This document shows, piece after piece, positions 1 to 64,000 of a stretch of DNA of 64,000 nt. Position 1 is the stretch's first letter. Each line of letters opens with the position of its first letter. The DNA is taken from positions 2,294,001 through 2,358,000 of the forward strand of contig NZ_CP035493.1 of NCBI RefSeq assembly GCF_004135385.1. Reading direction: 5' to 3'. The notes beneath the pieces are model-generated. The model did not search any database and had not been told where the DNA came from. It worked only from the letters and a program-made list of their open reading frames with translations. The DNA comes from Xylanimonas protaetiae. GTDB taxonomy: Bacteria > Actinomycetota > Actinomycetes > Actinomycetales > Cellulomonadaceae. The position numbers were made by a program, and so were the translations under genes.

Positions 1-723
1 CGCCGCGACCTGCGCCCGGAACGCGGAGAGCTCGTCGTCGTGCAGCAGCGTGAACGCGTGCGCGGCGGTGCCGATGGTCTCCAGGCCGTAGCGGTAGCCG
101 GCCTCGAGGTTGGAGGTGCCGGCGAACCCGCCGATCACGGCGGCGCGCGCGGCGGCGACGGCGGCCTGCTCGTGCGCGCGGCGCGCGCCCATCTCCAGGC
201 ACGGCCGGTCCACGGCGGCGGACGTCATGCGCGACGCCGCGGACGCCACGGCGGAGTCGTAGTTGAGCACCGACAGCACCAGCGTCTCCAGCAGCACGGC
301 CTCGGCGAACGTGCCCTCCACCTGGAGGATCGGCGAGCCGGGGAAGAACACCTCGCCCTCGGCGTACCCCAGGACGTTGCCCGTGAACCGGTAGCCGGAC
401 AGGAAGTCGATCGTGCGGGCGTCGACCGCGCCGGTGCCTTCGAGGTACCCGAGCTCGGCGTCGTCGAACCGGAAGCGGGGGAGCGCCTCGAGGATGCGGC
501 CCGTGCCGGCGAGCACGCCGTAGCGGCGTCCCGCCGGCAGCCGGCGCGTGAACACCTCGAACACGCAGTGCCGGTGCGCGGTGCCGTCGGCGAGCGCGGC
601 CTGGAGCATCGTCAGCTCGTACTTGTCCGTCAGCAGCGCCGTCGACGGGCGGGCCGTGGGCGGGAGTGCGGCCGGCAGGACGCCGTTGGACGGGGCGCCC
701 ATGCCCCGGTCGAGCTCGGTCAT
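1..723 (-). CDS. pncB: Nicotinate phosphoribosyltransferase, N-terminal part (cut by window edge)
   Basis: The visible 241 residues run from an ATG (reads MTELDRGMG) off the left edge of the window, so the C-terminal half is missing. The enzyme condenses nicotinate with PRPP, using ATP, to give nicotinate mononucleotide in NAD salvage, in the cytosol. The stretch LLTDKYELTMLQAAL near residues 30–45 is the classic N-terminal signature of the family. It is followed by CVFEVFTRRLP and a GYRF segment also found in these enzymes. In Actinobacteria this gene commonly sits upstream of clpS; here the sugar module lies between. The start fits because family members begin shortly before the TDKYELTM motif. 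Identity is secure; completeness cannot be judged. Confidence 0.9.
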   Translation of the reverse strand, partial: MTELDRGMGAPSNGVLPAALPPTARPSTALLTDKYELTMLQAALADGTAHRHCVFEVFTRRLPAGRRYGVLAGTGRILEALPRFRFDDAELGYLEGTGAVDARTIDFLSGYRFTGNVLGYAEGEVFFPGSPILQVEGTFAEAVLLETLVLSVLNYDSAVASAASRMTSAAVDRPCLEMGARRAHEQAAVAAARAAVIGGFAGTSNLEAGYRYGLETIGTAAHAFTLLHDDELSAFRAQVAA

Positions 724-771
724 GGGGAAACGGTAAGCCGTCAGGGGGGTCTGAGCAGGGCGAGCGTCACT

Positions 772-797
772 GTGCGGCCGGTGCGGCCCGGCCGCAC
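772..797 (-). terminator. Hairpin terminator of the chitobiose phosphorylase operon
   Basis: A 9-bp perfect stem (gtgcggccg / cggccgcac) with an 8-nt loop lies just past the stop codon of the GH94 gene, in the 77-bp gap before pncB. There is no T-run, as is common for actinobacterial terminators. The remaining bases of this gap must also hold the pncB ribosome site. Confidence 0.5.
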
Positions 798-800
798 GGA

Positions 801-3287
801 TCAGCCCAGCGTGACCTCCACCCGCACGGTCGTCCCCGCCGCGACGACGGGCACCGCCGTCGTGCCCGCGGGGAGCGCGACGCCGTCGACGACGACCGAG
901 CGGACGCCCTTCTGCACGTGCTCGGGGTTGCGCACCGCGATCTCGTACACGGCGCCGCGCCACTCCCGGCGCACCTCGAACCCGTCCCACGCGGCCGGGA
1001 TCGCAGGGTCGATCACGAGGCCGTCGAGCGAGGGCCGGACGCCGAGGATGTACTTGGTGGCCGCCGTGTACATCCAGCCCGACGAACCCGTCAGCCACGG
1101 GTTCTGCGCGAGCCCGAACCGCTCGTGGTCGCGCCCGTAGACGAACTGGACGTAGGCGTACGGCTCCGCCTCGCGCACCTCGACGTTGTCGTTCTGGTGG
1201 TACGGGAGGATCGCGTCGTAGAACGCCATCGCCTCGTCGCCGCGGCCCAGCATGGCCTCGGCGATGATGGGCCACGCGTTGGGGTGGCTGAAGATCGCGG
1301 CGTTCTCCTTGATGCCCGGGTACACCCGGGTGAGGAACCCGACGGTGTCGTCCACCTGGGTGAACGCCGGCCAGCTGAGGTGGTTGCCGTACTCGCTGGC
1401 CAGCAGCTCGTGGACCGCGTCCATCGACTGGATGCCGCGCTCGCGGGTCGTGATGCCGCCGATGACGGGCCACGCCTGGTGCTCGAGGAAGATCTTCCCC
1501 TCGGCGTTGTCGGCCGAGCCGATGAGCACGCCGTCGCGGGTGATGCCGCGCCGCCACCACCGCCCGTCCCACAGCTCCTTGTCGGCCACCGCGGCGAGCC
1601 GGTCCAGCTCCGCCTCGTACCGCGCGACGTGGTCGTGGCGTCCGAGCGGCCCGGCCAGCGAGAGATACGCCCGGATGGCCCACGCGTGCAGGAACGTCAC
1701 GAGCGCGGTCTCGCCGCCGCCCAGGTTGATGCCGTCGTTCCAGTCGGCCCGCAGGCCCAGCGCGACGCCGTTGGCGCCCACCTGCTGCGACGTGAAGTCG
1801 AGCGCCCGCTCGAGGTGCTCCCACACGGTGCCCGTCGAGCCCTCGGCGTAGGTGATCTCCTGGTCGAGGAAGTCGGTCTCGCCCGTCTCCTTGACGTACT
1901 CCGCGATGGTCGGCACGAGCCACAGGTGGTCGTCCGAGCACGTGTCCTCGAGCCCGTGGATCAGGGACGCCCGGTCGGTGCGGGGCACGATCGTCGGCGA
2001 CGGGATGTCCGGCAGCTGCGGCGCGTCGGGGTCGAAGTCGGCCGGGTCGAACAGGTGCAGCCCGTACCCCGCCTCGGTCTGCGCGCGCAACAGCTCGACG
2101 ATGCGCTGCTTCGACTTGACCGGGTTGGAGTGGATGACGCTCATGCAGTCCTGCGCGGTGTCGCGGTAGCCCAGGCCCGTGCGCCCGCCCACCTCGACGA
2201 ACGACGCGAACCGGGACCACACCACGCACGTCTCGGCCTGGAGCAGCGTCCAGGTGTTGAGCATCGAGTTCATCCCGGCGTGCGGGGTGGTCACCGCGAG
2301 GCGGGCCTGCTTGGCCCGCCAGTGGTCCACGAGCGCCGTGTACTCGGCGTCGACGACGGCCGGGTCCGCGAACTTGGCCCGCATCGCGCGCCCGACGGCG
2401 TCGCGCGAGCCGTAGCCGAGCACGAAGCTCAGCCGGACGGTCGAGCCCGGCGCGATGGTCACCTCGTGGGCGAGCGCCCCGCAGTGGTTCTGCGTGGTGC
2501 CCTGCGAGCCGCTCAGCGCGCCCGCGGCGACACCGCGGGGGTCGGACTCGTCGCGGTACGGGCCGACGAACGCGTCGCGCAGCGCGTCGAACGAGTCGGC
2601 CGTCTCGCCGGACGGCCCGGCCGACGCGAAGTAGTGGAACGTCCACGGCTCGTAGTACGCGTCCACCTCGACGACGCCGTCCGCGTAGTCCGCGCCCTGC
2701 GAGTACAGCGACATCTGCAGGTTCTGGTTGTCCACCGTGATGGTGTGGAACGAGAACTCGACGTAGCCCGTCACGGTGAGCGTCCGGGGCTCGGGCGTCG
2801 TGTTGGTGAGCCGCACGTCCCACACCTCGGCGTCGTCGTCGAGCGGGACGAACACCGTCTGCGTGGCGTCGATGCCGCGGAACGAGGACTCGAAGCGGGT
2901 GTACCCGGTGCCGTGGGCGGAGGTCCAGCGGCCGGCCGAGCCGTCCGTGGGGACGTCGTCGGACGGCCCGACGAAGGGCTTGCCGACGGGCTGCCACGAG
3001 ATGCTCCAGTGGTCGCCCGCGCCTGCGTTCGCCGCGGCGTCGCGCAGGTAGACGTACTTGCCGGGCCGGTCGAGCGGCACGCCGTTCTGCCGGAACCGCG
3101 TGATGCGGCCCGTCTGGGCGGACCTGTAGTACGAGTACCCGCCGCCGTGGTGGCTGATGACGGTGCAGAAGTCGCGCGTCCCCAGGTAGTTCGTCCAGGA
3201 GACGGGGACGTCGGGGCGCTCGATCACGTACTCGTGCGCTGGGTCGTCGAACCTGCCGTACGCAGTGCCCTTGTGTCGCTCGCTCAT
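801..3287 (-). CDS. chbP: N,N'-diacetylchitobiose phosphorylase (GH94)
   Basis: This 828-residue protein belongs to the GH94 inverting phosphorylases. In characterised Vibrio ChbP the reaction splits (GlcNAc)2 with phosphate into GlcNAc-1-phosphate and GlcNAc. Blocks shared with that enzyme, from memory of the family, include WTNYLGTRDFCTVISHHGGG near residue 30, FVEVGGRTGLGYRDTAQD, GYGLHLFDP, DTCSDDHLWLVPTI and the RADWND segment near residue 516 that carries the general-acid aspartate. KENAAIFSHPNAW near the C-terminus lies in the substrate pocket. The length suits ChbP (about 800). There is no signal peptide, so it acts in the cytosol on imported chitobiose. The ATG overlaps the upstream gene's stop (ATGA), implying coupled translation, and AAGGG lies about 12 nt upstream. 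Cellobiose phosphorylases differ at GYRDTAQD, which makes chitobiose the likelier substrate. Confidence 0.86.
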   Translation of the reverse strand: MSERHKGTAYGRFDDPAHEYVIERPDVPVSWTNYLGTRDFCTVISHHGGGYSYYRSAQTGRITRFRQNGVPLDRPGKYVYLRDAAANAGAGDHWSISWQPVGKPFVGPSDDVPTDGSAGRWTSAHGTGYTRFESSFRGIDATQTVFVPLDDDAEVWDVRLTNTTPEPRTLTVTGYVEFSFHTITVDNQNLQMSLYSQGADYADGVVEVDAYYEPWTFHYFASAGPSGETADSFDALRDAFVGPYRDESDPRGVAAGALSGSQGTTQNHCGALAHEVTIAPGSTVRLSFVLGYGSRDAVGRAMRAKFADPAVVDAEYTALVDHWRAKQARLAVTTPHAGMNSMLNTWTLLQAETCVVWSRFASFVEVGGRTGLGYRDTAQDCMSVIHSNPVKSKQRIVELLRAQTEAGYGLHLFDPADFDPDAPQLPDIPSPTIVPRTDRASLIHGLEDTCSDDHLWLVPTIAEYVKETGETDFLDQEITYAEGSTGTVWEHLERALDFTSQQVGANGVALGLRADWNDGINLGGGETALVTFLHAWAIRAYLSLAGPLGRHDHVARYEAELDRLAAVADKELWDGRWWRRGITRDGVLIGSADNAEGKIFLEHQAWPVIGGITTRERGIQSMDAVHELLASEYGNHLSWPAFTQVDDTVGFLTRVYPGIKENAAIFSHPNAWPIIAEAMLGRGDEAMAFYDAILPYHQNDNVEVREAEPYAYVQFVYGRDHERFGLAQNPWLTGSSGWMYTAATKYILGVRPSLDGLVIDPAIPAAWDGFEVRREWRGAVYEIAVRNPEHVQKGVRSVVVDGVALPAGTTAVPVVAAGTTVRVEVTLG

Positions 3288-5485
3288 GCCGTGACAAATC
3301 CCTTCAGCCAGTCGAGGAGCTCCTGCGCCTGTGCGGGGGTGGCGGCCTCGGCCACCATGCGTAGCAGCGGCTCGGTGCCGGAGAAGCGCAGCAGCGCCCA
3401 CCCTCCGTCGTCGAGCACGATCTTGGTGCCGTCGAGGTGCGACACGCTCGCCACGGGGTACGGGCCGACCGCCGTCAGGGGCGAGGACGCGAGCCGGCGC
3501 GGCACCTCGACGCGCATCTCGGGCGTGGCGGGGACGTCGCCCTCGGCCAGGTAGAGGCGGCCGGTGACGTCCCAGATGGACTGCCGCAGCTCGGAGATGG
3601 TCTTGCCCGTGCGGGCCAGCATCTCGGCCACGAGCGCGCACGCGAAGATGCCGTCCTTGCCGAGCAGCCAGCCGCGCACCGTCAGGCCGCCCGAGGACTC
3701 GCCGCCCAGCACCGCCCCGATCTCCTCCATCCCGGCGGTCACGTGCTTGAACCCGACGCGCACCTCGCGGGACTCCTCCCCGAAGTGGGCGGCGAGCCGG
3801 TCCAGCAGGTGGGTCGTCGCCAGGTTGCGCACCACGCCGCCGCGCTCGCCGCGCACCTCGTGCAGGTACCAGTACAGGAGCAGCAGCAGGTCGTTCGCGT
3901 CGACGTACTCGCCCTGCTCGTCGACGATGCCGATGCGGTCGGAGTCGCCGTCGGTGGCCATGCCCAGGCTGTAGCGGCCCTCGCCGCGCCGGATGAGCTC
4001 CTTGAGCGCGTGCAGCCGCTCCGAGTCGGGAGCCGGGGCGATGCCGCCGAACAGCGGGTTGTGCTGCGCGTGGATGAACTCGGCCCGCACGCGCATGTCG
4101 GTGAGGATCGTCCCGAGCGTGCTCTGCGACGTCCCGTACATCGCGTCGACGATGACGCGCAGCCCGGAGCCGCGCACGGCGTCGACGTCGATGATCTCCT
4201 CGATCGCGTCGATGTACGGCTCGTCGAGCTCGGCGTCGACCACGACGCCCGTCTCGCGGGCGCGGGCGAGGTCGAGGGTGACGACGTCCGCGATGGAGAG
4301 CGCGTTGGCCTCGTCCTGGTAGCGGTTGGTCTCGTCGTCGAGCGGCAGGGAGCCGTCGGCGCGGAACACCTTCATGCCGTTCCACTGGGGCGGGTTGTGC
4401 GAGGAGGTGATGATGATGCCGTAGGCCGCCGTCAGGTGGGGGGCGGCGAACGTGACCAGCGGGGTGGGGACGTCGTCGCGCAGCAGCGTGACGGGGATGT
4501 TGTTGCCCGCGAACACCTCGGCCGCGGCCTCGGCCGACTCGCGCGAGAGGAACCGGCGGTCGCCGCCGATGACGACGCCCTGGCGCTCGACGCCGCGGCG
4601 GGTCACCTCGTTGGCGATGGCCTGGCTGAGCCGGCGCACGTTGGCCAGCGTGTAGCCCTCCCCGATGAGCGCCCGCCACCCGCCCGTGCCGAACACGATC
4701 TGGGTGTCGGTGGACTTCACGGGCCGGAACAGGCGGGCGAGCACGATGTCGGCGGCCTGCGCGAGCTGCTCCGGGGTGTTGATGCCGCGCACCTCGGACG
4801 TGTCGTAGATCTGGTACGACTCGATCGACTTGCCGCGCCCGATGATGCGCCGGGCCATCTCGGTGAGGCGGTGCTCGCCCTCGGCGGCCATGGCCTCGAG
4901 CTCCCCGAAGAGCAGGCCGGGGGCGGCCGCGTAGGCGCCCACGTTGAGCTCCGTGCGCCCCTGGCGGGGCGCCCGGCGCTCGGCGCGGTCCCGGATCGCG
5001 ATGATCGGCGCGGTGCCCGAGCTGGTCGCCTCGCGCACCACCTCGCCGTACTCGTCGTACTCCTGGGCGACGTCGTCGACGACGGCGGTGAGGATCGCCA
5101 GGTCGGCGTCCTTGAGGGTGAAGCGGTGCAGCAGGCCGCGCAGCGAGTCGGGGCGCAGCAGGGGCGTGTCGGCGTAGGCGACGAGCACGCGGTCGGTGGC
5201 GAGCGACTCGACGGCCTGGCGGGCGGCGAGCACCGCGTCGCCCGTGCCGCGCGGCTCGGCCTGCTCGACGTACGCGTAGGCGTCGCCGAGCGCCTCGCGC
5301 ACCGCGGTGTCGCCCGGCGCGACCACGACGACGACGCGCTCCGCGTCGACGACCCGCGTCACGGTGGCGACGGCTGCCTGGACCACGGTGGAGTCGCCGA
5401 GCGGGTGGGTCAGCAGCGAGCGGGAGACGGCGTCGTGCCCCGCTGCGAGGACGACGGCGGAGGTCAGGGATGTCGCGGACGCCAT
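3284..5485 (-). CDS. Fusion of GlmU-type nucleotidyltransferase domain and phosphohexomutase
   Basis: This 733-residue protein joins two enzyme folds. Residues 1–250 resemble the GlmU pyrophosphorylase domain: PRGTGDAVL (78–86), the metal aspartate in ADTPL (105–109) and ELNVG (179–183). However, the usual GxGTRM...PK nucleotide loop is replaced by GHDAVSRSLLTHPLG (16–30), without the signature Arg and Lys. Residues 255–733 are a complete alpha-D-phosphohexomutase with active-site serine in SSHNP (about 362), metal loop DGDSDR (512–517), sugar loop GGESSGG (594–600) and phosphate loop RFSGTEPLLR (700–709). Next to chitobiose phosphorylase, the likely job is conversion of GlcNAc-1-P to GlcNAc-6-P, or to UDP-GlcNAc if the N-domain is active (inference). 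The start is the ATG with GGGAG about 7 nt upstream; an earlier in-frame start would add an unrelated 19-residue tail. Confidence 0.8.
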   Translation of the reverse strand: MASATSLTSAVVLAAGHDAVSRSLLTHPLGDSTVVQAAVATVTRVVDAERVVVVVAPGDTAVREALGDAYAYVEQAEPRGTGDAVLAARQAVESLATDRVLVAYADTPLLRPDSLRGLLHRFTLKDADLAILTAVVDDVAQEYDEYGEVVREATSSGTAPIIAIRDRAERRAPRQGRTELNVGAYAAAPGLLFGELEAMAAEGEHRLTEMARRIIGRGKSIESYQIYDTSEVRGINTPEQLAQAADIVLARLFRPVKSTDTQIVFGTGGWRALIGEGYTLANVRRLSQAIANEVTRRGVERQGVVIGGDRRFLSRESAEAAAEVFAGNNIPVTLLRDDVPTPLVTFAAPHLTAAYGIIITSSHNPPQWNGMKVFRADGSLPLDDETNRYQDEANALSIADVVTLDLARARETGVVVDAELDEPYIDAIEEIIDVDAVRGSGLRVIVDAMYGTSQSTLGTILTDMRVRAEFIHAQHNPLFGGIAPAPDSERLHALKELIRRGEGRYSLGMATDGDSDRIGIVDEQGEYVDANDLLLLLYWYLHEVRGERGGVVRNLATTHLLDRLAAHFGEESREVRVGFKHVTAGMEEIGAVLGGESSGGLTVRGWLLGKDGIFACALVAEMLARTGKTISELRQSIWDVTGRLYLAEGDVPATPEMRVEVPRRLASSPLTAVGPYPVASVSHLDGTKIVLDDGGWALLRFSGTEPLLRMVAEAATPAQAQELLDWLKGFVTA

Positions 5486-5538
5486 GGGGCTGCTCCCGGG
5501 GAGGTGGTGCGCGTGACCGGTGCCACGCCGCGAGGACC

Positions 5539-5544
5539 ACATTA
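5539..5544 (-). promoter_or_regulatory. Possible -10 box for the chitobiose operon
   Basis: The minus-strand hexamer TAATGT lies 53 nt upstream of the fusion-gene start, in the 179-bp divergent gap before the PHP gene. No convincing -35 or operator palindrome is visible, so this is a weak call. Confidence 0.3.
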
Positions 5545-5664
5545 CGACAGGATCCTTCCAAATACACGCGGGTGGCGCTGCGTATCCGGCTGTGTCGGAG
5601 CGGAACTGGCGCAGTCACGGCGAGCGGTCGCCCTGTGCAAGGTCCATCGGGCAGGATCCAGGCC

Positions 5665-6528
5665 ATGACGCTGCCGGCTGACAGTCACGTGCATAGCGAG
5701 TGGTCCTGGGATACGGGAGGACCCGGGTCGCATGCTGACGGGCGGATGCGGGCGACGTGCGAGCAGGCCGTGCGGATCGGGCTCGGGGCGATCTACTTCA
5801 CCGAGCATCTGGACGTCCCGGACACGTGGCACGCGGAGCCCCAGGACCTGATGCCTCATCAGCAGGACTTCCTGAACGATGCCGGCCGTGTCGAGTTCGC
5901 ACCCTTCGACGCGGCGGGCTATCTGGCGGCCGTCGACCGCATGCGACATGAGTTCCCGGAGCTTCACATCCACACGGGTGTCGAGTTCGGACAGCCCCAT
6001 CTCTGGGGCGACCGAGCGGCGGCGATCGTCGACCTGGACCTCGTCGATCGAGTTCTCGGCTCGCTGCACACGCTCGATCTCGGTGACGGGCCGGCAGAGC
6101 CTCACACATTGTTCCGCAAGCATGACCCGGCCGAGGTCATGAACGCCTACCTCGAGCAGATACCTGCCATGGTCGAGGGGTCCGAGGCCTTCGAGGTCTT
6201 CACGCACATCGACTACGCGGTCCGGCTGTGGCCCGTCGCCACAGCAGGGCCGTTCGACCCACGCGCGTTCGAGGACCCGTTTCGCCGGGCGATGCGGTCG
6301 GTTGCCGAGGCTGATCGTGCGCTCGAGATGAACACCCGACGCCTCTGGTCGTGGATCCCTCAGTGGTGGGCCGACTCGGGTGGGAAGGCAGTGACCTTCG
6401 GCAGCGACGCTCACACGCCGGAGGCCATCGCGTCGAACTTTCCCGAAGCCACGGCGATGCTCGAACACTTCGGCTTCGAGCCCGGGAGCACGCCTGAGGA
6501 GTTCTGGGTTCGCTCACGCGCGATCTAG
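5665..6528 (+). CDS. PHP-domain phosphoesterase, histidinol-phosphatase-like
   Basis: This 287-residue cytosolic hydrolase has the PHP metal-binding motifs in order: SHVHSEWS at residues 7–14, FTEHLDVP near 50, HTGVEFGQP near 110, FTHIDYAVR near 185 and FGSDAHTPE near 250. These supply the His, Glu and Asp ligands of the trinuclear metal site seen in HisK-type histidinol phosphatases. A biosynthetic role in histidine is not supported by context, since no his genes are nearby. Relaxed codon choice (TTT, GAT and CAT occur often) contrasts with the neighbouring genes and may reflect acquisition. The ATG is preceded by AGGA at 7 nt. It converges with the metallophosphoesterase gene, leaving only a 10-bp gap. 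Confidence 0.75.
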   Translation: MTLPADSHVHSEWSWDTGGPGSHADGRMRATCEQAVRIGLGAIYFTEHLDVPDTWHAEPQDLMPHQQDFLNDAGRVEFAPFDAAGYLAAVDRMRHEFPELHIHTGVEFGQPHLWGDRAAAIVDLDLVDRVLGSLHTLDLGDGPAEPHTLFRKHDPAEVMNAYLEQIPAMVEGSEAFEVFTHIDYAVRLWPVATAGPFDPRAFEDPFRRAMRSVAEADRALEMNTRRLWSWIPQWWADSGGKAVTFGSDAHTPEAIASNFPEATAMLEHFGFEPGSTPEEFWVRSRAI

Positions 6529-6538
6529 CAGACGCTCG

Positions 6539-7276
6539 TCACCGGCCGCGGTAGACGGCCGTGCGGAGCTTGACGGCGTAGGGCTCCAGCTGAGGCATTC
6601 CCAGCGCGCGGGCGATCGCGATCTCTGCCTCGAGGTCATAGGGCACCCGCACGAACTGCAGACCCAACGCGCCCGGCTCCGGGTCGTCGACCGTGCCGTC
6701 GAGCACCACGTAGCTCGGGACCGGCTCGTCGAGCGGGTTGCCGACACTCCCGACGTTGAAGAGCGTGCGGCCGTCGTTGACCTCGAGGTAGGCGCTGTGG
6801 ATGTCGCCGTACCCGACGACGGACGGCTCGGGCCCGGGACCCGTGAGGTCGGTCGCGGCGAACATGCCGTCGAACTCCTCACGCGTATGGCTGCGGCGCA
6901 CCCGGACGTGGACGCTCGTCGCGGAGGCGTGGAAGAGGCGCAGGCGCCGTCCCGAGACGACCGCGTCGTGGCTCAGCGGGAGGGTTCGGAGCCAGTCGCG
7001 CTGCTCGGGCCGCAGCTCGTCGTGCCACCACGCGAGACCGGGATCGTCCGAGCCGGCCGCGGCGGGCAGGAAGTCGTCCCAGTTGCCGCGGACGTTGACC
7101 TCGCAGGCCTCCTGGCAGCGATCGACGACCGCACTGCCCCGCGGTCCCTTGCCGACGTAGTCGCCGAGGTTCCAGACCCGCTCGATGCCGCGCCTGCGGA
7201 TGTCGGCCAGCACCGCGTCGAGTGCGGTGAGGTTGCCGTGGACGTCCGAGATGACGGCGATCCGATCATGACCCAT
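6539..7276 (-). CDS. Calcineurin-like metallophosphoesterase
   Basis: This 245-residue protein is a calcineurin-fold phosphoesterase. ISDVHGNLTALDAVL near residue 9 gives DxH. WNLGDYVGKGPR near 36 gives GDxxxxGP. VRGNWDD near 63 corresponds to GNH(D/E), with Trp in place of His. Late histidines lie in LFHAS and GDIHSAY. The NVGSVGNPLD segment near 195 is typical of the YfcE/diadenosine tetraphosphatase-like subgroup with GSVG. The substrate is unknown; small phosphodiesters or phosphoserine proteins are possible. The ATG has AGGA 7 nt upstream in the context AGGATCGCCGC, which recurs before the gene starting at 24714. Confidence 0.78.
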   Translation of the reverse strand: MGHDRIAVISDVHGNLTALDAVLADIRRRGIERVWNLGDYVGKGPRGSAVVDRCQEACEVNVRGNWDDFLPAAAGSDDPGLAWWHDELRPEQRDWLRTLPLSHDAVVSGRRLRLFHASATSVHVRVRRSHTREEFDGMFAATDLTGPGPEPSVVGYGDIHSAYLEVNDGRTLFNVGSVGNPLDEPVPSYVVLDGTVDDPEPGALGLQFVRVPYDLEAEIAIARALGMPQLEPYAVKLRTAVYRGR

Positions 7277-7309
7277 GCGGCGATCCTCGCAGAGCCGGGT
7301 GACGGGGCG

Positions 7310-8833
7310 TCACCACGGCGAGGGCGCGTAGTCCTTCAGGAAGCAGCCGTAGACGTCGTCGCCGGCCTCGCCGCGGACGATCGGGTCGTAGACGCGCGCC
7401 GCCCCGTCGACGAGGTCGAGCGGCGCGTGCCACCCCTCGGCGGCGATGCGCAGCTTCTCGTGGTGGGGCCGCTCGTCGGTGATCCAGCCGGTGTCGACGG
7501 CGGTCATGAGGATCCTGTCGGTCGCGAACATCTCGCCCGCCGACGTGCGCGTGAGCATGTTGAGCGCGGCCTTCGCCATGTTGGTGTGCGGGTGGCCCGC
7601 ACCCTTGTAGCGGCGGGAGAACTGGCCCTCCATGGCGGAGACGTTGACGACGTAGGCGCGCCGGGCACCGCGCTCGACGGCGGCCCGCATCGCCGGACGC
7701 AGCCGGGACACGATGAGGAACGGGGCCACCGAGTTGCAGAACTGCACCTCGAGCAGCTCCAGCGGGTCGACCTCGTCGACCACCTGCGTCCAGGAGTTGT
7801 TGTCCTGGATGTCCGGGATCAGCCCGCCGGCGTCGACGGCCGTGCCGGCCAGGTGCTGCTCGAGCGACGCGCCGCCGGCCTTGAGTGCGAGCGCGGTCAG
7901 CGTGGCGGCGTTGTGCGCGGCGACGGCGGCCACCTCTGGCTCGCCGTCGTGATGTGCGACGGGATGGGCTGTCAGCGCGCCGGCGATCGCCGCGGGGTGC
8001 GCCTCCGAGATGCGGTCGAACGTCACCATCTCGGGCAGCTCGAGCCCGCCGGGCAGCGGGGCCAGGGGAGCGGACTCGCCGTCGATGAGGTGCGCGTAGG
8101 CACCCGGCAGGCGACGGACCGTCTGGCAGGCGTTGTTGACGATGATGTCCAGCGGGCCGTCGGCCGCGACGTCGTCCGTGAGGGCGATGACCTGGGTGGG
8201 GTCCCGCAGGTCGATGCCGACGATCTTGAGGCGGTGCAGCCAGTCGGCGGCGTCCTCCATCGCGCCGAACCTGCGCACCGCGTCCTTGGGGAACCGCGTG
8301 GTGATCGTCAGGTGCGCGCCGTCCCGCAGCAGGCGCAGGGCGATGTACATGCCGATCTTCGCCCGCCCGCCGGTGAGGAGCGCCCGCTTGCCCGTGAGGT
8401 CGGTGCGCTGCTCGCGCTTCGCGTGGCTCATCGCCGCGCACGTGGGGCAGAGCCAGTGGTAGAACGCGTCGACCAGCGTGAATTCCTGCTTGCAGATGTA
8501 GCACCCGCGTGGCGTGATCAGCTCGCCGGCGAAGGCCCCCGGCGCCGTCGAGACCAGCGGGATGCCTGCCGTCTCGTCGTCGATCCGCATCGGGGACCCG
8601 GTGGCGGTCTGCTCGATGACGGCCTGGTCGTGCTGCTGCTTGTGCTGGCGCACCTCGGCGCGGCGCGACTTCTTGAGCAGCTTCCACATGTACCCCGTGG
8701 CCCGCTTGACCGCCTGGACGTCGTCGTGGTCGGACGGCAGCTCGTGCAGCCGGGCCAGGACCTCGAGGGTGACCGCGAGCTTCTCGGGGTCGATTCCGGG
8801 CGCGGCGCTGCCTGCGGTGGTGGGGGGAGTCAC
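7310..8833 (-). CDS. Atypical SDR oxidoreductase with zinc ribbon, catalytic Tyr missing
   Basis: This 507-residue protein has three visible parts. Residues 1–100 are a charged helical region. A four-cysteine knuckle follows (CYIC at 111–114, CPTC at 129–132), probably binding zinc. Residues 148–507 are a Rossmann SDR domain with nucleotide loop TGGRAKIG (154–161) and the NNA motif in VNNACQTVRR. The catalytic serine is plausible in NVSAMEG (about 399) and the lysine in NMAK (421), but the position four before that lysine is Thr, not Tyr. Oxidoreductase activity is therefore uncertain; it may bind NAD(P) for another purpose. The GTG start is preceded at 7 nt by TAGCCT, suggesting leaderless transcription divergent from clpS. 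Confidence 0.7.
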   Translation of the reverse strand: MTPPTTAGSAAPGIDPEKLAVTLEVLARLHELPSDHDDVQAVKRATGYMWKLLKKSRRAEVRQHKQQHDQAVIEQTATGSPMRIDDETAGIPLVSTAPGAFAGELITPRGCYICKQEFTLVDAFYHWLCPTCAAMSHAKREQRTDLTGKRALLTGGRAKIGMYIALRLLRDGAHLTITTRFPKDAVRRFGAMEDAADWLHRLKIVGIDLRDPTQVIALTDDVAADGPLDIIVNNACQTVRRLPGAYAHLIDGESAPLAPLPGGLELPEMVTFDRISEAHPAAIAGALTAHPVAHHDGEPEVAAVAAHNAATLTALALKAGGASLEQHLAGTAVDAGGLIPDIQDNNSWTQVVDEVDPLELLEVQFCNSVAPFLIVSRLRPAMRAAVERGARRAYVVNVSAMEGQFSRRYKGAGHPHTNMAKAALNMLTRTSAGEMFATDRILMTAVDTGWITDERPHHEKLRIAAEGWHAPLDLVDGAARVYDPIVRGEAGDDVYGCFLKDYAPSPW

Positions 8834-8840
8834 GGCGGCC

Positions 8841-8846
8841 AGGCTA
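8841..8846 (-). promoter_or_regulatory. Leaderless -10 box of the SDR gene
   Basis: The minus-strand hexamer TAGCCT is separated by 7 nt from the GTG of the SDR gene. It faces the clpS box across 43 bp. Confidence 0.5.
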
Positions 8847-8889
8847 CGCGGGCGCAGCGGTGGTGGCGGCGGGCACCGTCACCGATCCG

Positions 8890-8895
8890 TAGGCT
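8890..8895 (+). promoter_or_regulatory. Leaderless -10 box of clpS
   Basis: TAGGCT lies 6 nt before the clpS GTG, so transcription would begin at or next to the start codon. Confidence 0.5.
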
Positions 8896-8901
8896 GGGCG
8901 G

Positions 8902-9219
8902 GTGAGTGCACCCACCGTCGGCCCGGACGTCCGGGCCGAGCAGGAGACCCACGCGGACGCCGTCGCGTCCCTCGCCGACCCCTGGGTCACGATCGTCTGG
9001 AACGATCCGGTCAACCTCATGACCTACGTGACGTACGTCTTCGAGAGCTACTTCGGCTACCCGCCTGCGCGCGCCCGCACCCTCATGCTCCAGGTGCACC
9101 GCGAGGGCCGCGCCGTCGTGTCCACCGGGCCCCGCGAGCGCATGGAGGTGGACGTGCAGGCCATGCACGGGTTCGGCCTGTGGGCCACGATGCGGCGTTC
9201 CTCGGAGGGTGACGCATGA
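8902..9219 (+). CDS. clpS: ATP-dependent Clp protease adaptor ClpS
   Basis: ClpS binds the N-domain of ClpA/ClpC and delivers N-degron substrates to the Clp protease. The 105 residues show the diagnostic core: [20 protein letters not shown] near 28–47 (substrate pocket Asn-Asp) and [17 protein letters not shown] near 67–83. The unstructured N-terminal 25 residues are normal for the family and act in substrate hand-off. The stop overlaps the DUF2017 start by ATGA, as in most Actinobacteria, so the two are translationally coupled. The GTG start fits both the family length and the TAGGCT box 6 nt upstream. Confidence 0.93.
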
Positions 9220-9908
9220 CCCCGTTCCGGCCCGGCCCCGACGGGTACGAGGCGTCCTGGGAAGAGGCCGAGCGGCACGTCCTCGCGGGCGTCGCCCGCG
9301 AGGTCGCCGCCCTGCTGCGCGAGCAGGCCGGCCTGCCGGACACCGACGCCGACGACCCGCTCGGCGCCCTCGCCGCGACGATGCAGTCCACCGGGACGCC
9401 GCGCGAGCCTGACGACCCCGCCGCCCGCCGTCTGCTCCCCGACGCGTCGCGCGACGACGCGTCCGTCTCCGCCGAGTTCCGCCACCTCACCCAGACCGAC
9501 CTCGCGGCCGCCAAGGTGCGCGGCCTCGAGCTGTTCGCCGACCTCCTCGACGGGGCCGCGCTCGACGACGTCGACCCGTCGCCCGCCGGGCTCGACTACG
9601 GGCTCGACGACGAGCTCGACGACCGCGCCGTCGTCCTCGTGACGCGCCAGGACGCCCGCGACGTCGCCGCCGCGCTCACGGACGTGCGCCTCGTCGTCGC
9701 GCAGCGCCTCGGCCTCGAGACCGACGACGACGTCGAGACCCTCCACGACGAGGTGCTCGCCGACGCCGTCGACGACGACGCGGCCCGCGGCCTCGACGCG
9801 GACGTGCGCCGCTACTGGGGCGGCATCTTCGTCGCGGCCGGCTTCGCGCAAGAGTCCCTCGTGGGCGCCATGCTCGACGACCACCGCGCGTCCCGCTCCG
9901 GCGGCTGA
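9216..9908 (+). CDS. DUF2017 family protein, clpS-linked
   Basis: This acidic 230-residue protein matches the actinobacterial DUF2017 family that follows clpS almost invariably. The N-terminus has a helical segment ([20 protein letters not shown]), and a conserved [14 protein letters not shown] block lies near residue 90. The C-terminus carries [14 protein letters not shown] and [15 protein letters not shown]. There are no membrane segments or recognised catalytic motifs. Its function is unknown; constant linkage and coupled translation with ClpS suggest a role in Clp-dependent proteolysis (inference). Asp and Glu are unusually abundant across residues 100–190. Confidence 0.8.
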
Positions 9909-10003
9909 CGCGGGCGTCCCGCTGCGGCGGTCGACCTGGGCGTCTGCGTCGCCGCGTGGTGGACGACACGTCCACGGCGGGACCCGCGCCCGCAGGTCGC
10001 CGT

Positions 10004-10009
10004 TAGGCT
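10004..10009 (+). promoter_or_regulatory. Leaderless -10 box of murI
   Basis: TAGGCT stands 7 nt before the murI GTG. The 108-bp gap after the DUF2017 gene holds no other obvious signal. Confidence 0.5.
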
Positions 10010-10016
10010 GCCCTGC

Positions 10017-10823
10017 GTGAACGATGCACCGATCGGCGTCTTCGACAGCGGTGTCGGCGGCCTCACCGTCGCCCGGGCGATCCTCGATCAGCTTCCCCAC
10101 GAGCAGGTGCTGTACATCGGCGACACCGCCAACGCGCCCTACGGACCCAAGCCGCTCGCCGCCGTCCGCGCGATGGCGCTGTCGGTCATGGACCAGCTCG
10201 TGGACGACGGCGTGAAGATGCTCGTCGTCGCGTGCAACTCGGCGTCCGCCGTGGCGATCCCCGACGCGCGCGAGCGCTACGAGGTCCGTCGCGGGATCCC
10301 GGTCGTCGAGGTGATCCGGCCGGCCGCGCGGCGTGCCGTCGTGACGTCGCGGTCGGGGCGCATCGGCGTCATCGGCACCAAGGCGACGATCGACTCGCGC
10401 GCCTACGAGGACGCGTTCCACGTGACGCCCGGCCTGACGATCACCCCGCGCGCGTGCCCCGACTTCGTGCCGCTCGTCGAGCGCGGGATCACCTCGGGGC
10501 CGGACGTGCTCGACGCCGCCCACCGCTACCTCGACCCGGTGCGCGAGGCGGGCGTCGACACGCTCGTGCTCGGCTGCACGCACTACCCGCTGCTCGCGGG
10601 CGCGATCTCCTACGTCATGGGCGCCGACGTCACGCTCGTCTCGTCGGCCGAGGAGACCGCCAAGGACGTCTACCGCACGCTCGTCGCGCAGGGCCTGGAG
10701 CGCTCTCCCGAGTCCGGGCCGCCGGAGCACCGCTTCCTGTCCACGGGCGACACCGAGTCGTTCGAGCAGGTCGCCCGCCGCTTCCTCGGCCCCGAGGTCC
10801 GCTTCGTGGAGGCGGCCCGGTGA
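10017..10823 (+). CDS. murI: Glutamate racemase
   Basis: MurI interconverts L- and D-glutamate, supplying D-Glu for peptidoglycan, without a cofactor. The 268 residues include [13 protein letters not shown] at 6–18, the first catalytic cysteine in VVACNSAS (C73) and the second in GCTHYPLL (C187), each in the family's usual place. [13 protein letters not shown] near 31–43 forms the substrate pocket. The length is typical. The start is GTG at 7 nt from TAGGCT, giving [10 protein letters not shown], the normal N-terminus. The stop overlaps the next gene's GTG by 4 nt. Confidence 0.96.
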
Positions 10824-11674
10824 TCCTGCGCACCCTGGGCGTCGCGGGCTCCGCCCCGCGCCCCGACTCGCCCGCCTCCACGTACCTGGTCCACGTGCCC
10901 GCCGCCGACGTCGCGGCCGGCATCGCGTCCGGCGTCGTGCCCGACGACGTCGAGGTGCGCGACTGGAACGTCGTCGCCGACCTCGGCAACGGGGGCCTCG
11001 GCTACCTGCAGCGGCACGTCTCGCTGCACACGCTCGACGCCGTCGCGCTCAGCCACCTGCACCCCGACCACTGCGCCGACCTGTCCGGGCTGTACGTGCA
11101 CCTCAAGTACCACCCCGAGCTCGGCTCGGTGCGCACCGGCGTCGCGCCGCACCTGCCCGTGTACGGGCCGGCCGACGTCGCCCAGCGCGCCGCGGCCATG
11201 TACGGGGTGCACCCGGGCGAGACGATGGACGAGGTCTTCGACTTCCGCACCTGGTCCGACCAGGTCGCGGTGCGCGTGGGACCGCTCGTCGTCACGCCCC
11301 GGTCGGTGTACCACCCGGTGGAGGCGTACGGGCTGCGGATCACGGGCCCGTCGTCGGTGCGCCCGGGGGAGCAGGTCGTGCTCGCCTACACGGGCGACAC
11401 CGACTACTGCGCCTCCGTCGTGGAGCTCGCGCGCGACGCCGACCTGCTGCTCGCGGAGTCCGCGTTCGTGCAGGGCCGCGACGACCGCGTGGAACCCGGC
11501 ATCCACCTGACCGGCGCGCGCGCCGGGCGCGTGGCCGCCGACGCCGCGGCGAGGCGGCTCGTGCTGACGCACCTGCCCGCCTGGACCGAGGCCGCGGTGG
11601 TGCTCGCCGAGGCGAGCGCCCAGTACGACGGCCCCGTCACGGTGGCCGTGCCCGACGGTGTCGAGGAGCTCTGA
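10820..11674 (+). CDS. MBL-fold metallo-hydrolase downstream of murI
   Basis: This 284-residue metallo-beta-lactamase-fold protein has the signature [13 protein letters not shown] near residue 75, which supplies the HxHxDH zinc ligands. A downstream AYTGDTDYC near 190 holds the bridging Asp, and a late histidine lies in LVLTHLP. This gene follows murI in most Actinobacteria and is often called a cAMP-phosphodiesterase-like or ribonuclease Z-like hydrolase, but no substrate is established. Start codon GTG overlaps the murI stop (GTGA), so it is co-translated with murI. There is no signal peptide, so it acts in the cytosol. Confidence 0.8.
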
Positions 11675-11676
11675 CG

Positions 11677-12045
11677 ATGGTGGTGTCGACGGGTCGTGCC
11701 CTGGTGTACGACGTCGTGGTGGTGCTCGTGTTCCTGCTCGTCGGGAGCGCCGCGCACGACGCGGCGGCCCGCGGGGCCGGTCACGAGCTCGCGCTGGGAG
11801 CGTGCTTCCTCGCGGGGCTCGCGGCGGGGTGGGGCGTGTCGCGGGCGTGGCGCTCGCCGGCGCGCCTGTGGCCGACGGGCGTGACCGTCTGGCTCGTGAC
11901 CGTGGCGGTCGGCGTGCTGCTGCGCGGCCTGCTGGTCGCGGACGCGGGCTTCGCCCCGTCGTTCCTGGCGGTCGCGACGGTGTTCCTGGGCGTGACGCTG
12001 CTGGGCTGGCGAGCGCTGGCCCGCGTCCCGGCCCGCCGCGGCTGA
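11677..12045 (+). CDS. DUF3054 membrane protein
   Basis: This 122-residue protein has four predicted transmembrane helices, at about 8–28 (YDVVVVLVFLLVGS), 38–56, 68–88 (VTVWLVTVAVGVLL) and 95–113. It fits the DUF3054 family of small actinobacterial membrane proteins by length and by the WPTGVTVWL segment before TM3. It is the last gene of the murI cluster, starting 2 bp after the MBL gene stop. No function is known. Confidence 0.75.
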   Translation: MVVSTGRALVYDVVVVLVFLLVGSAAHDAAARGAGHELALGACFLAGLAAGWGVSRAWRSPARLWPTGVTVWLVTVAVGVLLRGLLVADAGFAPSFLAVATVFLGVTLLGWRALARVPARRG

Positions 12046-12071
12046 CCGCGGGCCCGCTGCCGGGCGAGCGA

Positions 12072-12089
12072 TCGGAACCCACGTTCCGA
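12072..12089. terminator. Hairpin between convergent DUF3054 and rdgB genes
   Basis: A 7-bp stem (tcggaac / gttccga) with a CCAC loop is central in the 68-bp convergent gap and could serve either strand. No T-run follows. Confidence 0.4.
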
Positions 12090-12113
12090 GTCGCGGCCGG
12101 GCGCACTCGCTAA

Positions 12114-12779
12114 CTAGCGGAGCGCCGCCGCGATGAGCGGGGCCAGCGCGCGGAACGCCTCGCCGCGGTGGCTGATCGCGTTCTTCTCGGCCGGCGAGAG
12201 CTCGGCGCTCGTGCGCGTGCCCGGGCCGCCGTCCGCGGCCGGCGCCTGCGCGTCCGGCACGAGGATCGGGTCGTACCCGAAACCGTTCGTGCCGCGCGGC
12301 GCGTCGACGAGCGTGCCGCGCATCTCGCCGCGGAACACCTGCTCGCCGCCGTCCGGCGTGACCAGGGCGGCCGCGCACACGAAGCCCGCACGCCGGTGGA
12401 CCGGCTCGCTGATGGCGCTGAGCTGGGCCAGCAGCAGGTCGAGGTTCGCCTGGTCGTCGCCGTGGCGGCCCGCCCAGCGGGCGCTGAAGATGCCGGGTGC
12501 GCCCCCGAGGACGTCGACGGCGAGGCCCGAGTCGTCCGCGACGGCGGGCAGGCCCGTCGCCTGCGCGAGCGCGCGCGCCTTGAGGAGCGCGTTCTCCTCG
12601 AACGTCACGCCGTCCTCGACGGGCTCCGGGGCGCCGAGGTCGCCGGCCGTGACGACGGCGTCCGCGGGCAGCTCCGCGAGCCCCGGCTGCGCGCGCAGGA
12701 TCGCGACGAGCTCCACGAGCTTCTTGCGGTTGTGGGTCGCCAGGACGAGGCGGGCGCCCGCGGGCACCTCCACGGTCAC
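12114..12779 (-). CDS. rdgB: Non-canonical purine NTP pyrophosphatase (XTP/dITP, RdgB/HAM1)
   Basis: The enzyme hydrolyses ITP, dITP and XTP to monophosphates, keeping deaminated purines out of nucleic acids. The 221 residues show [12 protein letters not shown] near 12–23, [17 protein letters not shown] near 54–70 (catalytic Glu), [20 protein letters not shown] near 79–98 and the substrate motif [13 protein letters not shown] near 155. [20 protein letters not shown] closes the domain. The GTG start overlaps the rph stop by 4 nt, giving MTVEVPAG; the pair rph–rdgB is standard in Actinobacteria. Confidence 0.94.
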
Positions 12780-13534
12780 CGGGCCAGCTCCGCGGCGAGG
12801 GTCTCGCGCTGGATCTCGGCGAGCCGCGCGTTGCCCGCGACGGCGAGGTCGAGCAGCGCGTCGAGCTCGGCGCGGTCGAACGCGCCGTGCTCCGCCGTGC
12901 CCTGCACCTCGACGAACGTGCCCGCACCCGTGACGACGACGTTCATGTCGGTGCCCGCGCGCACGTCCTCGACGTACGGCAGGTCGAGCATCGGGACGCC
13001 GTCGATGATGCCGACGGAGACGGCCGAGACGGAGTCGGTGAGCACGTTCGCGCCACCCTTGACGTGCCCGTGGCGCCGGCCCCACGCGACGGCGTCCGCG
13101 AGCGCCACGTACGCGCCCGTGATGGCCGCGGTCCGCGTGCCGCCGTCGGCCTGGAGCACGTCGCAGTCGAGCACGATGGTGTTCTCGCCGAGGGCGGAGA
13201 CGTCGATGACCGCGCGCAGCGACCGGCCGATGAGGCGCGAGATCTCGTGCGTGCGGCCGCCGACGCGGCCCTTGACCGACTCGCGGTCCGAGCGCGTGTT
13301 CGTGGCGCGGGGGAGCATCGCGTACTCGGCCGTGACCCAGCCCTCGCCCGAGCCCTTCTTCCAGCGCGGCACGCCCTCGGTGAACGACGCGGCGCACAGC
13401 ACGCGCGTGCTCCCGAACTCGACGAGCACCGAACCCTCGGCGGCGTCGAGCCAGCCGCGGGTGATCGTGATCGTGCGCAGCTCGTCGGGGGCGCGCCCGT
13501 CGGCGCGGACAACAGGGGTGGCGGGGGTGGTCAT
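12776..13534 (-). CDS. rph: Ribonuclease PH
   Basis: RNase PH trims tRNA 3' ends by phosphorolysis. The 252 residues include [18 protein letters not shown] near 17–34, TRVLCAASF, the catalytic block [18 protein letters not shown] near 90–107, [19 protein letters not shown] near 120–138 and [17 protein letters not shown] near 182. I chose the ATG reading MTTPATPVV over a TTG two codons upstream, because the ATG lies 5 nt from a symmetric promoter palindrome that also serves the divergent ABC-F gene. Confidence 0.94.
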
Positions 13535-13539
13535 GCCCA

Positions 13540-13569
13540 AACCCTAAGCGCGACGCGCCGCTTAGGGTT
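13540..13569. promoter_or_regulatory. 30-bp perfect palindrome forming back-to-back promoters of rph and ABC-F gene
   Basis: The arms aaccctaagcg and cgcttagggtt (11 bp each) flank the 8-bp spacer cgacgcgc. Each arm contains TAGGGT, placed 6–7 nt from the start codon of the gene it faces (ATG at 13534 on the minus strand, GTG at 13575 on the plus strand). The element therefore supplies a -10 box, and possibly AGGG as a weak Shine-Dalgarno, to both genes. It could also be a regulator site. Confidence 0.6.
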
Positions 13570-13574
13570 GTCCG

Positions 13575-15416
<1,842 letters not shown>

Positions 15417-15423
15417 GCGCGGC

Positions 15424-15993
15424 TCAGGACAGCCGGCCCACCCAGGCCATCGCCTGCTTGACCAGCGTGCCCTGGCCGCCCACGAACTCGGCCTGCACGG
15501 TGTCCGCGCACGCCTCCTCGGGCGTGAGCCAGGCGATCTCCAGCGCGTCCTGCTGCGGGCGGCAGTCGCCGCTGACCGGGACGACGTAGGCGAGCGACAC
15601 CGCGTGCTGGCGCGGGTCGTGGAACGCCGTGATGCCCGGCGTCGGGAAGTACTCCGCGACGGTGAAGGGCTGCGGCGACGACGGCACGCGCGGCAGCGCG
15701 ACCGGCCCGAGGTCCTTCTCGAGGTGCCGCAGCAGCGCGTCGCGCACCCGCTCGTGGTACAGCACGCGGCCGGAGACGAGCGAGCGCGTCAGGCCGCGCG
15801 TGCCCATCCGCAGCAGCAGCCCGACGGCGACGACGTCGCCCGACTCGTCGACGCGCACGGGGATGGCGTCGACGTACAGCAGGGGGAGCTGGGCGCGGGC
15901 CTCGGCGAGGTCCTCCGGCGTCAACCAGCCGGACTGACGGGGGACGGGCGGCTCCCAGTCGTCGGGCGGGGGAAGCTCGGCAGACGCGGTCAC
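15424..15993 (-). CDS. NUDIX-fold family protein (DUF4916-like)
   Basis: This 189-residue protein begins SAELPPPDDWEPPVPRQSGW and contains LLYVDAIPVRVDESGDVVAVGLLLRM, then SLVSGRVLYHERVRDALLRH. These fit the actinobacterial NUDIX-hydrolase-family proteins that follow the fold but carry a weakened Nudix box: no clear GX5EX7REUXEEXGU is present. PGITAFHDPRQHAVSLAYVVPV and ALEIAWLTPEEA resemble the second half of Nudix domains. Hydrolase activity is thus doubtful; a binding or regulatory role is possible. It converges on the ABC-F gene with a 7-bp gap. The GTG start is preceded by TTGGAT at 6 nt. Confidence 0.65.
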   Translation of the reverse strand: MTASAELPPPDDWEPPVPRQSGWLTPEDLAEARAQLPLLYVDAIPVRVDESGDVVAVGLLLRMGTRGLTRSLVSGRVLYHERVRDALLRHLEKDLGPVALPRVPSSPQPFTVAEYFPTPGITAFHDPRQHAVSLAYVVPVSGDCRPQQDALEIAWLTPEEACADTVQAEFVGGQGTLVKQAMAWVGRLS

Positions 15994-16095
15994 AGGGCGA
16001 TCCAACCACGCGCCCGGGGCGACGTCCCACGGCGGCGCGGGAATACCTGGCCCCGCCGCGACGCTGGGCAGGACGTACCGACCGAGAGGAACCCC

Positions 16096-16467
16096 ATGGC
16101 CACCGTCGAGCTCACCGACGACACCTTCCGCGAGACCGTCGAGGGCAACGACATCGTGCTCGTCGACTTCTGGGCCACCTGGTGCCCGCCGTGCCGCCAG
16201 TTCGGCCCGGTCTTCGAGAAGTCCTCCGAGACCAACCCCGACGTCGTCCACGGCAAGATCGACACCGACGCCCAGCAGCGCATCGCCGCGGCCGCGGGCA
16301 TCACGTCCATCCCCACGCTCATGGCGTTCCGCGAGGGCGTCCTCGTCTTCTCGCAGCCGGGCGCGCTGCCGGCCAAGTCGCTCCAGGAGGTCGTGGACGC
16401 GGTCAAGGCCCTGGACATGGACGAGGTCCGCGAGGCGATCGAGGCGGACGCCTCGCGCGCCGGCTGA
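16096..16467 (+). CDS. trxA: Thioredoxin
   Basis: This 123-residue thioredoxin reduces protein disulfides in the cytosol. The strand VLVDFWATWCPPC (21–33) contains active cysteines C30 and C33 in WCPPC rather than the canonical WCGPC; Pro at the second position raises redox potential in some thioredoxin-like proteins. The cis-proline loop is in ITSIPTLMAF. The C-terminal extension (ALDMDEVREAIEADASRAG) is about 15 residues longer than E. coli TrxA. AGAGGA lies 8 nt before the ATG. A strong hairpin terminator follows, so it is monocistronic. Confidence 0.92.
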   Translation: MATVELTDDTFRETVEGNDIVLVDFWATWCPPCRQFGPVFEKSSETNPDVVHGKIDTDAQQRIAAAAGITSIPTLMAFREGVLVFSQPGALPAKSLQEVVDAVKALDMDEVREAIEADASRAG

Positions 16468-16502
16468 CGCTCCGCCCCGGAGGGCCGTGACCGACGGCCA
16501 AG

Positions 16503-16542
16503 GCTCGGGCCCGCTCGTGACGACGAGCGGGCCCGAGCTTTT
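16503..16542 (+). terminator. Rho-independent terminator of trxA
   Basis: A perfect 16-bp stem (gctcgggcccgctcgt and its complement) with a 4-nt GACG loop is followed by TTTT. It is the only terminator seen here with a clear T-run. Confidence 0.88.
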
Positions 16543-16659
16543 GTGCGCTGCGGCACGACAGCGACGGAACGCGACATTCGTCGATACGCAGGCGCAACGC
16601 GTGCGAAATGGGGGCGTGGTTCGCTCATGCAACGAATCGCCCCACAGGACGGACCGCGG

Positions 16660-17646
16660 ATGTCCATCACCACGATCGAGCCCACCCGAGCGGCCAAGGC
16701 CGGCGCAGCTGCCGTGCAGAGCCGCTCTCCCGGCAGGCTTGCATGGAGTCGCTTCGTGCGCGACCGCAAGACGCTCTTCGGGGCGGCCGTCGTCGTGGTC
16801 TACGTCGTCCTGGCGGCCATCGCGCCCGTCCTCGTGTCGTCGCACGCGCTCGACCCGTACACGCTCCACCAGGACCTCATCGACCCGCAGGGGCTCCCGA
16901 AGGGCGGCGTCTTCGGCGGGATCAGCCTGGCGCACCCGATGGGGATCGAGCCGGGCATCGGCCGTGACGTGATGAGCCGCGTCTGGTACGGGCTCACGTT
17001 CTCGCTGCTCATCGCGACGAGCGCCGCCGTCCTCGCGGTCGTGCTCGGCGTCGTGCTGGGCATCGTCGCCGGCATGGCGGGCGGCTGGACCGACACGCTC
17101 ATCGGCCGCCTCGTGGACCTCGTGCTGTCGTTCCCGCAGACGCTGATGCTGCTGGCGCTGTCCGGCACGATCGTCGCGTTCCTGACCGACAACCTGCACG
17201 TCCCGGCCGGCGACACGTCGCACGCCGTCTACGTGATCATCGTGCTCGCCGTCTTCGGCTGGCCGTCGGTCGCCCGCGTCGTGCGCGGCCAGGTGCTGAG
17301 CATCCGTGAGCGCGAGTTCATCGACGCGGCCCGGCTCCTCGGCGCAAGCCGGGCGCGGCTGTGGTTCCGCGAGGTGCTGCCGAACCTGTGGGCGCCCATC
17401 CTCGTCCAGTTCACGCTGATCCTGCCCGCGTACGTCTCCGCCGAGGCGGCGCTGTCGTACCTCGGGATCTCGATCGTGCCGCCGACGCCGACGCTGGGGA
17501 ACATCCTCAAGGACTCCATCCAGTACGCCTCGGGCGACTTTCTCTACTTCTTCACCCCCGCCTTCCTGCTCGTCCTCGTCGTCGTGAGCTTCAACCTGCT
17601 CGGCGACGGTCTGCGGGACGCGCTCGACCCGAAGGCGAACCGCTGA
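16660..17646 (+). CDS. Oligopeptide ABC transporter permease (OppC/DppC)
   Basis: This 328-residue inner-membrane subunit has six transmembrane helices, the first at about 28–50 (TLFGAAVVVVYVVLAAIAPV). A long extracytoplasmic loop precedes TM2. The EAA coupling motif is IREREFIDAARLLGASRARL near 205–224. It pairs with the DppB-type permease three genes on. The start at MSITTIEPT was chosen because AGGACGGA precedes it and it gives a normal short cytoplasmic N-tail; an upstream ATG at 16627 would add 11 residues. It is the first gene of a five-gene peptide-import operon (C–A–B–D–F). Confidence 0.88.
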   Translation: MSITTIEPTRAAKAGAAAVQSRSPGRLAWSRFVRDRKTLFGAAVVVVYVVLAAIAPVLVSSHALDPYTLHQDLIDPQGLPKGGVFGGISLAHPMGIEPGIGRDVMSRVWYGLTFSLLIATSAAVLAVVLGVVLGIVAGMAGGWTDTLIGRLVDLVLSFPQTLMLLALSGTIVAFLTDNLHVPAGDTSHAVYVIIVLAVFGWPSVARVVRGQVLSIREREFIDAARLLGASRARLWFREVLPNLWAPILVQFTLILPAYVSAEAALSYLGISIVPPTPTLGNILKDSIQYASGDFLYFFTPAFLLVLVVVSFNLLGDGLRDALDPKANR

Positions 17647-17702
17647 TTTCCATGGCAAGCAGCCGAGGAAAGACCACGAAAGAACGAAGGGGAGTCCACG
17701 CG

Positions 17703-19481
17703 ATGAACAAGAAGTTGCTCGTCGGCGTCGCCGCCGGTGTCAGCGTTGCGGCGCTGACGCTCACCGGCTGCTCGTCGACCGCGTCCTCGACCGGCGCCCC
17801 GTCCGGCAGCCCGGCGGCAGAGCCGGTCAAGGGCGGGAACCTGACCTGGATCGACGTCACCGGCCAGTTCGAGGCGACCGACCCGGCAGCCATCTACCTC
17901 GGCGAGGAGCTGGCCGGGCTGCGTCGCACCGTCTACCGCGGGCTGACCGCGCTGACGGTGGCGGACGACGCGAACACCAAGGTCGTCGGCGACCTCGCGA
18001 CCGACACGGGCACGACGCCCGACGAGGGCAAGACCTGGTCGTTCACGCTCAAGGACGGCCTCAAGTGGCAGGACGGCGCGGAGATCACGTGCGCCGACCT
18101 GCAGTACGGCCTCTCGCGCTCGTACGACGCCAGCCTCGTCGCGGGCACCGGCGTCGGCACGACCTACCTCGCGCAGTACGACCTGTACGACCCGGCCGCC
18201 CCCGACTACGACCTGTCGTCGGAGTACACCGGCCCGCTGTCGGGCTCCGCCGAGGCGCAGGCCCACTTCGAGGCGGCCGCGTCCTGCGAGGGCAGCACCA
18301 TCACGTACCACTTCAAGAACGCGTGGCCGGACTTCCCGTACGCCGCCGCGTCGCTGTTCACCACCGACCCGTACCAGGAGTCGGCCGAGAAGGGCACCGC
18401 CGGCCTCTGGACGGTCAACGCGAACGGTCCGTACAAGCTCCAGGGCGACACGTTCGACCCGAGCGCGACCGACGTCCTGGTCCGCAACGACCAGTACGAC
18501 CCGGCGACCGACTCGACCGACGTGCGGGGCGCCTACCCCGACACGATCACGTTCGACTGGGTCGCCGACCCGGAGACGATCACCGCCCGCCTCATCGCGG
18601 ACTCCGGTGACGACGCGGCCGCGTTCTCGCCGATCTCCATCCCGTCGTCGAAGTACTCGGAGATCTCCTCCGACCTGTCGGGCCGGGTCGAGAAGACGAC
18701 CTCGCCGTACACGCGCTTCCTCGGGATCAACTCGCTCACCCTCACCGACCCGAAGGTCCGCCGCGCGCTCGTCCTCGCGACCGACAAGACGGGCTTCGTC
18801 CAGGCCGCGGGCGGCGACAACTGGGGCACGCCGACCTCGACGATCGTCTCGCAGTCCATCGCCGGCTTCGTCGAGAACCCGTCGACCAAGGACGACGACC
18901 CCGCCGGCGACCCGGAGGCCGCGAAGAAGCTGCTCGCCGAGGCGGGCCAGCCCAACCCCGAGATCAGCTACGCCTTCTCCGACACCCCGACCAACGAGAA
19001 GACCGCCGCGGTGCTCCAGGCAGGCTGGCAGAAGGCCGGCTTCAAGGTGACGCTCGCCCCGATCCCGACGGACGCGAAGCCGTCGTACTACGGCCAGATC
19101 TCCGCGAAGGACAAGAACGGCCAGAAGATCGACGTGTACTACTCCGGCTGGGCGTCCGACTGGCCGACCCTGTTCGGCGTCGTCCCGCCGATCCTGCAGT
19201 CGAACCCGGCGGACGCGACGGCGGGCGTCGGCTTCAACTACGGCTTCTACTCCAACCCGGACGTCGACGCCGCCATCGCCGACGCGACGGCCGCGACCGA
19301 CCCGGCCAAGCAGGTCGCCGCGCTGCAGAAGGCGGACGAGCTCGCCGGTGCCGACGGCGCCTACGTGCCGCTCGCGAACCAGAACAACTACTACATCCAC
19401 GGTTCGAAGATCGGCGGCTTCCTCCCGGACATCGCCTCGAGCTACTACCCCGACCTGGGCGGGCTGTACGTCGCCCAGTGA
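17703..19481 (+). CDS. Peptide/solute-binding lipoprotein (SBP family 5)
   Basis: This 592-residue extracytoplasmic binding protein has a lipoprotein signal: a short basic start (MNKK), a hydrophobic core (LLVGVAAGVSVAALTL) and the lipobox LTGC at residues 18–21. The mature part has family-5 landmarks: RTVYRGLTAL near 78, WSFTLKDGLKWQDG near 115, NGPYKL near 240 and VRRALVLATDK near 350. Two internal cysteines (in EITCAD and ASCEGS) could form a disulfide. The ligand is probably oligopeptides; sugars are also bound by some family members. GGGGAG lies 8 nt before the ATG. A hairpin after the stop may raise its transcript level relative to the permease genes. Confidence 0.88.
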   Translation: MNKKLLVGVAAGVSVAALTLTGCSSTASSTGAPSGSPAAEPVKGGNLTWIDVTGQFEATDPAAIYLGEELAGLRRTVYRGLTALTVADDANTKVVGDLATDTGTTPDEGKTWSFTLKDGLKWQDGAEITCADLQYGLSRSYDASLVAGTGVGTTYLAQYDLYDPAAPDYDLSSEYTGPLSGSAEAQAHFEAAASCEGSTITYHFKNAWPDFPYAAASLFTTDPYQESAEKGTAGLWTVNANGPYKLQGDTFDPSATDVLVRNDQYDPATDSTDVRGAYPDTITFDWVADPETITARLIADSGDDAAAFSPISIPSSKYSEISSDLSGRVEKTTSPYTRFLGINSLTLTDPKVRRALVLATDKTGFVQAAGGDNWGTPTSTIVSQSIAGFVENPSTKDDDPAGDPEAAKKLLAEAGQPNPEISYAFSDTPTNEKTAAVLQAGWQKAGFKVTLAPIPTDAKPSYYGQISAKDKNGQKIDVYYSGWASDWPTLFGVVPPILQSNPADATAGVGFNYGFYSNPDVDAAIADATAATDPAKQVAALQKADELAGADGAYVPLANQNNYYIHGSKIGGFLPDIASSYYPDLGGLYVAQ

Positions 19482-19511
19482 TCGTGGAGCAGCCCTAGCC
19501 ACAGCCTGAGA

Positions 19512-19545
19512 GGTGGGCGGCCTCGCACCCGCGGGGCCGCCCACC
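19512..19545 (+). terminator. Intra-operon hairpin after the binding-protein gene
   Basis: An 11-bp stem (ggtgggcggcc / ggccgcccacc) with a 12-nt loop and no T-run lies between the binding-protein gene and the next permease gene. Such hairpins usually stabilise the upstream mRNA or cause partial termination, favouring binding-protein expression. Confidence 0.55.
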
Positions 19546-19565
19546 CCGAGCGAAAGAGTCCTCGT

Positions 19566-20600
19566 GTGATCGCCTATGTCGTCCGCCGTGCCGGGATCGG
19601 CGTCGTGATGCTCTTCACGATGGCGCTCGTGACGTTCGTGCTGTTCTTCGCGCCGGGGAACCCGGCCATCAACCAGTGCGGCAAGTTCTGCACCGCGGAG
19701 AAGATCCAGCAGATCAGCGAGACCTACGGCTACGACCAGCCGGTCGTGGTCCAGTTCGAGAAGTTCGCCGAGGGCCTGTTCGTCGGCCGCGACTACCCCG
19801 TCAACGACGCGTACCGCGCCCAGCTCGTCGCCAACGGGCACGAGGACCAGGTCATCCACTGCGCCGCCCCGTGCCTGGGCTACTCGCAGCACGACGCGCG
19901 GACGGTGAACGCCGACATCGCCAAGTACGCACCGGTCACGGTGTCCCTGGCGGTCGCCGCGTTCGTCCTGTGGATCGTCATCGGGATCCTCGTCGGGGTC
20001 CTGGCGGCGGTGTTCAAGGGCAAGTGGCTCGACCGGGCCATCGTCGGCGTGACGCTCGTCGTGTACGCCCTGCCGACCTTCTTCGTCGGCACGTTCCTGC
20101 TGCAGTACGTCGCGATCAAGTGGAAGGCGTTCCCGTACCCGCGGTACGTCGACCCGCTCGCCACGGGCGACGTGCGGGGCTGGCTCGTCGGCCTCGTCCT
20201 GCCGGCCGTGACGCTCGCGCTGTTCTACATGGCCGCGTACGTGCGCATCACCCGCGCGTTCGTCCTGGAGTCCATGTCCGAGGACTACATCCGCACCGCG
20301 CGCGCCAAGGGTCTGCCCACGCGCTCGGTGCTGTTCAAGCACGGTTTCCGCGCGGCGCTCACGCCGCTCGTGTCGATGGCCGGGCTGGACTTCGCGGGCC
20401 TGCTCGCCGGCGCGATCATCACCGAGACGGTGTTCGCGTACCAGGGGCTCGGCCAGCTCACGGTCACCGCCAACAAGAACAACGACCTGCCGGTGCTCGT
20501 CGGCCTCGTGCTCCTCGCGGGCGGCGCCGTCATCGTCATGAACATCGTCGTCGACGTCCTGTACGCGTACATCGACCCGCGCGTGCGGCTCAGGAAGTGA
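19566..20600 (+). CDS. Oligopeptide ABC transporter permease (OppB/DppB)
   Basis: This 344-residue membrane subunit has the family N-terminus YVVRRAGIGVVMLFTMALVT and six helices. A large extracytoplasmic loop (about 33–115) carries two cysteine pairs, CGKFC and CAAPC, an arrangement I recall in other actinobacterial DppB proteins. They may form disulfides outside the membrane. The EAA coupling loop is SEDYIRTARAKGLPTRSVLF near 238–257. The GTG start directly precedes IAYVVRR; CGAAAGAG gives a weak ribosome site. It forms the import channel with the OppC-type subunit. Confidence 0.88.
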   Translation: MIAYVVRRAGIGVVMLFTMALVTFVLFFAPGNPAINQCGKFCTAEKIQQISETYGYDQPVVVQFEKFAEGLFVGRDYPVNDAYRAQLVANGHEDQVIHCAAPCLGYSQHDARTVNADIAKYAPVTVSLAVAAFVLWIVIGILVGVLAAVFKGKWLDRAIVGVTLVVYALPTFFVGTFLLQYVAIKWKAFPYPRYVDPLATGDVRGWLVGLVLPAVTLALFYMAAYVRITRAFVLESMSEDYIRTARAKGLPTRSVLFKHGFRAALTPLVSMAGLDFAGLLAGAIITETVFAYQGLGQLTVTANKNNDLPVLVGLVLLAGGAVIVMNIVVDVLYAYIDPRVRLRK

Positions 20601-20605
20601 CTGCC

Positions 20606-21631
20606 ATGAACCGACCGTTCCTCTCCGTCGAGAACCTCGTCGTCCACTTCCCGACGTCCGACGGCGTCGTGCGTGCGACCGACGGCCTGTCGTACACCCT
20701 CGAGCGCGGCAAGACGCTCGGCATCGTGGGCGAGTCGGGCTCCGGCAAGTCCGTGTCGTCGTCGGCGATCCTGGGCCTGCACCGGGGGACCACGGCGCGC
20801 GTGAGCGGCGAGATCTGGCTCGACGACGTCGAGCTCCTGGGCCTGTCCGAGCGCGAGATGCAGCGCAAGCGGGGCGCGGACGTGGCCATGATCTTCCAGG
20901 ACCCGCTCTCCTCGCTGCACCCGTACTACCGGGTCGGCGACCAGGTCGCCGAGGCCTACCGGGTGCACCACCCGGTGTCGAAGAAGGCGGCCCGCGCGCG
21001 CACGATCGAGATGCTCGCCCGGGTCGGCATCCCCAACCCGGACCGGCGGGTCGACGACTACCCGCACCAGTTCTCCGGCGGCATGCGCCAGCGCGTCATG
21101 ATCGCCATGGCCCTGATCAACGACCCGAAGCTGCTCATCGCCGACGAGCCCACGACGGCGCTCGACGTGACCGTGCAGGCGCAGATCCTCGACCTCCTGC
21201 AGGACCTGCAGCGGGAGTTCCAGACCGCGCTCATCATGATCACGCACGACCTGGGCGTCATCGCCGAGCTCGCGGACGACGTCCTGGTCATGTACGCGGG
21301 CCGCGCCGTCGAGCACGGGGACACCCGGTCGCTGCTGACGAGGCCGTCGATGCCCTACACCTGGGGCCTGCTGCAGTCCGTGCCGGACGTGAGCGGCCCC
21401 GTCGACCGGCCGCTGCGCCCCATCCCGGGCAACCCGCCGAGCCTGCTCAGCCCGCCCACGGGCTGCGCCTTCCGCCCGCGCTGCGAGTTCGCGCAGCACG
21501 TCGGCGACGGCCGGTGCAGCACGCAGCTGCCCGACCTCGAGGAGGTCGCGCCCGGCCACGTCAAGCGCTGCCACCTGCCCGACCCGGCGGTCATGTACGA
21601 CGCCGCCCCGTCCCTGATCGGAGTCAGCTGA
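20606..21631 (+). CDS. Oligopeptide ABC transporter ATP-binding protein (OppD/DppD)
   Basis: This 341-residue cytosolic ATPase has Walker A GESGSGKS near 43–50, the Q-loop in MIFQDPLSSLHPYY, signature FSGGMRQRV near 157–165, Walker B LLIADEPTTALD and H-loop ITHDLGV. The C-terminal oligopeptide-family extension has a cysteine cluster (CAFRPRC..., C near GDGRC, CHLP), typical of OppD and able to hold an iron–sulfur centre in some relatives. The stop overlaps the OppF start by one base (TGATG). ATG follows a short 5-bp gap after dppB. Confidence 0.93.
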   Translation: MNRPFLSVENLVVHFPTSDGVVRATDGLSYTLERGKTLGIVGESGSGKSVSSSAILGLHRGTTARVSGEIWLDDVELLGLSEREMQRKRGADVAMIFQDPLSSLHPYYRVGDQVAEAYRVHHPVSKKAARARTIEMLARVGIPNPDRRVDDYPHQFSGGMRQRVMIAMALINDPKLLIADEPTTALDVTVQAQILDLLQDLQREFQTALIMITHDLGVIAELADDVLVMYAGRAVEHGDTRSLLTRPSMPYTWGLLQSVPDVSGPVDRPLRPIPGNPPSLLSPPTGCAFRPRCEFAQHVGDGRCSTQLPDLEEVAPGHVKRCHLPDPAVMYDAAPSLIGVS

Positions 21632-22653
21632 TGGCTGCGCCGCTGCTCGAGGTCCGCGACCTGCAGATGCACTTCCCGGTCCGCTCGCACGGCCTCGTCT
21701 CGACGACCGTCGGCCACGTGAAGGCCGTCGACGGGGTGTCGTTCACCCTGGAGGCCGGCCAGTCGCTCGGCCTGGTCGGGGAGTCCGGCTCCGGCAAGAC
21801 GACGACCGGACGCCTGATCACGCGCCTCAACAAGCCGACCGGCGGCCAGATCCTCTTCGAGGGCAAGGACATCGCCCGGGCGAGCGACCGGGAGCTGCGG
21901 CCGATCCGCCGCGACATCCAGATGATCTTCCAGGACCCGTACACGTCGCTCAACCCGCGGCAGACGGTCGGCGAGATCATCGAGGCGCCCCTGGCGATCC
22001 ACGACCTCGTGCCCAGGTCCGGGCGCCTGGCGCGCGTCCAGGAGCTGCTCGAGATCGTCGGGCTCAACCCGGAGCACTACAACCGCTACCCGCACGAGTT
22101 CTCCGGCGGCCAGCGCCAGCGCATCGGCATCGCCCGCGCTCTGACGCTCCAGCCCAAGCTCCTGGTCGCCGACGAGCCCGTCTCGGCGCTCGACGTCTCG
22201 ATCCAGGCGCAGGTCATCAACCTGCTGCAGGACCTCCAGCGGGAGTTCGGCATCGCGTTCCTGTTCATCGCGCACGACCTGGCGATCGTCCGGCACTTCT
22301 GCCCCGAGATCGCCGTCATGTACCTGGGGCAGATCGTCGAGCGGGCACCGCGCGAACAGCTCTACGCCCACCCCCAGCACCCGTACACCAAGGCGCTCCT
22401 GTCGGCCGCCCCGGACGTCGCCCAGGCGGTGTCGGGCACGCGCGTCGAGCGGATCCGCCTGCAGGGCGACCCGCCGTCGCCGATCAACCCGCCGTCCGGC
22501 TGCCGGTTCCGGACCCGCTGCTGGAAGGCGCAGGACGTGTGCGCGACGCTCGAGCCGCCGCTGCAACGGCAGGGCGACGCCCTCGGCACGGTCGCCTGCC
22601 ACTTCCCCGAGTCCGCCGAGACCACCGAGCTGGCCAGTGCCGTCGCGAGCTGA
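21631..22653 (+). CDS. Oligopeptide ABC transporter ATP-binding protein (OppF/DppF)
   Basis: This 340-residue partner ATPase has Walker A GESGSGKTTT near 50–59, MIFQDPYTSLNPRQ, signature FSGGQRQRIGIARAL near 158, Walker B LLVADEPVSALD and H-loop IAHDLAIV. The C-terminal domain has CRFRTRC...C and CHFP, the same four-cysteine pattern as OppD. It heterodimerises with OppD to drive transport. A small PH-domain membrane protein gene overlaps its last 17 bases. Confidence 0.93.
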   Translation: MAAPLLEVRDLQMHFPVRSHGLVSTTVGHVKAVDGVSFTLEAGQSLGLVGESGSGKTTTGRLITRLNKPTGGQILFEGKDIARASDRELRPIRRDIQMIFQDPYTSLNPRQTVGEIIEAPLAIHDLVPRSGRLARVQELLEIVGLNPEHYNRYPHEFSGGQRQRIGIARALTLQPKLLVADEPVSALDVSIQAQVINLLQDLQREFGIAFLFIAHDLAIVRHFCPEIAVMYLGQIVERAPREQLYAHPQHPYTKALLSAAPDVAQAVSGTRVERIRLQGDPPSPINPPSGCRFRTRCWKAQDVCATLEPPLQRQGDALGTVACHFPESAETTELASAVAS

Positions 22654-23197
22654 CCGCGCGTACGTGATCCGCTCGACGGCGTCGACCGCGACGTTCGGGG
22701 TCGGCGTCGCGGTCCTGGCCGCCGGGCTCGGCTGGCTCACGGTCCGCGGCGACCGGGAGACGCTCGCCGCCGTCGTCGTGCCCGCGCTGCTGCTCGCCTG
22801 GGCGCTGTGGATCCTGCTGTACCGCCCGGCCGTCCGGTACGACGCCGTCGCGGCCACCATCGTCAACATCGGGCGGGTGCACGTGCTGCCGTGGGCCCGG
22901 GTGGGCGAGGTCGAGCAGCGGCTCAACCTCGTCTTCCGCCTCGACGACGGCCGCAAGGTCGACGCCTGGGGTGCCCCGTACCCGGCCAAGCCCGGCCTCA
23001 TCGCCCGGCGGCTGGACCGCGACTCCGCCGCGCGCTACGACTTCCGCACGCACGAGACGGCGCTGGAGAACGTCCGCGTGGCCGCCGCGCCGTCCGAGGC
23101 GCCGGTCGTCTCACGCTGGGACCGCGCGCCGCTGACGGCCGGGGCGGTGCTCGCCGCCGGGCTGGTGGTCGAGCTGGTGGTCGCGCACGCCTCGTAG
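22637..23197 (+). CDS. Membrane protein with bacterial PH domain
   Basis: This 186-residue protein has two transmembrane helices at about 17–35 and 40–61 (LAAVVVPALLLAWALWILLY), then a soluble domain starting RPAVRYDAVAATIVNIGRVH. The pattern of strands including LPWARVGEVEQRLNLVFRLDDG fits the actinobacterial bacterial-PH (bPH6/CFP-6-like) family. A third hydrophobic stretch (AGAVLAAGLVVELVVA) ends the protein. The role is unknown. The GTG start overlaps the oppF 3' end by 17 nt, so it probably rides on the peptide operon mRNA; an internal later start would cut TM1. Confidence 0.6.
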   Translation: MPSRADRAYVIRSTASTATFGVGVAVLAAGLGWLTVRGDRETLAAVVVPALLLAWALWILLYRPAVRYDAVAATIVNIGRVHVLPWARVGEVEQRLNLVFRLDDGRKVDAWGAPYPAKPGLIARRLDRDSAARYDFRTHETALENVRVAAAPSEAPVVSRWDRAPLTAGAVLAAGLVVELVVAHAS

Positions 23198-23221
23198 CCG
23201 CGGGACTCCACCGGCGCCCAC

Positions 23222-23227
23222 TAGACT
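23222..23227 (+). promoter_or_regulatory. -10 box of tRNA-Leu
   Basis: TAGACT lies 12 nt before the mature 5' end of tRNA-Leu, the spacing expected for a short 5' leader. Confidence 0.5.
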
Positions 23228-23239
23228 GGCCAGGCGTCG

Positions 23240-23326
23240 GCCGGCGTGGCGAAATGGCGATACGCGCCGCTTTTAGGTGGCGGTGCCCGAGAGGGCGTGC
23301 GGGTTCGAGTCCCGCCGCCGGCACCA
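23240..23326 (+). tRNA. tRNA-Leu (anticodon UAG)
   Basis: This 87-nt class II tRNA has a 7-bp acceptor stem (GCCGGCG / CGCCGGC), an anticodon loop UUUAGGU giving UAG, a long variable arm (UGCCCGAGAGGGCGUG region) and T-arm GCGGG-UUCGAGU-CCCGC. The 3' CCA is encoded. The closing anticodon pair is U·G. It reads CUA and, by wobble, other CUN codons. Confidence 0.95.
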
Positions 23327-23327
23327 T

Positions 23328-23364
23328 GCGTCGCCGGAGCACCCCCGGGGTGCTCCGGCGACGC
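23328..23364. terminator. Bidirectional hairpin between tRNA-Leu and bcp
   Basis: An almost perfect palindrome (two 18-nt arms around one base) starts 2 nt after tRNA-Leu and ends 3 nt before the bcp stop on the other strand. Sharing one element for two convergent genes fits the tight spacing. There is no T-run. Confidence 0.65.
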
Positions 23365-23367
23365 GGG

Positions 23368-23847
23368 TCAGCCGATCCCCAGCGTCTTGCGCAGCCGGGC
23401 CACGTGCCCCGTCGCCTTGACGTTGTACTGGGCCACCGCCACGCGCCCGTCCGGGTCGACGACGACCGTCGAGCGGATGATCCCCGTGACGTCCTTGCCG
23501 TAGAGCTTGCGCACGCCCCACGCACCGTAGGCGTCCGCGACCGCGTGGTCGGCGTCGGACACCAGAGGGAACGTGAGCGCGTCGCGCTCGGCGAACCTCG
23601 CGAGCTTGTCGACGCCGTCGGGCGATACGCCGACGACGGCGTAGCCGGCGCCCTGCAGCGACGCCAGGGAGTCGCGGAAGTCGCACGCCTCCGTGGTGCA
23701 GCCGGGCGTCAAGGCGGCCGGGTAGAAGTAGACGACGACGCCGCGACGTCCCGGCTCGGCGACGGCGGCCGCGAGCGAGAGCTGCGAGCCGTCCGCGGCG
23801 GGCAGGGAGAACGCGGGGGCGACGTCGCCGACGGCGAGACGGGGCAC
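23368..23847 (-). CDS. bcp: Peroxiredoxin, BCP/PrxQ type
   Basis: This 159-residue cytosolic peroxidase reduces hydroperoxides with thioredoxin as donor. YFYPAALTPGCTTEACDFRD (40–59) holds the peroxidatic Cys50 and resolving Cys55, the atypical 2-Cys PrxQ arrangement. The usual KDDTPGC is AALTPGC here, a small departure near the active site. VVGVSPDGVDKLARFAE and FPLVSDADHAVADAYGAWG complete the fold. The GTG start has AGGAGT 7 nt upstream. The tRNA-Leu/bcp hairpin ends the transcript. Confidence 0.93.
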   Translation of the reverse strand: MPRLAVGDVAPAFSLPAADGSQLSLAAAVAEPGRRGVVVYFYPAALTPGCTTEACDFRDSLASLQGAGYAVVGVSPDGVDKLARFAERDALTFPLVSDADHAVADAYGAWGVRKLYGKDVTGIIRSTVVVDPDGRVAVAQYNVKATGHVARLRKTLGIG

Positions 23848-23929
23848 GGGGACTCCTGGGTGCGAGGGGTGGGATCCCCGCGAGCCTAACCCGCCGGGGT
23901 CGGCGCCCGGGCGGGAACGTGGTCACGCG

Positions 23930-23975
23930 TCACGCGCGGGCGAGCCGGGGGATCACGCGCGGGCGAGCCGGGCCG
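23930..23975. repeat. 23-bp near-tandem duplication spanning the stop codon of the phosphotransferase-like gene
   Basis: The unit tcacgcgcgggcgagccggg occurs at 23930–23949 and again at 23953–23972. On the minus strand it encodes the C-terminal LARA-stop of the adjacent gene, so the second copy lies just past the stop. It is a recent-looking slippage duplication. Confidence 0.75.
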
Positions 23976-24714
23976 CGTCGCGGCGGTACATCGCGGCATG
24001 GTCCCGCAGGTCCGCCCGGCCCGCCGAGGCCGCGCGCGCCTCGCTGAAGTCCGCGAGGTCGAGCAGCCGCGGCGGGATCGCGGCCAGCACGTCCGCGGCG
24101 TGGACCGTCGCTCCCGGCAGGGCGGAGTACGCCGCCACCAGAGCCGCGAGCCGCGCGTGCGGGTCGGTTCCGGCGGGCGGCGCGGCGTCCTCCGCGAACG
24201 GGCACAGCCGGTAGGCCAGGTACGCGAGGTCGCGCACGCGCGGGCCGGGGGAGGCCATGTCGACGTCGATGAACCCGGCCAGCCCGTCGGGGCCGCCCAC
24301 CATGTTGTAGGGCGCGCCGTCGTTGAGGCAGACCACCTCGGCGGGCTCGTGGGCGGCCGCGCGCCACACGGCGCCGTCGCGCGGGAACCCGACGGACGCG
24401 TCGTGCCACGCGCGCAGCAGCCGGGCTGCGTCGGCGAGCACCGCGGGCGCCCAGGTCCAGTCGGCGTCCGACCACCCGCCGACGACTCCGGGCACGTACG
24501 TGAGCACCTCGCGGCCCTGCCCGTCGAGGCCGAGCGGGGCGGGCACGCCGTCGACGCCGTGGGCGCGCACCCAGGCGAGCAGGGCGTGGACGGTGGGCGT
24601 CCACGCCCCGGCGGGGCGCCGCACGGTCTCGCCCACGCGGACGACGGCGTTCATGGTGCCGCCCGCGAGCGGCACCTCGCCGCCCGCGAGGGGCTTCTCG
24701 GCGTCGGGTGTCAT
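23953..24714 (-). CDS. Aminoglycoside phosphotransferase (APH)-family protein
   Basis: This 253-residue protein resembles small-molecule kinases of the APH/choline kinase fold. LLRAWHDASVGFPRD gives the helix before the catalytic site. VVCLNDGAPYNMV near 137–149 corresponds to the Brenner motif HxDxxxxN, with Asn at the His position. FIDVDMASPGPRVRDLAYLAY near 155–175 matches the metal-binding DxD region. The N-lobe lysine and glycine loop are hard to see (GTMNAVVRVGETVRRP). Activity is possible but the substrate is unknown; resistance should not be assumed. The ATG has AGGA at 7 nt. Confidence 0.7.
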   Translation of the reverse strand: MTPDAEKPLAGGEVPLAGGTMNAVVRVGETVRRPAGAWTPTVHALLAWVRAHGVDGVPAPLGLDGQGREVLTYVPGVVGGWSDADWTWAPAVLADAARLLRAWHDASVGFPRDGAVWRAAAHEPAEVVCLNDGAPYNMVGGPDGLAGFIDVDMASPGPRVRDLAYLAYRLCPFAEDAAPPAGTDPHARLAALVAAYSALPGATVHAADVLAAIPPRLLDLADFSEARAASAGRADLRDHAAMYRRDAARLARA

Positions 24715-24777
24715 GCGGCGATCCTGGCCGACCGCCTCCCGGGAGGACAAGGGCCGCGCACGCCCGGCGCCGTCGCC

Positions 24778-24783
24778 TAGCGT
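24778..24783 (+). promoter_or_regulatory. Leaderless -10 box of the GroES-like gene
   Basis: TAGCGT lies exactly 7 nt before the GTG start. Confidence 0.5.
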
Positions 24784-24790
24784 TGTCCCC

Positions 24791-25135
24791 GTGAGCACCC
24801 CCGCACCGCAGACCAGCACCCCCGACATCCCGATCCGCATGCTGTTCGACCGCCTGCTCGTGCAGCCCGAGACGGACGCGTCGGAGCGGCAGTCGGCGGC
24901 GGGGCTCGTGATCCCGGCGACCGCCGTCGGGCCGAAGAAGCTGGCGTGGGCCGTCGTCGTCGCCAAGGGCGAGCACGTGCGGCAGGTGACCGTGGGGGAC
25001 CGGGTGCTGTTCGACCCCGAGGAGCGGGCCGAGGTCGAGGTGGGCGGCACCGACTACGTGCTGCTGCGCGAGCGGGACGTGCACGGCGTGAGCGAGGCGT
25101 CGCAGGCGGCCGGCACCACCGGTCTGTACCTCTGA
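24791..25135 (+). CDS. GroES-like (Cpn10) family protein
   Basis: This 114-residue protein fits the Cpn10 fold: IPIRMLFDRLLVQPETDASERQ near 14–35 matches the GroES start (KPLxDRVLV). SAAGLVIPATA corresponds to the mobile loop and its hydrophobic anchor, and VTVGDRVLFDPEERAEVEVGGTDYVLLRERDV matches the C-terminal half. An N-terminal 12-residue tail and a C-terminal tail (SEASQAAGTTGLYL) are extra. No groEL is adjacent, so this is probably a second, divergent co-chaperonin-like gene rather than the operonic groES. Function is unproved. Confidence 0.75.
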   Translation: MSTPAPQTSTPDIPIRMLFDRLLVQPETDASERQSAAGLVIPATAVGPKKLAWAVVVAKGEHVRQVTVGDRVLFDPEERAEVEVGGTDYVLLRERDVHGVSEASQAAGTTGLYL

Positions 25136-25214
25136 CCTGGGCAGACGGGCCGGACGAAGGCCGCTGTAGCCCACGTCACAGGGCTTCGGTTTCGCCGCGG
25201 CCGGGGGCGGCTGG

Positions 25215-25220
25215 TAGCGT
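25215..25220 (+). promoter_or_regulatory. -10 box of first tRNA-Lys
   Basis: TAGCGT is 13 nt before the tRNA 5' end, in a leader (ctggtagcgtttctcc) similar to that of the second tRNA-Lys copy. Confidence 0.5.
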
Positions 25221-25233
25221 TTCTCCCCGTTGC

Positions 25234-25309
<76 letters not shown>

Positions 25310-25311
25310 CA

Positions 25312-25341
25312 CGAAAGGCCCCCGGCGACGGGGGCCTTTCG
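25312..25341. terminator. Hairpin terminator after tRNA-Lys copy 1
   Basis: A perfect 13-bp stem (cgaaaggcccccg / cgggggcctttcg) with a GCGA tetraloop sits 3 nt past the tRNA and before the convergent ABC operon end. It can work in both directions. Confidence 0.75.
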
Positions 25342-25363
25342 CATGTCGGTCCCTCCGAGGCGG

Positions 25364-26076
25364 TCAGTCCTCCGAGGCCAGCACCAGTCCGCGCAGCCGC
25401 GTCCCGGCGTACCAGGTGCCGAGGGCGACGACGGCGACGATGAGCACCCAGGCGAGCCCGAGCCCCACGTTCGACTCGACGACGCCGTCGGGCGCGATGG
25501 AGCCCGTCACCGACAGCGCCCACTGCTGCACGCTGACGTTGCGCGCCCCGGGGATCAGCGAGCCGACGAGGCTCTCCCACACGAGCGCGTAGACGAGGCC
25601 GATGATCACGGCGTGCCGCGTGACGATCGCCAGCAGCAGGAACAGGACGCAGTACACGGCGCCGGCGCACAGGGCCCCGACGGCGAAGGCGAGCACGGTG
25701 CTCGCGCCCGCGCCCATGATCGCGGCGGCGAGCGCCGTGGGCACGACGGCGAAGCCGAGGATCGCGAGCAGCGCGACGAGGAGCTTGCTCTGCACGATGG
25801 TGTGCCGCGACACGGGCTTGGACAGCAGGTGGACGATCGACCCGTCGTCGATCTCCGGGCCGATGACGCCCGTGCCGACGATGAGGCCGAAGAGCGGCAG
25901 GAACGTCCCGAAGGCCACGGCCTGGAGGGCGGCGAGCGACCCGGTGTCGGACGCGTCCACGAGGAGCCGCGTGCCGACGCCGATCCCGACGAGGAGCAGG
26001 CCGAGCACGGCGAGCAGCCAGACGCGCCTGCCCCGAGGATCGCGCGGGCGGCGAGGCGGACGATGGTGCGGTTCAC
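25364..26076 (-). pseudogene. ABC-2 type permease gene with a -1 frameshift near its start
   Basis: The gene starts at a GTG with GAGG upstream, 7 nt after the ATPase gene stop. It reads MNRTIVRLAARAILG, then leaves frame at about 26030–26031 beside a GGGG run. Dropping into the next frame restores RRVWLLAVLGLLLVGIGVG and a continuous permease of about 237 residues with six hydrophobic segments ending RGLVLASED. The intact remainder alone (214 residues from an internal GTG at 26008) would lack the amphipathic N-terminus and part of TM1. SKPVSRHTIVQSKLLVA is the usual ABC-2 cytoplasmic element. Either the gene is broken, frameshifting is programmed, or one base was lost in sequencing. Confidence 0.75.
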
Positions 26077-26083
26077 GGGTGCC

Positions 26084-26994
<911 letters not shown>

Positions 26995-26995
<1 letters not shown>

Positions 26996-27900
26996 CAGAG
27001 CCTGACCTTCCGGTAGCGGCGGACGAGCAGCGCGTAGCACGCGGCGACGACGAGGAGGGCGACGACGAGGAACACGACACCGGCCGTGTCGGAGGGTGGA
27101 CCGGCCGCCGTCGACGGCTCGGCGCCGAACGCCCACACCTGGACGCCGTCGACGAGCGTCATGGGGGAGAACAGCCCGAGCCAGCCGGCGGTCGTCATGT
27201 CGTCGGCCTCGAAGCCGACGAAGCCCTGGAGCGCGGAGACGATCGCGTAGCTGAGCGTCAGCACGGTGATGATGCCGGCGATGCCGAACCCGCGGCGGCC
27301 CGTGAGCGACGCGATGACGAGCGAGACGGAGGACAGGACGGCGGCGAAGAGCGCGGCCCCGACGAGCGCCTGGAGGAGCTGGGCGGTCTGCTCCCCGGCG
27401 TCGAACTCGGCGGCGAGGTTGCCGAGGTACATGACGAGCAGCGGCACCGCGAGCAGCAGGAACACGGCGACGGTGAGCGCCCCGAGCTTGGCGCGCACGT
27501 AGTCCGAGCGCTCGAGCGGCCGGGACAGGTAGAGCGGCAGGCTGTGGAACCGCAGGTCGAGCGAGACGGCCTGCGGTGCCGCGACGGCCAGGAAGATCGC
27601 GAGGGCGCCCTGGGTGACCATCGCGAAGCGCGTGTAGGGCAGCGGGGGCTCGGTGAGCCCGGCCTGGCCGGCCCCGACCACCGCGACGGCAGCGAGGATG
27701 ACCGCGGGCAGCAGCATGACGGCGACCATGCCGAACGGCACGACCTTCGACCTGGCCGCCCGGCCCAGCCCGTAGACGCCGCGCAGCGTGTGGGTGAACA
27801 GCCCGAACGCGATCGCGCGCCGCTCGAGACGCGGCCCGGTGTAGCCGCGGTACCCGATGTCGTGGATGACGCCGGGGCCCTGCACGTCAGGCGTGGACAT
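26995..27900 (-). CDS. ABC-2 type exporter permease
   Basis: This 301-residue protein has about six transmembrane helices. Its cytoplasmic N-terminus IHDIGYRGYTGPRLERR is the YRGY-type start of actinobacterial ABC-2 permeases. SLPLYLSRPLERSDYVRAKL near 123–142 is the cytoplasmic loop that couples to the ATPase. The substrate is unknown. The start ATG lies inside the last 14 bases of the upstream ATPase gene, indicating a tight operon (ATPase–permease–ATPase–permease). Confidence 0.85.
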
Positions 27901-28801
27901 CGTCCGCCTCCTCCTCGAAGACCTCGGCGATGTGGTGGCGGCGGCGTTCCAGCCGGACCAGGCCGAGGCCCTGGCCGGCGGTGACGTCGCGGACGACGTC
28001 GTACGTGGCGTCGTCCGCGAGGTCGACCAGGAGCAGGTGCCCCTCGCGGCGGACGGTGAGCCCGGCGTCGGCCAGGGCGTCGGCGCCGGCCGCCGGGTCG
28101 CCCGTGACCTCGACCGCGAGCTCGGCGCTCGCCTGCGTGAAGTCGGCGACCGACGAGGAGCGCAGCAGCACCCCCGCGTCGATCACGACGACGTGGTCGC
28201 AGATCCGCTCGAGCTCGCCGAGCAGGTGCGACGTGACGAGCACGGAGATGCCGAAGTCGTCGTAGATGCGCCGCACGAGCGCGAGCATCTCGTCGCGCCC
28301 CACCGGGTCCAGACCGTTGGTCGGCTCGTCGAGGAAGACGATCTCGGGGTCGTGCACGAGAGCCTGGGCCAGCTTGACGCGCTGCTTCATGCCCGTCGAG
28401 TAGCCGCCGATGGGGCGGTACCGCTCCTCGTACAGCCCGACGTGGCGCAGCGTGTCCGCGGTGCGCTCGCGGGCGGCGTCGAGCGGCAGCCCGGACATGC
28501 GCGCGAGGTGCACCACGAGCTCGGTGGCCGACACGTCGCCCGGCAGGCAGTCGTGCTCGGGCATGTACCCGACGCGGCGGCGCAGCGCCGCCGCGTCGGA
28601 GTCGATGTCGTGGCCGAGCACGCTGGCCCCGCCGCCGGTGGCGTCGGCGAGGCCCAGCAGGATCTTGATGAGGGTCGACTTGCCGGCGCCGTTGGCGCCG
28701 ACCAGGCCGGTGACTCCCTCGCCGATGTCGACCGTCAGCCGGTCGAGCGCGGTCACACCCGGGTATCGCTTGGAGAGACCTTGGGTCTCGATGACATGCA
28801 C
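27887..28801 (-). CDS. ABC exporter ATP-binding protein, first gene of the operon
   Basis: This 304-residue ATPase has Walker A GANGAGKST near 38–46, VGYMPEHDCLPG, signature GYSTGMKQRVKLAQAL near 135, Walker B IVFLDEPTNGLD and H-loop TSHLLGELE. The C-terminal domain ends with an acidic tail. I chose the GTG reading MHVIETQGL because TACGTT lies 6 nt upstream, matching the leaderless pattern seen across the window. An earlier GTG would add seven arginine-rich residues. Two ATPases and two permeases suggest a pair of related exporters or one heteromeric pump. Confidence 0.88.
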   Translation of the reverse strand: MHVIETQGLSKRYPGVTALDRLTVDIGEGVTGLVGANGAGKSTLIKILLGLADATGGGASVLGHDIDSDAAALRRRVGYMPEHDCLPGDVSATELVVHLARMSGLPLDAARERTADTLRHVGLYEERYRPIGGYSTGMKQRVKLAQALVHDPEIVFLDEPTNGLDPVGRDEMLALVRRIYDDFGISVLVTSHLLGELERICDHVVVIDAGVLLRSSSVADFTQASAELAVEVTGDPAAGADALADAGLTVRREGHLLLVDLADDATYDVVRDVTAGQGLGLVRLERRRHHIAEVFEEEADDVHA

Positions 28802-28807
28802 CCGCCG

Positions 28808-28813
28808 AACGTA
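28808..28813 (-). promoter_or_regulatory. Leaderless -10 box of the ABC-2 operon
   Basis: Minus-strand TACGTT is 6 nt from the GTG of the first ATPase gene. The rest of the 270-bp divergent gap up to 29071 holds no clear hairpin or tRNA; it must contain the exporter promoter on the plus strand. Confidence 0.45.
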
Positions 28814-29071
28814 TCGCCGCACGTCGGGGCTGGGAACAGCGCACGCCGAGGTTCAGGGGTGATTCAGGGGAGACCCCCATCCCGCGATGTCAGCACCCCG
28901 GTGTGCGATGAGGGCAGACGCGCTGCGTCGTCCCAGTGTGGTCCGCCGTCCGCATCTGATCTATCAGGTAGCCCGGGAACCCCCACGCGCATAGGCTCGT
29001 TCGGCACTCCGAACGACGCCCCACCTCTGCGCGGCGCGGTGCCCGGACACCGATGACATCTGGAGAGATCC

Positions 29072-30820
29072 TTGCTACGTCAGCTCCTGTGGCGCTATCT
29101 GCGCCCGTACCGATGGCTGCTCGTGGGCGTGCTGGTGTTCCAGTTCGCCGCCGCCCTCGGCATGCTCTACCTGCCGAACCTCAACGCCCGGATCGTCGAC
29201 AACGGCGTGGCCCGCGGGGACACCGGCTACATCTGGCGCATGGGCGGCATCATGCTGGCCGTCTCGCTCGCGCAGATCGTCACGGCGATCATCGCCACGC
29301 GGTTCGCCGCGCAGGCGTCGATGGCGATGGGCCGCGACCTGCGCAACTCCGTCTACGCGCGCGTGAGCAGCTTCAGCGAGCGCGAGGTCAGCCACTTCGG
29401 CGCCGGCTCGCTCATCACGCGCAACACGAACGACGTCCAGCAGGTCCAGATGATCGCGATGATGGGCTCGACGATGCTCATCACGGCGCCGCTGCTGGCC
29501 ATCGGCGGCATCATCATGGCGCTGCGCCAGAACGTCGAGCTGTCGTGGATCATCGGCGTCGCGGTGCCCGTGCTGCTCGTGTTCGCGGGCCTGATCATCG
29601 CCCGCATGGTGCCGCTGTTCCGCGCCTACCAGCTCAAGCTCGACACCCTCAACCGCGTCATGCGCGAGCAGCTCACGGGCATCCGCGTGGTGCGCGCGTT
29701 CGTGCGCGAGTCGATCGAGGAGGCGCGCTACCGCTCCGCCAACACCGACATGCTGGTGGTGGGCCGCAAGGTCGGGTCGCTCTTCGTGGTCATGTTCCCG
29801 GGCGCGATGCTCATCCTGAACCTCGCCATCCTCGGCGTGATCTGGTACGGCGCCGTGGAGATCGACGGCGGCCGCGTCCAGATCGGCACGCTCATGGCGT
29901 TCATGCAGTACGTGGGCCAGATCCTCATGGGCGTGCTCATGGCCACGTTCATGACGATCATGATCCCGCGCGCGGCCGTGTCGGCCGAGCGTATCGGCGA
30001 GGTCCTCGACGTCGAGCCGACCCTGCACGAGCCGACCGTCCCCGTCACGGCGACGACGACGCCGGGCACCATCGAGTTCGACGACGTCACGTTCACCTAC
30101 CCGGGAGCGGAGGCGCCGATCCTCGGCGGGGTGTCGTTCACGATCCAGCCGGGCCAGACGGTCGCCGTCGTCGGCTCCACCGGCGCCGGCAAGACGACGC
30201 TGCTCAACCTCGTGCCGCGGCTCATCGACACGACGTCGGGCACCGTGCGCGTCGGCGGCGTCGACGTGCGCGACCTGGCGCTCGAGACCCTGTGGGCGAG
30301 CCTCGGCCTGGTGCCGCAGCGCCCGTTCCTGTTCGCCGGGACGGTGGGCTCGAACGTGCGCCTCGGCAAGGAGGACGCGACGGACGAGGAGGTCTGGAAG
30401 GCGCTCGAGATCGCGCAGGGCCGCGACTTCGTCGCCGAGATGGAGGGCGGGCTCGACGCCCGCATCTCCCAGGGCGGCACGAACGTCTCCGGCGGCCAGC
30501 GCCAGCGCCTCGCCATCGCGCGGGCCGTGCTGCGCCGCCCGCCGATCCTGCTGCTCGACGACTCGTTCTCGGCGCTCGACGTCGCGACGGACGCGAAGCT
30601 GCGGCAGGCGCTGTGGCGCGAGCTGCCCGAGGTCACCAAGCTCGTCGTCGCGCAGCGCGTCACCACGGTCACCGACGCCGACGCGATCCTCGTGCTCGAG
30701 GACGGCCACCTGGTCGGCGTCGGCACGCACGAGGAGCTCCTGGCGACCAACCAGACGTACCGCGAGATCGCGGAGTCCCAGATCACCGTCGGCGCGACCG
30801 CCGGGGAGGCCGGGGCGTGA
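29072..30820 (+). CDS. Heterodimeric ABC exporter, subunit with degenerate ATP site
   Basis: This 582-residue half-exporter has six transmembrane helices in residues 1–310 and an ABC domain in 330–570. Walker A GSTGAGKTT and signature VSGGQRQR are intact. Walker B ends LLLDDSFSALD, with Asp where the catalytic Glu normally sits, and the H-loop is VVAQR with Gln for His. Both changes are the hallmark of the non-catalytic site in pairs such as TM287/288 and BmrCD. The TTG start follows GGAGAG at 5 nt. The partner is the next gene. Substrates are probably lipophilic drugs or lipids. Confidence 0.9.
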   Translation: MLRQLLWRYLRPYRWLLVGVLVFQFAAALGMLYLPNLNARIVDNGVARGDTGYIWRMGGIMLAVSLAQIVTAIIATRFAAQASMAMGRDLRNSVYARVSSFSEREVSHFGAGSLITRNTNDVQQVQMIAMMGSTMLITAPLLAIGGIIMALRQNVELSWIIGVAVPVLLVFAGLIIARMVPLFRAYQLKLDTLNRVMREQLTGIRVVRAFVRESIEEARYRSANTDMLVVGRKVGSLFVVMFPGAMLILNLAILGVIWYGAVEIDGGRVQIGTLMAFMQYVGQILMGVLMATFMTIMIPRAAVSAERIGEVLDVEPTLHEPTVPVTATTTPGTIEFDDVTFTYPGAEAPILGGVSFTIQPGQTVAVVGSTGAGKTTLLNLVPRLIDTTSGTVRVGGVDVRDLALETLWASLGLVPQRPFLFAGTVGSNVRLGKEDATDEEVWKALEIAQGRDFVAEMEGGLDARISQGGTNVSGGQRQRLAIARAVLRRPPILLLDDSFSALDVATDAKLRQALWRELPEVTKLVVAQRVTTVTDADAILVLEDGHLVGVGTHEELLATNQTYREIAESQITVGATAGEAGA

Positions 30821-30890
30821 GCGAGCGCAGCGAGCGAACCAGACAGCACAGGGCGGCGCCGTGCGCGCACGGAGCGAAGCGAGTACGCGC
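30821..30890 (+). repeat. GAGCG-rich imperfect palindromes between exporter genes
   Basis: The 70-bp spacer contains gagcgcagcgagcg and gagcgaagcgag, two versions of the same imperfect palindrome, and the downstream ATG sits in another gagcgagc. Such motifs occur repeatedly at gene edges in high-GC Actinobacteria. The spacer shows no terminator. Confidence 0.4.
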
Positions 30891-33041
30891 ATGAGCGAGC
30901 AGAACCTGAACCGCACCGACGTCGTCGACGAGCCGACGACGCCGGACGTGCCGCTGACCAAGGCGCAGGAGCGCAAGGCGAAGCGAGCCGCCGCCGCCGA
31001 GGCGCGCAAGGCGAAGTACGCCGCCGCGGCGGGCGGCGTCACCGACGACATGTCGGAGGAGGAGAAGCACGAGATCGCGATGGGCGAGGCCGCGCGCCTC
31101 GCCTCGGACTCGTGGGACGGCGTCATGCCCGGCAAGGCGTCCGACTTCAAGGGCTCGTTCTTCCGGATGATCGGCCTGCTGGCCCCTTACAAGGTGGCCC
31201 TGATCATCGTGACCCTCATGGGCGCGGCGTCCGTGGTGCTGTCGGTGTGGGCGCCGCGCGTGCTCGGCCGCGCCACCGACGTCCTGTTCACCGGCGTCAT
31301 GCAGCGCGCCCTGCCGGTCCCGCCGGGCACCCCCCAGGACCAGGTGGTCCAGGGACTGCGCGACGCCGGCCAGGGCACGGTCGCCGACATGGTCGCGGGG
31401 ATGGAGCACTTCGTCGCGGGCGCCGGCATCGACTTCGACCGGCTGCGCGACCTCATGATCGGCGTGCTCGCCATCTACGTGGGCGCGGCGATCCTGGGCT
31501 GGGCCCAGGGCTTCATCACCAACATCCTCATGGTCAAGGCCATGTGGCGGCTGCGCGAGGACGTCGAGGCGAAGATCAACCGCCTGCCGCTCAGCTACTT
31601 CGACAAGGTGCAGCGCGGCGAGCTGATCAGCCGCGTGACCAACGACATCGACAACATCACCCAGACCATGCAGCAGTCGCTGTCGGGCGCGATCACCGCG
31701 GTGCTCACCCTCGTCGGCGTGCTCGTCATGATGTTCAACCTGTCGTGGCAGCTCGCCCTCATCACGCTGGCCACGCTGCCGCTCATGGCCGTCGTGTTCG
31801 GCGTCATCGGCCCCAAGTCGCAGAAGGCGTTCAGCCTCCAGTGGCGCAAGGTCGGCCGCCTCAACGCGCGCGTCGAGGAGTCGTTCTCCGGCCACGCCCT
31901 GGTCAAGACCTTCGGCCGCCGCCAGGACTTCCAGGCCCGGTTCGCCGCCGAGAACCAGGAGCTCTACGAGCAGTCGTTCAGGGCCCAGTTCCTGGCGAAC
32001 GTCATGTGGCCGGCGATGTCGTTCATCGGCAACGTCACCTACGTCGCGGTCGCCGTCGTCGGCGGCCTGTTCGTGGCGGGCGGCACGATGACGCTCGGCG
32101 CCGTGCAGGCGTTCATCCAGTACTCGCAGATGTTCTCCCAGCCGCTGCAGCAGCTGGGCGGCATGGTCGCCGTCGTGCAGTCCGGCACGGCGTCCGCCGA
32201 GCGCGTCTTCCAGCTGCTCGACGTCGACGAGCAGGAGCCCGACGCGGCCGACGCCCCGGCGCCGGTCGAGGGTGACGGCGTCATCGAGTTCGAGCACGTC
32301 CGGTTCTCGTACTCGCCGGACAAGCCGCTCATCGAGGACCTGTCGTTCACGGTCCGCCCCGGTCAGACGGTCGCGATCGTGGGCCACACGGGCGCGGGCA
32401 AGACGACGCTCGTCAACCTGCTCATGCGGTTCTACGACCCGCAGGGCGGCCGCATCCTGGTCGACGGGCAGGACATCGCCGACCTGACGCGGCACGACGC
32501 GCGCGCCCGCACCGGCATGGTGCTCCAGGACACCTGGCTGTTCGCCGGGACCATCCGGGAGAACATCCGCTACGGCCGCCAGGACGCCACGGACGAGGAG
32601 GTGCTCGAGGCCGCCCGCGCCACCTACGTGGACCGCTTCGTGCACTCCCTGCCGCACGGGTACGACACCGAGCTCGAGGAGGACGCCGCCAACCTGTCGG
32701 CCGGTGAGCGGCAGCTCGTCACGATCGCCCGCGCGTTCGTGTCACGGCCGTCGATCCTCATCCTCGACGAGGCGACGTCGTCCGTGGACACCCGCACGGA
32801 GAAGCTGCTCCAGCACGCCATGGCGTCGCTCCGCAGCGGCCGGACGAGCTTCGTCATCGCGCACCGCCTCTCGACGATCCGCGACGCCGACCTCATCCTC
32901 GTGATGGAGCACGGCGCGATCGTCGAACAGGGCAACCACGAGGAGCTGCTCGCGGCCGGCGGCGCGTACGCCGAGCTGTACCAGTCGCAGTTCACGGGCG
33001 CCTTCGACGAGGAGCCCGAGGTCGAGCAGGCCTCCGTCTGA
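30891..33041 (+). CDS. Heterodimeric ABC exporter, catalytic subunit
   Basis: This 716-residue half-exporter has a canonical ATP site: Walker A GHTGAGKTT, signature LSAGERQLV, Walker B LILDEATSSVD with catalytic Glu, and H-loop VIAHR. The transmembrane region (about 95–430) includes an insertion around LPVPPGTPQDQVVQGLRDAG between TM1 and TM2. The N-terminal 75 residues are a cytosolic extension with a Lys/Ala-rich stretch (KAQERKAKRAAAAEARKAK), absent from the partner. Residues in the ABC domain complement the degenerate partner. A strong terminator hairpin follows the stop. Confidence 0.92.
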   Translation: MSEQNLNRTDVVDEPTTPDVPLTKAQERKAKRAAAAEARKAKYAAAAGGVTDDMSEEEKHEIAMGEAARLASDSWDGVMPGKASDFKGSFFRMIGLLAPYKVALIIVTLMGAASVVLSVWAPRVLGRATDVLFTGVMQRALPVPPGTPQDQVVQGLRDAGQGTVADMVAGMEHFVAGAGIDFDRLRDLMIGVLAIYVGAAILGWAQGFITNILMVKAMWRLREDVEAKINRLPLSYFDKVQRGELISRVTNDIDNITQTMQQSLSGAITAVLTLVGVLVMMFNLSWQLALITLATLPLMAVVFGVIGPKSQKAFSLQWRKVGRLNARVEESFSGHALVKTFGRRQDFQARFAAENQELYEQSFRAQFLANVMWPAMSFIGNVTYVAVAVVGGLFVAGGTMTLGAVQAFIQYSQMFSQPLQQLGGMVAVVQSGTASAERVFQLLDVDEQEPDAADAPAPVEGDGVIEFEHVRFSYSPDKPLIEDLSFTVRPGQTVAIVGHTGAGKTTLVNLLMRFYDPQGGRILVDGQDIADLTRHDARARTGMVLQDTWLFAGTIRENIRYGRQDATDEEVLEAARATYVDRFVHSLPHGYDTELEEDAANLSAGERQLVTIARAFVSRPSILILDEATSSVDTRTEKLLQHAMASLRSGRTSFVIAHRLSTIRDADLILVMEHGAIVEQGNHEELLAAGGAYAELYQSQFTGAFDEEPEVEQASV

Positions 33042-33047
33042 CCTGTG

Positions 33048-33086
33048 CAGGAGCCCGGTCCACGCGATGCGTGGACCGGGCTCCTG
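33048..33086 (+). terminator. Terminator of the ABC exporter operon
   Basis: A perfect 18-bp stem (caggagcccggtccacgc and complement) with a GAT loop begins 6 nt after the stop and precedes the tRNA-Lys promoter. Confidence 0.8.
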
Positions 33087-33092
33087 ACCTGG

Positions 33093-33098
33093 TAACCT
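33093..33098 (+). promoter_or_regulatory. -10 box of second tRNA-Lys
   Basis: TAACCT lies 9 nt before the tRNA 5' end. The leader ctggtaaccttctcc parallels that of copy 1. Confidence 0.5.
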
Positions 33099-33107
33099 TC
33101 TCCACGC

Positions 33108-33180
<73 letters not shown>

Positions 33181-33187
33181 CCGCACG

Positions 33188-33218
33188 CGAAGCCCCCGGC
33201 CACCGGCCGGGGGCTTCG
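33188..33218. terminator. Hairpin after tRNA-Lys copy 2
   Basis: A 12-bp stem (cgaagcccccgg / ccgggggcttcg) with a 7-nt loop follows the tRNA by 7 nt. It resembles, but is not identical to, the hairpin after copy 1. Confidence 0.7.
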
Positions 33219-33236
33219 TCGTCTGCGGCCCGCCCG

Positions 33237-33242
33237 TACCCT
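33237..33242 (+). promoter_or_regulatory. Leaderless -10 box of trmB
   Basis: TACCCT lies 6 nt before the trmB GTG. Confidence 0.45.
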
Positions 33243-33248
33243 TGTCCG

Positions 33249-34031
33249 GTGCCCGACGTGATGCCCCTGCCCGACGACCCATCCAGGTACGACGCCGCCG
33301 ACGTCGTCGAGCCCACCTTCCGCAAGCAGCCCGTCTCGTTCGTGCGGCGGTCCGCCCGCCTGACGACGTCGCAGCAGAAGGCGTGGGACGAGCGGCGCGG
33401 GCAGTACCTGATCGAGGCACCGCGCGCGGTCGCGCGCACCTCGGTGCACACCGGCTGGGCGTTCGACCCCGAGGCCGTCTTCGGGCGCCGCGCGCCCCTC
33501 GTGCTGGAGATCGGGTCCGGGCAGGGCGAGAACGTCGTCGAGGCCGCCGACGCGCACCCCGAGCGGGACCACCTCGCCGTCGAGGTGTACCAGCCCGGGC
33601 TCGCGCAGACCATCGTCCGGGCGGGGCAGCGGCGCGAGCGCCAGGGGCTGACGAACCTGCGGCTGCTGCAGGCCAACGCGCCCGAGCTGCTCGCCACCGC
33701 GCTGCCCGAGGGCAGCCTGGACGAGCTGTGGGTGTTCTTCCCGGACCCGTGGCACAAGGCGCGGCACCACAAGCGGCGGCTCGTCACGCCGGAGTTCGCG
33801 GCGCTCGCGGCGCGCGTGCTGCGGCCGGGCGGCGTATGGCGCCTCGCGACGGACTGGGTGGAGTACGCCGAGCAGATGCTCGAGGTGGGGGAGGCGTCCG
33901 CGGACTTCCGCAACGCGCACGGGGCGGGCGGTGTCGCGCCGCGGTTCGAGGGGCGCGTGCTGACGGCGTTCGAGCGCAAGGGGATCGCCGCGGGCCGCCA
34001 CGTCACCGACCTGGAGTACGTGCGCGTCTGA
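33249..34031 (+). CDS. trmB: tRNA (guanine-N7)-methyltransferase
   Basis: TrmB methylates G46 of tRNAs with S-adenosylmethionine. In the 260 residues, LVLEIGSGQGENVVEAA near 80–96 is the SAM-binding loop, HLAVEVYQPGLAQTI follows, and FFPDPWHKARHHKRRLVTPEF near 160–180 is the diagnostic TrmB motif. GVWRLATDWVEYAEQML completes the domain. An N-terminal extension of about 50 residues contains SFVRRSARLTTSQQKAW, normal for the family. It lies directly after a tRNA gene, though an intervening hairpin separates transcripts. Confidence 0.94.
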   Translation: MPDVMPLPDDPSRYDAADVVEPTFRKQPVSFVRRSARLTTSQQKAWDERRGQYLIEAPRAVARTSVHTGWAFDPEAVFGRRAPLVLEIGSGQGENVVEAADAHPERDHLAVEVYQPGLAQTIVRAGQRRERQGLTNLRLLQANAPELLATALPEGSLDELWVFFPDPWHKARHHKRRLVTPEFAALAARVLRPGGVWRLATDWVEYAEQMLEVGEASADFRNAHGAGGVAPRFEGRVLTAFERKGIAAGRHVTDLEYVRV

Positions 34032-34039
34032 CCCGCCCG

Positions 34040-34063
34040 CCGCGAACCGGGCCCGGTTCGCGG
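34040..34063 (+). terminator. 24-bp perfect palindrome after trmB
   Basis: The arms ccgcgaaccggg and cccggttcgcgg meet with no spacer, 9 nt past the trmB stop. As RNA it would form a stem of about 10 bp with a 4-nt loop, plausibly ending trmB transcription. Confidence 0.55.
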
Positions 34064-34185
34064 ATGTTGCTTGCGTCACACACCTGCGACGCGGCATTGT
34101 GTGCCCCCGAGCGCGTCGACGACGTCGCGCTGCGGTGCGCAACGGTGCGCGCCGGCCTGTCGACTGCAATGCCAACGGAGGCATC

Positions 34186-34524
34186 ATGGCTGACACCGCC
34201 GAGCTTTCCGGCGAGACCGCCTATCAGAGGGTGGAGAGATCGGAGGAGTTCCAGGCCCTCCGCAGCAGGTTCCGCCGCTTCGTCTTCCCGATGACGGCGC
34301 TGTTCCTCGTCTGGTACTTCGCGTACGTGCTGCTCGCCAGCTACGCACACGGCTTCATGAGCACCCGCATCGGGGACAGCCACATCACGGTGGGCCTGCT
34401 CCTCGGACTCGGGCAGTTCGTGAGCACGTTCGTCATCACCATGCTCTACGCCCGCTGGGCCAACAACACGCTCGACCCGGAGGCGGACGCCCTGCGCGAG
34501 CGCGTGGAAGGGGGAGACCTGTGA
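34186..34524 (+). CDS. DUF485 family membrane protein (ActP partner)
   Basis: This 112-residue protein has two transmembrane helices at about 39–60 (FPMTALFLVWYFAYVLLASY) and 75–97. The preceding FQALRSRFRRFVFP is the DUF485 signature. E. coli YjcH, upstream of actP, belongs to the same family. The ATG follows GGAGG at 6 nt and the stop overlaps the actP GTG by 4 nt, so the two are co-translated. The 154-bp upstream gap contains a cacac...gtgtg inverted element near 34078–34102. Confidence 0.88.
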   Translation: MADTAELSGETAYQRVERSEEFQALRSRFRRFVFPMTALFLVWYFAYVLLASYAHGFMSTRIGDSHITVGLLLGLGQFVSTFVITMLYARWANNTLDPEADALRERVEGGDL

Positions 34525-36146
34525 CCACCGCCTCGCTGCACCTGGCCGCGTCCACCGACGTCGGCAACCCCGTCGTCAACATCTCGATCTTCGCGGCGTT
34601 CGTCGTGGTGACGCTGTTCATCGTCATCCGCGCCTCGCGCAACAACAGGTCCGCCGCCGACTTCTACGCCGGAGGCCGGTCGTTCACCGGCGGCCAGAAC
34701 GGCACCGCCATCGCGGGCGACTACCTGTCCGCCGCGTCGTTCCTCGGCATCGCCGGGGCCATCGCCGTCAACGGCTACGACGGGTTCCTCTACTCGATCG
34801 GCTTCCTCGTCGCGTGGCTCGTCGCGCTGCTGCTCGTCGCCGAGCTGCTGCGCAACACCGGCAAGTTCACGATGGCGGACGTCCTGTCGTTCCGGCTGCG
34901 GCAGCGCCCGGTGCGCATGGCCGCGGCGCTCGCGACGCTGCTCGTGGTCTTCTTCTACCTGCTCGCGCAGATGGCGGGTGCCGGCGGGCTCGTCGCGCTG
35001 CTGCTCGGCGTCGACACCGCCGTCGGCAAGAACCTCGTCATCGCCGTCGTCGGCGCCGTGATGATCTTCTACGTGCTGGTCGGCGGGATGAAGGGCACCA
35101 CCTGGGTGCAGATCATCAAGGCCGTGCTGCTCATCATCGGCGCCGCCGTCATGACGGTGTGGGTGCTGGCCAAGTTCGGCTTCTCCCTGTCGGCCGAGCT
35201 CGAGGCGGCCGTCAACGCCGCGGGCGACGGCGGGGCCTCCCTGCTCGAGCCGGGCCGGCAGTACGGCGCGACGGCGCTGTCCAAGCTCAGCTTCATCTCG
35301 CTCGCCCTGGCGCTCGTGCTCGGCACCGCGGGCCTGCCGCACGTGCTGATGCGCTTCTACACCGTCCCGACGGCCAAGGAGGCCCGCAAGTCGGTCGTCT
35401 GGGCCATCTGGCTCATCGGCATCTTCTACCTGTTCACGCTCGTGCTCGGCTACGGCGCCGCGGCCCTCGTCGGCCCCGAGGCGATCAAGGCCGCGCCCGG
35501 CGGCGTGAACTCGGCGGCCCCGCTGCTGGCGTTCGCGCTCGGTGGCGAGGTGCTGCTCGGCATCATCGCGGCCGTCGCGTTCGCGACCATCCTCGCGGTG
35601 GTCGCCGGCCTGACGATCACGGCGGCGGCGTCGTTCTCGCACGACATCTACGCCAACGTCATCAAGAAGGGGGCCGTCAGCGCGGACGGCGAGGTCAAGG
35701 TCGCTCGCTGGACGGTCGTCGTCATCGGCGCCGTCGCCATCGTGGGTGGCATCTACGCCCAGAACCAGAACATCGCGTTCCTCGTGGCCCTGGCCTTCGC
35801 GGTCGCGGCGTCGGCCAACCTGCCGACGATCCTGTTCTCGCTGTTCTGGAAGCGGTTCAACACCAGCGGCGCGCTGTGGAGCATCTACGGCGGCCTCGTC
35901 TCGTGCATCGTGCTCATCGTGTTCTCGCCCGTCGTGTCCGGGTCCGAGACCGCGATGTTCCCGAACGCGGACTTCGACTGGTTCCCGCTGACCAACCCGG
36001 GCCTCGTCTCCATCCCGCTCGGGTTCCTGCTCGGCGTCGTCGGCACGCTCGTGTCGAAGGAGCCGCCGCACCCGGAGAAGTTCGCCGAGATGGAGGTCCG
36101 CTCCCTCACCGGCGCGGGCGCCGAGCGCGCGACCGTCAGCCACTGA
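34521..36146 (+). CDS. actP: Cation/acetate symporter (sodium:solute symporter family)
   Basis: This 541-residue membrane protein imports acetate with a cation. About 13 transmembrane helices are visible. DFYAGGRSFTGGQNGTAIAG near 46–65 is the characteristic SSS family start, followed by DYLSAASFLGIAG. GMKGTTWVQIIKAVLL near 190 and PHVLMRFYTVPTAKEARKSV near 273 are typical of ActP. DUF485 pairing supports acetate or a related carboxylate rather than proline. A hairpin follows the stop. Confidence 0.9.
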   Translation: MTTASLHLAASTDVGNPVVNISIFAAFVVVTLFIVIRASRNNRSAADFYAGGRSFTGGQNGTAIAGDYLSAASFLGIAGAIAVNGYDGFLYSIGFLVAWLVALLLVAELLRNTGKFTMADVLSFRLRQRPVRMAAALATLLVVFFYLLAQMAGAGGLVALLLGVDTAVGKNLVIAVVGAVMIFYVLVGGMKGTTWVQIIKAVLLIIGAAVMTVWVLAKFGFSLSAELEAAVNAAGDGGASLLEPGRQYGATALSKLSFISLALALVLGTAGLPHVLMRFYTVPTAKEARKSVVWAIWLIGIFYLFTLVLGYGAAALVGPEAIKAAPGGVNSAAPLLAFALGGEVLLGIIAAVAFATILAVVAGLTITAAASFSHDIYANVIKKGAVSADGEVKVARWTVVVIGAVAIVGGIYAQNQNIAFLVALAFAVAASANLPTILFSLFWKRFNTSGALWSIYGGLVSCIVLIVFSPVVSGSETAMFPNADFDWFPLTNPGLVSIPLGFLLGVVGTLVSKEPPHPEKFAEMEVRSLTGAGAERATVSH

Positions 36147-36156
36147 CCCGCTCCAC

Positions 36157-36193
36157 CCCGCACCCCGTCGCGTCCCACACGGCGGGGTGCGGG
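36157..36193 (+). terminator. Hairpin terminator after actP
   Basis: An 11-bp stem (cccgcaccccg / cggggtgcggg) with a 15-nt loop starts 10 nt after the actP stop. No T-run is present. Confidence 0.5.
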
Positions 36194-36222
36194 TGCGTGC
36201 GGGGCACGTCACGATGGGCGGC

Positions 36223-37800
36223 ATGACTGTCACGGGTGCCAGCGGCACGGAGGGTGCGGACGAGTTCGACGTCATCGTCGTCGGCGGTGGTCCCGTCGGC
36301 GAGAACGCCGCCGACCGAGCCTCGCGGACCGGCCTGACGGTCGCCCTCGTCGAGGCCGAGCTCGTCGGCGGCGAGTGCTCCTACTGGGCCTGCATCCCCT
36401 CCAAGACGCTGCTGCGGCCGGGCGCCGCGCTCGCGGCGGCCGCGGCGGTGCCGGGGCTCTCCGCGCAGGTGGAGGGCCTGGCCGTGGATCCCGGCCCGGT
36501 GCTCGCGTGGCGCGACCGGATGACGAGCGGGTGGGACGACGCCGGCCAGGTCGGCTGGCTCGACTCCGTGGGGGTCACGCTCGTGCGCGGTCACGGGCGG
36601 CTCGCAGGGGAGCGGCTCGTCGAGGTGGACCCGCCCGACGACCCGTCACGCGACGACACCGCCGCGGGCGCACCGGGATCGGACCACGCCGCGCCGCGGC
36701 GGCTGCGCGCCCGGCACGCCGTGGTCGTCGCCACGGGCAGCGTCCCCGCGCAGCCGGACGTGCCCGGTCTCGCCGGCGCGCTGCCGTGGAGCAGCCGCGA
36801 GGCCACGAGCGCGTCCGCCGTGCCCGAGTCGCTGGTCGTCCTGGGCGGCGGCGTCGTCGGCTCCGAGATGGCGACCGCGTACGCCGACCTCGGGTCGCAC
36901 GTGACCCTGCTGGCCCGGCACGGGCTGCTCTCCGGCGCCGAGGACTTCGCGGGCGAGGCCGTCGAGGCCGGGCTGCGCACGATCGGGGTCGACGTGCTCA
37001 CCGGGGTGTCGGTCCGGGCCGTCGAGCGGCCCGAGCCGGGCGGACCCGTCACGGTCCGCTTCGACGGCGGCGGCTCCGGCGACGGCGGTGCGGTCACGGC
37101 CGCCGAGCTCCTCGTCGCCACGGGCCGCGTCGCGCGCACCGCCGACGTCGGCGTCGAGACGGTGGGCCTCGAGCCGGGCAGGCCGCTCGCCGTCGACGAC
37201 ACGATGGCCGTCGTCGGGGTCGAACCTGGCGACCGGGCCCCGTGGCTCTACGCGTGCGGCGACGTCACCGGACGCCACCAGACCACCCACCAGGGCAAGT
37301 ACCAGGGGCGCGTCGTGGGCGACGTGATCGCCGCCCGGTTCGGCGACGCGCGGCGCGAGGGCGCGCCCACGCGCGACGACGCCGTGCCCGCCCCGGGCGC
37401 CGAGCCGCGGCGGTGGTCCCGCTACGCCGCCAGCGCCGACGACGCCGCCGCGTCCCAGGTGGTGTTCACGCGCCCCCAGGTGGCGTGGGTGGGCCTGACC
37501 GAGCGAGCGGCCGCGGCACGGGGGCTGGACGTGCGCACGGTGCGCTACGAGCTCGGCGACGTCTCGGGCGGCTCCGTCACCGCCGTCGGGTACCGGGGCA
37601 CCGGGCAGCTCGTCGTGGACACGCGGCGGCGCGTCGTCGTCGGGGCCACGTTCGTCGGGCCCGACGCGGGCGAGCTGCTCCACGCCGCCACCATCGCCGT
37701 CGTGGGCGAGGTGCCGCTGGACCGGCTGTGGCACGCCGTGCCCGCCTACCCCACGGTCAGCGAGGTGTGGCTGCGGTTCCTGGAGGCCTACGGGCTGTGA
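36223..37800 (+). CDS. FAD-dependent pyridine nucleotide-disulfide oxidoreductase
   Basis: This 525-residue flavoprotein has an FAD dinucleotide fold at FDVIVVGGGPVGENAADRA near 15–33, the redox disulfide in GGECSYWACIPSK (C52, C57), an NAD(P) fold at LVVLGGGVVGSEMATAY near 206 and the second FAD motif YACGDVTGRHQTTHQGKYQG near 343. The C-terminal dimer interface reads VPAYPTVSEVW, with Tyr at the position of the catalytic His of dihydrolipoamide dehydrogenase. That excludes a standard Lpd and is closer to soluble transhydrogenase/MerA-like members. The substrate is unknown. The ATG reading MTVTGAS follows CACGAT at 7 nt; two earlier starts are possible. Confidence 0.85.
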   Translation: MTVTGASGTEGADEFDVIVVGGGPVGENAADRASRTGLTVALVEAELVGGECSYWACIPSKTLLRPGAALAAAAAVPGLSAQVEGLAVDPGPVLAWRDRMTSGWDDAGQVGWLDSVGVTLVRGHGRLAGERLVEVDPPDDPSRDDTAAGAPGSDHAAPRRLRARHAVVVATGSVPAQPDVPGLAGALPWSSREATSASAVPESLVVLGGGVVGSEMATAYADLGSHVTLLARHGLLSGAEDFAGEAVEAGLRTIGVDVLTGVSVRAVERPEPGGPVTVRFDGGGSGDGGAVTAAELLVATGRVARTADVGVETVGLEPGRPLAVDDTMAVVGVEPGDRAPWLYACGDVTGRHQTTHQGKYQGRVVGDVIAARFGDARREGAPTRDDAVPAPGAEPRRWSRYAASADDAAASQVVFTRPQVAWVGLTERAAAARGLDVRTVRYELGDVSGGSVTAVGYRGTGQLVVDTRRRVVVGATFVGPDAGELLHAATIAVVGEVPLDRLWHAVPAYPTVSEVWLRFLEAYGL

Positions 37801-37843
37801 GGCCGGCGGCTGCGGTGCGCTTCGGGCGTCAGCAGTGCCTACG

Positions 37844-37871
37844 CGGCTGACGCCGGAGGCGGCGTCAGCCG
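37844..37871. terminator. Hairpin between convergent reductase and binding-protein genes
   Basis: An 11-bp perfect stem (cggctgacgcc / ggcgtcagccg) with a 6-nt loop overlaps the stop codon of the minus-strand binding-protein gene. It could end transcripts from both sides. Confidence 0.6.
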
Positions 37872-38887
37872 AGCGCCCCGTCCGAGCTGAACACCAGGCC
37901 CAGCGTGATCGCGCCCTGGCGCAGGGCCTCCTTGGTGAGCGGGCCGCCCGCGTCCAGGGACCTGAACTCGCTGAACGTCAGCCCGTAGACGTCCTCGAGG
38001 CCCGGCTGGCAGAAGGGCCGCTCGGTGCACTCGGGCCCCGCCCCGAGGATCAGGCCGTCGCACGCGGCGGCGAGGTCCGTCAGGGTCGTGACGTGGTGCT
38101 CGTCGGCGAAGGCCTTCGTCACTGCGAACGCGTTCTGGTCCTGGGCGGCGGACGGCGTGCCGAACACGAGCCCCGTGGCCTGGCCGAGCTGCGTCAGGGC
38201 CGCGACCGTCCCGTCGAGGTCGCCGCTCGCCACCGGTGTGGCGTCCGCGCCGTTCTGGCCCTTGTTGAGGAACTCGGCCAGCGTGCCGACGTACTCGGGC
38301 ACCACCTGGATCTGCGAGCCGTCCTCGAGCGCGGGCAGGTACGCCTCGCGGTTGCCGATCGTGGTGACCGTCGCGTCGTACCCGGCCGACGTGAGCACCT
38401 CGGCGTAGATGGTGCCGAGCGTCTTCGACTCGGCGAAATCCGCGGCGCCGATCGCGATCGGCCTGCCCGCCCCGGCGGAGGCGTCCGCGGCGGCGAGGCC
38501 CTCGTCGGCGACGAACTGGGCCGCGACGTCCTCGGACGACTTCCGGTCGACGTCGACGGCCTTGTTGAGCGCGACGAGCTTGTCGGTGTCGAGCGCAGCC
38601 GACACCGTGTCGAGCAGCGGCACCAGCCCCGGGTCCGCGGCCGCCGTGGCGGCGTTCACGGCCGGGACGATGTTGTCGACCGTCTGGAGGTGCTGGTCGT
38701 CGGCGAGGACGACGAGGTCGTTGCCAGGCACCGGGGCGCACGACGCCGCGACCGCGCCGGACGCCGAGCCGGTGTCGGACGGGCTCCCAGAGGACGACCC
38801 GGGCGAGCCGCACGCGCCGAGCACGAGCAGCACCCCCGCGGCGAGCGCGAGACGGGGCAGGGGACGGGACGTGCGAGTGCGGTACAT
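37865..38887 (-). CDS. Osmoprotectant ABC binding lipoprotein, circularly permuted
   Basis: This 340-residue glycine betaine/choline-type (OpuAC fold) binding protein has a lipoprotein signal with lipobox LGAC at 23–26. The usual domain order is swapped. Residues 57–131 (DLVVLADDQHLQTVDNIVPA..., LNKAVDVDRKSSEDVAAQFV) match the normal C-terminal segment, while residues 143–340 start with the normal N-terminus (IAIGAADFAESKTLGTIYAE) and end at ITLGLVFSSDGALG, where the normal protein would continue into DLVVL. A Ala/Gly-rich linker (132–142) joins them. Ligand-loop features such as GNREAYLPAL and VPEYVGTL are kept. GGAGAG lies 6 nt before the ATG. The cognate permease genes follow upstream on the same strand. 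Confidence 0.82.
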   Translation of the reverse strand: MYRTRTSRPLPRLALAAGVLLVLGACGSPGSSSGSPSDTGSASGAVAASCAPVPGNDLVVLADDQHLQTVDNIVPAVNAATAAADPGLVPLLDTVSAALDTDKLVALNKAVDVDRKSSEDVAAQFVADEGLAAADASAGAGRPIAIGAADFAESKTLGTIYAEVLTSAGYDATVTTIGNREAYLPALEDGSQIQVVPEYVGTLAEFLNKGQNGADATPVASGDLDGTVAALTQLGQATGLVFGTPSAAQDQNAFAVTKAFADEHHVTTLTDLAAACDGLILGAGPECTERPFCQPGLEDVYGLTFSEFRSLDAGGPLTKEALRQGAITLGLVFSSDGALG

Positions 38888-38988
38888 CGTGCTCTCCAGG
38901 GTCGTGGCCGGGTGGAGCTCGTCGGGCATTCCGTGCCATTCGACCGCAGACCTCTGACACCGGCAACCCTCCGCAGGTCAGGTGCGGT

Positions 38989-39657
38989 TCAGGCGTCGCG
39001 CAGCGCCCGCGGCGTGACCATGCGCTGCGCGACGGCGAGCACGCCGTCGACGACGAGGCACAGCGCCGCCACGAGCACGCCGCCGGCCAGCACCTGGCCG
39101 TAGCGCTGCGTGCCCATGCCGAGCTGGATGACCTGCCCGAGGCCGCCGCCGCCCGCGAGCGCCGCGAGCGGGATCGTGGCCACGACCTGGACGATCGCGG
39201 TGCGCACCCCGGCGGCGACGAGCGGCACGGCGAGCGGCACCTCGACCCGCCAGAGCACGCCGGCGGGAGAGTAGCCGAGCCCGCGGGCGGCGTCGCGGGC
39301 GGCCCGGTCGGCGCCGCGCACGCCGTCGTACGCCCCGGCGAGGAGCACGGGCGCGGCGAAGATCCCGGCGGCGATGACGGTGGCGGTGTTGCCGAAGAGC
39401 CCGGCGGTGGCCAGCAGCAGGATGATCGCGAGGGTGGGCAGGGCGCGCGACGTGTTGGAGATCGCGACGACCAGCCCGGACCCGCGCCCGCTGTGGCCGA
39501 GCCACGCCCCGAGCGGGAGGGCGAGCGCTGCCGCGGCGCCGACGGCGGCGAGCGTCATGACCAGGTGCTGGCCGGTCAGGTCGAGCAGCCCGCGGGGGCG
39601 GGTCCACACGAGGGGGTCGTTGAGGTACCGCAGGGCCTCGGCGAGGACGGAGCTCAC
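38989..39657 (-). CDS. Osmoprotectant ABC permease (OpuCB/YehW-like)
   Basis: This 222-residue permease has about five to six helices and the coupling motif ARDAARGLGYSPAGVLWRVEV near 120–140. GNTATVIAAGIFAAPVLLAG and ATIPLAALAGGGGLGQVI are typical of the OpuCB/OpuCD family. The GTG start overlaps the sister permease stop (GTGA). It lies between the sister permease and the binding-protein gene, 101 bp from the latter. It likely moves glycine betaine, choline or carnitine inward. Confidence 0.9.
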   Translation of the reverse strand: MSSVLAEALRYLNDPLVWTRPRGLLDLTGQHLVMTLAAVGAAAALALPLGAWLGHSGRGSGLVVAISNTSRALPTLAIILLLATAGLFGNTATVIAAGIFAAPVLLAGAYDGVRGADRAARDAARGLGYSPAGVLWRVEVPLAVPLVAAGVRTAIVQVVATIPLAALAGGGGLGQVIQLGMGTQRYGQVLAGGVLVAALCLVVDGVLAVAQRMVTPRALRDA

Positions 39658-40310
39658 GTGGTCCTCCGGGTCCAGGGGGTCAGGGCGCGCCCCGCGGCCC
39701 ACAGCGCGACGTCGAGCAGGAACGCCAGCAGCAGGCAGGCGAGCGCGGCCGCGCTGATCTCGGCGCGGTGGAAGTTGTTGCGGAACCCCTCGAACATGAG
39801 CTGCCCGAGCCCGCCGTAGCCGACGACGACGCCCACCGTCACCAGGGCGACCGTGGAGACGGTCGCCAGCCGCAGCCCGGAGACGACGGCGGGCAGCGCC
39901 GCGGCCAGCCGGACGCGGGCCGTCACCTGGACGGGCCCGTACCCGACGCCGCGGGCGGCGTCGAGCACCGCGGGGTCGACGGACTGGAGCCCGGCGAGCG
40001 TCTGGCGCAGCAGCACGAGCAGCGCGTACGCGACGAGCCCGACGAGCACGGGCGTGCGCCCGATGCCGAGCACCGGCGCGAGGATGGCGAAGAGGGCCAG
40101 CGACGGCACGGTGTAGAGCACCGCGGCGACGCCGACGACGCTCGCGGCGAGCCGCCGCCGTCGGACCACGAGGAGCGCGAGCGGCACCGCGATCGTGGCC
40201 GCGATCGCGACCGCCTCGAGCGTGAGCAGCAGGTGCTGCCAGGTGCGCGTCGCGAGCAGGTCGGCGTTGTCGGCCACCCACGACCAGGAGAACCAGGGAT
40301 TCCCGGGCAT
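39654..40310 (-). CDS. Osmoprotectant ABC permease (OpuCD/YehY-like)
   Basis: This 218-residue permease starts MPGNPWFSWSWVADN and has helices with VPSLALFAILAPVLGIG near 68–84 and the coupling motif LDAARGVGYGPVQVTARVRL near 118–137. GVVVGYGGLGQLMFEGF is the family C-terminal signature. ATG was chosen over a GTG three codons earlier because TAGCGT stands 7 nt before the ATG, matching leaderless genes nearby. It heads the minus-strand arm of a divergent transporter locus. Confidence 0.9.
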   Translation of the reverse strand: MPGNPWFSWSWVADNADLLATRTWQHLLLTLEAVAIAATIAVPLALLVVRRRRLAASVVGVAAVLYTVPSLALFAILAPVLGIGRTPVLVGLVAYALLVLLRQTLAGLQSVDPAVLDAARGVGYGPVQVTARVRLAAALPAVVSGLRLATVSTVALVTVGVVVGYGGLGQLMFEGFRNNFHRAEISAAALACLLLAFLLDVALWAAGRALTPWTRRTT

Positions 40311-40317
40311 GCCGGGC

Positions 40318-40323
40318 ACGCTA
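40318..40323 (-). promoter_or_regulatory. Leaderless -10 box of the osmoprotectant permease operon
   Basis: Minus-strand TAGCGT is 7 nt from the permease ATG and only 9 bp from the opposing box of the ATPase gene. Confidence 0.55.
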
Positions 40324-40332
40324 CCCGTGGCC

Positions 40333-40338
40333 TACGTT
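40333..40338 (+). promoter_or_regulatory. Leaderless -10 box of the osmoprotectant ATPase gene
   Basis: TACGTT is 6 nt before the GTG of the ATPase gene. The whole divergent control region is 34 bp. Confidence 0.55.
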
Positions 40339-40344
40339 GGGCGC

Positions 40345-41253
40345 GTGTCCGCGCGCATCGAGCTCGAGGAAGTCCGCAAGGCCTACCCGGACGGGACCGT
40401 CGCCGTCGGGGGCCTGACGCTGACCGTGGAGCCGGGGGAGGTGCTGGCCCTCGTGGGCCCGTCCGGCTGCGGCAAGTCGACCACGCTGCGCATGGTCAAC
40501 CGGCTCGTCGAGCCGACGAGCGGCCGCGTGCTGCTCGACGGCGTCGACACCGCGACGCTCGACCCGGTGCGGCTGCGGCGCGGCATCGGGTACGTCATCC
40601 AGGACGTGGGGCTGCTGCCGCACCGCACGGTCGAGGCGAACGTGGCGACCGTCCCGCGCCTGCTGGGCTGGGACCGGGCGCGCACGCGGGCGCGCGTGGG
40701 GGAGGTGCTCGAGCTCGTGGGCCTGCCCGTGGGCGCGTACGGGCGCCGGTACCCGCACCAGCTCTCGGGCGGCGAGCGGCAGCGTGTCGGCGTCGCGCGC
40801 GCCCTGGCCACCGACCCGCCGGTGCTGCTGCTCGACGAGCCGTTCGGCGCCGTCGACCCGGAGTTCCGCCGGCAGCTCCAGGCGTCGCTCGAGGGCATCC
40901 TGGCCGACGTCGGCTCCACGGTGGTGCTCGTGACGCACGACCTCGACGAGGCCGTGCGCCTGGGCGACCGCGTCGCCGTGCTGTCGAAGGGCGGCCACCT
41001 GGAGCAGGTCGCCGACCCGCTCACGGTGCTCGCGCGCCCCGCCACGCCCCGCGTGCGCGACTTCGTGGGCGACGACGCCGCGGTGCGGCTCGTCGCCCCG
41101 TCCGGCGGCCCGTCCGTCGTCGTCGTGCGTGGCGACGACGGCGGGGCGTCCGGGGTGCTCGACGCCGCGACGGCGATCGGCGCGCTGCGCCGGGCCGCCG
41201 ACGACGCGGGACGCCCCGCGCCCGGCGGGGACGGTGCCACCGCGCGCGGATAG
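40345..41253 (+). CDS. Osmoprotectant ABC transporter ATP-binding protein (OpuCA-like)
   Basis: This 302-residue ATPase has Walker A GPSGCGKST near 37–45, IGYVIQDVGLLPHRTVEAN (the VIQxxGLxPH signature of the betaine/choline transporter ATPases), LSGGERQRVGVARAL near 137, Walker B LLLDEPFGAVDP and H-loop VTHDLDEA. The C-terminal 60 residues do not show a clear pair of CBS domains, unlike many OpuCA proteins. It is transcribed away from its permeases, so expression of the two arms is presumably coordinated by the shared 34-bp region. Its stop codon TAG is part of the next gene's -10 box. Confidence 0.9.
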   Translation: MSARIELEEVRKAYPDGTVAVGGLTLTVEPGEVLALVGPSGCGKSTTLRMVNRLVEPTSGRVLLDGVDTATLDPVRLRRGIGYVIQDVGLLPHRTVEANVATVPRLLGWDRARTRARVGEVLELVGLPVGAYGRRYPHQLSGGERQRVGVARALATDPPVLLLDEPFGAVDPEFRRQLQASLEGILADVGSTVVLVTHDLDEAVRLGDRVAVLSKGGHLEQVADPLTVLARPATPRVRDFVGDDAAVRLVAPSGGPSVVVVRGDDGGASGVLDAATAIGALRRAADDAGRPAPGGDGATARG

Positions 41254-41256
41254 GCT
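41251..41256 (+). promoter_or_regulatory. Leaderless -10 box of the ATP-grasp gene
   Basis: TAGGCT lies 7 nt before the GTG; its first three bases are the stop codon of the ATPase gene. Confidence 0.5.
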
Positions 41257-41263
41257 CAGGCCC

Positions 41264-42172
41264 GTGACCACCAAGCGCGTTGCCCTCGCCACCTGCTCCG
41301 ACCTCCCCGCGCTGGACAGGGACGACAAGCCGCTCGTCCCGGCGCTCGCGCAGCGCGGCGTCACGGCCGAGGCCGTCGTCTGGGACGACCCGGCCGTCGA
41401 CTGGGCCTCCTACGACCTCGTCGTCGTCCGCTCCACGTGGGACTACGCGCCGCGGCACGACGAGTTCCTCGCGTGGGCCGAGACCGTCCCGCACCTGGCG
41501 AACCCCGCGGACGTGCTGCGCTGGAACACGGACAAGCGCTACCTGCACACGCTCGAGGAGGCGGACGTCCCCGTCATCCCGACGGTGTGGCTCGACCCGG
41601 CACGGCACTTCTCGAAGCGTGCCGTGCACACGCGCATGCCGGCGTTCGGGGACTTCGTGGTCAAGCCCGTCGTCTCGGCGGGTGCCAAGGACACGGGGCG
41701 GTACATCCCGATCAGCGCGCAGTCCCGGTCGATGGCGATCACCCACACGATGGAGCTGCTCGACTCCGGGCGCTGGGTCATGATCCAGCCCTACGTGACG
41801 TCCGTGGACTCCGCGGGCGAGACCTGCCTGACGTTCGTCGACGGCGTGTTCCAGCACGCGGCGCGCAAGAACGCGCTGCTCACCGGCCCGTCGCAGCCCA
41901 CCAAGGGGCTGGGGCTGTACCTGGCGGAGACGATGTCGGCCGTCGCGCCGACCCCGGAGCAGCTCGACGTCGCGCAGCGCGCCCTGGACGTGGCCGGCGA
42001 GGCCCTGGGCCTGGACCGGCCGCTGCTGTACGCGCGCGTCGACCTGGTCGCCGGCGAGGAGGGCCCGCTCGTCATCGAGCTGGAGCTGACCGAGCCGAAC
42101 ATGTGGATGCGCTACAGCGGCTCGAACCCGACGCTGGAGCGGTTCGCGGACGCGATCGCGGCGCGCGCCTGA
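41264..42172 (+). CDS. ATP-grasp domain protein (DcsG-like)
   Basis: This 302-residue protein has the arrangement of small ATP-grasp ligases. VALATCSDLPALDRDDKPL opens the pre-ATP-grasp domain. DLVVVRSTWDYAPRHDEF near 47–64 and WNTDKRYLHTLEEADVPVIP near 87–106 follow. FVVKPVVSAGAKDTGRY near 130 is the ATP-binding loop, and VIELELTEPNMWM near 270 holds the metal-binding Glu and Asn. The nearest family I recall is DcsG (cycloserine synthesis) and related hypothetical enzymes; no cycloserine genes are near, so the product is unknown. It ends in a terminator hairpin. Confidence 0.75.
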   Translation: MTTKRVALATCSDLPALDRDDKPLVPALAQRGVTAEAVVWDDPAVDWASYDLVVVRSTWDYAPRHDEFLAWAETVPHLANPADVLRWNTDKRYLHTLEEADVPVIPTVWLDPARHFSKRAVHTRMPAFGDFVVKPVVSAGAKDTGRYIPISAQSRSMAITHTMELLDSGRWVMIQPYVTSVDSAGETCLTFVDGVFQHAARKNALLTGPSQPTKGLGLYLAETMSAVAPTPEQLDVAQRALDVAGEALGLDRPLLYARVDLVAGEEGPLVIELELTEPNMWMRYSGSNPTLERFADAIAARA

Positions 42173-42195
42173 GCGCCGTTCGTCCGGGGGACGAC

Positions 42196-42226
42196 GAAGG
42201 CCCCGCACCATCGGTGCGGGGCCTTC
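42196..42226. terminator. Hairpin between ATP-grasp gene and tRNA-His
   Basis: A perfect 14-bp stem (gaaggccccgcacc / ggtgcggggccttc) with an ATC loop separates these convergent genes. Confidence 0.7.
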
Positions 42227-42230
42227 GCGG

Positions 42231-42307
42231 TGGGGTGGCTAACCGGGCTTGAACCGGCGACCTCCTGGACCACAACCAGGCGCTCTGCCAACTGAGCTAT
42301 AGCCACC
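42231..42307 (-). tRNA. tRNA-His (anticodon GUG)
   Basis: The minus-strand tRNA has acceptor GUGGCUA / UAGCCAC, anticodon arm CCUGG-UUGUGGU-CCAGG giving GUG, and T-arm with UUCAAGC. The extra G at -1 opposite C73, the identity element of tRNA-His, is encoded, as is CCA. The span includes both. Confidence 0.95.
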
Positions 42308-42316
42308 ATGGCCGTG

Positions 42317-42346
42317 TGCCTCAGCATCGGGTGCCTGAGCATCGGG
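42317..42346. repeat. Tandem 15-bp repeat upstream of tRNA-His
   Basis: tgcctcagcatcggg is followed at once by tgcctgagcatcggg, differing at one base. It lies 10–39 nt upstream of the tRNA 5' end. A -10-like TATGCT (minus strand, 42356–42361) lies beyond it, so the repeats would be in the 5' leader. Confidence 0.6.
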
Positions 42347-42389
42347 CCGACGGAAAGCATACCCGAGGTTCGGGATGCCTCAGGACGCT

Positions 42390-43028
42390 TTACGGCTCGA
42401 CGGGCCTGCGCGTGACCGACGTCTCCGCGATGCGGGCCGCGACGGCCCGTGCGGTCGCCGTGTCGGGGCCCGGCTGCGGCACGAACACGGCCTCGCGGTA
42501 GTAGCGCAGCTCGTCGATCGACTCGAGGATGTCGGCGAGCGCGCGGTGCCCGCCGTCCTTCTTGGGGGAGCTGAAGTAGGCGCGCGGGTACCAGCGGCGC
42601 GACAGCTCCTTGACCGAGCTGACGTCGATGATCCGGTAGTGCAGGTGGGCGACCAGCTCAGGCATGTCGCGGTCGAGGAACGTCTTGTCGGTGCCCACGG
42701 AGTTGCCGGCCAGCGGCGCCTTGCCGGCGTCGGGCACCCACTGCCTGATGTACGCGAGCACCTGCTGCTCGGCGTCGGCCATCGTGGTGCCGCCCGGCAG
42801 CTCCTCGAGCAGGCCCGAGCGCGTGTGCATGTCGCGCACGAAGTCGCCCATGGCCTCCAGGGCTGCCGGCGGCGGGACGATCAGCACGTCGACGCCGTCG
42901 CCCAGCACGTTCAGCTCGGAGTCGGTGACGACGGCGGCGACCTCGATCAGCGCGTCGGCGCGCGTGTCGAGGCCGGTCATCTCGCAGTCGATCCACACGA
43001 TGCGGTCGTTGGGGGTGGGAACGCTCAC
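42390..43028 (-). CDS. orn: Oligoribonuclease
   Basis: Orn degrades 2–5-nt RNAs, including pGpG, to mononucleotides. The 212 residues show the DEDDh exonuclease motifs: WIDCEMTGLD near 12–21 (Asp14, Glu16), SVGTDKTFLDRDMPELV near 109–125 and HRALADILESIDELRYY near 160–176. TRSGLLEELPGGTTMADAEQ lies between. Actinobacterial Orn proteins carry the C-terminal extension seen here (about 35 residues). The GTG start has TAGGCT 6 nt upstream. It lies downstream of tRNA-His on the minus strand but with its own promoter. Confidence 0.95.
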   Translation of the reverse strand: MSVPTPNDRIVWIDCEMTGLDTRADALIEVAAVVTDSELNVLGDGVDVLIVPPPAALEAMGDFVRDMHTRSGLLEELPGGTTMADAEQQVLAYIRQWVPDAGKAPLAGNSVGTDKTFLDRDMPELVAHLHYRIIDVSSVKELSRRWYPRAYFSSPKKDGGHRALADILESIDELRYYREAVFVPQPGPDTATARAVAARIAETSVTRRPVEP

Positions 43029-43034
43029 GGGGAC

Positions 43035-43040
43035 AGCCTA
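43035..43040 (-). promoter_or_regulatory. Leaderless -10 box of orn
   Basis: Minus-strand TAGGCT lies 6 nt from the orn GTG. Confidence 0.5.
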
Positions 43041-43119
43041 GGTGGCCGGACGCGGCAAGGGCCCCGGCGCCCCGCCGACCGTGCGGTCGGGCGGGCCTGC
43101 CGGGGCCCCTGCGTGACGG

Positions 43120-43338
43120 TCACAGCTGCCGTCCGTAGCCGAGGACCATGAGCTGGGCGGCGAGCCTCAGCTCCTCCTCGCGGGTGCGGCGACGCAGCGC
43201 GTCGAAGGCACGCTCGCGGCGTCGGGCTGCCTTGCGCAGGTGCCGCTCGAGACGGCGGACCTCACGCTCGGCGTGGGTTTGTCGGACACGTTGACGACGG
43301 TCGACCTGGACGCGGTCGAGAGTCAGCTCGGTGGTCAT
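43120..43338 (-). CDS. Small basic coiled-coil protein of unknown function
   Basis: This 72-residue protein is almost wholly charged helix: VRRLERHLRKAARRRERAFDALRRRTREEELRL forms a heptad-like Arg/Glu repeat. There are no membrane segments or cysteines. The ATG is preceded by AAGGA at about 14 nt. An imperfect GC-rich hairpin lies between its stop and orn (about 43069–43108). I do not recognise a family; it could bind nucleic acid or simply structure a complex. The gene is supported by consistent GC3 and a plausible terminator, but evidence is modest. Confidence 0.5.
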   Translation of the reverse strand: MTTELTLDRVQVDRRQRVRQTHAEREVRRLERHLRKAARRRERAFDALRRRTREEELRLAAQLMVLGYGRQL

Positions 43339-43511
43339 GGTGGTGGGAGTCCTTCGTGACGTGGAGTTGGCGGGACGGGCCAGGTCCCCTCCACCGCCGG
43401 CCGGGCCGGCGGATCGTCACCGCGGTGCGTCCCTGAGTCTGGCAACACCGGTGCACGTCAGGCGAGGTGTTTTCCGGAGGCGCCGAGGACGAGCCTGCGG
43501 GCGCGGGTCGT

Positions 43512-43517
43512 TACGAT
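43512..43517 (+). promoter_or_regulatory. -10 box of tRNA-Arg
   Basis: TACGAT lies 9 nt before the tRNA 5' end. Confidence 0.5.
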
Positions 43518-43526
43518 GTGCGCGAC

Positions 43527-43599
<73 letters not shown>

Positions 43600-43638
43600 C
43601 CCTCGCCCGCTGCCGTCGGCCCCGCATGCGCGCCCCGT

Positions 43639-44517
43639 TCAGTACTCCATGAGCGACTTCCACACGCTCTTGCCCACCACGAGGTCGGCGTGCCCTTGCC
43701 CGTCGCCCGTGTTGGTGAACACCTGCCAGTCGGCGAGCGCGTCGCGGGTCGCGGGACCGCCGACGCCGTCGACGGGCAGGTGGTAGCGCTGCGTGCCGTT
43801 GAGCAGGCCCTGCAGGTTGTCGACGTGGATGTCGCGTACGAAGGTCTCCGGCCTGTCGTTCGCGACGCCGTTGAAGCGCAGCTTGTGCATGGTGACCACC
43901 AGTCCGTTCTTGAGATCGATCTCCACCCTGGTGTGGGCTTCCTCGCCGCCGCGACCGTCCGGCACCGGTGCCGGGCCGCCGTGCGCGGGGTCGTAGACCA
44001 GGTGCCAGGGCTCGTCCACGTGGGGCTGCCGCCCCTCCGTGTCCGTCCAGCCGTGCTCGGCCAGGACCGGGAAGGCCGTGACGCGGCGGGGGAGGTCCCA
44101 CTGCCCGGCCCTGCCGAAGTCCATGACGTCGACGGCGAGGCCCCAGCCGTGGTTGGACGTGCCGGGGACGGCGACCGACTCGCGGCCCGGGCGGCGCACG
44201 TAGCGCACCCCGTGCCACGTGCGGGCGTCGTGCCCGCCGGTCGTCTGGGCGACGTAGGAGCGCAGGAAGAACCGCTCCTGCTCCGCGAGCGTCCGGTTCC
44301 AGCCCCGGACGGTCAGTGAGATGTCGGTGCGCCGCAGGACGTCCTGCCGTGCGCTGTTCCAGGCCTCCGCCGCGTCGCGCCGGAGGTACGCGTGGGCGTG
44401 GCCGTCCGTGCCGTGCCCGCCGACGGGGTCGAGCTCGGCGAGGACCTCCGCCGGGACCGACCCGTTGCTGTACTTCTGTCCTGCGAAGGTCTGGGCCTCC
44501 GCCACCAGTGTTGCCAT
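43639..44517 (-). CDS. M15 peptidase / D-Ala-D-Ala carboxypeptidase, endolysin-like
   Basis: This 292-residue protein has a VanY/M15-type zinc peptidase core. SLTVRGWNRTLAEQERFF near 80–97 is the substrate strand, VPGTSNHGWGLAVDVMDF near 125–142 carries the His and Asp zinc ligands, and DEPWHLVYD near 175 supplies the last His. Residues 200–292 resemble a peptidoglycan-binding or phage-tail lysin module (GLLNGTQRYHLPVDGVGGPATRDAL..., ending WKSLMEY). There is no signal peptide. The ribosome site GGAGGTGA is the strongest in the window. This looks like a phage endolysin that needs a holin, or a domesticated remnant, with its 3' end 39 bp from tRNA-Arg. Confidence 0.8.
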   Translation of the reverse strand: MATLVAEAQTFAGQKYSNGSVPAEVLAELDPVGGHGTDGHAHAYLRRDAAEAWNSARQDVLRRTDISLTVRGWNRTLAEQERFFLRSYVAQTTGGHDARTWHGVRYVRRPGRESVAVPGTSNHGWGLAVDVMDFGRAGQWDLPRRVTAFPVLAEHGWTDTEGRQPHVDEPWHLVYDPAHGGPAPVPDGRGGEEAHTRVEIDLKNGLVVTMHKLRFNGVANDRPETFVRDIHVDNLQGLLNGTQRYHLPVDGVGGPATRDALADWQVFTNTGDGQGHADLVVGKSVWKSLMEY

Positions 44518-44676
44518 CGGTGTCACCTCCGCACCCTCACGAGGGACGGGCGCGAGCGTGATGACGGGGGCGTGCCACTGAGCGACACGCGCCGGGTGCG
44601 GGCCGTGCCGTGTCGAACCGTGCCGCCCGCGGCGCGCGCGTTTTGCAGGGCACCGTCGACCGGCAAGGATGGGGCC

Positions 44677-46329
44677 GTGACCTCTGACCTCGGACCGCGT
44701 GCCGACCGACCTGTCGCCGGCCGACCCGACCCCGCGGTCGCGGACGAGCTGGGCATGACGGTGTACGACGTGGCGCGTGACCTGCGCCGGGACGTCGAGG
44801 ACGTGCGCCTTCCGCTGCCGATCGACGGCGCCCGGGAGGCCGGGGCGTCGCGCGGGCGGCTCGTCGCCCAGCTGGACGAGCACCTGCTGCCCCGGCTGCG
44901 CGAGCTGTCGAGCCCCGCGATCGTCGTCGTCGCCGGGTCGACGGGCGCCGGGAAGTCCACGCTGTACAACTCGCTGCTGGGCGAGGAGGTGTCGAAGGCG
45001 GGCGTGCTGCGGCCCACCACGCGCGAGCCCGTGCTGGCCTTCAACCCGCTGGACAAGGAGGTCGTGCACGAGGGCCCGGCCACCGAGGCGTCCCGCGTCG
45101 TCTACCACGACGGCGTGCCGCGCGGCACGGCCCTGCTGGACGCGCCGGACCTCGACTCGTTCCTGGCTGACAACCGCACCACCGCCCAGCAGATGCTCGA
45201 GGCGGCCGACCTGTGGCTGTTCGTCACCACGGCGTCCCGCTACGGCGACGCCCTGCCCTGGCAGGCGCTGTCCCGCGCCACGGAGCGCGGCGCGTCCGTG
45301 GCGATGGTGCTCAACCGCGTCCCCACCGAGACGCTGAAGACGGTCCGCGCCGACCTCATGCTCCGCCTCCGCGAGCACGGCATGACCGACGTGCCCCTGT
45401 TCGTGGTGCCCGACGTCGGCCCGCACGAGGGCCTGCTGGACCCGTCGGTCGTGCAGCCCGTGCGCCGCTGGCTCACGCTGCTCGCCGGGCCCGAGCGCTC
45501 CCGGGCCGTCATCGTCCGCACGCTCAAGGGCGCCCTCGGCGCCCTGCCGCAGTGGGTCACGTCGCTCGCCGACGCCGTCGACGCGCAGGGCGAGGCCGCC
45601 CACACGATCCGCACCGTCGTCGAGAAGGAGCGTCCCGCCGCGGAGAAGCTCGCGCGCGACGGCGTCGCCGCGGGCGTCGTCGCCGGTGCCTCCGTCGAGG
45701 CGCGCTGGCGCGAGCTGTCGGGCAGCGCGAAGGTCGACCGCGTCAAGGTCAAGAACGACACCGTGCGCTCCACCAGGCGTGCCGGGCGTCGTCGCGAGGA
45801 GGCCCTGACGGGCCTGCGCGCCGACGTCGAGGCCGCCGCCGCGCGCACCCTCACCGCGGCCGGCGGCCGCGTCGAGGAGCGTCTGCGGGCCGTGCTCACC
45901 GCCCCCGGGGCACCGGCCGGCGGCTCGGCCGTGCTGCCCGACGCCGCCGCGCGCACCGCGGCACGCGAGAAGGCGGTCACCGCCACCGTGGAGGCATGGT
46001 CGGCGCGCGCCGCCGACGTCGTCGCCCTGCTCGGCGACGGCGACCGCGTCACCGCCGCCGTCAAGGCGTTCGGCCCGCACGGCCTGGGCACCCTGCTGCT
46101 CGCGGCCGCCGCCGGGTCCGACGACGCCGCGCGGCTGCTCGGCCGGACGCTGGGCGACGCGCACGCCGACGCCGTCACAGCGCTGCGCGACGACCTCGCC
46201 GACCGCGCGGCCGCCGTCGTCGGCGCCGAGCTCGACGCCGTCCTGACCGCGCTGGACACCCCGAACCTCGCCGACGACGCCGCCTCCGGGCTGCGCGTGC
46301 GGCTCTCTGAGCTGAAGAGGCTGACGTGA
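44677..46329 (+). CDS. Dynamin/YfjP-like GTPase, pair A first gene
   Basis: This 550-residue P-loop protein has GSTGAGKSTLYNSLLG near 87–102, switch I-like LRPTTREP, and G3 reading LLDAPDLDS (155–158 DAPD) instead of DxxG. The G4 site is VLNRVPTE (213–216), lacking the Asp of NKxD, so guanine specificity may be lost. FVTTASRYGDALPWQAL is shared with the pair B paralogue. The rest is alpha-helical without transmembrane helices (Ala/Arg-rich, 290–550). The second gene starts inside its stop (GTGA). The start at GTG reads MTSDLGPRAD, with AAGGAT upstream. Membrane-linked assembly with the second gene product is inferred from the family. Confidence 0.8.
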   Translation: MTSDLGPRADRPVAGRPDPAVADELGMTVYDVARDLRRDVEDVRLPLPIDGAREAGASRGRLVAQLDEHLLPRLRELSSPAIVVVAGSTGAGKSTLYNSLLGEEVSKAGVLRPTTREPVLAFNPLDKEVVHEGPATEASRVVYHDGVPRGTALLDAPDLDSFLADNRTTAQQMLEAADLWLFVTTASRYGDALPWQALSRATERGASVAMVLNRVPTETLKTVRADLMLRLREHGMTDVPLFVVPDVGPHEGLLDPSVVQPVRRWLTLLAGPERSRAVIVRTLKGALGALPQWVTSLADAVDAQGEAAHTIRTVVEKERPAAEKLARDGVAAGVVAGASVEARWRELSGSAKVDRVKVKNDTVRSTRRAGRRREEALTGLRADVEAAAARTLTAAGGRVEERLRAVLTAPGAPAGGSAVLPDAAARTAAREKAVTATVEAWSARAADVVALLGDGDRVTAAVKAFGPHGLGTLLLAAAAGSDDAARLLGRTLGDAHADAVTALRDDLADRAAAVVGAELDAVLTALDTPNLADDAASGLRVRLSELKRLT

Positions 46330-47897
46330 CCGACGACACCACCCTGCGGGCCCGCACCGACGACCTCGCCCAGGCGCTCGCCGTCGCCGGCGAGCGCCTC
46401 GACGCGCCCACCGCCGCCCGCGTGCAGCAGGCCGTCGACGGCGTCCGCGAGCGCCTCGCGCTCGGCGTCGACCACACCGTCGTCGCGCTCGCGGGCGGCA
46501 CCGGCTCGGGCAAGTCGTCGCTGTTCAACAAGATCTCCCGGCTCACGTTCGCCGACGTCGGCATCAAGCGCCCGACGACGGCGCGCGTGACCGCCTGCTC
46601 GTGGGACGACGGCGCGGAGGCGCTGCTCGACTGGATCGGCGTCGACCGCGAGCGCCGCATCGTGCAGGCGGGCGAGCTGGAGATGGACGACGCCCTGGAC
46701 GGGCTGGTGCTGCTGGACCTGCCGGACCACGACTCGATCGAGCCGAAGCACCGCGAGGTGGTGGACCGGATCCTGCCGCTGGTGGACCTGCTGATCTGGG
46801 TGGTGGACCCGCAGAAGTACGCGGACGACGCGCTGCACTCGGGCTACCTGCGCGAGTCGGTGGGCATGGAGGCGTCCATGCTGGTGCTGCTCAACCAGAT
46901 CGACACGGTGCCGCCGGCGCGGCGCGACGAGCTGCGCGCGGACCTGGACCGGCTGCTCGAGGACGACGGCCTGCGCGGCGTGCCCGTGATCGCGGTGTCG
47001 GCGCGCACGGGCGAGGGCGTGGCGCAGGTGCACGAGCTGCTGTCGGAGGTGTGCGAGCGGCAGACGGTCGCGGCGGGGCGTGCGGCGGGCGAGCTCGACG
47101 CGGCCGCGCGGCTCCTGCTGTCGCAGGTGCCGGCCGAGGTGCCGTGGGACCTGGAGCACGCGGTGGCGCGCGAGCTGCCCGCGCTCGTGGACGCGACGGG
47201 GCTCGACGCCGTCGCGGGCCAGGTGGGCGCGGCGGTGCGCAACGGGTACGGCATGCCGGAGTTCCCGCCGCCGGACCGTGACGCGGTGACGCTGTCGCGG
47301 GCGCGCTGGCTGACGCGGGCGGGGGCGCCGCTGCCGTCGGGCTGGCAGCGGTCGCTGGCGGAGACGACGGCGAGCGCCGACGTGCTGCGCACCGCGGTCG
47401 CCGAGGCGGTGCGGAAGGTCAGGCTCGACGTGGCCGGGCCGCGGCGGGCGCGTGCGACGCGACGCCTGGCGTGGGCGCTCGGGATCGCGGCCGCGGCCGT
47501 GGCGACGTTCGCGGGCTTCGCGCTCGGCGGGACGCCGGACCTGCCCGCGCCGTGGCCATGGCTGCTGTGGGTCCTCGCCGGGGCGCTGCTCGTGGCGGCG
47601 CTGGCCGTCGGGGCGTCCGTGGTGGTCGCGCGGCGCCGGCTGGCGGCGCGGCGCGCCGCGGGGGTGGCGCGCGAGGGTCGCGCGGCGCTGGAGAAGGTGC
47701 TCGCGGACGGGCTCGGCCTGCCGACGCAGAAGCTGCTCGCGGAGCACAAGCGGGTGCGCACGCTCGCCCAGTCCGCGCGGGACCTGCCCGTCGCCGGGGC
47801 GGGGTCCGAGGGCGGGAGCCTGCCCCCAGGCGCGTCGGCTGCGGCGTCGTCCACAGGGGCCGTCCCGCAGGCTGCGGCGGGGGTCGCGCGCCGCTGA
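46326..47897 (+). CDS. YfjP-like membrane GTPase, pair A second gene
   Basis: This 523-residue GTPase has P-loop GGTGSGKSSLFNKI near 57–70, switch I KRPTTARV, G3 LLDLPDHDS (131–136), G4 NQID (190–193) and G5-like VSARTGEG near 222. Two hydrophobic helices near residues 380–430 (LGIAAAAVATFAGFALGG and LLWVLAGALLVAALAVGASVVV) anchor it in the membrane. A helical tail follows. IWVVDPQKYADDALHSGYL is identical in most positions to the pair B second gene. Translation is coupled to the first gene. Dynamin-like bacterial proteins remodel or repair membranes; here that is inference. Confidence 0.82.
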   Translation: MTDDTTLRARTDDLAQALAVAGERLDAPTAARVQQAVDGVRERLALGVDHTVVALAGGTGSGKSSLFNKISRLTFADVGIKRPTTARVTACSWDDGAEALLDWIGVDRERRIVQAGELEMDDALDGLVLLDLPDHDSIEPKHREVVDRILPLVDLLIWVVDPQKYADDALHSGYLRESVGMEASMLVLLNQIDTVPPARRDELRADLDRLLEDDGLRGVPVIAVSARTGEGVAQVHELLSEVCERQTVAAGRAAGELDAAARLLLSQVPAEVPWDLEHAVARELPALVDATGLDAVAGQVGAAVRNGYGMPEFPPPDRDAVTLSRARWLTRAGAPLPSGWQRSLAETTASADVLRTAVAEAVRKVRLDVAGPRRARATRRLAWALGIAAAAVATFAGFALGGTPDLPAPWPWLLWVLAGALLVAALAVGASVVVARRRLAARRAAGVAREGRAALEKVLADGLGLPTQKLLAEHKRVRTLAQSARDLPVAGAGSEGGSLPPGASAAASSTGAVPQAAAGVARR

Positions 47898-47950
47898 TCC
47901 TCGCTGCGAGCGGTCGGCGCGAGGCCGGCCCGCGAGCCAGGAGGACTTCG

Positions 47951-48556
47951 ATGAGCGACGTCAACGTCACGGTGGTCGGCCACGTGGGCCAGGACCCCAC
48001 GCTGTACACCGCCGAGAGCGGCACCCGGTGGACCTCGATCCGCGTCGCGTCCACGCGGCGCGTCCGCGACCCGCGCAGCGGCGAGTGGGGCGACGGGCCG
48101 ACGATGTGGTTCACCGTGCGCGCCTTCGGCGACCGCGCGCTGAACCTGGTCGACTCGGTCCGCAAGGGCACGCCGGTCGTCGTGACCGGGCGCCTCGCGG
48201 TCGAGGAGTACGAGGTGCGCAAGCAGGAGAAGGGGCCCGCCGGCGAGGCGGTCGAGGTGCGCGAGCCGCGCACCTCCCACGTCATCGAGAGCGCGGTGGT
48301 CGCCGTCGACCTGTCGCGTGGCGTCGTGCGCTACACGCGGACGGTGCACACCGGCGCGGTGCCGTCCGGCGCGCCGGACGCCGTCACGCGCTCGGCCGGC
48401 GAGGCGGCGGGCGGTGAGCGGTGGGAGACGCGCGGCGATGCCGCGGCGCCGTGGGGCGAGCCCACGGACGAGACGGCCGACGGAACCACGGACGAGGAGA
48501 CGGTCGGCGGGGCCGGGGAGGACGTCCCGGAGGCGCGGGCGCTGGTCGGGGTCTGA
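47951..48556 (+). CDS. ssb: Single-stranded DNA-binding protein paralogue
   Basis: This 201-residue protein has an OB fold: VNVTVVGHVGQDPTLYTAES near 4–23, RWTSIRVASTRRV, TMWFTVRAFGDRALNLVDSV near 55 and KGTPVVVTGRLAVEEYEV near 77. It matches bacterial SSB in the ssDNA-binding half. The C-terminal tail is acidic but ends ARALVGV, without the DDDxPF tip that recruits partner proteins. This suggests an accessory SSB rather than the replicative one. AGGAGG lies 6 nt before the ATG. It follows the GTPase pair by 53 bp. Confidence 0.85.
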   Translation: MSDVNVTVVGHVGQDPTLYTAESGTRWTSIRVASTRRVRDPRSGEWGDGPTMWFTVRAFGDRALNLVDSVRKGTPVVVTGRLAVEEYEVRKQEKGPAGEAVEVREPRTSHVIESAVVAVDLSRGVVRYTRTVHTGAVPSGAPDAVTRSAGEAAGGERWETRGDAAAPWGEPTDETADGTTDEETVGGAGEDVPEARALVGV

Positions 48557-48641
48557 GAGCGCTCCGCGGCGGCACCCTGCGCGACGACGGTCGTCGGGGT
48601 GCCGCCCGGCTGCGCCGCGAGCGCGACCGGGAACCGCTCGC

Positions 48642-48659
48642 GGGGGGGGAGGGGGGTGG
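48642..48659 (+). other. G-rich tract in the ssb–ettA gap
   Basis: Eight G, one A, six G, then TGGT give a dense G-run in the 259-bp gap between ssb and ettA. It could form a G-quadruplex. The gap also has TAGGCT at 48729–48734, a possible -10 box for ettA with a leader of about 75 nt. Confidence 0.4.
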
Positions 48660-48815
48660 TGCGCCGGCGGGCCGGCCGCTCGATGGGGCGCCGGAGGCCG
48701 ACGGACGGCCCGCCCGAGGGCGGGGGCAGTAGGCTGGGCGGTTGGCCGCCCCTGCCGGCCTCCCAGCACTCTGCATCTGTGCAGCACCCGCGATCGAAAC
48801 GGTGGAAACGAGCCA

Positions 48816-50483
<1,668 letters not shown>

Positions 50484-50498
<15 letters not shown>

Positions 50499-50527
50499 CG
50501 CGCGACTGACGCGCGACTGACGCGCGA
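50484..50527 (+). repeat. Four tandem copies of an 11-bp unit at the ettA stop codon
   Basis: ctgacgcgcga is repeated four times without interruption. The first copy and part of the second encode the EttA C-terminus (LTRD-stop); the others are downstream. Since 11 is not a multiple of 3, copy-number change would not alter the protein, only the 3' untranslated region. Confidence 0.85.
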
Positions 50528-50540
50528 CGCCGCCGCCTGA

Positions 50541-50586
50541 CGACGCCGGCCGAGCAGGAACCACGGTTCCTGCCCGGCCGGCGTCG
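50541..50586. terminator. Long hairpin after ettA
   Basis: Twelve outer pairs (cgacgccggccg / cggccggcgtcg), one mismatch, then nine inner pairs (gcaggaacc / ggttcctgc) give a very stable stem between convergent ettA and the MFS gene. No T-run. Confidence 0.65.
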
Positions 50587-50617
50587 GCGTGCCTGCGGCC
50601 TTCGTGGGGGTCCGCCG

Positions 50618-51856
50618 TCACGCGGGCCGGCGACGCTGCAGCCGCGCCAGCACGAGAGTCCCCGCCACCGCCAGCGCCACGAGCGCCGCAGCGGGCCAGG
50701 GGAGCGCGCCCGTCCCCGCGCGGTCCACGAGCAGCCCGGCCGCGAACGTCCCCGCGGCCGTGCCGAGGTTGAACGTGGCGCTCGACGCCGCCGAGGCGAC
50801 GTCCGTCCCGCCCGGCGCGAAGCGCATCGTCAGGTACTGCACGGTCACGTTGACGGCCGGGAACGCGATCCCGAGCACGGCGACGGCGCCCACGGCGACG
50901 ACCGCATGTGTGCCCCCGACCGCGAGCGCCACGAGGCCGCCGCCCAGGACGACGAGCCAGCCGGCCTGCGCCGCGAGCGGGTGGTCGTCGACCGCCCGCC
51001 CTGCGAGGGCCATCCCGGCGAGCCCGCCGAGGCCGACGACGACCAGGACGGGGCTGAGCACGTCCCGGTCGAGGCCCGTCACCTCGAGCAGGTAGGCGGT
51101 CGTGTAGGTGAACGTCGAGATCGCGCCCGCGACGACGAGGAACGTCACCACGAGCAGGGCCGCGAACGCGGCGCGGTTCGGCTGCGTCCCGCGGTCGGCC
51201 TCGGCGGCGTGCGGGGGCCGCGCGGGCAGCAGTGCCCAGATGGCCACGGCGACCGACGCGCACAGCACGGCGACGACCACGAACGCCACCCGCCAGCCCA
51301 CGTGCTGCGCCACCCACAGGGCCACCGGCAGCCCGACGATCGGGCCGAGCGCGGTGCCGAAGGAGACCCGGGCGACGACGCGCCCGCGCTCCGCCTGGTC
51401 GAACAGCGCCGTCGCCGACGGGAAGACGACCGCCCAGAACACCGAGTGCCCCAGCGCGGCCACGAGGCGCGCCGCGAAGAGCGTGGCGAAGCCCGTGGCG
51501 AGCGCCGAGGCGACGTTCGCGAGCACGACGAGCGCGAGCGTCGCGACGAGCACCTGGCGGCGCGGCAGCCGCCGCACGGCCTGCGCCAGCGGCACGGACG
51601 CGATGACCACGACGGCGGCGTACCCGCTCACGAGCAGCCCGATCCGCCCGACCGACGTGCCCAGGGCGGGCGCGATGACCGTCATCAGGCCACCGGGCAG
51701 CAGCTCGATCGTCAGGAAGCAGAACGTCGACAGCGAGAGCGCGGCGAGGGCCGCGGTGGCGCGCCGACGGTCGGCCGCGGTCGGCGTCGGGGGGCCGTCG
51801 GGCGGTGCGGGGGGTGCTGCGGTCGCCTCGGCGGACGCGCCCTCGTCGGTCGTCAT
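50618..51856 (-). CDS. MFS transporter (DHA1-type drug/sugar efflux)
   Basis: This 412-residue protein has 12 predicted transmembrane helices split by a charged loop near 205–225 (LLPARPPHAAEADRGTQPNR). An N-terminal Pro/Ala-rich tail of 30 residues precedes TM1 (LAALSLSTFCFLTIELLPGG). AQAVRRLPRRQVLVATLAL carries the loop 2–3 motif A in weakened form, and GHSVFWAVVFPSATALFDQAERGRVVA includes motif C-like features of the AraJ/sugar efflux group. GGAGGGA stands 7 nt before the ATG. The substrate is unknown. Confidence 0.85.
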   Translation of the reverse strand: MTTDEGASAEATAAPPAPPDGPPTPTAADRRRATAALAALSLSTFCFLTIELLPGGLMTVIAPALGTSVGRIGLLVSGYAAVVVIASVPLAQAVRRLPRRQVLVATLALVVLANVASALATGFATLFAARLVAALGHSVFWAVVFPSATALFDQAERGRVVARVSFGTALGPIVGLPVALWVAQHVGWRVAFVVVAVLCASVAVAIWALLPARPPHAAEADRGTQPNRAAFAALLVVTFLVVAGAISTFTYTTAYLLEVTGLDRDVLSPVLVVVGLGGLAGMALAGRAVDDHPLAAQAGWLVVLGGGLVALAVGGTHAVVAVGAVAVLGIAFPAVNVTVQYLTMRFAPGGTDVASAASSATFNLGTAAGTFAAGLLVDRAGTGALPWPAAALVALAVAGTLVLARLQRRRPA

Positions 51857-52007
51857 GTCGGTTCCCTCCGTCGTCGTGCGCTCACCCCTCTGACGAACGG
51901 GAGGCCTCGATGTGGACGACGGGACAGGGCGTCACTCATCGGGGCGGCGGCGGTCATCGGGGGACCGCTGACCTGCGCGGGCGCGGGCCGCGGGTGAGGA
52001 TGGGGGC

Positions 52008-54074
52008 ATGACCGCGCCCGACGACGTCCCTCAGCCGCCCGCCGACGGCGCGGCGCCGGACCAGGCGCCGGACCGCGCGAGCGACCAGGAGCGGGACGAG
52101 GCGCTCACGCCGAACCGCGAGTCCGCCGCGCTGGTCGACGCGCTCGACGCGCTCCGCGCGAGGCTCGCCGCGCTGCGGCTGCCGCTGGCGACGCCGGGCG
52201 CGGCGGTCGCGCGCGGCGACCTGGCCCACGCCGTCGACCAGCTCGACGACTACCTGCTGCCCCGCCTGCGGGCGGAGCGGGCGCCGCTGCTCGTCGTCGT
52301 CGGCGGGTCCACGGGGGCGGGCAAGTCGACGCTCGTGAACTCGATCCTCGGCGAGCACGTGACGGCCCCGGGCGTGCTGCGCCCGACGACGCGGGCCCCC
52401 GTGCTGGTGCACCACCCGCTCGACGGGCGCTGGTTCACCACCGACCGGGTGCTGCCCGGGCTCGCGCGCGTCCAGACGGGCGTCGACGTGACGACGTCGA
52501 GCGCGTGGGGCGGCACGGACGGCGACCGTCCGCCGCCGACGCGCACGCTGCGCCTGGTCGCCTCGGAGGCGATCCCGCAGGGCCTCGCGCTGCTGGACGC
52601 CCCTGACGTCGACTCGGTCGAGACGGCCAACCGGGAGCTGGCCGGCGAGCTGCTCGGCGCCGCAGACCTGTGGCTGTTCGTCACGACGGCCGCACGCTAC
52701 GCCGACGCCGTCCCGTGGGCGCTGCTGCAGACCGCCGCGGCCCGCCGGGCGCAGGTCGCGCTCGTGCTGGACCGGGTCGACCCGGGCGCGGAGGCGGTGG
52801 CCGACGACCTGCGCCGCATGACGGCCGAGCACGGCCTGGGCGACGCACCCATCTTCGTCATCCCCGAGGCGGCGCCCGCCGGACCGGGCGCGCTCGACGA
52901 GGGCCTCCTGCCGGAGCCCGCCGTCGCCGAGGTGTCCACGTGGCTGTCCGGCCTGGGCGGCGACCCCGAGGCGCGCCGCCGGGTCATCACGGCGACGCGC
53001 GACGGCGTCGTCGACGACCTGGTGCGCCGCGCCGTGCACCTCGCCGACGCCGCCGACGCGCAGGAGGTCGCCGACCGGCGCCTGCGCGAGGCCGCCGTGC
53101 GGTACCACGACGACGCCGTCCGCGCGGTCGAGTCGGCGACGTCGGACGGGGCGATCCTGCGCGGGGAGGTGCTGGCCCGCTGGCAGGACTTCGTGGGGAC
53201 CAGCGAGTTCTTCCGGTCGGTGCAGAAGGGCGTCGGGCGGGTGCGCGACGCGATCGGCGGGTTCTTCCGGGGCCGGCCGGCGCAGGCGCCGCAGGTCGAG
53301 CAGGCGATCGCGAGCGGCCTGGAGTCGGTCATCCTCGACTCGGCCGAGGCCGCCGCCGAGCGCACGTTCGAGGCGTGGCGCGGCGACGCGGCCGGGGCCG
53401 CGCTGCTGGAGGGCCTCGACCTGTCGCGGACCAGCGGCGGCCTGCGCGCCGAGATCGGCGAGCAGGTGCGCGGGTGGCAGGGCGACGTGCTCGCCCTGGT
53501 GCGCGAGCAGGGTGCCTCCAAGCGCGGCGCCGCGCGCGCCCTGTCGCTGGGGGTCAACGCGCTGGGCGTCAGCCTCATGGTCATCGTCTTCGCCTCGACG
53601 GCGGGGCTCACGGGCGCCGAGATCGGCATCGCGGGCGGCACCGCCGTCGTCGGGCAGAAGCTGCTCGAGGCGGTGTTCGGCGACGACGCCGTGCGCCGCC
53701 TGGCCGCGCAGGCCAAGCAGCGCCTGGCGGCGCGCGTGTCCGCGGTGATGAGCGGGCAGGCCGCGCGCTACACCGCGCAGCTCGACGCCCTCGGCACCGC
53801 CGACGCCGGGGGAGCCGCCCTGCGCGACGCCGCCCGACGCGTCGAGGGCGCGGCCCGCAACGAGCGCGCGACGCGCGCCGAGCCCGACGACGGCGGCACC
53901 CGGCCGTGGACCGGGCGCCTGCTGCGCGGCGCGGGGACGCTGCGCGCGCCGGACCGCCCGGAGTCCTTCCCGGTGCCCGCGGAGCGCGGTGAGCGGGACG
54001 AGCCGGCGGAGGACGAGGAGAAACGTCCGGGCTGGTGGAGCCGCGTGTTCGGCCGCAGGGGCGACGACTCGTGA
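52008..54074 (+). CDS. Dynamin-like GTPase, pair B first gene
   Basis: This 688-residue protein is the longer paralogue of the gene at 44677. P-loop GGSTGAGKSTLVNSILG near 99–115, LRPTTRAPVL, G3 LLDAPDVDS (197–200 DAPD) and G4 VLDRVD (255–258, Asn replaced by Asp but final Asp kept). FVTTAARYADAVPWALL matches pair A. A hydrophobic double segment near 500–545 (LGVNALGVSLMVIVFAS..., IGIAGGTAVVGQKLLEAVFG) may insert in the membrane like a dynamin paddle, a part missing from the pair A paralogue. Acidic, Pro-rich N-tail of about 35 residues and a charged C-tail ending WWSRVFGRRGDDS. The stop overlaps the next GTG. Confidence 0.82.
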   Translation: MTAPDDVPQPPADGAAPDQAPDRASDQERDEALTPNRESAALVDALDALRARLAALRLPLATPGAAVARGDLAHAVDQLDDYLLPRLRAERAPLLVVVGGSTGAGKSTLVNSILGEHVTAPGVLRPTTRAPVLVHHPLDGRWFTTDRVLPGLARVQTGVDVTTSSAWGGTDGDRPPPTRTLRLVASEAIPQGLALLDAPDVDSVETANRELAGELLGAADLWLFVTTAARYADAVPWALLQTAAARRAQVALVLDRVDPGAEAVADDLRRMTAEHGLGDAPIFVIPEAAPAGPGALDEGLLPEPAVAEVSTWLSGLGGDPEARRRVITATRDGVVDDLVRRAVHLADAADAQEVADRRLREAAVRYHDDAVRAVESATSDGAILRGEVLARWQDFVGTSEFFRSVQKGVGRVRDAIGGFFRGRPAQAPQVEQAIASGLESVILDSAEAAAERTFEAWRGDAAGAALLEGLDLSRTSGGLRAEIGEQVRGWQGDVLALVREQGASKRGAARALSLGVNALGVSLMVIVFASTAGLTGAEIGIAGGTAVVGQKLLEAVFGDDAVRRLAAQAKQRLAARVSAVMSGQAARYTAQLDALGTADAGGAALRDAARRVEGAARNERATRAEPDDGGTRPWTGRLLRGAGTLRAPDRPESFPVPAERGERDEPAEDEEKRPGWWSRVFGRRGDDS

Positions 54075-55780
54075 GCCGCATCGACCTGGCAGGGCGCACC
54101 GCCGCCCTGGAGACGGCGACGCGCGAGGCGACGGGACGCCTCGACGGCGCCCTGCTCGACGACGCGCACCGCGTCATCCTGCGCGCCCGCGAGCGCGGCG
54201 GCCTGTCGGCCGAGCACACCGTGGTGGCGCTCGCCGGGGCGACCGGCTCCGGCAAGTCGAGCGTGTTCAACGCGGTCGCCGGCGCGGACCTCGCGACGCC
54301 GGGCGTCCGCCGCCCCACGACGTCGCACGCCCTGGCCGCGATCTGGGGCCACGGGGCGGACCCGCTCCTCGACTGGCTCGACGTGCCCACGCGGCACGAG
54401 CTGCCCACCGGCCCGGTGCCCGAGGAGTCCGTCGCGACGCCCGCGAAGGGGATCGCCGGGCTGTTCCGCCGCACGCGCACGCCCGTCGGGATCACGACGG
54501 GGCTCGTGCTGCTCGACCTGCCGGACCACGACTCGGTCGTCGTCGAGCACCGCGTGCGCGCCGAGCGGCTCGTGGAGCGCGCCGACCTGCTCGTGTGGGT
54601 CGTGGACCCGCAGAAGTACGCCGACGCGGCCCTGCACGAGCGGTACCTGCGGCCGCTCGCGGGGCGCTCGGACGTCGTCGTCGTCGTGCTCAACCAGGTG
54701 GACCGGCTGGCGCCCGCGGACGCCGAGGCGATGCGGGCGGACCTCGAGCGGCTCGTCGCGGCCGACGGGCTCACGGGCGCCCGCGTGCTGTCGGTCTCGG
54801 CGAAGACGGGCGAGGGCATCGACGCGCTGCGCGGGCTGCTCGCCGAGGCGGCGCAGCGCCGCGAGGCGTCGACGACGCGGCTCGCGCTCGACGAGCGGGC
54901 CGTCGCGGAGCGCCTCGTCGCGGCCTGCGGCCGGACCCCGTCGGAGCGGGCGGGGGACAAGGCCCGCACGGCGCTGCGGGGCGCGCTCGAGGACGCCGCG
55001 GGCGTGCCCGTCGTCGCCGAGGCGGTGCGCAGGTCGGCGGTCAAGGACGCACGGCAGGCCACCGGCTGGCCGCTGACGCGCTGGATCGGGCGACTGCGTC
55101 CCGACCCGCTGCGCCGCATCGGCCTGCGGCCGGACGCGCTGCGCATCCCCGAGGACCGTCCCGACCTCGCCGTCACGTCCCTGCCGGCGGCCCGCCCAGG
55201 CGTGCGCGCGACGGCCTCCAGCGCGGTGCGCGCCTACGTGGACCAGATGACCGTGGGGACGCCCGACCCGTGGGTGCTCTCCGCGCGGCACCGCGCGCAG
55301 GAGGGCCTCGACCGCCTGCCCGACGCGCTCGACCAGGCCGTGGCCGGCACGCGGCTCGAGGCGGGTCGGCGGCCGCTGTGGTGGCGGCTGGTGGGCGTGC
55401 TCCAGTGGCTCGTGCTCGCCACGGCCGTGGCGGGCCTGCTGTGGCTGGGTCTCGCGTTCCTCTTCTCGTACTTCCAGCTCCCCGAGCTGCCGACGCCGGT
55501 GCTCACCGTGGGCGGTGAGTCCTGGGGCGCGACGGGCGACGGCGTCGACGTGCCCTGGGGGACCGTGCTCGTGGCGGCCGGCGTCGTGCTGGGGGTGCTG
55601 CTCGCGCTCGTGTCCCGGCTGTGCGCCGGCATCGGCGCCCGGCGCCGGGCGGCACGCGCGCGCAAGCGGCTGCGCGAGTCGGTGGCACGGGTCGCGGACG
55701 CGCTCGTCCGGGTGCCCGTGGCGGAGGAGATGGCCGCGCTCGCCCGGGCGCGCACGGCGGCGGTGATCGCGGCGTCCTGA
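54071..55780 (+). CDS. YfjP-like membrane GTPase, pair B second gene
   Basis: This 569-residue GTPase has P-loop GATGSGKSSVFNAVAG near 56–71, RRPTTSHA, G3 LLDLPDHDS (149–154), G4 NQVD (208–211) and a G5-like SAKTGEG near 243. Two transmembrane segments lie near 440–462 (VLQWLVLATAVAGLLWLGLAFL) and 490–512 (VLVAAGVVLGVLLALV) with a roughly 30-residue extracytoplasmic loop. Compared with pair A it has an insert after the first strand region (LPTGPVPEESVATPAKGIAGL). The GTG overlaps the first gene stop by 4 nt, the same junction as in pair A. Confidence 0.82.
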   Translation: MSRIDLAGRTAALETATREATGRLDGALLDDAHRVILRARERGGLSAEHTVVALAGATGSGKSSVFNAVAGADLATPGVRRPTTSHALAAIWGHGADPLLDWLDVPTRHELPTGPVPEESVATPAKGIAGLFRRTRTPVGITTGLVLLDLPDHDSVVVEHRVRAERLVERADLLVWVVDPQKYADAALHERYLRPLAGRSDVVVVVLNQVDRLAPADAEAMRADLERLVAADGLTGARVLSVSAKTGEGIDALRGLLAEAAQRREASTTRLALDERAVAERLVAACGRTPSERAGDKARTALRGALEDAAGVPVVAEAVRRSAVKDARQATGWPLTRWIGRLRPDPLRRIGLRPDALRIPEDRPDLAVTSLPAARPGVRATASSAVRAYVDQMTVGTPDPWVLSARHRAQEGLDRLPDALDQAVAGTRLEAGRRPLWWRLVGVLQWLVLATAVAGLLWLGLAFLFSYFQLPELPTPVLTVGGESWGATGDGVDVPWGTVLVAAGVVLGVLLALVSRLCAGIGARRRAARARKRLRESVARVADALVRVPVAEEMAALARARTAAVIAAS

Positions 55781-55811
55781 GGGTCGCGGCGTCGCCGGAC
55801 GCAGCGCCGGG

Positions 55812-56447
55812 TCAGGGGCAGACGCCGAGCTCCCGGAGCGCGTCGACGGCGATGGATCCCGTGGGGCCGCCGTCGCGTGGCACGTTCGTGGTCGTGGTCG
55901 TGCCCAGGACCGTGCGCCACCGCAGGAACGGCAGGTCGACGGGCTCGTCGTCCTCCGGGGCCTGCGGGGCCGTCGCCTGCGTGCAGTCGTCGATCCGGTA
56001 GACGACGGCGAGCGTGAGGTCGGTGCCCCCGCGGACCTGGCGGGGCAGCGCGTTGGCGGGCGCCCGGAGCGCGGCCGGGAACGAGCCGTCCATGGCGTCC
56101 TGCCAGACGGCCGCACGCGCCGCGGGCGGACCCTGTCCCACGAGTGCCGCTGTCACGTCCGCGGTCTCGGCCGCCCAGGCCCCGAGGACGTGGGTCCCCG
56201 GTGGTGCGACCACCTCGGCGATCGTCGCGCCGGGCCACACGCGGGGGACCGCCTGGTAGACGATCGTGAGGGTGCGGTCCTCCGCCGCGCCCGTCATCCC
56301 GCCCCACCCGTCGTCGAACATGCGGGGCCGCAGGACCAGGGGCGAGGCGGCCGCGAGCACGAGGGCGAGCAGCGCCGCGACCACCAGCACGACGTTGCGC
56401 CGTGTCGTGCTGGTCGGGACGAGCGTCGCGAGCGACGGGTCGGACAC
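55812..56447 (-). CDS. Membrane-anchored protein of unknown function
   Basis: This 211-residue protein has one N-terminal transmembrane helix (about 19–40, VVLVVAALLALVLAAASPLVL) and an extracytoplasmic domain. Two cysteines, in DDCTQATA and at the penultimate residue of the protein (ELGVCP), could form a disulfide. No family is recognised. GGAGGAACC precedes the GTG by a good distance. It is divergent from the DUF/GntR operon and 31 bp from the GTPase pair, so a shared role with either is only possible. Confidence 0.55.
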   Translation of the reverse strand: MSDPSLATLVPTSTTRRNVVLVVAALLALVLAAASPLVLRPRMFDDGWGGMTGAAEDRTLTIVYQAVPRVWPGATIAEVVAPPGTHVLGAWAAETADVTAALVGQGPPAARAAVWQDAMDGSFPAALRAPANALPRQVRGGTDLTLAVVYRIDDCTQATAPQAPEDDEPVDLPFLRWRTVLGTTTTTNVPRDGGPTGSIAVDALRELGVCP

Positions 56448-56468
56448 GGTTCCTCCGGGAGAGGGATC

Positions 56469-56498
56469 TTGTCGATCTGGTTTGGCCCAATCTACTAT
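56469..56498 (+). promoter_or_regulatory. Sigma-70-type promoter of the membrane protein/GntR operon
   Basis: TTGTCG (56469–56474) and TACTAT (56493–56498) are spaced 18 bp apart, in a locally AT-rich patch. This is a conventional promoter with a leader of about 40 nt, unlike the leaderless boxes elsewhere. Confidence 0.5.
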
Positions 56499-56542
56499 GA
56501 CAAAACCTCGCTGGTCGAGAGTCGGACGAAGGGAGACACCAC

Positions 56543-57412
56543 GTGTTCGCCGCCCTGCCCAGGCTCGCCCTGACGCTGCTGATCATCGCCGCGCTCGTGG
56601 GCCTCGTCGTCGCCGTGCCGCGGCGTCCCACCGAGCCTCGGCGCGACGCCGCATGGCTCGCCGGGACGTGGCTGGTCCCCACGGACGAGGTCGACGTCTA
56701 CGCGCGCTCCCTGCGCCGCGTGCGGGCGCACCGCCGGGCTGGAGGCTGGATCGGCATCGCCTTCGCCGTCGTCGCCGGGATCGCCTGGGGCGGGCAGGTG
56801 ACCTTCGGCATCGCCACGCACGGCCCGCTGGCCGACGTCCTGTTCTGCGGCGTCGCCGGCGTGCTGGTCGGTGCGCTGTCAGCCGAGACGTACCGGCTGA
56901 CGCTCCCGCGCGCCGGCGCGAGCGCGAGCGCCTCGCTCGCGCCCCGCCCGGAGCTCCCGGGCCGCCGCCAGGTGGTCGCCGCTCGCGTGCTCGCCGGGGC
57001 CTCGGTGGTCGTCGGCGCCGCGACGGCGGCCACCGGGCACGGCACCGTCACCCTGTTCACGGCGCTGCTCGTCGTGGTGCTCGTGCTTGTGTGCGCGGCG
57101 ACGCGCGCGTCCGTGGCCCACCGGCGGCGGCCCGCGCTCTTGGACCGCGCGCTCGTGGTGGACGGCAACCTGCGGGCGTTCGCCGCGCGGACGGTCGCCT
57201 GGCTCGAGCTCACCGCCGGCACGCTCGCCGCCACCTGGGCCGTCTCCGCGCTGGGAAGCCTGGGCTGGCTCCCCGACGTGCCGGCGGCGGTGCTCAGCCT
57301 CGGCACGCTCGTCACGGCCGTCGTGTTCCTCGTCAAGGCGTCCCCGCGCCCGCCCCGGCGCTTCGCCTGGTCCGACCCGGCACCGCTCGCCGGGACGGTG
57401 CCGATCGCGTGA
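56543..57412 (+). CDS. Multi-pass membrane protein paired with GntR regulator
   Basis: This 289-residue protein has about seven hydrophobic segments, starting with a signal-anchor (LALTLLIIAALVGLVVAVP). A cytosolic or linker stretch of Arg-rich sequence follows (RSLRRVRAHRRAGG). I do not recognise a family. The next gene, a YtrA-type GntR regulator, starts in its stop codon, and such regulators usually control the ABC or membrane genes beside them. GGGAG precedes the GTG. Function is unknown; a transport or stress-sensing role is a guess. Confidence 0.55.
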   Translation: MFAALPRLALTLLIIAALVGLVVAVPRRPTEPRRDAAWLAGTWLVPTDEVDVYARSLRRVRAHRRAGGWIGIAFAVVAGIAWGGQVTFGIATHGPLADVLFCGVAGVLVGALSAETYRLTLPRAGASASASLAPRPELPGRRQVVAARVLAGASVVVGAATAATGHGTVTLFTALLVVVLVLVCAATRASVAHRRRPALLDRALVVDGNLRAFAARTVAWLELTAGTLAATWAVSALGSLGWLPDVPAAVLSLGTLVTAVVFLVKASPRPPRRFAWSDPAPLAGTVPIA

Positions 57413-57795
57413 TCGTCCACGTCGACCCGGCCTCCCCGGTCCCGGTCTTCGAGCAGCTGCGCGGGCAGATCGAGCGCCTCGTCGTCGCGGGCACCCTCGC
57501 GCCCGGCACACCGCTGCCGACCATCCGCGACCTCGCCACGGACCTCGGCCTCGCGCGCGGCACGGTGGCCCGCGTCTACGACGAGCTCGCCCGCGACGGC
57601 CTGGTCGAGACGCAGGGCCGCCGCGGCACGCGCGTGCTCGGCCCGGGCCGCCGCAGGCCCGACGACGCGGCGCTCGCCGCCGCGGCCGACGCGTTCGCCG
57701 TCGTCCTGCGTCAGCTCGGCGCCGACGACGCCGCGGGGCACGCGGCGCTCGACGCCGCCCTGGCCGCGCTCGGCCCGCAGGTCCCCGCCGGCTGA
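57409..57795 (+). CDS. GntR-family transcriptional regulator (YtrA type)
   Basis: This 128-residue repressor-like protein has an N-terminal winged helix: PVFEQLRGQIERLVVAGTLAPGTPLPTIRDLATDLGLARGTVARVYDEL spans 13–60, cited here in parts: QLRGQIERLV (17–26), LPTIRDLATDLGLA (38–51) and GTVARVYDELARDGLVET (53–70). Only about 50 residues follow, so there is no large ligand domain; this is the YtrA subfamily. It is co-translated with the membrane protein gene and probably autoregulates from the promoter near 56469. Effector unknown. Confidence 0.82.
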   Translation: MIVHVDPASPVPVFEQLRGQIERLVVAGTLAPGTPLPTIRDLATDLGLARGTVARVYDELARDGLVETQGRRGTRVLGPGRRRPDDAALAAAADAFAVVLRQLGADDAAGHAALDAALAALGPQVPAG

Positions 57796-57915
57796 GGCCA
57801 CCTGCCGGGCGAGCCCGCCCGCCGGCCGTCCGAGCCCCGGGTGGTTGAGCCCGTCGAGAGCACTCCGCCGACGCCGTGCCCGGTGCCGACGGGCTCCACC
57901 ACCGGGAGGTCGCGT

Positions 57916-57921
57916 TAGCCT
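57916..57921 (+). promoter_or_regulatory. Leaderless -10 box of the thioesterase gene
   Basis: TAGCCT lies 6 nt before the GTG at 57928. Confidence 0.45.
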
Positions 57922-57927
57922 GCGTGC

Positions 57928-58425
57928 GTGACCCGACTCCACGTGCCCGTCGCGACCCGCTGGTCCGACCTCGACGCGTACCAGCACGTCAACAACGTCG
58001 AGATGTTCCGGCTCCTGGAGGAGGCCCGGATCACGGCGTTCTGGCGGCACGACCCCGACGAGGTGGGGGAGGACTGGCCGACCGCCATCCTCGAGACCGG
58101 CCCGCACGCCTCGAGCCACACGTTCGTGGCGAGCCAGCAGATCGAGTACCTGCGCCCGCTGGGCTTCACGCGCACGCCGATGCGCGTCGAGCTGTGGCTG
58201 GGCTCCATCGGCGGCGCCTCGCTCCAGGTCTGCTACGAGGTGCACGACGGCACCCCGGGCGGCTACCCGCGCACCGGCCCGGCGTCGGGCGGCGAGCCGT
58301 ACGTCCGGGCGGCCACGTGGATCGTCGTCGTCGATGCCGCCACGGGGCGGCCCCGCCGCGTCACCGACGTGGAGCGGGCCGCCTGGCACGAGTTCGAGGA
58401 GCCCCCGGCGACGTTCCGTCGCTGA
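57928..58425 (+). CDS. Acyl-CoA thioesterase, 4HBT/YbgC-like hotdog fold
   Basis: This 165-residue single-hotdog enzyme has RWSDLDAYQHVNNVEMFRLLEE near 11–32 (quoted in parts: RWSDLDAYQHVNN, MFRLLEEAR), with the catalytic Asp and His-Asn of the 4-hydroxybenzoyl-CoA thioesterase group. IEYLRPLGFTRTPMRVELWL and GRPRRVTDVERAAWHEFEEP complete the fold. It probably hydrolyses acyl-CoA in the cytosol; the chain length is not predictable. It is convergent with the topoisomerase IB gene, 6 bp apart. Confidence 0.85.
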   Translation: MTRLHVPVATRWSDLDAYQHVNNVEMFRLLEEARITAFWRHDPDEVGEDWPTAILETGPHASSHTFVASQQIEYLRPLGFTRTPMRVELWLGSIGGASLQVCYEVHDGTPGGYPRTGPASGGEPYVRAATWIVVVDAATGRPRRVTDVERAAWHEFEEPPATFRR

Positions 58426-58431
58426 CGCGCG

Positions 58432-59412
58432 TCACGGGCCGAGCAGCCGCAGCACGGCACGCTCGGCGGCCGCGTGCGTGCGGGTCGGCCCGATCGTCTC
58501 GCCGTGCGCCCACAGGTCCACCAGGCGGGGGTCGATGTAGGACGCCCGCGCCACGGCCGGGGTGTTGCCCAGGTCCTCGGCGACGTCGCGCACCACCTCG
58601 GCGACGCCGTGCCGGCGCGCGCGGGCCGAGCGCGGTGCGGGTCCGGCGTCCGCGAGCGCCCTCGCCGCGAGCACCGTCGCGTGCCAGGTGCGGAAGTCCT
58701 TGGGCGTCGCGTCGGGTCCGAGCTGCTCCTTGACGGCCGTCTGCACGTCGGCGCTGGTCACGTCGTGCCACGCGCCGTCGCCGTCGCGCCACGCGAGCAG
58801 GTCGGTGCCGCCGCGGCGCCGCTTGAGCACCGCGACGAGCCCGGCGACCACCGGGTCGTCCACCACGACGTCGCGCACCTGCCCGCTCTTGGCGGGATAC
58901 CGGAACCGGACGGTCCCGTCCCGGCTCACCACCGCGTGCTCCTTGCGGATGGTCGCCAGGCCGTAGCTCTGGTGCTTGGCGGCGTAGACCTCGCCGCCCG
59001 CGCGGAAGTACGCGAGGTCGAGCAGGCGGAACGCGAGGGCCAGCACCTTCTCGGACCCCATCCCGGGTTCGGCGAGCGCTCGGGTGACGCGGCGCCGGGC
59101 GCCGGGCAGCCGCACGCCGACCTCGAGCACGTGGTCGTGCTTGCGGCGCCGGCGCCGCGCGGTCCAGTCCTCGTGGTACAGGTACTGGCCGCGTCCGGCC
59201 TCGTCGCGCCCGAACGCCTGGAGGTGGCCGTTCGGGTATGGGCAGATCCACACGTCCCGCCACGCCGGGGGGATCGCCAGCCGGCGGCAGCGTGCCAGCG
59301 CGTCCTCGTCGCGCAGCGGGGCGCCGCCGACGTCGAGGTACGTCCAGCCGCGGCCCGCGCGACGCCGCCCGAACCCCGGCTCCGAGGCGGAGACGCGGCG
59401 CAGACGGGACAT
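58432..59412 (-). CDS. DNA topoisomerase IB (bacterial, poxvirus-like)
   Basis: This 326-residue enzyme relaxes supercoils through a 3'-phosphotyrosine. RGWTYLDVGGAPLRDEDALARC opens the N-lobe, and WICPYPNGHLQAFGRDEAGRGQYLYH near 55–80 is the bacterial TopIB signature (quoted in parts). RFRYPAKSGQ near 168 and TPKDFRTWHATVLAARAL near 234 carry active-site Lys and Arg/His. The nucleophile is Tyr292 in ARASYIDPRL. Only some bacteria have this enzyme. The ATG gives MSRLRRVSAS, the expected start. Confidence 0.92.
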   Translation of the reverse strand: MSRLRRVSASEPGFGRRRAGRGWTYLDVGGAPLRDEDALARCRRLAIPPAWRDVWICPYPNGHLQAFGRDEAGRGQYLYHEDWTARRRRRKHDHVLEVGVRLPGARRRVTRALAEPGMGSEKVLALAFRLLDLAYFRAGGEVYAAKHQSYGLATIRKEHAVVSRDGTVRFRYPAKSGQVRDVVVDDPVVAGLVAVLKRRRGGTDLLAWRDGDGAWHDVTSADVQTAVKEQLGPDATPKDFRTWHATVLAARALADAGPAPRSARARRHGVAEVVRDVAEDLGNTPAVARASYIDPRLVDLWAHGETIGPTRTHAAAERAVLRLLGP

Positions 59413-59475
59413 GGGGCCATGGTGACCCGGCCCCGGGGACTCGCAGGCGGGTCAGCGGGTCAGCGGGTCAGGTAG

Positions 59476-60396
59476 TCAGGCGGGCAGCCGGATCATGCCC
59501 TCCTGGGCGATCGACGCCACCAGCACCCCGTCGCGCGTGTAGACGCGCGCGAACCCGAGCGCGCGACCACCCTGCGCCGTCGGTGCCTCCTGGACGAACA
59601 GCAGCCAGTCGTCCACCCGGGCGTCGCGGTGCCACCACATGGCGTGGTCGAGGCTGGCCATGGGCACGCCCGCGCCGACGTCGAGCCACGTCTTGCCCGC
59701 CCGGCGCAGCACCGGCTCGAGCATCACCTGGTCGCACGCGTACGCGAGGAGCGCGCGGTGCAGCAGCGGGTCGTCCGAGCCGACCGCGTGGCGCGCCCGC
59801 ACCCACACCATCTGCCGGTCCGACCGTGTCGTGTCCGGACCCAGGAAGAGCGAGCCGCCCACGTGCGCGAGCTCGAACGCGGAGTCGTGCGACCACCAGC
59901 GCGCGGCCGGGTGGTCGATGGGCCCGAGCTCGTCGAACGCGCTGCGCACGTCCTCGGGCGCGGGCACGTCGTCCGGCGCCGAGCGCTGGTAGTCGTAGCC
60001 CGGCTGGTCCTCCTGGAAGGAGACCGTGAGCGTCAGGATCGGCTTGCCGTGCTGGATCGCGTGCGTACGCCGGGCGCTGAACGAGTTGCCGTCGCGCAGC
60101 CGCTCGACGGCGAAGTCGATCGGCACGTCCAGGGCGCCCTCGCGCAGGAAGTAGGCGTGCATCGAGTGCGGTGCCCGGGCGGGGTCGACGGTCCGGCCGC
60201 ACGCGACGATCGCCTGCGCGAGCACCTGGCCGCCGTAGACGCGGTTGCCGAGGGCGGGCATGGTGCCGCCGCGCCACAGGTCGTCCTCGCCGCGCGGGCC
60301 CCAGCCCTCGACCTCGTGCAGGTCGAGCACGGCGAGGAGCCGCTCGAGGGCGGAGGGGGTCTCGTCGGCGGGCTTCACCAGGTGCAGGGAGGTCAC
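59476..60396 (-). CDS. tesB: Acyl-CoA thioesterase II
   Basis: This 306-residue double-hotdog thioesterase hydrolyses medium- to long-chain acyl-CoA. GGQVLAQAIVACGRTV near 57, SMHAYFLREGALDVPIDFAVERLRDG (quoted in parts: SMHAYFLREG, VERLRDG), SFSARRTHAIQHGKPILTL and the second-half SLDHAMWWHRDARVDDWLLF carry the catalytic Asp in DHAMWWH. C-terminal GVLVASIAQEGMIR is diagnostic. Two GTG codons are possible; I chose the second because AGGAG is 7 nt before it. The first (60402) would overlap the globin stop. Confidence 0.93.
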   Translation of the reverse strand: MTSLHLVKPADETPSALERLLAVLDLHEVEGWGPRGEDDLWRGGTMPALGNRVYGGQVLAQAIVACGRTVDPARAPHSMHAYFLREGALDVPIDFAVERLRDGNSFSARRTHAIQHGKPILTLTVSFQEDQPGYDYQRSAPDDVPAPEDVRSAFDELGPIDHPAARWWSHDSAFELAHVGGSLFLGPDTTRSDRQMVWVRARHAVGSDDPLLHRALLAYACDQVMLEPVLRRAGKTWLDVGAGVPMASLDHAMWWHRDARVDDWLLFVQEAPTAQGGRALGFARVYTRDGVLVASIAQEGMIRLPA

Positions 60397-60398
60397 GG

Positions 60399-60782
60399 TC
60401 ACTCCTCGAAGGTGTTGATCATGGAGTGGGCGGCCCGCTCCAGGTAGTCCCACAGCTGTGCCTCGTGCAGCGGCGCCAGCCCGAGCGAGTCGACGGCGTC
60501 GCGCATGTGCGCCAGCCACCGGTCGCGGGCGTCGGGGTTCACCTTGAAGGGCGCGTGCCGCATGCGCAGCCGGGGGTGGCCGCGCTCCTGGGAGTACGTC
60601 GTCGGGCCGCCCCAGTACTGCTCGAGGAACAGCGTGAGGCGCTCCTTGGCGGGGCCGAGGTCCTCCTCGGGGTACATCGCGCGGAGCACGTCGTCGTCCG
60701 CCACCCCCGCGTAGAACCGGTCCACCAGCGCCACGAAGGTGGCGTGGCCGCCGACGGCGTCATAGAACGAGCCAGGAATCAC
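60399..60782 (-). CDS. glbO: Truncated haemoglobin, group II (GlbO)
   Basis: This 127-residue 2-on-2 globin has [20 protein letters not shown] at 5–24, [19 protein letters not shown] near 51–69 (YWGGP with distal Tyr/Trp group), and proximal His in RHAPFKV near 74. The TrpG8 of group II lies in ARDRWLAHM. It binds oxygen or nitric oxide and is found beside tesB in many Actinobacteria. The GTG start gives MIPGSFYD. Its stop lies next to the tesB start, so the two are probably co-transcribed. Confidence 0.93.
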
Positions 60783-60891
60783 GCGTTCATCGTGCCAGAC
60801 CGCCGCAGGGCGCCGCGCACGTGCTCACCATCGCTTTCGTGGGGCTAGGCTGGGCAGGGACCTGCAAAGGCGCAAGGGACGGAGACCAGGA

Positions 60892-61125
60892 ATGACGAAG
60901 GCTGACCAGATCCTCGCGGCGCTCGGCGGCACCACGAACATCGTGGAGCTCGAGCCGTGCATCACGCGGCTGCGCGTGCAGGTCACAGATCCCGCACTGG
61001 TCGACGAGCCGCGGCTCAAGCAGTCCGGCGCCTTCGGCGTCGTGCGCTCCGGCCGGGTCATCCAGGTGATCGTCGGCCCGGAGGCCGACGACCTCGCGGC
61101 GGAGATGGACACGCTGCGCGCCTAG
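60892..61125 (+). CDS. PTS glucose/GlcNAc-family EIIB domain, stand-alone
   Basis: This 77-residue protein is a single EIIB domain. The phosphorylated cysteine is in VELEPCITRLRVQV near 18–31, followed by VDEPRLKQSGAFGVVRSGRVIQVI, as in glucose- and GlcNAc-family EIIB. It passes phosphate from an EIIA to sugar in the EIIC. No EIIC or EIIA gene is next to it, so partners are elsewhere. GGAGACC is 7 nt before the ATG, and TAGGCT at 60846 may be the -10 box. A hairpin follows. Confidence 0.9.
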   Translation: MTKADQILAALGGTTNIVELEPCITRLRVQVTDPALVDEPRLKQSGAFGVVRSGRVIQVIVGPEADDLAAEMDTLRA

Positions 61126-61154
61126 CACCTCCCCGACACCACCTCCCCGACACG

Positions 61155-61193
61155 GCGAGACGCCGGCGACCCCACGGGTCGCCGGCGCCTCGC
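61155..61193. terminator. Hairpin terminator after the EIIB gene
   Basis: Twelve pairs (cgccggcgaccc / gggtcgccggcg) plus an outer GCGAG/CTCGC after one mismatch, with a CAC loop. It separates this gene from the convergent mscS-like gene. Confidence 0.7.
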
Positions 61194-61211
61194 ACGTCCC
61201 GGACCGTGCGG

Positions 61212-62246
61212 TCACGCCGACGACGCGGCGCCTGTGACGATGATCCCCGCCGCGCGCAGCTGCGCGTACGCGGCCACGAGCAGCGCGCGCATGACGTCGC
61301 CGTCCCGCCCGGGACGCACCTTGGCGTGCATCGTGAACGCGTACGCGCCCTCGGTGATGGCGTCGACGCCGCGCACGGCCGGCGTCTCGAGCAGGTCGGC
61401 GCCGAGCACCTCGTCGCTCTGCACGACGTCGACGGCGCGGCCGAGCGCCGCCCGCACCACGTCGACGTCCGAGCCGACGGGCACGCGCACCTCGGCGACG
61501 GCCCGCGCCCACTGCTGCGTGCGGTTGCCGGCGCGCAGGATCTCGCCGTTGCGCACGTGCCACAGGGTCCCGTCGAAGCTGCGGACGTGCGTCAGGCGCA
61601 GGTCCACCTTCTCGACGGTGCCGATGGCGCCGGCACCCAGGTCGACGACGTCGCCCACGCCGTACTGGTCCTCCAGCAGGATGAACAGGCCCGAGAGGAA
61701 GTCGCGCACGAGCGACTGGGCGCCGAAGCCGACGGCGACGCCGACGACGCCGGCCGTGCCCAGCAGCCCGGCGACGACGTTCCCCGCACCCACGGCGCCG
61801 AGGACGAACAGCGCCATCGCGGTGATGATGATGATCGTCGCGGCCGACGTGAGCACCGAGCCCACGGTCCGGGCGCGCCGCGCCCGCCGCTGCTTCACCT
61901 CGGGGGTGGCCAGGCCCAGCGTGTCCTCGACGAGGACCTTGCGGGCCTTGCGCCCCGTCGTCGTCGGCTCGTCCTCCTCGGTGGCCTCGACGTACGCGCG
62001 GTGGTAGCCCTTGGCGATCCGGTCGGTCACGTGCGCGATGACGCGCCGCACGACGGCGAGGGCGACCACGCCCACGACCAGGACGATGATCACCTGGAGC
62101 GGCCAGCCGGTGAACCACTCCCAGAAGTCGAACAGCTTCTCGCCCGTCTGGCCGACGATGCCGCCGCTCGGGCTGGGGTCGGGCGTCGACGCGGCGGCGA
62201 GCCGGCGGAGCGGGTCGGTCAGGGTGAGCAGGGCAACGTCGGTCAC
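61212..62246 (-). CDS. Mechanosensitive channel, MscS family
   Basis: This 344-residue channel opens under membrane tension to release solutes on osmotic downshock. Helices lie near 48–66 (LQVIIVLVVGVVALAVVRR) and 128–150, and the pore helix TM3 near 155–175 contains AGLLGTAGVVGVAVGFGAQSLVRDFLSG (quoted in parts: GTAGVVGVAVGFGAQS, LVRDFLSG), the Ala/Gly packing motif of MscS. ILLEDQYGVGDVVDLG and VEKVDLRLTHVRSFDGTLWHV form the beta domain. GTG was chosen because TACGGT lies 7 nt upstream; an earlier GTG adds three residues. Confidence 0.9.
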   Translation of the reverse strand: MTDVALLTLTDPLRRLAAASTPDPSPSGGIVGQTGEKLFDFWEWFTGWPLQVIIVLVVGVVALAVVRRVIAHVTDRIAKGYHRAYVEATEEDEPTTTGRKARKVLVEDTLGLATPEVKQRRARRARTVGSVLTSAATIIIITAMALFVLGAVGAGNVVAGLLGTAGVVGVAVGFGAQSLVRDFLSGLFILLEDQYGVGDVVDLGAGAIGTVEKVDLRLTHVRSFDGTLWHVRNGEILRAGNRTQQWARAVAEVRVPVGSDVDVVRAALGRAVDVVQSDEVLGADLLETPAVRGVDAITEGAYAFTMHAKVRPGRDGDVMRALLVAAYAQLRAAGIIVTGAASSA

Positions 62247-62253
62247 GCGTCCC

Positions 62254-62259
62254 ACCGTA
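62254..62259 (-). promoter_or_regulatory. Leaderless -10 box of the mscS-like gene
   Basis: Minus-strand TACGGT lies 7 nt from the GTG at 62246. Confidence 0.45.
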
Positions 62260-62413
62260 ACGGCGGCACGTGAAGGCCCCGTGCCCGGCCCGCGACGTCC
62301 TCGTGCCGTGACCGCGACCGCCCGCGACGACCCCGCGACGCCGCGCCGACCACAGCGCGTCCGCCGCAGGACGCCGTCGGGCTTCGCCGCTGGCCAGGTG
62401 GCAAGATCGACCC

Positions 62414-64000
62414 GTGAGCCAGACCCCGCCGCCTGACGAGATCCCCGCCGAGCTGCTCGAGCTCGCGCATGTGCACGGGGTGCGCACCGAGTTCTACGGG
62501 TTCGACGGGGGCGCCCAGCAGGTGCGCGCGTCCACGCTCGTCGCGGTGCTGGAGGCCCTGGGCGTCCCGGCGACGTCCCGCAACCAGGTGCAGATGTCCC
62601 TCGCGCTCGCCCGCGACGACGAGTGGCGCCAGGCGCTGCCGCCCACCGTCGTCGTGCGCCAGGGCGTGGACGCGACCGTGCCGGTGCACGTGAACGACGG
62701 CTCGGCCGTCCAGGTGTGGGTCGAGCTCGACGGCGCGGAGCCGCTCGCGGCCCGTCGCGGGCAGCGCGAGCGCCGCGACCTGACGCAGCGCGAGGTCTAC
62801 GTCGAGCCGCGCATGGTGGACGGCCGCCGCACGGGCCGCGCCACGTTCGCCGTGCCCACCGACCTGCCGCTGGGCTGGCACACGCTCCACGCGACGTCCG
62901 ACGGCGGGGAGGCGAAGACGACGCTCGTCGTGACGCCGCAGCGCCTGACGCTCGCGCCCGAGGTCGAGCAGAAGCAGGTCTGGGGCCTGCTCGTGCAGCT
63001 CTACTCGGTGCGCTCGCGCACCTCGTGGGGGCTGGGCGACCTCGCCGACCTCGCCGACATCGCCTGGCTGGCCGCGCACCGCGGCGGCGCCGACTTCGTG
63101 GCGGTCAACCCGCTCGCCGCGGCGGAGCCGACCGTGCCGATGACGCCGTCGCCGTACCTGCCCACCTCGCGCCGGTTCCTCAACCCGGTCTACGTCCGCG
63201 TCGAGGACATCCTCGAGACGGCGTACCTGTCGGCCGCCGACCGCTCGCTGGTCGAGTGGGCCGCCGACCCGGTGCGCGATCTGGCCACCGACCCCGGACC
63301 CATCGACCGTGACGCCGTCTGGGAGGCCAAGAAGGCCGCGCTCGAGGTCGTGTTCACCGCGCCCCGCCGCGCTGCCAGGCAGGCCGCGTACGAGGAGTTC
63401 GTCGCCGAGCAGGGCAAGGGCCTGCGCGACTACGCCACCTGGTGCGCGATCACCGAGCACCTCGCCGGCAAGGACTGGCCGCGCGAGCTGTCGACGCCCG
63501 ACGCGCCCGCCGTCGTCGCGCTGCGCGAACAGCTCGCCGAGCGCGTCGAGTTCCACACCTGGCTGCAGTGGGTGGCCGACGAGCAGAAGGCCGTCGCGCA
63601 GCGCACCGCGCGCGAGGCCGGCATGAAGATCGGCATCATGCACGACCTCGCCGTCGGCGTGCACCCCGAGGGGGCCGACGCCTGGGCCAACGGCGCCTAC
63701 CTGGCACGGGGCGTCGAGGTGGGCGCGCCGCCGGACATGTACAACCAGCAGGGGCAGAACTGGTCGCAGCCGCCGTGGAACCCGCGTGCGCTCGCCAAGG
63801 CCGGGTACGCCCCGTACCGCGACATGCTGCGCACCGTGCTCCGCTCGGCGGGGGCGCTGCGCGCCGACCACATCCTCGGCCTGTTCCGGTTGTGGTGGAT
63901 CCCGGGCGGCTCCAAGGCGTCCGCGGGCACGTACGTCGCCTACGACCACGAGGCGATGGTCGGCATCCTGTGCCTCGAGGCGCAGCGTGCCGGCGCCGTC
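62414..64000 (+). CDS. malQ: 4-alpha-glucanotransferase, N-terminal part (cut by window edge)
   Basis: The visible 529 residues run off the right edge. MalQ transfers maltodextrin chains between acceptors (GH77). Actinobacterial MalQ has a long N-terminal beta domain, seen here from about 60 to 180 (VVVRQGVDATVPVHVNDG, GWHTLHATSDGG). The catalytic TIM barrel follows with WGLGDLADLADIAWLAAHRG near 198–217, SPYLPTSRRFLNPVYV near 240 and the nucleophile Asp in LRADHILGLFRLWWIP near 484–499. The Glu acid/base and third Asp lie beyond the edge. GTG start with CAAGAT at 6 nt. Confidence 0.93.
   Translation, partial: MSQTPPPDEIPAELLELAHVHGVRTEFYGFDGGAQQVRASTLVAVLEALGVPATSRNQVQMSLALARDDEWRQALPPTVVVRQGVDATVPVHVNDGSAVQVWVELDGAEPLAARRGQRERRDLTQREVYVEPRMVDGRRTGRATFAVPTDLPLGWHTLHATSDGGEAKTTLVVTPQRLTLAPEVEQKQVWGLLVQLYSVRSRTSWGLGDLADLADIAWLAAHRGGADFVAVNPLAAAEPTVPMTPSPYLPTSRRFLNPVYVRVEDILETAYLSAADRSLVEWAADPVRDLATDPGPIDRDAVWEAKKAALEVVFTAPRRAARQAAYEEFVAEQGKGLRDYATWCAITEHLAGKDWPRELSTPDAPAVVALREQLAERVEFHTWLQWVADEQKAVAQRTAREAGMKIGIMHDLAVGVHPEGADAWANGAYLARGVEVGAPPDMYNQQGQNWSQPPWNPRALAKAGYAPYRDMLRTVLRSAGALRADHILGLFRLWWIPGGSKASAGTYVAYDHEAMVGILCLEAQRAGAV

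Follow-up and report, generated by a model that had tools for sequence, protein, structure and literature searches.

Natural circular permutations often come to light only when very distant proteins are compared, in which case the event itself is untraceable. Among glycine betaine-binding proteins, permutation has been reported from structures, with circular permutation described as linking OpuAC of Bacillus subtilis, ProX of Escherichia coli (1R9L), and ProX of Archaeoglobus fulgidus (1SW1) (PMC2395249). In proteins of subcluster F-III (AfProX, OpuBC, OpuCC, and EgtU), aromatic residues are described as caging the quaternary ammonium (PMC9732360). Here, we describe a permuted binding lipoprotein encoded in a 64,000-nucleotide stretch of the Xylanimonas protaetiae genome (hereafter, the window), for which permuted and unpermuted versions are close relatives found with the same permeases, and whose wider family contains several cut points.

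Gene structure and transporter context

The binding lipoprotein gene lies on the minus strand of the window at 37865..38887, running from an ATG at 38887 to a stop codon ending at 37865 (a longer frame from an ATG at 38929 is likewise open), and encodes 340 amino acids, of which 315, counted from the lipid cysteine, form the mature part. These coordinates and this frame agree with the first-pass annotation. A signal peptide is predicted by sequence motif only at 38813..38887, with the lipobox LGA/C at its end and the lipid cysteine codon at 38810-38812. We divided the remainder of the chain into four segments, with N and T forming lobe I and M1 and M2 forming lobe II, so that the order in the window protein is T-N-M1-M2 (all on the minus strand). 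Segment T (38495..38719; PF04069 positions 186-256, 1sw1 residues 200-274) is usually the C-terminal part of lobe I and here comes first. It is followed by the linker AAADASAGAGR (38462..38494) between the old C- and N-termini, and by segment N (38150..38461), usually the N-terminal part of lobe I, which corresponds to PF04069 positions 2-185 jointly with M1 and M2. Segments M1 (38060..38149) and M2 (37868..38059) are the first and second parts of lobe II; M1 ends in Cys251 (codon 38060-38062), while M2 carries Cys262 and Cys268, which occur family-wide, and the new C-terminus. Cys251 and Cys25 (mature numbering; 38738..38740), which directly precedes the new first strand, make up a co-occurring cysteine pair. 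The earlier proposal that a C-terminal segment had moved to the front holds, as does that of an Ala/Gly-rich linker joining the old ends, although the moved segment starts 31 residues past the lipid cysteine rather than right after the lipobox.

The gene adjoins two permease genes and an ATPase gene, as expected of an ABC importer. Permease 2 (PF00528; 38989..39657, start codon inferred) and permease 1 (PF00528; 39654..40319) share the minus strand with the binding protein, while the ABC ATPase (PF00005; 40345..41253, start codon inferred) is encoded divergently on the plus strand. The loci of 26 relatives with the window order (L003-L028) have permease 1, permease 2, and binding protein in this order on one strand, except for L009, where the permeases lie on the opposite strand to the window-order gene, and L010, with no permease in the flank examined. 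Wherever an ATPase gene was found in these loci (23/26; not found in L007, L009, and L010), it was on the opposite strand. The divergent L058 differs in having its ATPase gene on the same strand as the binding protein, and no permease could be identified within the stretch examined. Most relatives have a few hundred bases between permease 2 and the window-order gene, and four loci (L007, L015, L019, and L026) have approximately 1.2-1.8 kb of other sequence there. The order permease 1, permease 2, and binding protein is likewise found around unpermuted relatives (L056, L057, L059, L060, and L062), and hence the permutation probably happened in place, within an existing transporter locus. The preceding permease and the unpermuted binding protein of L060 share one open frame, and may be fused.

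Evidence for a swapped domain order

A search of the whole 3.86 Mb genome with the OpuAC domain profile (PF04069) gave two matches only, both within the binding lipoprotein gene and in swapped order. Profile positions 2-185 matched window positions 37865-38461 (E = 1.3e-25), and profile positions 186-256 matched 38507-38722 (E = 4.2e-12), upstream of the former match on the coding strand. At the protein level, the two stretches scored 136.5 bits against PF04069 (curated cut-off 21.2). Combined, they span profile positions 2-256 of 257, and, as this is nearly the whole OpuAC domain, it is neither truncated nor duplicated. An alignment with A. fulgidus ProX (1sw1) likewise consisted of two swapped stretches (query 141-327 with chain 6-185, and query 56-131 with chain 200-274). 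The window protein lacks the usual linear order of PF04069; order is no Pfam criterion, and the protein stays a member of this family, as a permuted one. Every segment is present once, the old termini are joined, and the new termini lie elsewhere, as is characteristic of natural circular permutants. Two findings that would speak against permutation were not made: by both PF04069 and 1sw1, what stands at the N-terminus is the C-terminal segment of OpuAC rather than an unrelated domain, and no second copy of segment T was found in the gene or, using PF04069, in the genome.

Predicted structure and ligand site

An AlphaFold2 model based on 15 permuted rows alone was good for lobe I and poor for lobe II (mean pLDDT 68.9), and was set aside for a model based on 142 rows (pLDDT 94.9, pTM 0.88), for which unpermuted proteins and those of another permuted order (type 3, described below) were entered as contiguous pieces. 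Because the equivalence of the pieces is built into this alignment, the model agrees with a permuted fold, but is no blind proof of one. Parts of the model match solved family members in a shifted register: the first ~200 residues of unpermuted solved proteins correspond to model residues ~115-315 with Z scores of about 12-14 (e.g., 3mam, Z = 13.8, rmsd 2.0 over 189 residues). Structure prediction and comparison with ProX-type folds, proposed earlier as a check, thus gave a confident model and a piecewise match to solved relatives. Among the best 50 entries from the Foldseek top 1,000 chains, alignment with VIA identified no chain spanning the window order in one run.

The short linker joins the old C- and N-termini, and, based on the segment order and modelled fold, the new termini open at the second inter-lobe crossover. 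A cut at this return crossing from lobe II to lobe I makes each lobe one continuous stretch, so that lobe I (T and N) and lobe II (M1 and M2) would be connected by one crossing instead of two. With the new segment order, the lipid anchor leads into the hinge strand and not into the first strand of segment N. The lobes would presumably still close on the ligand between them, and the protein would presumably dock on the same permease pair as its unpermuted relatives.

The likely role predicted for the protein is ligand capture for an OpuC/OsmF-like importer. Against the NCBIfam OsmF model (NF049931), it scored 72.8 bits, below the cut-off of 400, a score that is lowered by the split match. The AfProX cage positions, which we take to be Tyr63, Tyr190, Tyr111, and Tyr214, align with Tyr174, Phe308, Asn227, and Val45 in the window protein, such that, by alignment only, an aromatic residue is kept at just two of the four positions. 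At these positions, Tyr, Phe, Asn, and Ala occur in the nearest unpermuted sisters, indicating that the change in the site is older than the permutation. Given this incomplete F-III-type aromatic cage, the ligand may not be glycine betaine, and a betaine ligand is considered doubtful for the window protein.

Distribution of the window order and other linear orders

The window order is common within a group of Actinobacteria. Fifteen mature relatives can be aligned over their whole length in this order. Using a profile of these 15 permuted proteins and counting continuous matches by hand, we found the order in 135 of the 200 family genomes sampled (window genome included), and in one further gene cut by a contig end. 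At class level, 17 of 394 genomes had it, among them the window genome and that of the divergent L058 (1 of 35 genomes in the L058 family). A phylum sample, overlapping with that of the class, had it in 2 of 396 genomes. Beyond the window's phylum, coverage consisted of a plasmid collection and a genome contig scan restricted to close relatives; the scan yielded 26 relatives. The question raised by the first-pass annotation, whether relatives share the order, is hence answered positively for both family and class. Genera with the window order include Isoptericola, Promicromonospora, Myceligenerans, Xylanimonas, Krasilnikoviella, Sediminihabitans, Luteimicrobium, and Cellulomonas, and the order was also found in two Frankiales assemblies. 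None of the 277 plasmid records with a match covered 80% of the query in one place. A Mycobacterium ulcerans plasmid record (H20) has one continuous match to window residues 32-251 (32.9% identity), which, judging by its range, is as expected for the type 3 order.

In the wider family, the same circle of segments is linearised in at least four ways. Among 159 open reading frames (ORFs) with a scored segment pattern, a tally in which overlapping loci of one gene were counted more than once, 84 had the window order (T-N-M1-M2), 50 had the normal order (N-M1-M2-T; a further nine lacked a scored M1), 10 had the order M2-T-N-M1 (type 3; a further two lacked a scored M1), two were cut inside M2 (type 4; L085 and L077), and one was truncated (L167). 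The two type 4 proteins have the later half of M2 first and the earlier half last, and these halves are different parts of M2 rather than copies. A distant relative (L133), scored for T-N, looks like type 4 by eye. Pfam matches vary with the order; for example, the match of L088 (type 3) starts at profile position 115, the second half of L085 (type 4) corresponds to positions 2-145, and L056 (normal) is matched in one run. The linker from T to N comprises 9-11 residues in every window-order ORF (84/84, a number that again includes overlapping loci), and 8-12 residues in all 15 ORFs of types 3 and 4. Twelve loci with the type 3 order are from other classes of the phylum (L088, L090, L091, L094, L126-L132, and L134), and two of L129-L132 are without a scored M1. 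In G373:C223 and G186:C1, profile positions 246-314 or 248-314 were matched upstream of positions 23-250, which suggests that a family within the window's own class also has the type 3 order. No duplication intermediate, with the tail segment at both ends, was present among the 159 scored ORFs, and a search of 501 translated flanking pieces beside window-order genes for relics of lost copies gave nothing convincing (best E = 0.87).

Origins of the permutation and the cysteine pair

Mis-assembly, a frameshift, or an unrelated domain ahead of a truncated binding protein could each give the appearance of a swapped order. Such an artefact is extremely improbable here, and was rejected, as the gene is a single open frame, segment T alone is a significant PF04069 match, and the same order recurs in many genomes (135/200 within the family). 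Both halves of the protein are intact, as noted in the first-pass annotation, and the swapped PF04069 pieces, nearly full domain, and recurrent order demonstrate that the binding lipoprotein is a natural circular permutation, and not a truncation or an error. The number of times the window order arose was addressed with a tree of 98 rows rotated to one register, which left out L061 (cut short), L132 (cut at the end of a contig), two rows that repeat the window gene (L001 and L002), and near-copies identified by shared 4-mers. Of the 48 window-order rows, 47 grouped in a single clade (SH-aLRT 96) embedded among unpermuted proteins. The remaining row, L058, was placed outside this clade on a long branch among unpermuted rows, both in this tree and in a second tree of 95 rows (without L066, L133, and L034), and thus did not move when another long row was omitted. 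Separate origins in the main clade and the L058 lineage would account for this placement, and would be in keeping with repeated permutation in the wider family, where a single origin for the 11 type 3 rows was rejected (AU P = 0.0017). Nonetheless, we consider two origins of the window order unlikely: L058 is a long branch, uniting all 48 window-order rows costs 1.24 log units and was not rejected (AU P = 0.477), and L058 possesses the same cysteine pair as the main clade. As the trees are quick ones and the branches long, the event count is provisional.

The mature window protein has five cysteines, comprising the lipid-carrying one, Cys25, Cys251, Cys262, and Cys268. Cys262 and Cys268 do not vary among the 15 permuted proteins, and 13 of the 14 unpermuted proteins compared also have them (all but L095). 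The count for Cys25 and Cys251 took identical domains once and used ORFs in which T, N, and the start of M2 were all scored, which left out L133. Of the 60 unique window-order proteins, 58 had both cysteines, and the other two, which are from Frankiales, had neither. No equivalent of either cysteine was found in 56 unpermuted proteins, nor was the pair found in 13 proteins of types 3 and 4 (a cysteine in the first scanned interval of the type 3 protein L128 falls inside its own M2 end, which is not an equivalent place). The two Frankiales proteins branch first in the main clade, and hence the permutation probably preceded the cysteine pair. These observations suggest, although they do not prove, that a Cys25-Cys251 disulfide remakes the lost inter-lobe link; such a bond would fasten the arm at the new N-terminus to lobe II, thereby restoring a second link between the lobes. 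On the tree, however, the pair (scored on the first cysteine) changes only twice, and so its co-occurrence rests on few events. The permutation could thus be real, with both extra cysteines unbonded and simply co-inherited in one lineage without a permutation-linked role, which would also agree with L024 and L028 being permuted yet lacking the pair. This seems rather improbable to us, as none of the 60 unique window-order proteins has just one of the two cysteines, the divergent L058 has both, and isolated DSSP bridge residues in the model (24 and 252) adjoin Cys25 and Cys251. Residues 224 and 243 are isolated bridge residues too, and so residue 24 need not pair with 252. Overall, we are confident in viewing the window protein as the ligand-capturing lipoprotein of an OpuC/OsmF-like ABC importer, naturally permuted and with a probable Cys25-Cys251 disulfide. 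The frequency of the order in a group of Actinobacteria, the further permutations in the family, and the probable disulfide at the new N-terminus extend the first-pass annotation.

Comparison with known systems

Among the matches listed in searches of the open-access literature, one precedent for permutation in these proteins was identified (PMC2395249), and a subscription paper may exist. The available portions of PMC9732360 and PMC3688454 do not treat natural permutation of these proteins. Neither the window order, nor close permuted and unpermuted relatives as a set, several orders in one family, or the Cys25/Cys251 pair were found in these searches. On balance, we lean slightly towards a broader interpretation, whereby the family is a permutation hot spot whose closed chain was cut at four places, with some orders arising repeatedly, and a disulfide gained in the window lineage replaces the severed crossover. 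If true, this would represent a natural case of a disulfide replacing a backbone link after permutation. The family makes it possible to test how permutation affects folding, hinge motion, membrane tethering, and docking, along with possible compensation for the cut crossover by a disulfide. Domain scans show such permuted proteins as two fragments.

Among the best 50 entries, the top VIA alignment to the window model was with the glycine betaine-binding OpuAC of B. subtilis (2B4L and 2B4M), a distant relative (2b4l against model residues 20-249: Z = 16.6, 195 residues, rmsd 4.6, 16% identity). Its cut differs from that in the window protein, as the sequential alignment covers T-N-M1 of the model and ends at residue 249, and, judging from the alignment ranges, B. 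subtilis OpuAC appears to have the type 3 order (M2-T-N-M1). ProX of A. fulgidus (1SW1 and 3MAM), YehZ/OsmF (4WEP), EgtU (7TXK), and OpuBC (3R6U) share the segments and modelled fold of the window protein, but have the normal order (N-M1-M2-T) with two crossovers; 3mam is also matched over its full length by a profile of the unpermuted sisters (A3, E = 2.1e-44). The closest comparison is with the unpermuted actinobacterial sisters themselves (L055, L056, L057, L059, and L060), which are 44-58% identical to the window protein in aligned pieces (48-58% for L056, L057, L059, and L060, which adjoin the same two permeases). These sisters share Cys262, Cys268, and equivalent Tyr, Asp, Asn, and Arg positions with the window protein, and differ from it in having the normal order and no Cys25/Cys251 pair.
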